IMG/VR virus record: IMGVR_UViG_3300044613_002011
Coordinates: 1 to 34,369 of that record
Direction: 5' to 3' (one strand)
Length of the DNA: 34,369 bases
Source: a virus
Under the pieces are notes generated by a model that worked only from the letters and a program-made list of their open reading frames with translations, had not been told where the DNA came from and made no database searches. Position 1 is the stretch's first letter, and every line of letters starts with the position of its first letter. Both the position numbers and the translations under genes were made by a program. This document shows, in pieces, positions 1-34,369 of the stretch.

Positions 1-332
1 ATACCTAACTTCTCTGGCCTTAATTCGTCCAGATTCTTATCATTGGCAAATTCACCTAGACTGTTAATGTGATTTAAAGAAATTCTCCAAGTTTCATTTC
101 TTTTCAAATTTCCTACTTCGACTATTAGTACAGGTTTATTTTTTAATCGTGCTTGATTATAAACAACTTGATTATTTCTCATCCGGCCTCCCCACAATAC
201 CGACCAGATAACTGGAATATCCTCGTTGTCGTTGCAAAGTTGCCAGCCTATTCTCTTAATACCTGATTCTACAGCATTAAAAATAGGTTCGCTGTTCAAC
301 GCACCAAATTCTCTATAAATTTTAAGCTTCAT
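1..332 (-). CDS. Capsule-synthesis-like glycan protein, N-terminal part (cut by window edge)
   Basis: The reading frame starts at the ATG whose first base is 332, runs without a stop for 110 codons and leaves the window at position 1, so only the N-terminus is visible. The protein starts MKLKIYREFGALNSEPIF and has a segment VLIVEVGNLKRNETWRISL followed by an N-x-L...RPEKLG stretch. That layout (hydrophobic strand, G-N/G-Y, aromatic-R, then R-P or D-R-W) resembles the middle of the three capsule-synthase-like proteins between 2498 and 5168 and similar proteins common in marine phages. The conserved C-terminal GIP motif would lie outside the window. No Shine-Dalgarno precedes the start. A late-promoter-like ATTAAATA lies 22 bases upstream and faces a divergent + strand gene. 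A role in polysaccharide transfer is inferred from family resemblance only. Confidence 0.6.
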   Translation of the reverse strand, partial: MKLKIYREFGALNSEPIFNAVESGIKRIGWQLCNDNEDIPVIWSVLWGGRMRNNQVVYNQARLKNKPVLIVEVGNLKRNETWRISLNHINSLGEFANDKNLDELRPEKLG

Positions 333-339
333 GATTAAA

Positions 340-361
340 AATAAATATAGTAGTATTTAAT
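340..361. promoter_or_regulatory. Overlapping divergent late-promoter-like motifs
   Basis: On the + strand AATAAATA (340-347) lies 22 bases before the ATG at 370. On the minus strand ATTAAATA (361-354) lies 21-22 bases before the ATG at 332. Both resemble the T4 late consensus TATAAATA. If used, each transcript would have a leader of about 16-17 bases with no recognisable Shine-Dalgarno. The region is very A/T rich, so chance matches are possible. Confidence 0.4.
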
Positions 362-369
362 TCGCAAAC

Positions 370-771
370 ATGGCAAAATTTATAAAACGGTTAAAAAAGT
401 CTGGTCTTAAAAATCTAAGAAATATTGTAGTATTAGGTACAGGGTTTGGACATATGGATCAGCTTTTAGAAGAGGCAGACAATATATTTGTATTGACCTC
501 AACCTTTGGATCGTTAAGAAAACGAAATTTAATTTATCGAGAAAATTTTGAAAATATAACAATATATCCAGAGATAGATTTAGTCTTAGTTGATAGAAAA
601 TACATCAATTCTTTAGAAGCATTACGACATATTTTAACAAGATTCAATCCTCCAATTTATATTCAAGGTGAAGAATATCTCGGCAAGGAAGAATCTCGAC
701 CAATAGGATTAATTGGTTATAAATGTGTGGAAATATCCGATGGAAAACAAGTATGGAGACTAGCCCCTTGA
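370..771 (+). CDS. Hypothetical protein, possible Rossmann-like fold
   Basis: This gene encodes 133 residues and is not assigned to a named family. After a basic N-terminus (MAKFIKRLKKSG) comes a beta strand and glycine turn, NIVVLGTGFGHMDQLL, then a second strand NIFVLTS and a third, IDLVLVDRKY. This order looks like part of a Rossmann or methyltransferase-type fold, but the protein is short and lacks an obvious catalytic motif. It lies divergent to the partial glycan gene and overlaps the next gene by about 19 bases if that gene starts at 753, which suggests co-translation with a glycosyltransferase. A role in surface-glycan synthesis is a guess from context only. Confidence 0.55.
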   Translation: MAKFIKRLKKSGLKNLRNIVVLGTGFGHMDQLLEEADNIFVLTSTFGSLRKRNLIYRENFENITIYPEIDLVLVDRKYINSLEALRHILTRFNPPIYIQGEEYLGKEESRPIGLIGYKCVEISDGKQVWRLAP

Positions 772-1583
772 AAATATCAGTAGTAACAACATTTCACGAA
801 GAAGGTTTAAAAATTTATGGCCAACGAATGATCGATAGTTTTTGTAAAACTTGGCCAGTAGAAGTTAAATTATATGTCTATCCTGAAAAATGCAATCCTG
901 CAATCATTGACCACTCACGAGTTACCTTAATTGATTTAGACAGTGTTGACGATCTAACAAAATTTAAAAATAAGTGGAAGGGAGTTCCTAAAGCCAACGG
1001 TGATGTTAGCAAAGATCCGGTAAGATCAAAAAGGAGAGACTCCGGCAAAGGGTTCAAGTGGGATGCAGTTAGATTTTCACACAAAGTCTATGCCATATTC
1101 GACTGTGCCAGACAAACAGAATCTGATATTTTGATTTGGATGGATGCAGATACTTATTGCCATAGTCCTATTACTATGGCGGACCTTTATAGGATGATTC
1201 CTGCAGACAAAGATCTTTGTTTTTTAGGAAGAAAAGGAAAATTTTCTGAGTGCGGTCTATACTCGATGAATCTTAAAACCGAACAGACACGAAATTTTTT
1301 GTTTGAATTTCAAAGAATGTATGATAATGCAGAAGGTGGTATTTTTAACTTAGACGAGTGGCATGACAGCTTTGTCTTTGATGCAGTTAGATCAAAATTT
1401 CCTTATCTAAAACAATTAGATTGGAGTGAGGGATTGATAACTGGCGAGGGGCATCCACTGATTAACAGCGAGTGGGGAGCTTGGTTAGATCACTTAAAAG
1501 GTTCTAGAAAGAAATTAGGTAAAAGTAAAAGAGAAGACTTGGTTGTTAAGAGAACTGAGCCTTATTGGCAACAATTTAAATAA
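753..1583 (+). CDS. Glycosyltransferase-like protein with DxD motif
   Basis: The protein has 276 residues from the ATG at 753. Upstream ATG 723 and a TTG at 768 overlapping the previous stop are alternative starts; the conserved part begins at KISVVTTFHEEG, just after 768. A GT-A type nucleotide-sugar and metal-binding motif is visible as LIWMDADTYCHSP (D131-A-D133). Further conserved-looking stretches are GFKWDAVRF, DEWHDSFVFDAVR, GEGHPLINSEWG and RTEPYWQQF at the end. Similar proteins occur in many marine phage genomes; donor and acceptor are unknown. The 3' end overlaps the end of the convergent minus-strand gene by 8 bases, with no terminator between them. It probably belongs functionally to the glycan genes on both sides. 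Confidence 0.75.
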   Translation: METSPLKISVVTTFHEEGLKIYGQRMIDSFCKTWPVEVKLYVYPEKCNPAIIDHSRVTLIDLDSVDDLTKFKNKWKGVPKANGDVSKDPVRSKRRDSGKGFKWDAVRFSHKVYAIFDCARQTESDILIWMDADTYCHSPITMADLYRMIPADKDLCFLGRKGKFSECGLYSMNLKTEQTRNFLFEFQRMYDNAEGGIFNLDEWHDSFVFDAVRSKFPYLKQLDWSEGLITGEGHPLINSEWGAWLDHLKGSRKKLGKSKREDLVVKRTEPYWQQFK

Positions 1584-2505
1584 CATATCTTTTAAAAAAA
1601 GACCAAGCTTCTCCAGACTTAAGTTCTTCAAAATTCCAATGACACATTGATAATTTTTCTATCCAGTACTGCCGTTCTTTTAATTCCGGATTTTCTAATA
1701 AACTCAAATCAGTGTTAGCTACTTCGAAGCTCTGGCTGTGTTGAGGATAAGGATCTGTTAAAAATGTCGGAATTCCCTCTATTAGACTAGCTACACTAGG
1801 ACTGCTGTTATATACCACAGACGCCCACGCACCTCTCAGGTCGTCTACTAATTTTTCATTGGTACTTAGTCTAACATTTTTATGATTTATTGTTAAAAAT
1901 CTTTTTATTTTTTTATCGCCGGGATGAGATCTAACTATGATCGGTCTTTTTCTTGAATGCTGTCGAATTTTTTGGATAGTATCATTAAGCCAGTCCATAA
2001 CCGATAGTCCTCGCATACTCCAGCCTCCATTTCTTTGAAGACAGATTAAAATATGATCGCCGCTAGTTCTATAAGGTTTTAAATTAAGATTTAACGCCTG
2101 AGAAATTTTTTGCCATCTTATAGGATCTACATCTTTGTTAAAATAAAATCCTGTAGTAGGAAACACACCATCAAAACTGTACCTTAGATATCTTCTAGAA
2201 TTTTCGGGATCTGCATAAAGAAATAAATTACTGTCAACTATAAGACTTTTTTTATTGTTTTTTCTTTGTAAGTCTATAGCTTGTTGTCTTAATATTAAAT
2301 GAGGCAATCTTTTACCGTCATCGTGAACGAATCCTTGTATTAAGGCTACGTCACAGGGAATCGCTGTCATGGTTCGGTGAGCGATGGCTGTATCTCCCGA
2401 AGCTATAACGCCTTGACAAAAATTATCTAGTATCAGGGGCTTCTCGGGATTATTATTCTTGGAAGGAATTCCTCCGTAGTATGCAACCGCAGTTAATTTA
2501 GACAT
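1576..2505 (-). CDS. Distant capsule-polysaccharide-synthase-like protein
   Basis: The protein has 309 residues. MSKLTAVAYY at 2505 is preferred over the in-frame ATG at 2520, because it gives an 8-base overlap with the upstream gene and leaves a compact start. Residues 188-197 (RPIIVRSHPG) and 233-252 (NSSPSVASLIEGIPTFLTDP) are the features shared with capsule polysaccharide synthesis proteins (KpsC/KpsS-like, GT-B fold): a strand with R-x-H-P, then S-S...E-G-I-P-x-F. It is the last gene of the six-gene operon headed at 6609 and more divergent than its three upstream relatives, lacking their D-T-G-Y...W-H-R block. The substrate is unknown. The CDP-glycerol transferase (TagF-like) superfamily has a similar C-terminal motif and is an alternative. 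Confidence 0.7.
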   Translation of the reverse strand: MSKLTAVAYYGGIPSKNNNPEKPLILDNFCQGVIASGDTAIAHRTMTAIPCDVALIQGFVHDDGKRLPHLILRQQAIDLQRKNNKKSLIVDSNLFLYADPENSRRYLRYSFDGVFPTTGFYFNKDVDPIRWQKISQALNLNLKPYRTSGDHILICLQRNGGWSMRGLSVMDWLNDTIQKIRQHSRKRPIIVRSHPGDKKIKRFLTINHKNVRLSTNEKLVDDLRGAWASVVYNSSPSVASLIEGIPTFLTDPYPQHSQSFEVANTDLSLLENPELKERQYWIEKLSMCHWNFEELKSGEAWSFFKRYVI

Positions 2506-3589
2506 GATATTTTCTAGCAATTTCTAATGCTGTACCGTTTATTAGTTCGTCATAGGTAAATTGACTGTAACTGAGCATACATAACCAGTTCGATAGGTTC
2601 GGTCTAAGCAAATCGTTTATATCTGATAGTTTGTTTCTAGTAACAGGATTAGTTATATGTTTGTCTAATGTGATAGCTGGGATTCCTGCCCATATTGCCT
2701 CAGTAGCAGCATTAGAATTGATATTAACTACACAATAATAATCTTCGTCACATAATTCTTTATACAGATTAGTTCTAACTCTTTTTTCTGCTTTTTCTCT
2801 AAAAACTATAGGCTTATCTGTATATTTTCTTAGCTCAGATTCAACTTCGTATTTCCAGGTTTTAATATCAACATGAAAAATTCCTGCAGCAAACGATCCA
2901 GGTTCAATAATAAGAATCTTTTCTCCGTGAGTTCTCCATTGTGTTGGAAATGTTTTAAAAACTCCTAATCTATCTACCGGAGCAGAAAACTCTTTTCCTT
3001 GATGTAAATGATTTCTAACTAATCTATGCCATTTTTTATTTGTCTCGACAAAATTTGTATATCCGCTGTCAATAAACCAAAAAGGAAATTTATTATCTAT
3101 CTTAGAAATTAAAAGTTTTTCGTTTCCTACAGTATTTCTAATTAAACAATCTTCTTCATAGTTGTTAAAATTTTGTCTTCTAACTAATTGAGCATTCTCG
3201 GATAATCTTAATCCTAGACTTTTTACAAAGTTTTCTTTTTTACTGGTCTTATAAAGGTCAAGAATTTTTTCTTCGCCAATTTTTTCAATAAAATATTCTA
3301 TATTTCCGTGAACATTGTTATAGTATTCTTCTTTTCTATTTCTAACGAATTCAATAACTTGATCTCTGTATCTTCCTAGATCTCTTTCTACTGCACGTTG
3401 TATCTTGTCTTTGAATTTCTTCCTCATTTTGTCTAGACTATATTTTCTTTTTCTTGTTTCTATACCTATATACTCTTTGACATCATTAAGCTCGTCCTCT
3501 TCCAGTACAATAGAAAGACTTGGATTATAATGATCAATAAGACTTAATAAAAAATATGCTATTTCTTTGTTGTTTAATAATAGTTTCAT
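2498..3589 (-). CDS. Capsule-polysaccharide-synthase-like protein with extra N-terminal helical domain
   Basis: The protein has 363 residues and starts in an ATGA overlap with the preceding gene (3586). Residues about 30-130 are strongly charged and helical (for example KMRKKFKDKIQRAVERDLGR) and are absent from its two upstream paralogues. From about residue 165 it matches them: FWFIDSGY (170-177), KKWHRLVRNHLHQ (185-197), KILIIEP (224-230), DKPIVFREKAEKR (258-270) and NSNAATEAIWAGIPAITLD (291-309). The last motif is typical of capsule synthesis (Kdo-transferase-like) GT-B proteins. The helical domain may serve for oligomerisation or anchoring. It is the fifth gene in the late-promoted glycan operon; acceptor and donor cannot be read from sequence. 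Confidence 0.7.
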   Translation of the reverse strand: MKLLLNNKEIAYFLLSLIDHYNPSLSIVLEEDELNDVKEYIGIETRKRKYSLDKMRKKFKDKIQRAVERDLGRYRDQVIEFVRNRKEEYYNNVHGNIEYFIEKIGEEKILDLYKTSKKENFVKSLGLRLSENAQLVRRQNFNNYEEDCLIRNTVGNEKLLISKIDNKFPFWFIDSGYTNFVETNKKWHRLVRNHLHQGKEFSAPVDRLGVFKTFPTQWRTHGEKILIIEPGSFAAGIFHVDIKTWKYEVESELRKYTDKPIVFREKAEKRVRTNLYKELCDEDYYCVVNINSNAATEAIWAGIPAITLDKHITNPVTRNKLSDINDLLRPNLSNWLCMLSYSQFTYDELINGTALEIARKYHV

Positions 3590-4368
3590 AGATTGTTTAG
3601 AATTTTATAAGCAGTACCATTAGATATCTCGCCTACAGAAAATTGACCATAAGCAATAGTGTGACATTGTTTTTGAATTACGTTAACTTCTGGCCGAAAA
3701 GGATTTTTCAGCATCGACAAATCAGTAGATGCTAATGGAGTTGCGGCACACGGCACTGATACGAATGCTGGAATACCGTATAAGACAGATTCTAGAGCTG
3801 CGATGCTGTTAAATGCTACTGTAGCGTAAACTCCAGAATTAAATGCATCGTAAATTGAGTATTCTTGGTTTCTGTAAGATCTAGATCCTTTGGATCTAAC
3901 TTCTATAGGTAGATCTGAATAAGTTTTAATTTTTTCAGTTGTTTCTTTTATCCAAGTATCACAATCAAAACCATAAAAATTAGTGGCTTTGGGATTTGGC
4001 AATACTAATAAGATCTTTTGATTGTAATTTTTCCAGCCGGACCAAATTAGTCGAGGATCTTGACTAGTTAATGTATTCCATCTGTCGCTAGGTCGATCTT
4101 CCGCCTTGGTGTGTTGCACATCATTTTTAACTACTCTATGCCAGATTTTTTTTCCTGAAGAATTTCCCCTACTAGGAAAATTTCCTACATATCCTGTATC
4201 GATATAATAATAATCTCTTTTTTCTTTTTCACATTCTTTTATTTCTTTTCTTTTTACGACGCCTCGAACGACAAAAGGTTTTGATTTGTCGTCAAAATTA
4301 GTTGTCAGCTGTCCTTGCGAACTACTTGAAAAACTTTCTAAAATGTTTTGATCTTCGTCTTTTACCAT
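3586..4368 (-). CDS. Capsule-polysaccharide-synthase-like protein, paralogue 2
   Basis: The protein has 260 residues; its ATG overlaps the end of the upstream gene by 7 bases. Blocks shared with the neighbouring paralogues are YYYIDTGYVGNF (53-64), KKIWHRVVKNDVQH (73-86), DRPSDRW (91-97), KILLVLPNPKATNFYGFD (118-135), LPIEVRSKG (153-161) and AFNSIAALESVLYGIPAF (185-202). The family resembles KpsC/KpsS-type capsule synthesis proteins, although at 260 residues it is shorter than bacterial members and probably a single domain. It may transfer a sugar to a host or virion surface glycan. The presence of three close relatives in tandem suggests sequential sugar additions or acceptor diversification. 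Confidence 0.7.
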   Translation of the reverse strand: MVKDEDQNILESFSSSSQGQLTTNFDDKSKPFVVRGVVKRKEIKECEKEKRDYYYIDTGYVGNFPSRGNSSGKKIWHRVVKNDVQHTKAEDRPSDRWNTLTSQDPRLIWSGWKNYNQKILLVLPNPKATNFYGFDCDTWIKETTEKIKTYSDLPIEVRSKGSRSYRNQEYSIYDAFNSGVYATVAFNSIAALESVLYGIPAFVSVPCAATPLASTDLSMLKNPFRPEVNVIQKQCHTIAYGQFSVGEISNGTAYKILNNL

Positions 4369-5168
4369 AATTCAGTTAACATACGTTGTGCTTGCCCAGA
4401 AGTAAATTCGCCAGTATGAAATTGACCATAAGCTAAATGACTGGCCCAAGAAAAGATTTTATCTTTGTCTGGATAATAAGGAGTATCTATTTTAGTAAGA
4501 TCTTTAGAAGCTACTGGTTCTGCAGCATTGACTGGGGCGAGAGTAAAAACAGGAATTCCGTGCAAGATTGATTCCGTAGCTGCATTACTGTTAAATGTAA
4601 CTAGGGCAAATACATCATCATCTAGTGCTTCTTTTAAGGTATTATGTGCGACTCTGTCGATCCTATTTTTTGCACGTTCTCTAATTTCTATCGGTCTATC
4701 AGTATTTTGTTTAATTGTTTCTATAACTTCATTGATCCAACTATCAGCATCTAACCCATAAAATTTCATAGGTTTTTCATCGGGCTTGGCGATTAATATT
4801 TTTCGACCATCTTTTTTCCAGGACTTTATAGGAATTTTAAAACTTTCCCATCGATCTCCAGGGCGTTCAACGATCTCTCTGTGTTGCAAATTATTTTTTA
4901 CTATTCTGTGCCAGTATTTCCATCCGTGGGGATTTTTAGATGAGATTTCATTTCCAAAATATCCTGTGTCCATGTAGTAAAATGTTCTATTTTCTTTCCA
5001 ACATCTTTTTATAATTTTTTTCTTCAGGATACCCCTTAATACTATAGGATCACTTGAATCTTCATAGACAAATTTATCAGAATCTGTAGGCTTAACTCCG
5101 CAGCCTTGTGCGAATTTTTCAATGAAGGGGTCTTCTCCTTCTTTACTTAGGCAAATCCAGTTTTTCAT
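4362..5168 (-). CDS. Capsule-polysaccharide-synthase-like protein, paralogue 1
   Basis: The protein has 268 residues and starts in an ATGA overlap with the upstream glycosyltransferase. The shared blocks are FYYMDTGYFGNE (63-74), KYWHRIVKNNLQH (84-96), ERPGDRWESF (101-110), RKILIAKPDEKPMKFYGLD (122-140), DRPIEIRERAKNR (157-169) and TFNSNAATESILHGIPVF (191-208). It is clearly a paralogue of the next two genes; the T-D-R-P-I-E-I-R-E-R block is nearly identical to the one in the 2498-3589 protein. As in those, the C-terminal N-S-N-A-A-T-E...G-I-P motif points to a capsule or surface-carbohydrate GT-B transferase. It ends MLTELW just as the next gene begins. The exact reaction is unknown. Confidence 0.7.
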   Translation of the reverse strand: MKNWICLSKEGEDPFIEKFAQGCGVKPTDSDKFVYEDSSDPIVLRGILKKKIIKRCWKENRTFYYMDTGYFGNEISSKNPHGWKYWHRIVKNNLQHREIVERPGDRWESFKIPIKSWKKDGRKILIAKPDEKPMKFYGLDADSWINEVIETIKQNTDRPIEIRERAKNRIDRVAHNTLKEALDDDVFALVTFNSNAATESILHGIPVFTLAPVNAAEPVASKDLTKIDTPYYPDKDKIFSWASHLAYGQFHTGEFTSGQAQRMLTELW

Positions 5169-5845
5169 AATCCGTGTTGCTGACAGAATTCTGTATAAAT
5201 TCTTTCCCTATGCCATTCGTTTGAAAAACTTCCTTGATTAGAGAATTCGTGAAAGCAAGGAGTTCCTAACGTATAATGTACTAATTTAGCGTCTGGCGTA
5301 TGATCGTATTCTATGTCTAACCAATTCCATTCCTTAGGCAATTCTCCGACAAGATCGTCTGTTAACCAAGTAAATCTATGTACTTGTGCTCCAGTGGCCG
5401 ATTGAATGAATTCGGGTGTTACTTTAGCATTTCCAGGATGACCGCAATTCCAAAGAATAACAGAACTCCAATTTTTACGCGGATAATCCTCGTTCTTCGC
5501 TCCAAGATACTTTTCAGTAAGTCTGGTTCTATACTCGTGTTTGACGACCTGGACTGCTTTTGATTCATCTCTTAGTTCCCATAATTTTGTAATATCATCT
5601 CTTAACAGCATATCGCCGTCCATAAAGATTGCCCATCCTTTATAATTCATTAAATGAGGTACAAGAAATCTACTGTAGATAAAATGATTGCTGCCGTCGG
5701 TGTGAGTCTCGTCATAATCTTTTAAAATATTAAGTGCCAAAGGACTAATAGCTACTGGCTGAGAACTATGCCTTATAATACTGTTAGAACACACGTGATA
5801 GGCAATAGCTTCTCTAGGATCGTATCCGATAAAAATTGGAATCAT
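5165..5845 (-). CDS. Glycosyltransferase-like protein (GT-A, DxD)
   Basis: Start at 5845 is chosen because MIPIFIGYDPREAIAYHVC opens the conserved domain and the ATG forms an ATGA overlap with the stop of the upstream cytidylyltransferase fusion; an in-frame ATG at 5872 would add nine residues that overlap that gene more deeply. The resulting protein has 226 residues. It carries HFIYSRFLVPHL followed by WAIFMDGDMLLRDD, where D76-G-D78 is the metal and nucleotide-sugar binding motif of GT-A enzymes of the GT8 kind. Later segments are SSVILWNCGHPG and LVHYTLGTPCFHEF (a histidine-containing C-terminal loop like GT8). Second gene of the glycan operon. The sugar donor is unknown. Confidence 0.75.
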   Translation of the reverse strand: MIPIFIGYDPREAIAYHVCSNSIIRHSSQPVAISPLALNILKDYDETHTDGSNHFIYSRFLVPHLMNYKGWAIFMDGDMLLRDDITKLWELRDESKAVQVVKHEYRTRLTEKYLGAKNEDYPRKNWSSVILWNCGHPGNAKVTPEFIQSATGAQVHRFTWLTDDLVGELPKEWNWLDIEYDHTPDAKLVHYTLGTPCFHEFSNQGSFSNEWHRERIYTEFCQQHGL

Positions 5846-6609
5846 TTTCTTTCGATGTCCTCTTCGATGCACTTATCTCCGAATTGAATTTCGATGACTT
5901 TCAGAGGTGACTCAGATTCATTGACTAACTGATGCCAGGCGGTCTTAGGAATCCACATATGGTTATGTTCGGCAAATTTTCCGACCAATTCAGCATCGGT
6001 TGATTTGTTAACTGTATAAAGTGTTGCTTCGCCTTCTGATACAAACCAAAATTCTGATCGATCTGCATGGCGTTGCATACTTAGATATTTTCCAGGATCA
6101 ACAGTTAGTTCTTTGAGCTTAACTCTATCATTGGGCTCATGAAGAACTCTATAATAACCCCAACTACGTTCTGTTTTAGGTGCTTTCCATTCTTGTAAAA
6201 TCCAAGAGCTAGAATTTTTTTTATCTTCGCCGCCAACACCAAATACAAACTCAAGATGCAACATTTCAGAAAGTAAATCCATTTCTGGAATATTTTCTTT
6301 GGTTCGATCTCCGCCGTTGGCAAAAATAATATGTGCATTGGGATGAATGTCTCGTACTTTTCTAATAGCATCCTTGGCGCTGTTATCTGCGTCATCGAAG
6401 TTTATAACACGATCGACATCATAAAGATTGGCAACTATGGTTGCACGTTCTGCCCAGGGCATAAACTCGTGCCCTTTCTTTCTACGTAGCCATTCGTCAG
6501 AATTAATTCCAACTATTAATTTATCGCCTAGCTCTTTTGCTGCTTTGATGTAGGCAATATGCCCGGAATGTATAGGGTCAAAGCCCCCTGTAACTAAGAC
6601 TATTTTCAT
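5842..6609 (-). CDS. Fusion of a HIGH-type nucleotidyltransferase with a mannose-6-phosphate-isomerase-type cupin
   Basis: The protein has 255 residues in two domains. Residues 1-140 form a cytidylyltransferase-like domain of the RfaE/HldE C-terminal and TagD superfamily: VLVTGGFDPIHSGHIAYIKAA has the H-x-G-H nucleotide motif (14-17), followed by INSDEWLRRKKG, M-x-W-A-E-R (50-55) and IIFANGGDRTKENI. Residues about 148-255 match the type II phosphomannose isomerase cupin found at the C-terminus of ManC/AlgA: WGYYRVLHEPNDRVKLKELTV, LSMQRHADRSEFWFV (metal-binding H181, E186), IPKTAWHQLVN (H226) and VIEIQFGDKCIEEDIER. Such a protein could activate a sugar phosphate and isomerise a hexose phosphate. 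It is the first gene of the glycan operon, directly behind a perfect late promoter. Confidence 0.85.
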   Translation of the reverse strand: MKIVLVTGGFDPIHSGHIAYIKAAKELGDKLIVGINSDEWLRRKKGHEFMPWAERATIVANLYDVDRVINFDDADNSAKDAIRKVRDIHPNAHIIFANGGDRTKENIPEMDLLSEMLHLEFVFGVGGEDKKNSSSWILQEWKAPKTERSWGYYRVLHEPNDRVKLKELTVDPGKYLSMQRHADRSEFWFVSEGEATLYTVNKSTDAELVGKFAEHNHMWIPKTAWHQLVNESESPLKVIEIQFGDKCIEEDIERK

Positions 6610-6614
6610 AGTCT

Positions 6615-6622
6615 TATTTATA
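6615..6622 (-). promoter_or_regulatory. Perfect T4-type late promoter for the glycan operon
   Basis: The minus strand reads TATAAATAAGACTATG: a perfect TATAAATA, five bases, then the ATG at 6609. In T4 this motif occupies -13 to -6, which would put the transcript start on the A of the ATG. There is no room for a Shine-Dalgarno, so a leaderless mRNA is predicted. Confidence 0.8.
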
Positions 6623-6642
6623 TGGGCACTTTATGGAGTGAT

Positions 6643-7098
6643 TTAAAGAGTGGCGTCTTCGAGGCCAGCAGTTCTAAGTTTAACAATATTAGAAATCTGC
6701 CATTGCTTAATGTCAAGAGCCTTGATAATACCTAGCCACTTGTTACGTAGTAAGGCAAAGTCGTTAATGATTTTTTCAAAATCTACGACATCGGCTTCGC
6801 CTTCTACAAATTTTTCACAATCTCTAGAAGATAGACTGCGCTGGTAATTTTCAAGGTATTTACGAAAATGCTGGCTGCGAAGTCGTCGAAGTTCAATATT
6901 AAGATATTCTAATATAGCTTCAATTTCTTGAAGTTGGTTAAATCGATTTTCTACAATGCCGGGCATATTAGCAGCAGCTTTTTCAAGATTTCCCGTTATT
7001 CGAGAATCTATTTTTGCTGCTAATAATTCAGCTTCATAGTATGCCACAGCATCTGGTATTTGTGAGATATCTTTCGAAACTCGATCATACCAATTCAT
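6643..7098 (-). CDS. uvsY: UvsY recombination mediator protein
   Basis: The protein has 151 residues, slightly longer than T4 UvsY (137). In T4, UvsY loads the UvsX recombinase onto gp32-coated single-stranded DNA. The evidence is the all-helical, charged sequence, the pattern F-R-K-Y-L-x-x-Y followed by an acidic patch and DFEKIINDFALLRNKW, and a C-terminal helix KALDIKQWQISNIVKLR that resembles the end of T4 UvsY. Its place one gene after uvsX supports the call. The start follows the upstream stop directly (TAAATG), with GAGGAA as a ribosome binding site inside the end of the upstream gene. It is cotranscribed with uvsX. Confidence 0.85.
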   Translation of the reverse strand: MNWYDRVSKDISQIPDAVAYYEAELLAAKIDSRITGNLEKAAANMPGIVENRFNQLQEIEAILEYLNIELRRLRSQHFRKYLENYQRSLSSRDCEKFVEGEADVVDFEKIINDFALLRNKWLGIIKALDIKQWQISNIVKLRTAGLEDATL

Positions 7099-7332
7099 TT
7101 ATTCCTCATCTTCGTAGTAATCTTCTTCGTCTTCAATTTCTTCGCCATCGATGGCGTATTCGATAGCACCATCGAGATAGGGGTCGATTCCTTGTAGACT
7201 TTCTAACACCGTGTCTTTAATTCCGTGATCGACTAATGTGTTAACGAAATCAAAAGCAACGTCAGTTCTATGTTTTTCAGGAATATGTTCAACTACCAGG
7301 GTCCAGATATCTGCAATTAAATCATCTTTCAT
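7099..7332 (-). CDS. Small acidic conserved phage protein between uvsX and uvsY
   Basis: This gene encodes 77 residues of unknown function. The first 55 residues look like a compact helical domain (DLIADIWTLVVEHIPEKHR, then DFVNTLVDHGIKDTVLESL and DPYLDGAIEYAID). The last 17 residues are almost entirely acidic (EEIEDEEDYYEDEE). I recognise similar small proteins beside uvsX in marine T4-like phages. The gene is packed exactly between uvsX and uvsY with no spacer bases, so it probably serves recombination or replication. The acidic tail could mimic DNA or compete for the basic surfaces of UvsX, UvsY or helicases; that is inference. Confidence 0.7.
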   Translation of the reverse strand: MKDDLIADIWTLVVEHIPEKHRTDVAFDFVNTLVDHGIKDTVLESLQGIDPYLDGAIEYAIDGEEIEDEEDYYEDEE

Positions 7333-8409
7333 TTAGACTGTCTCCGTTTCGGGTTCAACTTTATTAGTTATCTCGGAAACGGAATTTTCACCGTGTTTTG
7401 AAATGTCTGACATAATAGCATCTAATCCGCCATTCTCATTTCTTTCCCACGCCTTACGAAACTGCTTGATGATTTCTCCATCTTTGGTCGTATATGCAAG
7501 ACTATTGCCTTCTTTCTTGAGAATGCCTTTAGCCTCGGCTAAATCTACTAAACCGCTATATGGATTCATCCCTGTTTCGTAGGGAATCTTAACCTGTACT
7601 GATTCGAAAGGTTTAGCATAACGTGTTTTCATAATCTTACAGGCTGCACGAATGCCACGTACTTCTGTAATTTTATTACCGTCATCATCTTCTTTAAGTT
7701 TAAGTTTCTTCATTGCAACAACTATAGATGAAGCATAGATAAAGCCTTGACCCCCGGAGATCTTATCATCAGGATCAAACATATCTTGACTTGCATAGGT
7801 GTGGTTAGTTGCTACTAGACCAATGTTCAATGAACCGAACATATTCACACAGTTACGAACAAGTGCTGTTAATGCCTTAGGCTTACGACCCATATCACCT
7901 TTTAAATCACCTGCTTCAAATTGATTAACGTCTGTTGGGGTGAGCAACATACCGAGCGAATCGAGCACGAACAAAACTTTAGGACGAGTTTCTTCTGGCA
8001 TTGCTTTATATTCTGCAACAAATTCTGTAATAGTCTTTGCTACATCATCAATCATTGCCATATTAAGTTTTAATAGCTTATCTTCGCTGGTATCAACACC
8101 TAAGGCTTTTAACCAATCCTCGTCAAGCGCATTTTCTGTATCAACTAAGATAGGATAAATGCCTTGTGCCTGTGCTGCCTTAATAAGATTACCAGAACAG
8201 ATGTATGACTTTCCTGCGCCACTCTCACCTGCAAATACAGTCACTTTACCTAACGGAACACCTTTGTGGAAATCACCGCTGATCAGATAATTCAGTGCGT
8301 AATTACCTGTGCTGACCCAATCGGTTGGATCATTGAAGCCAATTGACAAGCCTTCGATAGACTTTGTAATTGACTTTCTAAATTTAGAAATATCAAATGC
8401 TTTTGCCAT
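7333..8409 (-). CDS. uvsX: UvsX RecA-like recombinase
   Basis: The protein has 358 residues, compared with about 390 in T4. It is the strand-exchange ATPase for recombination-dependent replication and repair. Walker A is GESGAGKSY (61-69), the catalytic glutamate region is ILVDTENALDEDWL (87-100), and Walker B is VLFVLDSLGMLL (145-156). The segment LVATNHTYASQDMFDPDDKISGGQG matches the L1/L2 DNA-binding region of the family. The C-terminus is moderately acidic. The start codon overlaps the stop of the preceding small gene (TAATG), implying translational coupling. The order gp32, small gene, uvsX, small gene, uvsY makes one replication-recombination unit. Confidence 0.95.
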   Translation of the reverse strand: MAKAFDISKFRKSITKSIEGLSIGFNDPTDWVSTGNYALNYLISGDFHKGVPLGKVTVFAGESGAGKSYICSGNLIKAAQAQGIYPILVDTENALDEDWLKALGVDTSEDKLLKLNMAMIDDVAKTITEFVAEYKAMPEETRPKVLFVLDSLGMLLTPTDVNQFEAGDLKGDMGRKPKALTALVRNCVNMFGSLNIGLVATNHTYASQDMFDPDDKISGGQGFIYASSIVVAMKKLKLKEDDDGNKITEVRGIRAACKIMKTRYAKPFESVQVKIPYETGMNPYSGLVDLAEAKGILKKEGNSLAYTTKDGEIIKQFRKAWERNENGGLDAIMSDISKHGENSVSEITNKVEPETETV

Positions 8410-8600
8410 TATTGATCTAACTCCATACTATTATATTCTTTAATTAGCTGAATCAATTCTTCTTCGGTGTTACAAAGAGTTTTTGTGTTTGCCCAGTCCT
8501 CTTTTTTATTACGACCACCTACTTCTACCATCCACCCGTTATCATAACGGTAAATCGTGATCGACTCACTTACTTTCGTTAGTTTAGATAATTTTGTCAT
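8409..8600 (-). CDS. Small conserved phage protein between gp32 and uvsX
   Basis: This gene encodes 63 residues of unknown function. It has a beta-rich first half (SITIYRYDNGWMVEVGGRN) and a C-terminal helix (EEELIQLIKEYNSM). A good Shine-Dalgarno, AGGAG, lies about seven bases before the ATG, right after the hairpin that follows gp32. The stop overlaps the uvsX start (TAATG). Similar small proteins are seen in this position in related marine phages. Co-expression with uvsX suggests a part in recombination or replication, but nothing in the sequence shows which. Confidence 0.75.
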   Translation of the reverse strand: MTKLSKLTKVSESITIYRYDNGWMVEVGGRNKKEDWANTKTLCNTEEELIQLIKEYNSMELDQ

Positions 8601-8617
8601 TTAAGTCTCCTGGAATG

Positions 8618-8656
8618 AAAAACCCGAACGGTAAGACTAGGTCTCAGAGGTTCGGG
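8618..8656 (-). terminator. Hairpin plus U-tract after gp32
   Basis: Minus-strand RNA forms a 7-bp stem CCCGAAC (8656-8650) with GUUCGGG (8629-8623), followed at once by UUUUU (8622-8618). The 20-base loop can fold further through AGAC/GUCU. It lies between gp32 and the next gene and has no obvious promoter after it, so it may act as a partial terminator or a 3' end-stabilising hairpin. Confidence 0.75.
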
Positions 8657-8668
8657 CCGTATTAACTA

Positions 8669-9649
8669 TTACTGTTTACGATTGCGAATCATTGCAAGGA
8701 TGTCTTGCGCACGACTTGAATTATCGCCGTTGGCTGTTGATGCTGCTGGCGCTGCTGTTGCAGGTGCAGATTTTGCAGTCGACACAGGCTCGTTGTCGGC
8801 ATCTTCATCGACTTGAGGTCTAGCAACAGCTTTATTCGGATCGCCTGTGGCAGCACTCATTCCGGCTGGCTTGAAATATTGGCCCCAACGGTCCATATCA
8901 TAAGCTTCTCCGTTAACTGATGCTTCGAACATTTCTTTCATTACTTTTAGTTCGACGTCTGTGGGCTTTTTAGGCAAGAAGTCTGAAAGATTAAAGAGTC
9001 CGTGCGACTCGATCGCCGATTTCTCTTGGTCAGTTAATGAACGCTCACGACGACTCCATTTTGAAGTACTGTAGTCAGCAAAACCGCCTTTGCTGGTTTT
9101 AGCGATGCGGAAGTCAACACCACGCAGGAAGTCAGTTGGCAATTCTTCCAACTCTGGATCCATTAGTGCTGAACGGATGATTTGATAGATTTGAGGACCA
9201 ATGATAAATCTACGGATAGGGTTATCTGGTGTAGTATCTTCTTTGAGTGGATCTTCAACCACATATCCTTGGAAGATGTATGAACGTTTCTTCCAATACT
9301 TACGGCCCATTTCTTCTAGTGATTTGTCTTTAAACCAACCACGTACTTCTGATAGTATTGGACAAACAGTACCATCGTTGTACATTTCTACACAGGGGAC
9401 CTGTACTTGTACCTGACGCGAATCAGTTTCTCCTTTTACACCCGCAAACGGCAATTTAATCATTGCACGTTCTACCCAGAAGAATGTATTGTTGGCGTTG
9501 CCATCAGGTAAGAAACGTACTACGGCTTCTTTGCCTTCTTGCATATTCCAATGTGGGTAAATTGCGTTGTCGCCACCGCCGGTGGAGTTTCCTGAAGTTT
9601 TGTTTTGTGCTTCTTGAAGTTTAGCACGAATTTCTGCTAGTGTTGCCAT
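8669..9649 (-). CDS. 32: gp32 single-stranded DNA-binding protein
   Basis: The protein has 326 residues, close to T4 gp32 (301). It coats single-stranded DNA during replication, recombination and repair. The N-terminal basic helix MATLAEIRAKLQEAQ is the cooperativity domain, the core includes YPHWNMQEGKEAVVRFLPDG and RKYWKKRSYIFQGYVV, and the C-terminus is an acidic, Ala/Thr-rich linker ending in a conserved-looking helix SRAQDILAMIRNRK for partner binding. The T4 zinc site uses a C-x2-C pair; here only C86 and C96 are seen, in PCVEMYNDGTVCPIL, with Leu at the last position, so the site is altered. The ATG at 9649 follows a strong AAGGAGG at optimal spacing. A long leader (see separate entries) suggests autoregulation as in T4. 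Confidence 0.93.
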   Translation of the reverse strand: MATLAEIRAKLQEAQNKTSGNSTGGGDNAIYPHWNMQEGKEAVVRFLPDGNANNTFFWVERAMIKLPFAGVKGETDSRQVQVQVPCVEMYNDGTVCPILSEVRGWFKDKSLEEMGRKYWKKRSYIFQGYVVEDPLKEDTTPDNPIRRFIIGPQIYQIIRSALMDPELEELPTDFLRGVDFRIAKTSKGGFADYSTSKWSRRERSLTDQEKSAIESHGLFNLSDFLPKKPTDVELKVMKEMFEASVNGEAYDMDRWGQYFKPAGMSAATGDPNKAVARPQVDEDADNEPVSTAKSAPATAAPAASTANGDNSSRAQDILAMIRNRKQ

Positions 9650-9738
9650 TTTGTAGCCTCCTTATGCCTTAATGTAAATGACTTTTTATATGCCTTTCGC
9701 ATAACAACTATTATGCGCTTTTTATTTAGCAAATGCAA
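9650..9738 (-). promoter_or_regulatory. gp32 promoter and leader region
   Basis: Three elements are seen on the minus strand. GCTAAATA (9730-9723) is a late-promoter variant whose predicted start at about 9717 is the first base of a hairpin CGCATAA/TTATGCG (9717-9711 with 9704-9698). A sigma70-like pair TTGCAT (9738-9733), 17 bases, CATAAT (9715-9710) is also possible. The ribosome binding site AAGGAGG lies about eight bases before the ATG. The 3' arm of the hairpin can also pair with GCATAA (9667-9662) next to the Shine-Dalgarno. Confidence 0.5.
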
Positions 9739-9805
9739 ATAGTTTCTTATCAAATGTGAATATTATTTCACCAAAAGAAAAACTTACGTTGATATTAATG
9801 TCAAG

Positions 9806-9826
9806 AAAAAGGGCACCAAGGTGCCC
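9806..9826 (-). terminator. Rho-independent terminator downstream of the 9849-11588 gene
   Basis: Minus-strand RNA reads GGGCACCUUGGUGCCC followed by UUUUU (9810-9806). This is a 6-7 bp G/C-rich stem with a CUUG-type loop and a U-tract, 22 bases after the gene's stop codon. It closes the packaging transcription unit before the gp32 promoter. Confidence 0.85.
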
Positions 9827-9848
9827 AATTTCACTGCTACGAACAATC

Positions 9849-11588
9849 TTATAAGCCTGCTAGTTCTCTAACTCTTGCCAATTCTGCTAATTCTGGATTT
9901 TGTTCAGTGGTCTGGTGCGGAGCCATACGCTCTACAAATTTACGAGCAACATTTTCCGCCTGTTCGCCAAATTTCTTACCTACCATAGTGCAAACGCCTT
10001 CTGGACCTTTGGGGAATGTGCCTGACTCTTTATCATAGAATGATGTTATAAATTCTGCAAGTTCTTGAACGCTAAGTTTCTGCGGTTCTTGCTCTTGATC
10101 CATGTCTGCCATTTGAGGTTCTTCTGCCGGAACCTCTGTTGGAACCTCTGCTGCAGGCTCTTCGCCGGCTACAGGCTCTTCAACAAAATCTCCAAAATCT
10201 AATTGATCTACCACTTCCGGAGAATTAGATTCCAACCAATCCTTAACTAACCCTCTAACACAGCTATCAGGATCTTCTTTAGCCTGATCTTTGATCTGTT
10301 TGAATAATTCGGGATCCTCAATTATGCCTTTTAAACTTTCTATAGCATTTGATCCGTCTACTCCAGCCGGAAAATGCTCGCCTACTAGTTCCTGTAATTG
10401 TTGTATAGCTGCCTGTTGTTCTTCTTGATCTTGGCTCACTATAGCCGATTCTTCGCCTAGTGCGTACACCCACTTTTCAAAATTTTCAAAAGGGTCGTTA
10501 TTATGCACAGCAGTCTCTTCGTCTATTTCTGCTTGTGTTGTCATTTCGACTATGTCGTCATAGCCTATTTCGTTTTCTTTCATTAATTTATATAATACCG
10601 GAAATACGTTTTTAATATCTTCTTTGAAGTTCCTAACTGTAAACTGATCGGTAAATTGTTCTACAACTTCTTCTGGTACATCTAATCTTTCTTGTGCCTC
10701 AAAATTTTCTCTATAAGCTTCATAATGGCTCTGTTTAGATAATGCCTTGATTTGTTCTCTTAATCCGTTTAGATATTCTGAACTACGTTCAACAATATTG
10801 TTATTCATTGAATTCATTAGATCATTACGAACAACATAATTGCCAAAGCTCTTTAATTGAGCGATTTCTTCACTCATTCCAATAATACTTTTACCTATGT
10901 CGTCGTACGGTAATCCGCCATTAGCCACATGGCGTTGCATAGCTCGAGCACCTGCTAGATGAACAAACGGATATTTGAATCTTTCGCCATCTTGATTTTC
11001 TACAAACAGTGCTGAAATATTTCTAGTTCTTGCACCCGGCTGTGTGTCATCCATTACTGCTTGATTGTGTTTAATTATTAGTCGAGTATCTTCTAATTTT
11101 TGGTAGCTCACAGTTTTAGATCCGTACAAAGAGCTTTCGCTGACAACATTTGTCATAATATTTTCTCCAACTGGTTGTTGTATTACTTGATTTGGTTCAG
11201 ATGGTTTAGGCTTGTTATATTGAGAAAGAAATTCATAATCTCTTTTGTCTAGATTGTCTTTTGCGATATCTCTAGTATCAAACGCTATTAATCGTCTTTT
11301 GGCAAAATTTCTCAATTCTTTTAGAAATCCGTACCAATTAGTTTTTTGGGTACTGTCCATCGATTCTGTGATGCCAGAACTGAAATAGACTTTCATAGAA
11401 TTAGGTTCGGCTAGACTTACACTGACGTGTCCTATAGGGCGTTCTCCTTCCATATAGTCAAAGTCAAAAAATCTTGCATCTTCGGGATTGATAGTAATTT
11501 GGCCCATCTCATCGCCCAATTTCAACCCCTGGAATCTGCTTCTAATTTTAAAGAATAAGTCCGTAGCTATATTATTTGTTGCATTCAT
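9849..11588 (-). CDS. Large conserved phage protein of unknown function, probably virion-associated
   Basis: The protein has 579 residues from MNATNNIATDLFFKIR. The ATG at 11588 is chosen over 11687 because it sits five bases behind a late promoter and avoids a 90-base overlap with gp17. Residues about 1-400 contain folded-looking segments (GLKLGDEMGQITINPEDARFF, then LIIKHNQAVMDD). Residues about 490-520 form a Pro/Glu/Ala linker (repeats of PAEEP, TEVPAEEP). A C-terminal domain of about 60 residues contains LAEFITSFYDKESGTFPKGP and MVGKKFGEQAENVARKFVER, which I recognise as recurring in marine T4-like phage structural proteins. The position directly after gp17, with its own terminator, fits a late gene. 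No enzymatic motif is visible. Confidence 0.7.
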   Translation of the reverse strand: MNATNNIATDLFFKIRSRFQGLKLGDEMGQITINPEDARFFDFDYMEGERPIGHVSVSLAEPNSMKVYFSSGITESMDSTQKTNWYGFLKELRNFAKRRLIAFDTRDIAKDNLDKRDYEFLSQYNKPKPSEPNQVIQQPVGENIMTNVVSESSLYGSKTVSYQKLEDTRLIIKHNQAVMDDTQPGARTRNISALFVENQDGERFKYPFVHLAGARAMQRHVANGGLPYDDIGKSIIGMSEEIAQLKSFGNYVVRNDLMNSMNNNIVERSSEYLNGLREQIKALSKQSHYEAYRENFEAQERLDVPEEVVEQFTDQFTVRNFKEDIKNVFPVLYKLMKENEIGYDDIVEMTTQAEIDEETAVHNNDPFENFEKWVYALGEESAIVSQDQEEQQAAIQQLQELVGEHFPAGVDGSNAIESLKGIIEDPELFKQIKDQAKEDPDSCVRGLVKDWLESNSPEVVDQLDFGDFVEEPVAGEEPAAEVPTEVPAEEPQMADMDQEQEPQKLSVQELAEFITSFYDKESGTFPKGPEGVCTMVGKKFGEQAENVARKFVERMAPHQTTEQNPELAELARVRELAGL

Positions 11589-11593
11589 AGTTG

Positions 11594-11601
11594 TATTTAT
11601 C
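11594..11601 (-). promoter_or_regulatory. Late promoter inside the end of gp17
   Basis: The minus strand reads GATAAATACAACTATG: a late-type GATAAATA, five bases and the ATG at 11588. Its first bases overlap the TGA stop of gp17. No Shine-Dalgarno fits between motif and ATG, so the transcript is predicted to be leaderless. Confidence 0.75.
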
Positions 11602-13186
11602 AAAATCCAGTGCTTACAAATATAGGCATAGGCATCTGCTCTTCTGAGATTTTCTCCGTCATTTTTTCGTAAATATGAGGATCCCAATCACTGAGTACAT
11701 TAGCCATTCGTATAACTAACAAAATGCCCGAAATCAAGTCGTCATGTTCTCCGGTTTTGGCTCCAAAACCAATACCGTGTGCTACATAGGTTTTTAGTTC
11801 TGATATCAAAGGTTTTGAATATATCCTCATTTTACTGGTTTCTAAAAGATTTTTTAATTGGCTGCAAGCAGAAATTTTAGTTCTATGTGTTGTATTAAAT
11901 CCCTTACGGAATTTACGAACGTGTCCTTTTCTTATGGGTTCAGATAAGAATAACCCCGGAAAGTTTTCTTCGCCAATATCTCGAATAACAATTAATGCAG
12001 CTTCACCTAACGTATTATTTTCAACGCTGTAATAAATCTGTGCTACGCTGCCCTTTTCTTGAGATCTAGTTTCTATGTACTTGCAAATTTCTCTTAGATG
12101 TTTTATCTGGGTTTGTATAGGTGTTAGATTATGTCGCCACTCTGCTACCTGTTCCATGCTAGGCATTTCAAATACCTGAATAGCAGCATAGTCTCCTCCT
12201 GTGCCTAAACTGGGATCTAATGCTACTAGGTAAGTAGCTCTTGGATCTATATCTTTATACCAACGAGTCTGACCCATGGTCATTGAAGGTTCTTTTCCTT
12301 GAAGCTCTGCTAACTTAACTGCATTAATTAGTGTTTCGTCGAAGATCAAGAATTCACAGTCAAATTCTCTACGGAAACGTTCTTCTCCTATTTTTGCTCT
12401 TTCAGTTCTTGCCCACTCTTCGTCCCTGTCAGGGTGTTCGTTCCAGTGAGCAAAGTAACTGAAAAAACCGTTAACTCCTATCTCTTGTTCATTACCGTAT
12501 TCGTCAAATTTCTTACTCGCCTCAGTCCAAATCATAGCGAACTGATCTTCGTCTGAGTTAGGAGTCGAAGTGATAATAGCGCGGCCTCCTGTGGACAAGG
12601 TCGGCGATAATGCAGTCCAGAATTCTTTGGCTTTCTCTGGTGGTTGTACAAATGCAAACTCGTCGCAATAAATCAATGAAAGAGATTTACCACGACCTGT
12701 GTTTTCTGTGGTAGTGGTTGCTTGAATGCGAGCACCGTTATCGAATTCGATGGTATTTCTATTATAGCTTATAACGCCTGCTCTAATAAAATCTGGAAGA
12801 TTTTCATAACCGTAACGATATCGGTTCATGATATCTTGAGCACCTTCATATTTGTGAGCAGCAATTAGAACCTGTGCTTCAGGAACGAATTGCGTGAACC
12901 ACAAAAGGTATCCGCAGGCACAGGTAGTTTTACCCATCTGTCGAGGTAGCATAGCGATAACATCTTTATGGTTATGATATGCTTCTATTAATCTTACCTG
13001 ATAATCGTAAGGTTCGAATGCAATCGCTCCTCGTACAGGATGTTGTATTTTTAGAAAATTTCGCATGAAATACAACGGGCCGTCAACCGGATCCATGCAT
13101 TTTTCTAGATGCTCGACTTCTTCTAGTGTATACTTCTGCGTTTTATGAGCTTTTTTAATTAAAACGCCGTCTAGTGATTTTCCCAT
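11600..13186 (-). CDS. 17: Terminase large subunit gp17 (packaging ATPase and nuclease)
   Basis: The protein has 528 residues, compared with 610 in T4. It drives DNA into the prohead and cuts the concatemer. ATPase motifs are visible in order: an adenine-binding region FEPYDYQVRLIEAY (57-70), Walker A PRQMGKTT (81-88), Walker B LIYCDEFAF (171-179) and the coupling motif IITSTPNSDEDQF (204-216). The nuclease domain shows its acidic triad: D324 in LVALDPSLGTGGDYAA, E389 in YYSVENNTLGE, and D482/D483 in GEHDDLISGILL. The ATG is five bases behind a late-type ATTAAATA. Unlike T4, where gene 16 directly precedes 17, here gp16 lies three genes upstream and a terminator intervenes. All key residues are present, so the enzyme should be active. 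Confidence 0.96.
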   Translation of the reverse strand: MGKSLDGVLIKKAHKTQKYTLEEVEHLEKCMDPVDGPLYFMRNFLKIQHPVRGAIAFEPYDYQVRLIEAYHNHKDVIAMLPRQMGKTTCACGYLLWFTQFVPEAQVLIAAHKYEGAQDIMNRYRYGYENLPDFIRAGVISYNRNTIEFDNGARIQATTTTENTGRGKSLSLIYCDEFAFVQPPEKAKEFWTALSPTLSTGGRAIITSTPNSDEDQFAMIWTEASKKFDEYGNEQEIGVNGFFSYFAHWNEHPDRDEEWARTERAKIGEERFRREFDCEFLIFDETLINAVKLAELQGKEPSMTMGQTRWYKDIDPRATYLVALDPSLGTGGDYAAIQVFEMPSMEQVAEWRHNLTPIQTQIKHLREICKYIETRSQEKGSVAQIYYSVENNTLGEAALIVIRDIGEENFPGLFLSEPIRKGHVRKFRKGFNTTHRTKISACSQLKNLLETSKMRIYSKPLISELKTYVAHGIGFGAKTGEHDDLISGILLVIRMANVLSDWDPHIYEKMTEKISEEQMPMPIFVSTGF

Positions 13187-13191
13187 AACTT

Positions 13192-13199
13192 TATTTAAT
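13192..13199 (-). promoter_or_regulatory. Late promoter for gp17
   Basis: The minus strand reads ATTAAATAAAGTTATG: late-type ATTAAATA, five bases, then the gp17 ATG at 13186. It lies immediately after the upstream terminator hairpin. A leaderless mRNA is predicted from T4 promoter geometry. Confidence 0.7.
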
Positions 13200-13200
13200 G

Positions 13201-13228
13201 AAAAAAATAGGCTCCGAAGAGCCTATTT
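13201..13228 (-). terminator. Rho-independent terminator with UUCG tetraloop
   Basis: Minus-strand RNA forms a 10-bp stem AAAUAGGCUC (13228-13219) with GAGCCUAUUU (13214-13205), closed by a stable C(UUCG)G tetraloop and followed by more U residues (13204-13201). It closes the operon that ends with the 13245-13685 gene, just before the gp17 promoter. Confidence 0.9.
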
Positions 13229-13244
13229 GATTAATTTGAGCGTT

Positions 13245-13685
13245 TTAAGCGAAAGTCATTCCTGACAAAGTTACGTTGGTTATCGTAACATCATCTTCTG
13301 CTGTTCCTAATGCTGCTCTGATTCCGTCTTCGATATTTTCATAAGTACCGTTATAGCTAGTGCTAGCACCAAAACCATCACCAGTATCAGTTTTATTTAG
13401 GTGTACTAGTACTACAAAGCCTGTGGCTGTATTTCCAGGAACGCCCACGTAATAAATTTCCGCTAAGGTCTGTAATGCAGTAACAGCTTTGTAAAGATTA
13501 CTGTTTGCTGCATTAGCAGTTGTTGAAAAATTTATAGTAGCCGAAACGATTTTTAATGCTTGAAGCTTTGGGGTTCCAAAACTTGTGTACGGACCAACTC
13601 CGCTGGCACCATCACCTAATAGTTTTCTCGCATTAGTTGTTATGCTAGTTCCGTTAGCTGCATCATAAGCAAATAAGTCTGCCAT
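13245..13685 (-). CDS. Unknown 146-residue protein, possibly an abundant virion protein
   Basis: I do not recognise a family. The protein has 146 residues, is rich in Ala, Gly, Thr and Asn, nearly lacks Cys, and alternates beta-prone segments (ALKIVSATINFST, AEIYYVGVPGN, GFVVLVHLNKTD, DVTITNVTLSGMTF), like small capsid or tail decoration proteins. It has a strong Shine-Dalgarno, AAGGAG, and its ATG overlaps the upstream stop (TAATG). It is the last gene before the UUCG terminator, an arrangement that would allow high expression. A structural role is inferred only from composition and position. Confidence 0.6.
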   Translation of the reverse strand: MADLFAYDAANGTSITTNARKLLGDGASGVGPYTSFGTPKLQALKIVSATINFSTTANAANSNLYKAVTALQTLAEIYYVGVPGNTATGFVVLVHLNKTDTGDGFGASTSYNGTYENIEDGIRAALGTAEDDVTITNVTLSGMTFA

Positions 13686-14398
13686 TATTTCACTCCTTTA
13701 GCTTCTGCTAATCTTCTTTGTAATTCTGCACGAATTTGTGCTCTTAAGTCTGTGTTTTCCATAGCCATCGGATTATCGCCTTGTTTATAACTATGTTTGT
13801 ACATTGTTTGTTGACGTCCTAATCCACCCGACAACTTATTCATCATATAGTCGGTGTCTTTATATTCAGGTTCAGCGTCATCTTCCATACCATTTGCAAA
13901 ACCTTCTTCTTTGTCCTTCTTCTTTTCCATGTCGTGATCATCCATGTCGTGATCACCATCATTGTCTAAATCACCGTGTGCCTTTGAAACTTCGTCGTCG
14001 CCATCGGGCTCCATACGAGGTTCTTCTTTGTCTAGATCAGGCAACATCTTTAAAGGACCTGCATCTAGATTACCTAAGTCGCCGATGCCCGACATTGGAG
14101 GTGCTTCGGGTTTGATGCTCATTATGCTTGGTTCAGCACCTAGACTTGGTAAAGGTGGCATAGACGGTTTGTCCATGTCTGGATTTACTTTAGTCACTAA
14201 CTTCATTAGATCTTCAATGTTGTCCATACCTTGAGCATTTAGATTGATGCTCATGGTAGGAGGGGGTGTATCCGGCTTCTGCGGCATTGATGGCATAGGC
14301 GGCATAGGATTATCTCCGCAGCCCATTTCGTTGGTTGTTTGTTCAGGAACAGGTGTATCTATTTCCTGCATCTTAGCTAGTAGTTGGTGAAAATTCAT
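13685..14398 (-). CDS. Unknown Met/Pro-rich acidic protein with calcium-loop-like motif
   Basis: The protein has 237 residues of low complexity. The N-terminal helix (NFHQLLAKMQEID) is followed by Met/Pro-rich linkers (PMPPMPSMPQ and similar, residues 30-105). An acidic stretch contains DLDNDGDHDMDD (143-154), spaced like an EF-hand or dockerin calcium loop with D at positions 1, 3, 5, 7 and 9. A basic helical C-terminus ends DLRAQIRAELQRRLAEAKG. It resembles proteins annotated as structural in marine T4-like phages and has the look of a scaffold or capsid-interior protein. The start overlaps the previous stop (TAATG). The motif M-Q-E near the N-terminus could be a prohead protease site, but this is weak. 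Confidence 0.6.
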   Translation of the reverse strand: MNFHQLLAKMQEIDTPVPEQTTNEMGCGDNPMPPMPSMPQKPDTPPPTMSINLNAQGMDNIEDLMKLVTKVNPDMDKPSMPPLPSLGAEPSIMSIKPEAPPMSGIGDLGNLDAGPLKMLPDLDKEEPRMEPDGDDEVSKAHGDLDNDGDHDMDDHDMEKKKDKEEGFANGMEDDAEPEYKDTDYMMNKLSGGLGRQQTMYKHSYKQGDNPMAMENTDLRAQIRAELQRRLAEAKGVK

Positions 14399-14970
14399 TA
14401 TTTACTCCCCATGGCGCTTTTAAGGCCGGCCTTATCTTCTTTAGCCTTGGGCAGTTTAAATTCTTGCGGCCCTGTACTTTCTTTTTTTCTTTGTTTAGAA
14501 GATTTTTCTAAATCTTTTAAAAAACCTTTATTGAAATCGTCACCAAAATAATCTTTATGTTTAGCATTAGGTGCTTCTTTATATTGGCTGTCAGTCAACA
14601 ATCCGTCTGGATTGATAATTTCTTTATTTAAAGCTTGTTCGACTTCGCTGGGTTCTCCGCTGCCCCTAACTCTAAAGCAGTCCTCGTCTAAGCCTAACAT
14701 TTTTAAATCATTAGATATTTCGGGAGCTGTTATAGGATATTCGCAGATGACTTCGAAAATATGCACTTCTGCATTTTTCTTGGTAGGAAAATCCAGTGGT
14801 AGTGCTTGAATTGGTGTAGTGTTTAATTTTTCTAACTTAATCACTTTACATCTTTCTAGACTACCTTTAAGGAGGTCTTGAAATGCTTCAGGCAATTCAC
14901 CAGCAACTTTAATTTTAAAGTTGTAAACTTTTTTGCTTTCTGATAGATATTCTTTGAAAGTTTTCATCAT
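14398..14970 (-). CDS. Putative capsid internal protein with targeting-like N-terminus
   Basis: The protein has 190 residues. Its N-terminus MMKTFKEYLSESKK closely matches the capsid targeting sequence of T4 internal proteins (the MKTYQEFIAE type), which is cut by prohead protease gp21 after an (I/L)-x-E triplet; here the predicted cut is after L-S-E. The middle has an alpha/beta segment (YNFKIKVAGELPEAFQDLL and HIFEVICEYPITAPEI), perhaps a small ferredoxin-like fold. The C-terminus is charged and disordered-looking (KSSKQRKKES, KAKEDKAGLKS). It lies between gp16 and other late genes and starts five bases behind a late promoter. It may be packaged in the head and injected, or be an internal structural component; the function is otherwise unknown. 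Confidence 0.65.
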   Translation of the reverse strand: MMKTFKEYLSESKKVYNFKIKVAGELPEAFQDLLKGSLERCKVIKLEKLNTTPIQALPLDFPTKKNAEVHIFEVICEYPITAPEISNDLKMLGLDEDCFRVRGSGEPSEVEQALNKEIINPDGLLTDSQYKEAPNAKHKDYFGDDFNKGFLKDLEKSSKQRKKESTGPQEFKLPKAKEDKAGLKSAMGSK

Positions 14971-14975
14971 AGTAT

Positions 14976-14983
14976 TATTTATG
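14976..14983 (-). promoter_or_regulatory. Late promoter for the 14398-14970 gene
   Basis: The minus strand reads CATAAATAATACTATG: CATAAATA, five bases, then ATG at 14970. It overlaps the end of gp16. No ribosome binding site fits between motif and ATG. Confidence 0.75.
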
Positions 14984-15461
14984 CTTTTCCGCCTAATTTT
15001 TTAAGCAGCTCGTTTCGATCGGTTATTACATAGCCCTGCCCGTTAATAACGTCATTAGGATCTTCGGCTGCATCTTTGTCTATTTTATACTTTTTAAGTT
15101 GAAGATCTATAGCTTTTAATTTTTTGTCAATCTTTGCACTTTTAGCATCGATAGCATTTTTCATCATTGTGCCAGCTACTTCAAAAATCCTGCTAGCATA
15201 CCGTACTTCGACATTCATACCCAGATCCATTAGATCGTCATAAGCATCTTCTGCTTTTCTAGCCAATGCATCTAGATCTTTTTCTTCTAGGGTTTCTAGA
15301 TCTTTAATCTGCGGTAAATCTTTAGTGATAGCTGCTACGGCCTGATAACTCTTATCAAGATCAGTTACTTCTTCGTGATTAATTTTCTTTTCTTCTGTTT
15401 TTTTAGAAGTTTCTTTTTTAGAATCTTCTAGGTTAAACAATTCTTCAAGTTTTTTAGTCAT
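14979..15461 (-). CDS. 16: Terminase small subunit gp16
   Basis: The protein has 160 residues from MTKKLEELFNLEDSKKE; T4 gp16 has 164. An in-frame ATG at 15503 would overlap gp4 and add an unlikely extension. The sequence has a charged linker, then DLDKSYQAVAAITKDL, then long helices (DAYDDLMDLGMNVEVRYASRIFEVAGTMMKNAIDAK) and a final charged helix. This matches the helix-hairpin layout and the R-x-F/Y-E-V-A-G motif of T4-type small terminases, which form an oligomeric ring that recognises DNA and stimulates gp17. It ends ELLKKLGGKA. The upstream sequence GATAAGTACGTTATG is a weak late-promoter variant overlapping the gp4 stop. Confidence 0.8.
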   Translation of the reverse strand: MTKKLEELFNLEDSKKETSKKTEEKKINHEEVTDLDKSYQAVAAITKDLPQIKDLETLEEKDLDALARKAEDAYDDLMDLGMNVEVRYASRIFEVAGTMMKNAIDAKSAKIDKKLKAIDLQLKKYKIDKDAAEDPNDVINGQGYVITDRNELLKKLGGKA

Positions 15462-15465
15462 AACG

Positions 15466-15473
15466 TACTTATC
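15466..15473 (-). promoter_or_regulatory. Weak late-promoter variant before gp16
   Basis: The minus strand reads GATAAGTA then CGTT then ATG. It deviates from TATAAATA in an inner position but keeps the same 4-5 base spacing to the start codon seen at other late genes. It overlaps the stop codon of gp4. Confidence 0.35.
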
Positions 15474-15909
15474 TTCGTTTTTTGCCTTGATGGAAAATGT
15501 CACCTTCGTTTACTACCCTAAATTTTATACCTTGTTGCTTGCACCAGGCAGTGGCTGCTTCCCATTTTGCTAAATTTTTTACGTATTGCTCTTGATTATA
15601 TCGACTTTTACCGACGCTTTCCCGCAGTGTCTGACTCTGCGGCTTTACTTCTACTACTTCTGCGTGTTTACCGCCATTTTTATCTACATATACGATAAAA
15701 AAATCAGGAACATAAATCGTGTATTTTCCCGTAAAAGGATCTCGATAAGGAATTTGTATAGATTCGCTAGCCCATTTTTCTACACCTGTGTGTTCATCTA
15801 GCATTCTCATAAAAACAAATTCCCAACTGCTACGGGCTAACGGAGTTTTCTTCCCAACATACTTGTCGGGATTTTTCATTTCAAAATGACCTTGTGCAAA
15901 TTTTGACAT
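15469..15909 (-). CDS. 4: Head completion protein gp4 (gp50)
   Basis: The protein has 146 residues, close to T4 gp4 (150). It acts after DNA packaging to complete the head before neck attachment and has a nuclease-like fold. The signature is visible: KNPDKYVGKKTPLARSSWE at the N-terminus, WEFVFMRMLDEH, VEKWASESIQIPYRDP, KYTIYVPDFFIVYVDKNG and a PD-(D/E)xK-like core PDFFIVY...EVVEVKPQSQ, in which D67 and the E-V-K-P segment would be the nuclease residues. The start overlaps the upstream stop (TAATG), and the stop overlaps the weak gp16 promoter. The call is strong for the T4-type family. Confidence 0.88.
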   Translation of the reverse strand: MSKFAQGHFEMKNPDKYVGKKTPLARSSWEFVFMRMLDEHTGVEKWASESIQIPYRDPFTGKYTIYVPDFFIVYVDKNGGKHAEVVEVKPQSQTLRESVGKSRYNQEQYVKNLAKWEAATAWCKQQGIKFRVVNEGDIFHQGKKRR

Positions 15910-16292
15910 TAGGCTGAAATGTTTCTTACCTGAGATTCTTTAACTACCTGGGAAGTTTTAAAACCTAAGGTTGATGTTATTGTTCTGTTGTTGTTCAAAA
16001 TTTCACCTACTAGGATATTGATCTGAGTTCCTGTCAAGGTTTTCATTTGATCCAACAATTTGAATATAGGTATTCCGTCTAGTTTGGCTTGTTTTAATAA
16101 AACTGCTGCCGAAACAGTACCAGCGTCTTTATCAAATCCCCTGGATTCAAAAAATCCGATAGCGGCATCTACTTCCGCTGACAAAAACTCTAACGGTTGC
16201 TGCCCGTATGTATCAAAAAATAATTTAGTTGCTTCTGCACTATCTGATACATTAGGTATTGGTAGGTTAGTTTTAATAGTTCTTTCAGTCAT
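15909..16292 (-). CDS. Conserved T4-like protein of unknown function
   Basis: The protein has 127 residues and I do not know its function. It is mostly helical and carries KLFFDTYGQQPLEFLSAEVD, AIGFFESRGFDKDAGTVSA and LLKQAKLDGIPIFKLLDQM, followed by a region ILVGEILNNNRTITSTLGF. The G-F-F-x-x-R-G-F and L-N-N-N-R segments look conserved and are known to me from other marine T4-like genomes in the head/tail completion region. It sits between a tube-initiator-like gene and gp4, with ATGA and TAATG overlaps on either side, so it is cotranslated with virion assembly genes. A baseplate or head-completion role is plausible from context. Confidence 0.65.
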   Translation of the reverse strand: MTERTIKTNLPIPNVSDSAEATKLFFDTYGQQPLEFLSAEVDAAIGFFESRGFDKDAGTVSAAVLLKQAKLDGIPIFKLLDQMKTLTGTQINILVGEILNNNRTITSTLGFKTSQVVKESQVRNISA

Positions 16293-17395
16293 ATTGTTGG
16301 TGGTGTGCTAGTTAGACTTTTTTGTGATGCTTCCGTAGTAGAATTACTGGTTTGATTTTTAGGAAATACTGCACCTATCACTCCTCCTATGGTACTGAGT
16401 CCTTGAGGAGAACTGATAATATTAATAGCTTCTTGTTTTAAACCTTCTTTGCTAAGTTGACCAATATTCTTTGCAGTGTTTATGCCTGCTATGGCGGTGC
16501 CTAAAAAACCACCAAAACTTCCAAATGCTTTTCCGCTGCCAACAGCTCCAAACACAGATTCTAAACCAGCTAGTACTCCTCCGCCGCCTGTGAGGGTAGC
16601 AGTACCGCCACCGGCAACAGTTAATGGTGATGGTAACTTGTCATAGTGCAATGTAGCAAATCCTTTAGGACTACCTTCGCTGACTGTACCGTGCGTATAG
16701 TAAACAGCTTCATATTCTAGATTCATAGTGCTGTCTAATGTTTCGGTCGCTGCATAATCTACATTACCATGACTCCAGCTTTTTATTCTAGGGTTTACCA
16801 GTGTATAACCGTTAAACCTACTTCGACTCATAGTATAGATACTGATAGATTTAAAGATATCACTGGATTTATTAGCATCTAATCCATATCTAAAATTGTC
16901 TAGAGACTCGGCGCCAGAAGGCCTATAGTGTAGGGCTGAATAAGCGGATTGAGGATTGTGTCTATCTTGTACGTATGTTCCGTAGTATATGGCCCATAAT
17001 GCATTTACTATTCCTTGAGTGTCGTCGTGGAATGTTATGTTAACTGGCTCGTAATTAATTTGTTTGTATAATAATTTTTTTCTATTATATTGATTTTTAG
17101 TTTCTGTATCAAAATTAAACTTAGGAAGATCGGCAGATTTTACCAGTACTCCTAATTCTTCAGTGTGTCGGTTAGTAAACGCTGGTGCTTGAAAACTTGT
17201 TTTGTCTATTTCAAATTGCACATAAAATAAGAATTTTGTTCGAGGGCTAAGTCTAAACGTATTGTCAATGAATATTCGAGTGGCGTGTTGCCAGTTGCCC
17301 ATTATTCCTTTTGGAGCCAAGAGGCCGTTAACAAAATTTCCTGCGAAATTATTTGGACCGTCGCCTGTGAGATATCTTATGAATTTATTAGCCAT
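16289..17395 (-). CDS. 54: Tail-tube-related baseplate protein, gp54-like tube initiator
   Basis: The protein has 368 residues. It would form the baseplate-proximal start of the tail tube, on which gp19 polymerises. The N-terminal 250 residues have a tube-fold pattern (FLFYVQFEID, LVKSADLPKFNFDTETKNQY, NRKKLLYKQINYEPVNITFHDD, LEYEAVYYTHG), matching the tube-protein series shared by gp19, gp48 and gp54. The C-terminal 110 residues are Gly/Ala/Ser-rich (TATLTGGGGVLAGL and so on), as in T4 gp54. It directly follows gp19, from which it is separated by a terminator and its own late promoter. gp48 (tube cap) is the main alternative assignment. Confidence 0.6.
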   Translation of the reverse strand: MANKFIRYLTGDGPNNFAGNFVNGLLAPKGIMGNWQHATRIFIDNTFRLSPRTKFLFYVQFEIDKTSFQAPAFTNRHTEELGVLVKSADLPKFNFDTETKNQYNRKKLLYKQINYEPVNITFHDDTQGIVNALWAIYYGTYVQDRHNPQSAYSALHYRPSGAESLDNFRYGLDANKSSDIFKSISIYTMSRSRFNGYTLVNPRIKSWSHGNVDYAATETLDSTMNLEYEAVYYTHGTVSEGSPKGFATLHYDKLPSPLTVAGGGTATLTGGGGVLAGLESVFGAVGSGKAFGSFGGFLGTAIAGINTAKNIGQLSKEGLKQEAINIISSPQGLSTIGGVIGAVFPKNQTSNSTTEASQKSLTSTPPTI

Positions 17396-17399
17396 ACAA

Positions 17400-17407
17400 T
17401 ATTTATG
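17400..17407 (-). promoter_or_regulatory. Late promoter for the gp54-like gene
   Basis: The minus strand reads CATAAATATTGTATG: CATAAATA, four bases, then the ATG at 17395. It lies just downstream of the gp19 terminator. The predicted transcript begins at or within a base of the start codon. Confidence 0.75.
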
Positions 17408-17411
17408 TCAT

Positions 17412-17439
17412 AAAAAAAGCCCGGAATCTCCGGGCTTTT
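17412..17439 (-). terminator. Rho-independent terminator after gp19
   Basis: Minus-strand RNA forms an 11-bp stem AAAAGCCCGGA (17439-17429) with UCCGGGCUUUU (17425-17415), a 3-base loop and further U residues to 17412. It lies 16 bases past the gp19 stop codon. Confidence 0.92.
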
Positions 17440-17454
17440 GCTGATTTAGATATT

Positions 17455-18087
17455 TTATAAAGTAAATATCTGCGAACCGCCGGTGGCTGCTGCGGTAGCT
17501 GTTTGTCTTGCTATTGCTGTTCCTACACCTGTTCCTCTTGGTGTTTGGATTAAATTATCAAAGCGGATAGTTAATGCGATCTGTGCAGCTTCATTGGTAC
17601 CATAATTTAGATCACCGTAATCTGCATTTTGTAAGAAGCATCCGTACAGTTCAAAAGTTTCTAAAATAGAAGGTTCGTTGGCTCCGTTGCCACCGTCTAA
17701 AATTTCAACTTTAGTTGTAAATTTATAGTCGATACCAGAGCGTGCCGAAGACTGTTCAAAGAAGTCAAACTGTTTCTGGATCTGCTGACCAACCAACTTG
17801 ATAACGTTATTGCTTGCATCATCTCTGACGTTGATTGTAACAGGTTCCAGCGTATACTTTCCTGCCATATAGACTTTCGAGTTATACACAGGTAATTCGA
17901 TTTCTTCAAATCCTACCTTTGGACGACTTATGTCTACTACTTGCTTAGTTAATTCAGTACTTGCTGTTGTGCCAAATCCCAGAAATAATACTCTAAAGCG
18001 ATATTTCAGCTTAGGCATTAGCAGACCCTGGTTACTACCAGGACCTGCAGTCTGAATTGACATATTGTTTAATGTTGTGATTGCCAT
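17455..18087 (-). CDS. 19: Tail tube protein gp19
   Basis: The protein has 210 residues (T4 has 163; marine relatives are longer). It polymerises into the inner tail tube. Characteristic segments are MPKLKYRFRVLFLGFG, QVVDISRPKVGFEEIELPVYNSKVY, WT-type stretch KYTLEPVTINVRDDASNNV, and LETFELYGCFLQNADYGDLNYG. An extra C-terminal tail rich in Ala, Thr and Gly (about 35 residues after FDNLIQTPRG) is not in T4. It has a late promoter plus a 14-base leader with CGGAG, and a strong terminator directly downstream, as expected for a very abundant single-gene mRNA. Confidence 0.93.
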   Translation of the reverse strand: MAITTLNNMSIQTAGPGSNQGLLMPKLKYRFRVLFLGFGTTASTELTKQVVDISRPKVGFEEIELPVYNSKVYMAGKYTLEPVTINVRDDASNNVIKLVGQQIQKQFDFFEQSSARSGIDYKFTTKVEILDGGNGANEPSILETFELYGCFLQNADYGDLNYGTNEAAQIALTIRFDNLIQTPRGTGVGTAIARQTATAAATGGSQIFTL

Positions 18088-18106
18088 ATTCTATGCTCCG
18101 ATATTG

Positions 18107-18114
18107 TATTTATC
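18107..18114 (-). promoter_or_regulatory. Late promoter for gp19, with leader and Shine-Dalgarno
   Basis: The minus strand carries GATAAATA 19 bases before the gp19 ATG. The predicted start near 18101 gives a 14-base leader, TCGGAGCATAGAAT, with CGGAG as ribosome binding site. The motif lies immediately after the gp18 stop codon. Confidence 0.8.
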
Positions 18115-18116
18115 TA

Positions 18117-21100
18117 TTAAATCTCACCAGTATTCTTGATACGCAGTGGGATGTAGATGAATTCAACAGCCTTAACTGGTTCAATAGCAATGTCTACCCA
18201 TAGTTCATTGCGATCGATTCTAGAATCGGTATTGTTAGACTCATCACAGACAACAGCAAAGTCGTATAATGCTCTCAAACTTACCAATTCGAGTAATAAA
18301 CTCTCACAGGCCTGTTTGATTTCATCTCTAGTGATTTTGTCGTTTGGTTCAAATATGTATGGACGAGCTAATTTGTTCAACTGGCTACGTAGATACACTA
18401 CTAAACGTGCTACATTGATTCTGTCTAGTGCAGAAGCGTTTCTTGCACGAGTTTTTTGACCGTATGCAACATGACCTACACCTACGAAGAATGGAATCGG
18501 ATTGATTTTTAAATCGTAAAGTGTATCTCGTTGACCTTCATTAAGTGCAACTGTTTGGAATTCTCCTGTAGCTGCATCAATGTATCCTACGCTGGTTGCA
18601 TTAGTAATGCCGCCTCTTCTTGTACCTGCTGGTGCAAACCAAGGATAGCTAACAGCATCGCTTAGAGCGATAGTTCTTAGCATCATATGACTTGCTGGTA
18701 CAACAGCATTAGCTCCGCTTAGATCTGTAGTAAATCCATTTGGATAGTAGACTGCACAATATTCGTCATAGGTAACAATACCATCGTCGCCGTTGTCAGT
18801 TACTAGAGCTGCATTAGTACCCCAATTTGTTAAGGTAGTAGCATCTGATGCTAGGCGTAGTGGAGTGTCCCCAACTACAAATGCAGTAATACCTCTATCA
18901 ATGTTTAGATTAACTAAGTTGCTTAGAACTTCTGGATATCCTGGGCAAGCCATCAAGTTAAAGTTTCTGCGCTCTTCGTCGCGGATCTCTTCGCTGGTAT
19001 CGATAACACTCTTAAGTGCTGCTACCACAACCTGACGCTGTGCTTTACGTCCAAAGCTGCCAGAACCGTCTTCGTTGTTAGCAGAAGCTGTTACCCAACG
19101 ATCAGTAGCATATCCTGACATTGATTCGTCGTTGTATCGTCCGTTATCTGCAGCAGTGTCAATATAGCTGTTTTCATAACGCTTAACATTACCGCCACTT
19201 CTACGTGTATTGTACAACATCATACCACGTGGATATAGATCTGGATCAGGTGCATCTGGATCTAAATAATTATTTGTTAACAATGCTTTGATAGTGGCCG
19301 CAGTATTTCCTGTTGCGCCGCTTGTGCCGTATCTAGCATCTGCGAATAACACGCCTTCTTCAGTTTGTTGATCAGTTTTATCTACTAATTTCCATTCTAA
19401 ATCTGCTACGGCATCCCAGCGATAGATAGTTGGGAAATTTTCTAGATCAGCTGTGCTGATCCAAAGGTCGCCGTTAACTAATGGTGTGCCATCGCTTTGA
19501 GTAGTAGGCTCAGTAGCGCCTACTTGAGGACCATTAGGATCTGAATTAGGATATGCTGTTGCATCTCTATATCCAACCCAAGTTGTACCGTTGTGATACA
19601 TCATATCAGCATCGCCGAAATCTGGATTATACCATAGTCTTCCGTCTTCTGGTTCATCTAATGGTGCATCACCGCTGGCTGCAAAATCTTCAGCTGCTAA
19701 TGGTTCCCAATTAGAAGCTACGTATTCTTCAACTGCATCGTCTGGCAATGCATAGAAATTAGCTGTACCTGCGCCTGTATCTAGATTATAGTCAGCAAAT
19801 AGTAATGCGATTGGAGTTCCGCTGCCGTCAGTAAATCTGATCTCACCGCCTTTCTTGTGAACTATTTTTAGTTCATTTTCAGCAGTTACGCTGGCTTCGA
19901 CGAGATTTGTAATTTGATCACCGTTGGAATCTACACCAAAATCTGCACCATTGATAGCAGTAGCAATTAGTTCAACGTCTGTGGCATCTGCTGTAGCGGT
20001 AAACGAAACTGCGACAGAATCTAGTGTAAGACTTCCTGTACGAGATTGTTTCATTGTAAAGCTCTTGTTGCCAGAACTAAATGTTGCGCCGGTAATTACT
20101 TCGGAAACAATTTCTGTATTTCCTGTGGCTTTTCTATGGAACACTCTAAATTTAGCCACTGCTGGAGCAGCCGCTGTAGAAGTTTCGTCACTGTTGAATT
20201 GTACATAGACATCGTCTTTGGCTAAATTAACACCGCCGCCTGATCTATCTAGATAATAAAGTGCTGCATGACCTGTAGCGTAAAGTGGTGCTGAAATGGC
20301 TTGCCACGTTTTAGTTGCAGAGCTCCAACGTTTTACTCTCCAACGTGCTCCGTTAGCCGGCTCAGTGGTCTTGATCCAAGCAGAACCGCTTGGTCTTGGT
20401 TCGTCGCTGGCTGTTTTCCATTGAGGAACTGTTGTGTGTGGACTAATTTGAAGTCTTGGAGGATAATACTCTTTGGCACTGTATCCTAGTGCAGTTAATA
20501 GAGCAGATCCGCCTGTGCCGGCTTGGATTTCTATGACACCGGTCTGACTTGAATCACCACCTGTATCAAATGTTGCCGAGCCGTCTGAATATATGTAAAG
20601 TGCTGAACCAACTCTCTTGGCGCTGATACCTTGTCCGTAAAAAGCAGGATCTGTGTTAATAGTATTGGCTGTTGCTGTTAGCTTGGCATTAGTATTTGCG
20701 CCTGCGCCAATTGCTACAAAATTGCCGTTGATAAAAAAAGTTTGACCAGTAGTTAATGTAGTATTAACTGCTGTGCCGGAAACAGTAGCCCAGCTGGCTT
20801 TCCATTCTGGACTGCCGACTAGCACCCAGTCGCCTGCTGCGATTAGTGTGTTGCCTGAGTATGTGCCGCCTGGCGACTTATACCAAATTCTTGCTGGTTC
20901 TTTATCACCGAAACTACCTACAGATTTTGTTGTATATGTACCATCGTCGCCGATGGTCTCAAACACTACAGCATAATCTCCTATTGCACCAACTGATGAC
21001 TTAGGTCCATTGCTGTCAATTTGATCAACTTCGTCATTGGTAAACACTAAAGGTACTTTGTTTGTAAACTTTTGACCGCCTGTCACTGTTGCGGCCGCGC

Positions 21101-21551
21101 CGTTCCATTCTTGGATACCCCAGGTAGTTGCTTGAGTATCTACCCACCATTTTCCATTTGCTGGTTCTGCTCCCGGGGCTGCTGATGCACCTTCTAATTC
21201 GTCGAGATCGATATTGGCTCTTACAATGAACGCTGAATTCGAAGCTCCTAAGTAGCTGTATGCAGTAAGCAGTCCGTATTCGTTTCTCTCAGAGCCGTGT
21301 ATTGGTGCAGAACTTGCTGTCTTTTCAAAGAAAGGTACACCAAAATTTTCAACTAGATCTCTCTGACTAGTTACTTTAAATGCTTTTCCTGCATTTGCTT
21401 GTGTTGTTGCAGCAGCGGTGGCTGTCCCAGCTGCATTTGATTTATTCTCGGCCGTCGCAATTACGATCAACGGAGTTGTGCCTGGTTCTGCAGGTGTGTA
21501 AAAACTCTCGTCGATAACTGTAACTTGTACGCCTGGTGATGTTAGTGCCAT
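18117..21551 (-). CDS. 18: Tail sheath protein gp18, enlarged by a repeat-rich insertion
   Basis: The protein has 1144 residues; T4 gp18 has 659. It is the contractile sheath. The conserved N-terminus LTSPGVQVTVIDESFYTP and the C-terminus (LRSQLNKLARPYIFEPND, then ELWVDIAIEPVKAVEFIYI, P-L-R-I-K-N-T) match the family. Residues about 120-720 form an insertion of beta-rich modules. Several repeats of the pattern G-x-x-W-W/L-W-Y...W/Y-x-W-N-G-x-x-W occur, for example NGKWWVDT...IQEWNGAA (133-153), EPRPSGSAWIKTTEPANGAR (384-403), GRLWYNPD...MYHNGTTWVG (637-660) and GDLWIST...IYRWDAVADLEW (695-720). These would face outward on the sheath. The gene has a late promoter, a 34-base leader and a strong AGGAG. 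Confidence 0.92.
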   Translation of the reverse strand: MALTSPGVQVTVIDESFYTPAEPGTTPLIVIATAENKSNAAGTATAAATTQANAGKAFKVTSQRDLVENFGVPFFEKTASSAPIHGSERNEYGLLTAYSYLGASNSAFIVRANIDLDELEGASAAPGAEPANGKWWVDTQATTWGIQEWNGAAATVTGGQKFTNKVPLVFTNDEVDQIDSNGPKSSVGAIGDYAVVFETIGDDGTYTTKSVGSFGDKEPARIWYKSPGGTYSGNTLIAAGDWVLVGSPEWKASWATVSGTAVNTTLTTGQTFFINGNFVAIGAGANTNAKLTATANTINTDPAFYGQGISAKRVGSALYIYSDGSATFDTGGDSSQTGVIEIQAGTGGSALLTALGYSAKEYYPPRLQISPHTTVPQWKTASDEPRPSGSAWIKTTEPANGARWRVKRWSSATKTWQAISAPLYATGHAALYYLDRSGGGVNLAKDDVYVQFNSDETSTAAAPAVAKFRVFHRKATGNTEIVSEVITGATFSSGNKSFTMKQSRTGSLTLDSVAVSFTATADATDVELIATAINGADFGVDSNGDQITNLVEASVTAENELKIVHKKGGEIRFTDGSGTPIALLFADYNLDTGAGTANFYALPDDAVEEYVASNWEPLAAEDFAASGDAPLDEPEDGRLWYNPDFGDADMMYHNGTTWVGYRDATAYPNSDPNGPQVGATEPTTQSDGTPLVNGDLWISTADLENFPTIYRWDAVADLEWKLVDKTDQQTEEGVLFADARYGTSGATGNTAATIKALLTNNYLDPDAPDPDLYPRGMMLYNTRRSGGNVKRYENSYIDTAADNGRYNDESMSGYATDRWVTASANNEDGSGSFGRKAQRQVVVAALKSVIDTSEEIRDEERRNFNLMACPGYPEVLSNLVNLNIDRGITAFVVGDTPLRLASDATTLTNWGTNAALVTDNGDDGIVTYDEYCAVYYPNGFTTDLSGANAVVPASHMMLRTIALSDAVSYPWFAPAGTRRGGITNATSVGYIDAATGEFQTVALNEGQRDTLYDLKINPIPFFVGVGHVAYGQKTRARNASALDRINVARLVVYLRSQLNKLARPYIFEPNDKITRDEIKQACESLLLELVSLRALYDFAVVCDESNNTDSRIDRNELWVDIAIEPVKAVEFIYIPLRIKNTGEI

Positions 21552-21585
21552 TCGAATATCTCCTGGGGTTAATCTTATGTCAAAG

Positions 21586-21593
21586 TATTTAGC
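21586..21593 (-). promoter_or_regulatory. Late promoter for gp18, with leader and Shine-Dalgarno
   Basis: The minus strand carries GCTAAATA (21593-21586), the same variant as before gp32. The leader to the ATG at 21551 is about 29-34 bases and contains CCAGGAG, seven to eight bases before the ATG. The strong binding site suits a major structural protein. Confidence 0.6.
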
Positions 21594-21600
21594 ACCTTTT

Positions 21601-21606
21601 TATAAT
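21601..21606 (+). promoter_or_regulatory. Possible sigma70 -10 element before the HNH-like gene
   Basis: TATAAT occurs on the + strand 53 bases before the ATG at 21659. No good -35 is seen at 16-18 bases upstream, so it is a weak candidate. It would allow early expression in addition to the late motif at 21646. Confidence 0.25.
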
Positions 21607-21645
21607 TTTGGCCGGTTTGAGTCAGATAAAAAGGGGCAAAAAAGG

Positions 21646-21653
21646 TGTAAATA
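21646..21653 (+). promoter_or_regulatory. Late-promoter-like motif for the HNH-like gene
   Basis: The + strand reads TGTAAATATTTCTATG: TGTAAATA, five bases, then the ATG at 21659. This is the same motif-to-start spacing as the minus-strand late genes, here found on the opposite strand. A weak AAGGTG overlaps the motif. Confidence 0.5.
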
Positions 21654-21658
21654 TTTCT

Positions 21659-21994
21659 ATGAGACCGTTATGTAAGTGTGGATATAGACATCGAGCCGTT
21701 AACTATAAAAAAGACGGTAAAGTCTATTACCGAAGTCTGTGCGAGATATGCCTGTCCCACGGAGTATATCATGGTATCCCGAGGTGGTTTAGATCAGGCT
21801 ATAAAATGAAGCAGCAATGTGAAAAGTGCGGTTTTAAATCACCGCACAGAGAAGTATTTAGAGTATTTCACATCGATGGCAATCTGGATAACTGCCGTTA
21901 CAGCAATTTAAAAACTGTCTGTTGTAACTGTGCTCAGATCCTTGGCAAGGAGGGAATAACTTGGCGCCAGGGTGATCTCATTGCTGACAATTAA
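21659..21994 (+). CDS. Zinc-binding HNH-like protein
   Basis: The protein has 111 residues from MRPLCKCGYRHRAVN. An ATG at 21608 is possible, but the start at 21659 sits five bases behind a late-like promoter and begins at the conserved cysteines. Cysteines C5, C7, C28 and C31 may bind one zinc. A second cluster is C54-x2-C57 ... HIDGNLDNCRYSNL ... C88-x2-C91, in which H71-x-D73-G-N75 and N-L-K-T-V-C resemble HNH or endonuclease VII-type ββα-metal sites. It could be a homing-type or structure-specific nuclease, or a zinc-finger regulator. It is a lone + strand gene between gp18 and dNMP kinase, and its 3' end overlaps the convergent kinase gene by 87 bases. Confidence 0.7.
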   Translation: MRPLCKCGYRHRAVNYKKDGKVYYRSLCEICLSHGVYHGIPRWFRSGYKMKQQCEKCGFKSPHREVFRVFHIDGNLDNCRYSNLKTVCCNCAQILGKEGITWRQGDLIADN

Positions 21995-22594
21995 TTTTGC
22001 CTGATTATATAGGTCATCTATAGTACCATTATTATCTATCAAATGGTCGAACTCTGTGCCGACCCAGGCCGTTTCGCTAGCGTGAATTTTACGCATCTTG
22101 AGTTCTTGGACTGCCCAATTATAACCTTGATTCGCAGCGATAGCAACATCATACCACTCGGGCAGATCTCCTCTTTGTACCCAAACAATTTGTCCGCCGG
22201 CATTGCGAATACTGACAATTTCGTTAGGGAACCGACAGTCGGAAATTACTACATGATCTTTACTATTGCGGAGTTTATTTTCTAAACTAGCGATCCAGAT
22301 ATCGTCGTGAAAACCTTTACGACAGACTTCTGTACCCCAATATTGTAGTACCCACCTAGGAGTCAGTGTAGGCATATCTAGACGTTCTGCCCACCACGGG
22401 TCTACTTGTTCTCGCCACTCTCGGGCCTCCTTAGTACGCCCTTCTAACAGCGTCCGGTCCCATCCAAACACCGCGCTTACAGCATCTTTGAGAGTGCTGG
22501 CAAATGACTCGCGTCTAAATTCGTGAAAGTTAACTAGATAGTCAGCGACTGTGTCTTTGCCGCTGCCAATAAATCCGCAAATACCTATGATCAT
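21908..22594 (-). CDS. 1: Deoxynucleoside monophosphate kinase gp1
   Basis: The protein has 228 residues (T4 gp1 has 241). It phosphorylates dNMPs to dNDPs for phage DNA synthesis. The P-loop is GFIGSGKDTVADYL (7-20). Other family features are the substrate-lid region FASTLKDAVSAVFGWDR, LTPRWVLQYWGTEVCRKGF, VVISDCRFPNEI (central strand with D-x-R-F) and DHLIDNNGTIDDLYNQ near the end. The last 20 or so residues (after IVSNE) are encoded in the overlap with the convergent HNH-like gene. It has GGAGG before the ATG and an excellent sigma70-like promoter, in contrast to the late promoters around it. Early expression is therefore likely. Confidence 0.9.
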   Translation of the reverse strand: MIIGICGFIGSGKDTVADYLVNFHEFRRESFASTLKDAVSAVFGWDRTLLEGRTKEAREWREQVDPWWAERLDMPTLTPRWVLQYWGTEVCRKGFHDDIWIASLENKLRNSKDHVVISDCRFPNEIVSIRNAGGQIVWVQRGDLPEWYDVAIAANQGYNWAVQELKMRKIHASETAWVGTEFDHLIDNNGTIDDLYNQAKLIVSNEITLAPSYSLLAKDLSTVTTDSF

Positions 22595-22614
22595 AATGTC
22601 CTCCGATTAAAGAC

Positions 22615-22644
22615 ATTATAGCAGGTATACTCCGTTAAGGTCAA
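22615..22644 (-). promoter_or_regulatory. Sigma70-like extended -10 promoter for dNMP kinase
   Basis: On the minus strand TTGACC (22644-22639) is followed after 18 bases by TGC-TATAAT (TATAAT at 22620-22615), a perfect extended -10. The predicted start is near 22608, giving a short leader with CGGAGG before the ATG at 22594. The -35 overlaps the TGA stop codon of gp13. Confidence 0.85.
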
Positions 22645-23399
22645 CCGATGATAAATGTGTAGCCAGATCCGCCTGGAACTAACTTCATTAGATCGTCTAC
22701 GAGTTTTTCCATTTCGGTTTGAGCTTCACCGATCAATGCTGTACCGTTAAGTTGTGTGCCACCCTGTGGTCCAGCTATCTGTCCAAACTTACTGCGGGCC
22801 TGGCCGAGCATCATTTTACAATTAGCCAATGAATAATCTTTGACCCATTGTCCGGCATATACGTCTTGTATTATAGTAGTATCCGGTTTGGTATTGTAAG
22901 CCTGAATCATTACACTTTCTTCTGTTCTAGGACGTTGATGTATTACTAATTTTCTGCTTTCAGGTTGCCACGTAAAATTAATAAAACTACCAAACATTTT
23001 TCCTACCAGTTCTTGATATCCTGAGAACAGTTCATAGGTTAATAGTCCGCCCATATTAGTTGAGCTCAATAGATATGTATTTGAATAGGCAAGATTGAAT
23101 GGCTCGAACACTGTTCCACCTGTTCCCCCGCCTGTCCGGGAACCTACACTTCTACGGAAAATCTGTCTAATCTGTTGTATTTCTTGGGGTAAGGTATACT
23201 CGTTTACATCGGGTTGTAAGTTTAAAAATATGTACGATTCTTCTACAGAATTATCGCTACGTTGTCTAAAAACAGATAAAGCTCTGTTTAGCGCAGTTTC
23301 ATAATGAATAGGATCTAACTCAACATCAACCATGCCGTCGCCTAGCATAGTTCTGCAGTAATCGTAGACACCTTGTTTGATCTGGTTAGTTTGGCTCAT
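22641..23399 (-). CDS. 13: Neck protein gp13
   Basis: The protein has 252 residues from MSQTNQIKQGVYDYC. An upstream in-frame ATG at 23540 is rejected because the extra 47 residues overlap the divergent gp14 gene, and the ATG at 23399 lies five bases behind a late promoter. Segments typical of the gp13 family are DVELDPIHYETALNRALSVF, YTLPQEIQQIRQIFRR, GGLLTYELFSGYQELVGKMF, GQWVKDYSLANCKMMLGQ and QLNGTALIGEAQTEMEKL, ending GGSGYTFIIG, which parallels the T4 gp13 C-terminus. gp13 and gp14 form the neck that seals the filled head and connects to the tail. Confidence 0.85.
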   Translation of the reverse strand: MSQTNQIKQGVYDYCRTMLGDGMVDVELDPIHYETALNRALSVFRQRSDNSVEESYIFLNLQPDVNEYTLPQEIQQIRQIFRRSVGSRTGGGTGGTVFEPFNLAYSNTYLLSSTNMGGLLTYELFSGYQELVGKMFGSFINFTWQPESRKLVIHQRPRTEESVMIQAYNTKPDTTIIQDVYAGQWVKDYSLANCKMMLGQARSKFGQIAGPQGGTQLNGTALIGEAQTEMEKLVDDLMKLVPGGSGYTFIIG

Positions 23400-23404
23400 A
23401 CAAC

Positions 23405-23412
23405 TATTTATC
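23405..23412 (-). promoter_or_regulatory. Late promoter for gp13
   Basis: The minus strand reads GATAAATAGTTGTATG: GATAAATA, five bases, then the ATG at 23399. It lies back to back with the + strand motif for gp14 in a 33-base intergenic space. Confidence 0.8.
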
Positions 23413-23417
23413 GTAGC

Positions 23418-23425
23418 GGTAAATA
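23418..23425 (+). promoter_or_regulatory. Late-promoter-like motif for gp14
   Basis: The + strand reads GGTAAATA, then TAAGACT, then the ATG at 23433. Predicted transcription starts about two bases before the ATG, so the mRNA would be nearly leaderless. The AGACTATG start context is the same as that of the glycan operon's first gene. Confidence 0.5.
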
Positions 23426-23432
23426 TAAGACT

Positions 23433-24692
23433 ATGCCAAGACTCTCGCTTTATCGCCCAGAAAAGGGCAACGACTATAAGTTTATCGACAAAAATATCTG
23501 GGAAATGTTCCAGGTTGGCGGTACTGACGTTTTTGTTCACAAATACATAGGTCCAGGAACCCCGGCTGAAGATACTCCGACTACACCGGATTATGCTAAT
23601 ACCAGTGTGAGTAATATACAGGATTTGCTTTTTTTAGAAAATAGAGATAGAAAATACGATCCCGATATCTATGTCCTTAGAGGGGTCTATAATATACAAG
23701 ACACTGATTTTAATCTTAGTCAGTTTGGATTATTTCTACAGAATGATACGATTTTTATAAGTTTTCACATCAATGATACTGTTGAAAAAATAGGCAGAAA
23801 ATTGATAGCAGGCGATGTTATAGAGTTACCGCATCTAAAGGACCAATTTGCACTAAACGATTTTCAATTCTCCCTTAAAAGATTTTATGTGATTGAAGAA
23901 ATTTCAAGAGCTGCTGAAGGGTTCTCAGTAACTTGGTATCCACATCTCTATCGTGCTAAATGTAAGCCGTTAGTTGATAGTCAAGAATTCAAAGAAATAT
24001 TAGATGGATTAGCCGGCGAAGGCAGTGATCAAACGCTCAGAGACATAATGAGTACCTATGAAAAAGAAATGCAGATCACTCAGGCAGTTCTTGATCAGGC
24101 AGAATCAGATGCTCCTCGCAGCGGATATGATACTAGCAAATATTATCATATACAGAAAAATAATGATGGCCGCACTGAATTGGTCAGCGTAGATACCACA
24201 CAAATAGATGCGTCTAGAGAAACACAGGCCACAGATGAATACGGCAATCTTGTGTTTGATGAAAATGGAGATCCGATTTATGTAGGAGCCACTGCGTCGA
24301 CATCGATACAGAGTCCTACCAGCGAAGGTTATGACAGTTACTTGTTGGGAGACGGACTGCCTCCAAATGGGGCTCCTTTCTCTGCAGGTGCAGGATTTCC
24401 TGCGAATCCTGTCGAAGGACAATTTTGTTTAAGATTAGATTTTATGCCTAAACGTTTGTTTAGATTCAGTGGTACTAGATGGATTAAATTTGAAGATCAG
24501 GTTAGAATGACAATGAGTAACCTCGGCCCAGACGACGTACAAGAAAGCGGTGATATGTTTGAAGGCAAGGAAGCTAGATATACACAAAAAACTGGTTTTA
24601 TTAATAATCAAAAAACTGATGTTATCAATGGTAAAACAGTTAAAGAAAAACAGAGCCTTAGTAAAGCTCTAAGACCCAAGGCAGATTCATAA
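23433..24692 (+). CDS. 14: Neck protein gp14, extended
   Basis: The protein has 419 residues (T4 gp14 has 256), starting MPRLSLYRPEKGNDYKFID, the N-terminal form I know from marine T4-like gp14 proteins. It cooperates with gp13 in head completion and tail joining. Visible features are FQVGGTDVFVHKYIGPG, YDPDIYVLRGVYNIQDTDF and GDVIELPHLKDQFALNDFQ. Residues about 240-370 are a linker and module including FPANPVEGQFCLRLDFMPKR followed by LFRFSGTRWIKFED, a W-repeat like those in gp18. The upstream ATG at 23373 is rejected because it overlaps gp13. The stop overlaps the gp15 start (TAATG). Confidence 0.82.
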   Translation: MPRLSLYRPEKGNDYKFIDKNIWEMFQVGGTDVFVHKYIGPGTPAEDTPTTPDYANTSVSNIQDLLFLENRDRKYDPDIYVLRGVYNIQDTDFNLSQFGLFLQNDTIFISFHINDTVEKIGRKLIAGDVIELPHLKDQFALNDFQFSLKRFYVIEEISRAAEGFSVTWYPHLYRAKCKPLVDSQEFKEILDGLAGEGSDQTLRDIMSTYEKEMQITQAVLDQAESDAPRSGYDTSKYYHIQKNNDGRTELVSVDTTQIDASRETQATDEYGNLVFDENGDPIYVGATASTSIQSPTSEGYDSYLLGDGLPPNGAPFSAGAGFPANPVEGQFCLRLDFMPKRLFRFSGTRWIKFEDQVRMTMSNLGPDDVQESGDMFEGKEARYTQKTGFINNQKTDVINGKTVKEKQSLSKALRPKADS

Positions 24693-26140
24693 TGGATTAC
24701 TTCTACGACGGACAGATAAGAAGATATGTCACGCAGTTCATGCGTGTGTTCATAGGATTCAAATATAAAACAGGAGGATCGGTTCCTGAGGAAAGACACA
24801 TTCCTGTGATGTACGGAGACATGACCAGACAGGTAGCTGGAATTATCAAAGACAATTCTGAAAATAAAATGTCTACGGTTCCAAAGGTCGCTTGTTATAT
24901 TTCGGGGCTTGAGTTAGATACATCACGATTAGCAGATCCAACTTTTATTAGCAAAGTCCAGATCAGAGAACGATCTTATGAATTTGATAACACGGGAGAT
25001 CCTGTGTATAGTGGTAATCAAGGTGGGGGCTATACCGTAGAAAGACTCATGCCGACTCCGTTTAAACTTACTATGAAGTGCGACATATGGACATCTAACA
25101 CTGATCAAAAATTACAGATACTAGAACAGATTTTAGTGCTGTTTAATCCTAGTTTAGAAATACAGACCACTGATAATTATCTAGATTGGACTAGTTTAAG
25201 TGTTATCTATATCAATAATATTAATTTCAGTTCGAGGACTATACCTCAGGGAGCAGAGTCAGAAATAGATATCTGTACTTTAGAATTTGAAATGCCTGTA
25301 TGGATCACTCCGCCTGCTAAGGTCAAGAGATTGGGCATAGTAAGGTCTGTGATCTCTAATGTGTTTTCTGAAAACGGCGATGTTCTTAATCTCAACGACC
25401 TTTCATTTAATTTAGGTAATAGAGGCACAGACAATTCTGTACGCAGAACTAACGATAATTACAGCGTACTTCTACTGAGCGCAAACAATCCTAGCATACC
25501 TAACTTATATAACGTTTCTATTTTAGATGTAGATCAAATAGCCAATGTGCTACGGATACCTCTTACAAATAAATTTGGTAAGGATATAAATTGGGAAGTT
25601 ATATTTGAGCAGCAAGGTGGCTATATAGCGGGATTAAGTAAAATACATTTTTTACAGCCTAGCGGTTACGAAGTTACTGGTACCTTTACAGTAAATGCCA
25701 TAGATCCTAACTACCTGTCAGTTACCATTGACAGAGATACTGTACCGTCCAATACTTTAGATGCGTTAACTGCCATAATAGATCCTTACAATTTTAATCC
25801 TAAAAAGACATTCAATGGTATAGCTAATATACCTGTAGGCACTAGATATTTGATGTTAGACGCTGTGAACAGCAGTGTAAACAGGGGACAGTCTGGCTAT
25901 GACGGTCCTGATGCTTGGAAAAATCTAGACAGTTCTGATCCCGAAATCTTAGAAAATTCAATCATAGAATGGAACGGTGACGAGTGGGTCACTGTTTTTA
26001 CTCCAACCGAACAAAATGAAAATAATTACGTAACCAATTTGACCACAGGCATCCAGTATAAGTGGGATGGTCAACAATGGTTAAAGAGCTTCGAAGGCGA
26101 ATATACTGCCGGGTTCTGGAGATTCGATCTAGATGCATAA
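24692..26140 (+). CDS. 15: Tail terminator / sheath stabiliser gp15, extended
   Basis: The protein has 482 residues (T4 gp15 has 272). It caps the tail tube and sheath and joins the tail to the neck. The start MDYFYDGQIRRYVTQFMRVF parallels T4 gp15 (Y-F-Y-x-x-x-x-R-R-Y), as do RHIPVMYGDMTRQVAGI, KVACYISGLELDTSRL, ERLMPTPFKLTMKCDIWTSN, LEQILVLFNPSLEIQTT and LEFEMPVWITPPAKVKRLG. The C-terminal 200 residues are extra and end in two W-repeats: IIEWNGDEWVTVFTPTE and TGIQYKWDGQQWLKSFEGE, then GFWRFDLDA. These match the decorating motif in gp18, gp14 and the fibre. It is translationally coupled to gp14. Confidence 0.85.
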   Translation: MDYFYDGQIRRYVTQFMRVFIGFKYKTGGSVPEERHIPVMYGDMTRQVAGIIKDNSENKMSTVPKVACYISGLELDTSRLADPTFISKVQIRERSYEFDNTGDPVYSGNQGGGYTVERLMPTPFKLTMKCDIWTSNTDQKLQILEQILVLFNPSLEIQTTDNYLDWTSLSVIYINNINFSSRTIPQGAESEIDICTLEFEMPVWITPPAKVKRLGIVRSVISNVFSENGDVLNLNDLSFNLGNRGTDNSVRRTNDNYSVLLLSANNPSIPNLYNVSILDVDQIANVLRIPLTNKFGKDINWEVIFEQQGGYIAGLSKIHFLQPSGYEVTGTFTVNAIDPNYLSVTIDRDTVPSNTLDALTAIIDPYNFNPKKTFNGIANIPVGTRYLMLDAVNSSVNRGQSGYDGPDAWKNLDSSDPEILENSIIEWNGDEWVTVFTPTEQNENNYVTNLTTGIQYKWDGQQWLKSFEGEYTAGFWRFDLDA

Positions 26141-26145
26141 TAAGT

Positions 26146-26544
26146 ATGAGTATGCAACAGAGAGCAGGACTATTATTTCTAGCCAAGAACACAGGTCGTA
26201 TATTGTTAATAGACGAAGATTCTCGCTGGACAGTTCCTACTTTTGGTCGTAAATCAAATCTTTTAGAAGACTCTCAAGACTTGATTTCTGATTACAGTGA
26301 TGGTAGATTAATACCTATAGAGTTGTATCTCAGCGAAGATCGAGGTTTTGAATATGGAACATATGTTTGCTTAGTTGATCAAGAGTTCCTTACCACTGCC
26401 GCTCCCACGCTGTGCTGGGCACAGTTAGACCACTTGCCTAAGAATTTGCATAATGGTTTGAAAACCACATTAAATAATCAAATTATAAGAACTAAAATAG
26501 AAACTATATTGGAGTTAGACGATGCTGTCACTGTTAAAAAATGA
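26146..26544 (+). CDS. Degenerate Nudix-like protein
   Basis: The protein has 132 residues from the ATG at 26146 (another ATG at 26152); the longer frame from 26062 lies inside gp15. The order of secondary structures resembles a Nudix fold: RAGLLFLAKNTGRILLIDED, then RWTVPTFGRK, FEYGTYVCLVDQEFL and CWAQLDHLPKNLHNGLKTTL, the last being a typical Nudix C-terminal segment (W-x-x-L-D-x-L-P). The catalytic Nudix box G-x5-E-x7-R-E-x-x-E-E is not present; its place holds LLEDSQDLISDYSDGRL. Thus it is probably not a hydrolase but may bind a nucleotide or protein. The gene lies after gp15 and overlaps the next gene by 23 bases. Confidence 0.6.
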   Translation: MSMQQRAGLLFLAKNTGRILLIDEDSRWTVPTFGRKSNLLEDSQDLISDYSDGRLIPIELYLSEDRGFEYGTYVCLVDQEFLTTAAPTLCWAQLDHLPKNLHNGLKTTLNNQIIRTKIETILELDDAVTVKK

Positions 26545-26785
26545 AAGATTTCAATCAGAGTACCGCGGATGGAAGACTAAGATCGACGGTATTGAAGATA
26601 ACGGTATCAAAACGGAATTACAGGAATTGTTAAACAAGTTGGTCAACGAAGTAAGAAGACTAGATAACCAACATCAAGAACTTGCAACGTCCCATCATAT
26701 GCCCGTGGGAGTCAATGAGATCAAATCTAATATCACAGAAATTAGGAAGAAAATTCTCAAAAAATTGAGAGATTATTCTTCCTAA
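26522..26785 (+). CDS. Small coiled-coil protein
   Basis: This gene encodes 87 residues of unknown function. It is almost fully helical, with charged heptad-like stretches (LLNKLVNEVRRLDNQHQEL and NEIKSNITEIRKKILKKLR) separated by TSHHMPVGV. GGAG lies seven bases before the ATG. It is the last gene of the + strand neck/tail unit and ends 5 bases from the convergent giant gene. Similar short coiled-coil proteins follow gp15 in related phages; a tail-assembly chaperone or structural role is possible. Confidence 0.65.
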   Translation: MLSLLKNERFQSEYRGWKTKIDGIEDNGIKTELQELLNKLVNEVRRLDNQHQELATSHHMPVGVNEIKSNITEIRKKILKKLRDYSS

Positions 26786-26790
26786 AACAA

Positions 26791-29700
26791 TTAAGCCTGA
26801 GCTTCACCCCAACGTAAAATTAGGTTAACATTAGTAGCAGATCCGCTGACCTTGTAAACGTTGATAGCCAATGTATCAGGACCATTAGGGAACGTACCTC
26901 TACCGCCGATAGCAGTGGTTCCTAATTCTTTCAATTGTGACAGATCTAGCACATCGGTAGCTCCGGGATTACTGATGAATGAAAATACCTGTTCGCCTGG
27001 CAGGGCATACGCAGCACCAAATTGGAATGTTACTGTTCCCGCTGCAGACGCAGTAGACGATAAAGTTTGACTGAAGTTAACTCTATAAACTGTAGTGGCG
27101 CCTAAGCTTCTTGCAGTGATACCAGTGACTGTTGTACCGGCTGGAAACTTAGTATCAGTAGTAGCTACTCGAGTGCTCAATGCTGCTCCAGATGCTTCCC
27201 AGCTTGTACTGGTAAAGAATACATAGTTTGAACCGCTGTAGCTGGCCGCAGTTTGGAAAGCGGTTATGGTCATACTTTGAGTTCCTGCTCCGCTTGGACT
27301 ATCGCTCGATCCGCTGCTGCTGAGACTCAACAACGAATACGTGGTGCTGGATGTTTTAAAGTATGCAGTAGTGATACTGTTAATAGTTCTAGCACTGGAC
27401 ATATATGTAGCATTGCTCACAGTGTCGTTGATAGCTAATCCCGAACTGGTCACTGCTGAATCAGCAATCAATATCGAGCTCCTGCTAGTCCTGATCGCTC
27501 TGTTATATTCAGCTGCGATAGAACTAGTCACTGTAAAAGTCACATCTGTATTGCTAGATGAAGATGTTTGAATATCTTCATCGAAGACGATTCTGGTATA
27601 ATTTGTTCCGCTAACTGTGACATAATTTCGCTGTATCTGAGAAATATTCGTGTTATTTCTAAATGCTCCGCTGCTGGCATTGCTTAATTCATCTCCTACT
27701 GCGATCGTAGTGCCTGCAGCATCGAAATCGGTAGTTCTTACAAATAGCTCTCTTCTGGAGTCGCTAGAACCATTATCTATAGCAAGGTTGTTACTGAAAG
27801 CGCCTCTGCTTTGATAAGGATTGTTTGGTGCTACGTCCGGATCCCACCAACGTGCAGTCAATGTTTGAGTTATCGCATTAAATGACACAGCGTTGGCTGT
27901 GGTAGTTAGGGCTCCTTGTACTGTAGCAGTACTGGTAGTCGAGCTTGCTCCCCAGTCTACTGAACCACCTAGGGCGACCTGTGCAAAACTAGGTTGTCCA
28001 CCGGCGGCTGCTGCCTGTAGACCGTTCCAGGTAATTTTACTTGGGTCGATTGGATAATTTGTTGGATTCAAAATACCCTCAACAACAATCGCGCCGCCGC
28101 CTGAGACAGTGTCGGAAGTGATAGATAACTGTGACAGTAATAATTGTGCTCGATTTAATAGTTCTCTTTCTCCTAGATCACCGACTACAGCATTGCTAAC
28201 GCTGGGAGCCAATCTAATGAAGAATGCGGTCTTTTTATCTAGAGTAGCTGAAACTCCCGTAGCAGCGTAGTTAAAAATGTATCCTCGATCAGAATCAAAG
28301 TTTCCATCTATTAGATAAGCGGAACCCCAGTGGCTGATAATTGGACTGGTTGTACAGGAAACCAAAACAGCTCCTGCTCGACTATCGTGTGCTGCTGCAT
28401 CACCTGCTGTGTAAGTTCGTACCGCGCCTGCAGCATAATTTGTTAAGCTGGCCGAACGTGTACATCCAGTTAGATAATTTTGACTAACACTCCTGCCGCT
28501 GAAACTGATAAGTTCGTTATCCACATACACAGTTCCGCTGTTAGGAAAATCTGATACATCATCTAGTTCTAGAAAATTTTGCTCATCGCTGATGGATGCT
28601 GCTAATCTAGATCTTGCGCTTTCGTTTAAAACTTCATATCTCACTGGTCCGTTACCAGTTCTCATATAAGCTTCTGAGTTTAAGTTATTACCTTTTAATC
28701 TATGACAGAATACATAATCGCCGTTTGGTCCTCTTAGCATCCAGTCAATAAATCCAGCACCGTACCAGCTGAACTGTATACCAATCATCTGCATCTTTGT
28801 AACATCAATGTTATATCCCGAAGGTCCAGTACCGTCGCATTTATCTAGGTTCCATTGTGATTGAGGAATGATTAGGTCTTGGACCTTACAAACTTTTACA
28901 CCTGATATATTACTAACTCCTCTGAAATCAGGAGTCACATACATACTGGTATTAGAATCAATCTTAGAAACAACGTGTGTCATTCCTCTAATAACGATCC
29001 TATCGCCTTCTTGTAATTGGTCTCTAAATCTACTGTTAGTTCCTGTTACCGTGTTACTGTTAGAATTGATAGCTATAGTTCCGGCAATTTGGAAAGTGCT
29101 GGTTCTCCTTCCTACGGATAATTGATTTCCGTCGTATTGGAAGAAGATCCCGTTCTGATCGTCAAACGGTCCCGACCTAACCACTGCTCCGTGCCAGTTA
29201 AGCAGAGACATCTGGCATTGAGATCCGATAGTTGCAGTGGTGCTGCCTAGCTGTGTTAAGGCTGTGACTCTAAATGTTCTTTCATCTTCGATTTCCGTTA
29301 CGGTGTAATCTCCGTTATAACCTGTTGTTTGAAGCCCGCTTAGTCTAACTCTTGCACCTGCCTGCACACCGTGATCCACATCGTCGGTGACCACAGTGAT
29401 TATTGCTCCTTGAGCTGTGCTGGCTGCGGTAACTGACCTTAGATCGTAGCTAGGTGCAAACAATGCACCGGTGTTGTACATAGCTCCTTTACCAGACTGG
29501 TATCGTATGTATTTTTTACTCTGACGTATTGCCTGTCCGCCGTGCTGGGGACCTCCTGTGCCTAATTGAACACCACCGTCAAACGGTCTATGAGTAAAGA
29601 ATGTATCTGGTCTTACATACACTGTTCCTAATACTGGTGTTGATGTACTTACAGTACCCGGAGCTCTACAGGTATATTGTATGCTGGTCAAACTGGGGAT

Positions 29701-32700
29701 GGCTTCTACTGAGAAAGGGCCCGCAGCCAGTTGATGATTGGTTCCAGCACTTGAAATAGCAACGTTTATAGAATTTCCTGGAACTAATCCGTGATTAGAA
29801 GCGAAATCTATTTGTATAATAGCGATGGCGCTGTATGTAATAGAGCTGCTTGCATTGACATTAGCGGTAGTATTTGCCGATATAGTAATAGTATTGTAAA
29901 TAGGAATTTGATCACCTCTGGCCGCAGTTCCTGATACGCTTACTCCTGCTAGTTCGGTTCCGCTGACTGAAGTCACTGTAATAAAGACATCGTTAGTAGG
30001 CGAAGTACCTTCAAAGTTTGTTCCTGCTACTTTATATCTATTTCCTACGTAATATTTGCTAGATCCTGTAGTTGGGAAGGTAGAACATTCATAACTGCCG
30101 GCTGCTCGATCGATAGTGAAATTTCCGCCGCCTGTGCCTCTGGCTCCTGTGCTAAATGCTTCGATATCTGTAAAAGAAGCAGTACCTGTGCCCGTGCCTT
30201 GGATGATCGTTACCGCAGTTACAGCACCAACAGACACAGTGTCAACGTTGAGATATAGATCGTTGGTAGGCGAAGTGCCACCTAGATTATCTCCTGTGAT
30301 CAACAGAGTATCGCCTTGTTGCCAATCTGTTCCGCCACCAGACCCGCCGATACCGCCCACAGAGTAAGTGCCGGCAGTGACATTAATATTTAGAAAGCAA
30401 TTAGATCCAGATGGTGTCACAGTTGATAAACTTCCAGTATAACTACTTTCGTCTCCGGTATGTCCTACGGTCACAGAACCGCTAAGATTGAGTGTGGTTC
30501 CAACTATTGAAGTGATTTCTCTTAATAGATTAGTCGCTGCTTCATTACCTACGGCCATTCCAGCTTCTAAACCTAACGTATCAATAACGTCAATGGCTGT
30601 GGCACCTGGAGAGTATGTAGTTCTTACAAATTTATAATCTTGAATACCGTCACTGTTGATATCTCCAAAAATACCAGTTACCTGTGTACCTGTGGCTATT
30701 CCTGTTCCGGATAACGGAGATCCGACCGGCGGAGGAGTGCCTACATATGACAGTGTATTGCCGCCGCTTTCTGTTCTCAACGCTGCTGTGGTCAGTGTTC
30801 CGCTAGATCCATTTGATGCTACTGAGATAGAAGCTGTACCTACTGATGCACCTGAATAAAATCCTGCTTGGCGAAGCTGACTGTTTGATGTGGCCAATAC
30901 CTGACCCGACGATGTTCCTACTTTGGCTTTAGCGTAGTATCTAAAAACTGCTGTAGATGGTACATCAAAAATTAAAAAAGTTCCTTCTGCTCTGGCAAAT
31001 CCTGTGATCGATGACGAAAGAGCTCTAAGGGTAATTGGTGTTCCTGCAGTTAAGCCATGACTAGATTGAGTAGTAACAGATATTAAACTGGCACCAACTC
31101 CGCTGGTTGGGGTGCTGGCATCTGTGGTAATGTTACTGACCGGAATATCCGAAGCACTTAATTCGTAGGTTGACGGATACCCGCGTTGTGTACCAATCGC
31201 TTGCCACTTAGTAGGTTGTAGACCGTATTCAAAGTCAGCATCAAGCATGGCCTGAGGTTGTGCCACACGCATACGTTCGATAGCATCTGTGCCAAAATCA
31301 TACGGTCTTACTTTAAGTTCTGTATTTTCTAAAAATACCTGAATGCTGTCTGTAGACGACATCGAACTGGTATCGTTTTTGAATTTAATTACTGTAACAC
31401 CGTTGTTTACCGATAGTGCGTTCGGATACGCATCTGAATTACCTTCAGTAAATGTTACAGTTGCACCTTTAGTTGGTTCAGCAAAGTTGTAGATTACGAC
31501 GTTATCTGTGACGTTTGATATCAACAATAGATCTTCTAATTCTATCTTACCTAAAACTTCAACTCTACCCACTGCTACTTCTTCTTCAGGTAAAGAACTC
31601 AAACCGTTTTGTATAACACTGATAATGTAACCTAATAATTCTTCAACTCGGTCAGCTGGTCCCGATTCTGTGGCTAGATCGTTATCGATTACCTGTATTT
31701 CTATATCTTGCTCTGGATTGGCATCTAATTGATTTTCTAAAATATAGAGCATTATGAGATCTTGTGCGAATTCATAAGCATCATATTCAGGAAATCTAGT
31801 TCCGTCGATTTGAGGAATGTCTCCATCCCAATACTGGCTGGCTACGAATCTAATTTCTTCGTTGCCGCCATATCTTAAATCGTGCAGTAATGCATCTATG
31901 ACATACCCGGTATCTCTTTCACATTTGACTTGATCGTATACATAACCAGTATATCCAACAGCAGTGGTAACGATGGTGGTTCTAGCAGAGTCGATAGCTG
32001 TTTTAGCACTTTGTAATCCTGCTGCTGCCCAGGTAACATCTGGCAGTGTTCTTCCATAACCTGCTAGTACAGCCAGTGCTGCTGCTTGGTTAGCTGCATT
32101 GATTACATCTGCTGTGATCTGCACTAGGTTTTCTAATATTGTCGCTTCACCTGCATCGGCATTTGATCCAGATGTGTTTTGAGTCAGTGCATTGCCTGTG
32201 CTGACTGTTACTGTATCTCCTCTTGCTACTTGGCCTACGATTGTTTTTAATCTTCCGTAGGCTGCTACTGTTGCTACTTGGTGCGTTGGATCAATACCTG
32301 GGCCGCCAGCAGCGAATCCGTAGAAGAAAAATTTAGCCTGATCATAAGTAGCACTGTTTCCGCCATAGAGTATATCATAGCATAGAGCATTGACAGCGTA
32401 TTTTACATCTCGAGTACACTTAGCAACGTCGTGGTCAGCAGCTGGATAGTTTACTGCTACCCAAGCGTTTACTTCGGCAGCTAAGAAATTTATATTTGCA
32501 ACTAATCTATCTTTAGCAGCTACTTCGCTGGCAGTGGATCCTGATGTGGGTGTTGTAAAGGTTATTGCATCTGCAGAATTTCTTCCGTTAGTAGCTATAT
32601 CTATAACTTCATTGAAAAAAGAATTTACTCTAGTTACTGCTGTAGCATTTGATGCTACTGAACTTATGGTTAAAATATAATTTCTTGCTCTGTTAATCGT

Positions 32701-32988
32701 TCTTACTACAGTCTCTGAAATATCAACAGAGTTATATTCAGCAAGACCCTGGAAAACAGAATTATAATTTGTTCCTAACGTTAGATCAAAACCAACAGCA
32801 TCTACTAGATATTCGATGTCTCTTTCACATTTTTCAGCACTGTCTACTTGATTGTCTATAAATGCAACGATTTCTTTGATAATGAATTGTCGATTCTGAT
32901 TAATTAAACTCCAACCTTCTGGATAAAGGTTAGCGTCTAAGCTTACACCGGGTGTAAAAACATAATTTTTTACGAGTTTCTTTGCCAT
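26791..32988 (-). CDS. Giant virion structural protein, probably baseplate or tail appendage
   Basis: The protein has 2065 residues and starts MAKKLVKNYVFTPGVSLDAN behind an AAGGA ribosome binding site, nine bases after the upstream stop. Residues 50-390 contain three copies of a helical module opening K-C-x-R-D-x-x-Y-x-x-(D/N)-A (53, 190, 355). Residues about 560-640 (DAIERMRVAQPQAMLDADFE, YGLQPTKWQAIG) resemble marine T4-like structural proteins. The rest is beta-rich and Ser/Thr/Gly-rich with internally similar modules (GTSPTNDLYLNV and GTSPTNDVFITV). The C-terminus (about 1750-2065) has repeated Ser/Thr beta segments and ends NLILRWGEAQA. Location next to a fibre gene supports a baseplate/tail-fibre network role. 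No enzymatic motif is visible. Confidence 0.8.
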   Translation of the reverse strand: MAKKLVKNYVFTPGVSLDANLYPEGWSLINQNRQFIIKEIVAFIDNQVDSAEKCERDIEYLVDAVGFDLTLGTNYNSVFQGLAEYNSVDISETVVRTINRARNYILTISSVASNATAVTRVNSFFNEVIDIATNGRNSADAITFTTPTSGSTASEVAAKDRLVANINFLAAEVNAWVAVNYPAADHDVAKCTRDVKYAVNALCYDILYGGNSATYDQAKFFFYGFAAGGPGIDPTHQVATVAAYGRLKTIVGQVARGDTVTVSTGNALTQNTSGSNADAGEATILENLVQITADVINAANQAAALAVLAGYGRTLPDVTWAAAGLQSAKTAIDSARTTIVTTAVGYTGYVYDQVKCERDTGYVIDALLHDLRYGGNEEIRFVASQYWDGDIPQIDGTRFPEYDAYEFAQDLIMLYILENQLDANPEQDIEIQVIDNDLATESGPADRVEELLGYIISVIQNGLSSLPEEEVAVGRVEVLGKIELEDLLLISNVTDNVVIYNFAEPTKGATVTFTEGNSDAYPNALSVNNGVTVIKFKNDTSSMSSTDSIQVFLENTELKVRPYDFGTDAIERMRVAQPQAMLDADFEYGLQPTKWQAIGTQRGYPSTYELSASDIPVSNITTDASTPTSGVGASLISVTTQSSHGLTAGTPITLRALSSSITGFARAEGTFLIFDVPSTAVFRYYAKAKVGTSSGQVLATSNSQLRQAGFYSGASVGTASISVASNGSSGTLTTAALRTESGGNTLSYVGTPPPVGSPLSGTGIATGTQVTGIFGDINSDGIQDYKFVRTTYSPGATAIDVIDTLGLEAGMAVGNEAATNLLREITSIVGTTLNLSGSVTVGHTGDESSYTGSLSTVTPSGSNCFLNINVTAGTYSVGGIGGSGGGTDWQQGDTLLITGDNLGGTSPTNDLYLNVDTVSVGAVTAVTIIQGTGTGTASFTDIEAFSTGARGTGGGNFTIDRAAGSYECSTFPTTGSSKYYVGNRYKVAGTNFEGTSPTNDVFITVTSVSGTELAGVSVSGTAARGDQIPIYNTITISANTTANVNASSSITYSAIAIIQIDFASNHGLVPGNSINVAISSAGTNHQLAAGPFSVEAIPSLTSIQYTCRAPGTVSTSTPVLGTVYVRPDTFFTHRPFDGGVQLGTGGPQHGGQAIRQSKKYIRYQSGKGAMYNTGALFAPSYDLRSVTAASTAQGAIITVVTDDVDHGVQAGARVRLSGLQTTGYNGDYTVTEIEDERTFRVTALTQLGSTTATIGSQCQMSLLNWHGAVVRSGPFDDQNGIFFQYDGNQLSVGRRTSTFQIAGTIAINSNSNTVTGTNSRFRDQLQEGDRIVIRGMTHVVSKIDSNTSMYVTPDFRGVSNISGVKVCKVQDLIIPQSQWNLDKCDGTGPSGYNIDVTKMQMIGIQFSWYGAGFIDWMLRGPNGDYVFCHRLKGNNLNSEAYMRTGNGPVRYEVLNESARSRLAASISDEQNFLELDDVSDFPNSGTVYVDNELISFSGRSVSQNYLTGCTRSASLTNYAAGAVRTYTAGDAAAHDSRAGAVLVSCTTSPIISHWGSAYLIDGNFDSDRGYIFNYAATGVSATLDKKTAFFIRLAPSVSNAVVGDLGERELLNRAQLLLSQLSITSDTVSGGGAIVVEGILNPTNYPIDPSKITWNGLQAAAAGGQPSFAQVALGGSVDWGASSTTSTATVQGALTTTANAVSFNAITQTLTARWWDPDVAPNNPYQSRGAFSNNLAIDNGSSDSRRELFVRTTDFDAAGTTIAVGDELSNASSGAFRNNTNISQIQRNYVTVSGTNYTRIVFDEDIQTSSSSNTDVTFTVTSSIAAEYNRAIRTSRSSILIADSAVTSSGLAINDTVSNATYMSSARTINSITTAYFKTSSTTYSLLSLSSSGSSDSPSGAGTQSMTITAFQTAASYSGSNYVFFTSTSWEASGAALSTRVATTDTKFPAGTTVTGITARSLGATTVYRVNFSQTLSSTASAAGTVTFQFGAAYALPGEQVFSFISNPGATDVLDLSQLKELGTTAIGGRGTFPNGPDTLAINVYKVSGSATNVNLILRWGEAQA

Positions 32989-32997
32989 TTGTTTTCC

Positions 32998-34369
32998 TTA
33001 AACTCCGAACGCTATTGAATAAGCTAAAACTGCTGCATCTACATAAGACTTTGTTGTAAGATGAGATGCTACTGTAGGGGATGCTGCGCTGCTGACTGTT
33101 CCTGTGACATTCACAGTTCCGCCAATACCCACTCCTCCTGCTACTACAACAGCACCTGTTGTAGCAGAACTTGAAGTAGTTGATGCAGTAAATTTATTTG
33201 TGGCACCACCTACATTTATCTGTCCTTGTATGCCCACACCGCCAGTAATTTTTACAGCGCCGGTGGTAGTTGTCGTCGACACTGTGTTGTTAGTAAATGT
33301 TACAACACCAGCACCTATTAAAGTAGGAATATTTACTGTGGTTGTAGCAACATTGAAAGTAAAGCTGCCGTCGCCGCCGAACGATCCGCTGTCATTAAAT
33401 TGAATATGAGTATTTGACCCGCCCGGAGGAGTTGAGCCGCCTGCGCCACCACTGGCACTGGCCCAGCTTAACACTCCTGCGCCATTGGTTCTTAAAAACT
33501 GTCCAGAATCACCGTCTGTGGCAGGCAGTGTCCAAATAAGATTTGATCCAATGGTCGCAGGGGATTTAAATCCTACATAATTGCTGTTATCTTCATCATA
33601 AAATCTTAATTCAGATCTTGTTCTTAACGATAAAAATTCATCTTCTACGGCTAAATGACCTCCTATGTAAAGATCATCTAAAATACCAACACCACCTGAT
33701 ACCCTTAAAGCACCTGTTATAGAACTTGTACTAACAGTTGTTGCTGTGATCAATATAGGGTTAGGTACAGTTCCGCCGCTGAATCCGCTGAACGACAACG
33801 GTTCCCATCTATTGTTAGCAGTGCTCCAGGCTAATACCTGTGCATTTGTTGGATTCGTTACAACGACATCGCCTAGGCCGTCTAAGTTATGATTAGCAAT
33901 AGTACTGACTTGACCGGTAACATTCCCAGTGACATTTCCCTGTAAGTTACCAGTGACATTTCCCTGTAAGTTACCAGTAAACCCTGTACTTGCAGAAACA
34001 GTAGTCACTGACAGTGCTGTGATATTAGCCAGTTCCCAAGATGTGCCGTTCCACTTCCAAGTGGTCGCGCCATCGGTGTGGGTTTGATTTAATGTAGGGC
34101 TGCTGGGAAAATTAATGGCTGCTACGCCTGAGGCCGCTGATCCAAAATAGAAAGATGGGGATTGCACCCATTGAGAACTAGATCCGTCATTGTAATAAAC
34201 GAATAGTTTTCCGTTGGCTGTGTTAAACCATAAATTTCCGGGTTTTACATTTGTGCTAGGTGGGGTCAGTCCCGGAGTAGCTCCCAGTGACCCTTCGACA
34301 TTATCGAGGTCGGCTCGTAACAAAGCTATACCGCCAGCTAGATCTCCGGAATAAATCCTAACGGTTCCA
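32998..34369 (-). CDS. Tail-fibre-like structural protein, 5' end outside the window
   Basis: The frame is open to the right edge of the window: it reads GTVRIYSGDLAGGIALLRAD before LDNVEGS, so any start is further right. The visible part has 456 residues. It begins with a W-repeat (PGNLWFNTANGKLFVYYNDG, SSQWVQ) and a second, TTWKWNGTSWEL. Then follow low-complexity beta-helix-like repeats: GNLQGNVTG units (a 24-base tandem repeat in the DNA), and repeats of the type T-x-G-A-V-x-V-x-G-G-V-G-I-x-G-x-x-x-V-G-G, ending TTKSYVDAAVLAYSI. This pattern is typical of long phage fibres or fibre-connector proteins. It is cotranscribed with the giant gene (stop to next ATG nine bases). Confidence 0.8.
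   Translation of the reverse strand, partial: GTVRIYSGDLAGGIALLRADLDNVEGSLGATPGLTPPSTNVKPGNLWFNTANGKLFVYYNDGSSSQWVQSPSFYFGSAASGVAAINFPSSPTLNQTHTDGATTWKWNGTSWELANITALSVTTVSASTGFTGNLQGNVTGNLQGNVTGNVTGQVSTIANHNLDGLGDVVVTNPTNAQVLAWSTANNRWEPLSFSGFSGGTVPNPILITATTVSTSSITGALRVSGGVGILDDLYIGGHLAVEDEFLSLRTRSELRFYDEDNSNYVGFKSPATIGSNLIWTLPATDGDSGQFLRTNGAGVLSWASASGGAGGSTPPGGSNTHIQFNDSGSFGGDGSFTFNVATTTVNIPTLIGAGVVTFTNNTVSTTTTTGAVKITGGVGIQGQINVGGATNKFTASTTSSSATTGAVVVAGGVGIGGTVNVTGTVSSAASPTVASHLTTKSYVDAAVLAYSIAFGV
33927..33974 (-). repeat. 24-base tandem repeat in the fibre gene
   Basis: Two identical 24-base units lie head to tail (33927-33950 and 33951-33974), with partial copies on both sides. They encode the G-N-L-Q-G-N-V-T repeats of the fibre-like protein. 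Such repeats can change copy number and vary fibre length. Confidence 0.9.

Follow-up and report, generated by a model that had tools for sequence, protein, structure and literature searches.

The window analyzed here, a 34,369-nucleotide stretch of a virus record from a T4-like freshwater phage, carries five genes whose products belong to one family related to KpsC, WbbB and KrkA (GT107, GT99 and GT140, respectively), all of them retaining Kdo transferases, and all five copies have lost the aspartate around which those enzymes work. On balance, we favor the interpretation that the array consists of ancient paralogues of this superfamily that build a phage-specified glycan with an altered chemistry or an altered sugar donor. 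Homology, fold, island context, a three-copy core, purifying selection and the loss of the aspartate are all observed computationally. The phage copies probably either transfer sugars through a chemistry of another kind or serve as partners of another sugar transferase. No report of phage-encoded KpsC-like enzymes was found in the literature.

Five old paralogues in a phage glycan island

The array and its neighbors are listed in Table 1. The four complete array genes that an earlier, sequence-only reading had delineated are present, all on the minus strand. When the pD protein was used as the query in a search of the window, pC and pB were retrieved with E values of 8.7e-62 and 5.6e-30, confirming that the three adjacent genes form one family, and pA was retrieved with an E value of 3.2e-10. 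Comparison of the profile of the pD group with that of the pA/p0 group (E = 9e-47) likewise supports pA as the distant member it had been taken for. The truncated gene at the window edge, p0, was also rightly included: its intact orthologue (L001:12255-13094, 279 aa, 99% identity across the common part) carries the family blocks and matches the other copies.

Table 1. Genes of the array and their neighbors in the window
Gene	Product	Coordinates	Strand	Remarks
p0	KpsC-superfamily paralogue	3..332	-	truncated by the end of the window; 110 of the 279 aa present
	small conserved protein	370..771	+	adjoins gtX within the island; no Pfam match
gtX	GT-A-type glycosyltransferase	723..1583	+	weak Glycos_transf_2 match, E 0.0018
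pA	KpsC-superfamily paralogue	1576..2505	-	R-S-H-P and Gln157 kept; model pLDDT 91.1; ATG at 2505, alternative TTG at 2520
pB	paralogue without QXXXD/HP	2498..3589	-	~110-residue, fast-evolving insertion past the first strand
pC	paralogue without QXXXD/HP	3586..4368	-	confined to the window lineage and 3 sister lineages
pD	paralogue without QXXXD/HP	4362..5168	-	found in every related locus; model pLDDT 94.5
gt8	GT8-like GT-A glycosyltransferase	5165..5872	-	Glyco_transf_8 E 9e-8; probable start ATG at 5845
cyt	fusion of HldE/TagD-like nucleotidyltransferase and mannose-6-phosphate-isomerase-type cupin	5842..6609	-	one fused gene with gt8 in L024 and L027
uvsY	one island border	6643..7098	-	phrog_231 E 4e-17

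The recent tandem duplication that the adjacency of the genes had suggested is ruled out by the trees, in which the copies are deep paralogues in old, separate clades; the five copies diverged anciently. The copies without the HP motif, that is, pB, pC, pD and their relatives, form a single clade (support 98/98). Purifying selection acts on all copies, with dN/dS values of 0.04 to 0.14 relative to the related locus L003. The extra, putatively helical segment of about 100 residues noticed in pB does exist, but the alignment places it past the first strand, as an insertion and not as a separate N-terminal domain. Its identity to the orthologue in L003 is 55%, versus 74% for the remainder of the protein, and against L006 the corresponding values are 35% and 71%.

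The array resides in a glycan island, bounded by uvsY and uvsW, that recurs across about 50 related phage contigs; in the relatives, the border opposite uvsY was read by eye as a gene for a 397-aa protein followed by one for a uvsW-type helicase. Three copies per island are the norm, with four to five in some, and the three-copy core consists of p0, pA and pD. In the islands of the relatives, the family is accompanied by GMD, a UDP-sugar dehydrogenase, an epimerase, a DegT aminotransferase and GT25, a polysaccharide-related gene setting that supports the sequence-only reading. The adjacency of gt8 and pD is found in 47 of the 51 loci and also in the pelagiphage Mosig and two Caulobacter phages. 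Furthermore, a related HP-less domain is encoded in a Novosphingobium locus that also contains an epimerase-like gene and further genes apparently devoted to glycans. Searches of 13 related phage records turned up neither a CMP-sugar synthetase nor psbA, a marker of cyanobacterial hosts.

Fold and relationship to KpsC, WbbB and KrkA

AlphaFold2 produced confident models of pD and pA (Table 1); pB, pC and p0 are joined to this fold by sequence homology. The solved structures nearest to both models are those of KpsC, WbbB and KrkA, retaining Kdo transferases that share a modified GT-B fold. The best match of pD has a Z score of 12.1 (rmsd 4.5, 230 aligned residues), compared with about 9.0 for the best other GT-B folds, and that of pA a Z score of 14.6 (rmsd 3.9, 246 aligned residues), compared with about 10.8; the respective Foldseek E values are 2.5e-5 and 1.4e-8. 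A glycan-transferase fold is thus predicted for the two modeled copies, and the description "capsule-synthase-like" holds with respect to the fold. It does not hold as membership in Pfam Capsule_synth (PF05159), for which no match at E ≤ 1 was obtained among the window proteins and 12 related records, including L001, nor as KpsC-type catalysis, given the loss of the QXXXD aspartate in every copy and of HP in three. The suggested relationship to CDP-glycerol glycerophosphotransferases (TagF-like) likewise produced no profile match at E ≤ 1 among the window proteins; the TagF fold ranks 49th among the structural matches of pA (Z = 9.4).

Searches of Pfam, PHROGs and NCBIfam with each copy yielded nothing useful. 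DUF6716 (PF20471) matched 9 of 58 family members below the curated cutoff (best E = 0.0022), with pD scoring 14 bits against a cutoff of 27, and the DUF6716 protein NeuE of E. coli K1, considered as a possible relative, showed no significant relation to the family profile. The family profile matches WbbB directly over the stretch from the HP to the NS motif, 'ILVRAHPG ... TINSSVGLEAIL' (E = 0.021), and a wider profile of 22 sequences aligns with the N-terminal module of KpsC (KpsC-N; hhalign E = 5e-5, probability 68%). Only this wider set reached KpsC: the pB-pD-only profile did not do so significantly, and neither did the pA/p0-only profile, which found no relative in the PDB. The QXXXD-bearing members retrieved nothing relevant from the PDB with phmmer, and a first scan of genome contigs with the query A3 gave no match. 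Similarity of sequence to characterized enzymes is at its limit, which weighs against the favored interpretation, and the superfamily link consists of fold and motifs.

Comparison with the characterized enzymes delimits this link. KpsC (GT107), the retaining beta-Kdo transferase of group 2 capsules, resembles the phage proteins along the chain (Z = 14.6 for pA and 12.1 for pD) and shares with them the motif order E/D-x-G-(F/Y), Q, (K/R)XHP, (T/N)S; however, none of the five phage copies has its Asp160, three have lost HP, and the phage proteins consist of a single module. The N-terminal domain of WbbB (GT99; Z = 13.9 for pA and 11.7 for pD) belongs to a bigger protein, an O-antigen polymerase, and its nucleophile, Asp232, is missing in the phage copies. 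KrkA (GT140; Z = 12.8 for pA and 9.9 for pD) demonstrates that the superfamily includes members with negligible sequence similarity, but it keeps the pair of QTLND and HP, which the phage copies do not. Among viruses, the "capsule polysaccharide biosynthesis" proteins of Tetraselmis virus 1, an algal giant virus with several copies of these proteins, have the same predicted fold (TM about 0.7) and are likened to the array by fold only.

Loss of the catalytic aspartate

Active-site positions were compared by alignment across all orthologues, with KpsC included. In KpsC, WbbB and KrkA, catalysis is defined by three elements, QXXXD, HP and a Glu base (PMC9587256, PMC10148158, PMC12887879). The nucleophile Asp is reported to be absolutely conserved and essential, and the covalent double displacement around this single Asp has been described as unique among well-characterized glycosyltransferases. 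The sequence blocks by which the array had been recognized fall on these functional positions: (D)(T/S)GY is the general-base motif of KpsC (Glu66), KIL(I/L) is the strand that runs into QXXXD, R-P-I-E-I-R is the strand that runs into (K/R)XHP, and NSxAAxE is the Ser239 motif.

QXXXD is intact in none of the five copies: the Asp column holds Ser in p0, Gly in pA (Gly161), Ala in pB and pC, and Pro in pD. The Gln is kept in p0 and pA only, and the same two copies have the nucleotide-binding (K/R)XHP motif, which is gone from pB, pC and pD; the intact p0 orthologue reads R-P-H-P and Q-H-x-x-S. Conversely, the Arg of RXHP, which contacts cytosine, is kept in the tabulated sequences, including pB to pD, and the Ser of the NS motif is conserved in pB, pC and pD. 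The column aligned with the general base (KpsC Glu66, WbbB Glu158) holds Glu in p0 and Asp in pA to pD, and it is acidic in all five groups except for two additional copies, from L032 and L040. Members with both QXXXD and RPHP are found elsewhere among phages and also in genomes of bacteria, and because these relatives keep the motifs, the loss of QXXXD is real. Among the sequences counted with pA, a single one (L036:8794) has QXXXD in the aligned columns. At least three separate lineages (p0, pA and the Caulobacter gp127 type) have lost the Asp, and a further clade has lost it along with the CMP motif.

Proposed function and alternatives

With R-X-H-P and the Gln kept, p0 and pA would have a CMP-activated sugar, or a related one, as their donor. 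Without the nucleophile Asp, the double displacement of KpsC is not available to them, and a single-step reaction is therefore proposed, in which the acceptor, activated by the conserved Glu/Asp, would attack directly, with predicted inversion. Single displacement is without precedent in the GT99/GT107/GT140 superfamily, which counts against this explanation. Since no CMP-sugar synthetase was found in the 13 related records, a CMP donor would need to come from the host. The HP-less copies, pB, pC and pD, may take a different donor, whether cytidine-linked or altered in some other way, could work with the GT8-like enzyme encoded beside pD, and might receive activated sugar from the nucleotidyltransferase-cupin protein. 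Successive sugar transfer by the array copies, as the sequence-only reading envisaged, is plausible.

That the array proteins are instead ordinary transferases of Kdo or a similar ulosonic acid, with KpsC double displacement, as the label in the sequence-only reading implies, is very improbable: KpsC, WbbB and KrkA rank first among the folds and p0 and pA keep R-X-H-P and Gln, but neither the five copies nor any of their close orthologues has the nucleophile, and Capsule_synth gives no match. Loss of HP, Gln and Asp in pB to pD is, however, equally expected of noncatalytic proteins. These three could be pseudo-glycosyltransferases that scaffold, activate or set the acceptor specificity of the adjacent GT8-like enzyme, with catalysis confined to p0, pA and the GT-A enzymes. 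Their well-supported clade has lost each of the three conserved catalytic elements of the C-terminal domain, purifying selection is strong, and gt8 lies beside pD even in three unrelated groups of phages; moreover, the structural matches of pA include Asp1 (5vaf, Z = 10.2), a GT-B-fold protein that is not known to act as a transferase. Nevertheless, we consider this unlikely, as a pure scaffold has no need of the general-base acid, the cytosine-contacting Arg and the NS serine, all of which are conserved. The chances appear even that the HP- and QXXXD-less clade, whose members come from phages and bacteria, is a new family, of glycosyltransferases or of pseudo-glycosyltransferase partners, derived from the Kdo-transferase fold, with p0 and pA having left double displacement while keeping the CMP site.

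The acceptor of the glycan would be reached from the cytoplasm and could be a host envelope glycolipid, in which case the cell surface would be altered during infection, or virion proteins. Decoration of tail or capsid proteins in place of the host envelope is possible, if rather doubtful. Neither a lipid-carrier initiating transferase (PF02397) nor a Wzy/WaaL-type ligase or polymerase (PF04932) was found in 14 records, and in the Caulobacter phages, the homologous genes stand directly after tail genes; however, the island in the window is away from tail-fiber genes, and LPS core or host lipid-linked acceptors require no phage lipid-carrier enzyme. The T4-like marine cyanophage P-SSM2 also has glycan-gene clusters, of the LPS type, and these have been proposed to change the host surface (PMC2984593), although no match to the present family surfaced from P-SSM2 in protein searches of the phage collection. 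Glycosylation of the phage's own DNA has some appeal, given that the island adjoins uvsY, uvsX and gp32 and that T4 DNA is modified by cytoplasmic GT-B enzymes. This is highly unlikely: no thymidylate-synthase-family (dCMP hydroxymethylase-like) gene is present in the 13 related records, which extend up to 219 kb, and the island also includes GT25 and nucleotide-sugar enzymes typical of surface glycans.

Implications

These findings assign a function class to phage "hypothetical" proteins, including those of the cultured pelagiphage Mosig and the Caulobacter jumbo phages. Because a widespread and conserved family with the same fold has lost the Asp while relatives keep it, a change in the mechanism or donor of this fold becomes directly testable. 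If the HP- and QXXXD-less clade is indeed a new family and p0 and pA have left double displacement, the active sites would form a natural gradation, complete at one end and stripped at the other.

Homology and fold of the array

The window, in which a UvsY gene was identified by profile match and UvsX-, gp32-, terminase-, and tail-like proteins were recognized by reading the ORFs, is part of a T4-like myovirus. The sequence-only reading had described an array of capsule-synthase-like paralogues with common, ordered motif blocks, and these blocks reflect true homology, because pD, used as a query against the window, retrieved pC (E = 9e-62), pB (6e-30), and pA (3e-10), full-length p0 (279 aa; near-identical contig, L001:12255-13094) matches the other copies, and comparison of the pB-pD and pA-p0 group profiles yielded E = 9e-47 across almost the full length. 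Elsewhere in the window, an ORF with CxxC pairs and a zinc-ribbon or HNH-like look, which may be a homing-type insertion, overlaps the end of a kinase-like gene on the minus strand.

Features of the window
Feature	Position	Strand	Remarks
p0	3-332	minus	gene start only, at window edge
Small protein	370-771		no family match
pA	1576-2505	minus	complete gene
pB	2498-3589	minus	complete gene
pC	3586-4368	minus	complete gene
pD	4362-5168	minus	complete gene
Nucleotidyltransferase + mannose-6-phosphate-isomerase-type cupin fusion	5842-6609	minus	HldE-type best, TIGR02199 E 1e-21
UvsY	6643-7098		profile match
ORF with CxxC pairs	21608-21994	plus	
Putative structural protein	26791-32988		2065-aa

The fold was compared for two modelled copies, pD and pA, both with confident AlphaFold2 models (pLDDT 94.5 and 91.1, respectively). 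The top PDB matches for both are KpsC, WbbB, and KrkA, the three types of retaining Kdo transferase with solved structures, with the best match at Z 12.1 for pD (rmsd 4.5, 230 residues aligned; next fold 9.0) and Z 14.6 for pA (rmsd 3.9, 246 residues; next fold 10.8). Sequence profiles agree with this: the family profile aligned the HP-to-NS stretch of WbbB (E = 0.021), and a wider profile aligned KpsC-N over most of the chain (E = 5e-5, probability 68%). Pfam Capsule_synth gave no match among the proteins of the window and related records. Among viral structure models, Tetraselmis virus 1 has several copies of the same fold.

Loss of catalytic motifs

KpsC, WbbB, and KrkA share a QXXXD motif with the Asp nucleophile, (K/R)XHP for cytidine and phosphate, and a general-base Glu (PMC9587256, PMC10148158, PMC12887879). 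In one alignment of phage orthologues, KpsC, and KpsS (90 sequences), the nucleophile is replaced by Ser in p0, Gly in pA, Ala in pB and pC, and Pro in pD. The Gln of QXXXD is retained in p0 and pA and is mostly Pro in pB-pD; HP is present in p0 and pA and gone from pB-pD. The RXHP Arg and NS Ser are retained almost throughout, and the general base is Glu in p0 and Asp in pA-pD. The general-base acid is also gone from two very divergent extra copies (L032:10438-11235 and L040:11091-11888), which carry YIARGY and lie on a long branch. The full motif set is retained in relatives elsewhere (QVPQD and RPHP in L058, QLPGD and RPHP in L036:8794), including bacterial L064, L065, and L066. Because of these aligned columns, double displacement as known for KpsC is predicted to be out of reach for all five window copies.

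The tree places the HP-less proteins in a single group (support 98/98) and the true QXXXD members in another (95/86), with p0, pA, and the Caulobacter gp127 type as separate groups; the deep branching order is unsure because of long branches. The p0, pB, and pC sequences each form a single clade, and those of pD cluster together except for a few divergent extra copies. Relative to the related contig L003, dN/dS is 0.04-0.07 for pA, pC, pD, and p0 and 0.14 for pB, where the insertion changes fastest; these low values argue that the stripped copies are functional.

Distribution and genomic context

An IMG/VR scan identified pD relatives in 51 contigs. In all 33 contigs spanning the nucleotidyltransferase-cupin gene to p0, p0 occurs exactly once and pA and pD each occur at least once; pB and pC are present in only 6 of these, representing four lineages. 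When 13 related records were searched in full, each contained three to five copies. Pelagiphage Mosig and each of two Caulobacter jumbo phages examined encode two homologues, and the family is also represented in a spring-water podovirus. Homologues occur in a few bacterial contigs, one prophage-like going by its neighbours. A QXXXD-bearing relative in a Neomarinimicrobiota contig (L066:5965-6891) is surrounded by phage-like structural genes and, judged by eye, looks prophage-like. A Novosphingobium protein (L067:4951-6657) has a C-terminal HP-less domain of the p0/pA-pD family; its locus also contains an epimerase-like gene and what look like further glycan genes.

The island is bordered by uvsY on one side; on the other, beyond p0, come an unknown protein of 397 aa and a helicase of uvsW type, the latter recognized by eye. 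In relatives, the variable part of the island includes genes for GDP-mannose dehydratase, UDP-glucose-dehydrogenase-type, epimerase, DegT aminotransferase, GT25, and methyltransferase proteins. The small protein lies beside gtX, a GT-A-type glycosyltransferase gene, in nearly all related islands, with only about 24-41% identity beyond the closest relatives. A GT8-like gene adjoins pD in 47 of the 51 loci (the other four are L035, L036, one fragment, and one rearranged locus) and also in Mosig, CcrColossus, and CcrSC. This pair is preceded by the nucleotidyltransferase-cupin gene, and in L024 and L027 that gene forms a fusion with the GT8-like gene. Such conserved linkage suggests a single short pathway, in which an activated sugar is transferred by the GT8-like enzyme and then, or jointly, by the KpsC-like proteins.

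Proposed function

Both p0 and pA are probably transferases, predicted still to bind a cytidine-type donor, with direct attack probably via the Glu/Asp base. The pB-pD proteins could either be transferases that use a different donor or act as non-catalytic partners to the GT8-like enzyme. The putative structural protein, very rich in Ser, Thr, and Ala, could, speculatively, be a target should the island glycosylate virions. Searches of 14 records found neither a lipid-carrier initiating enzyme nor a Wzy/WaaL-type ligase, and searches of 13 found neither a CMP-sugar synthetase nor a thymidylate-synthase-family gene; because the records may be incomplete, these absences are weak evidence. They point to donors supplied by the host and to an acceptor such as a host glycolipid or a virion protein, not DNA.
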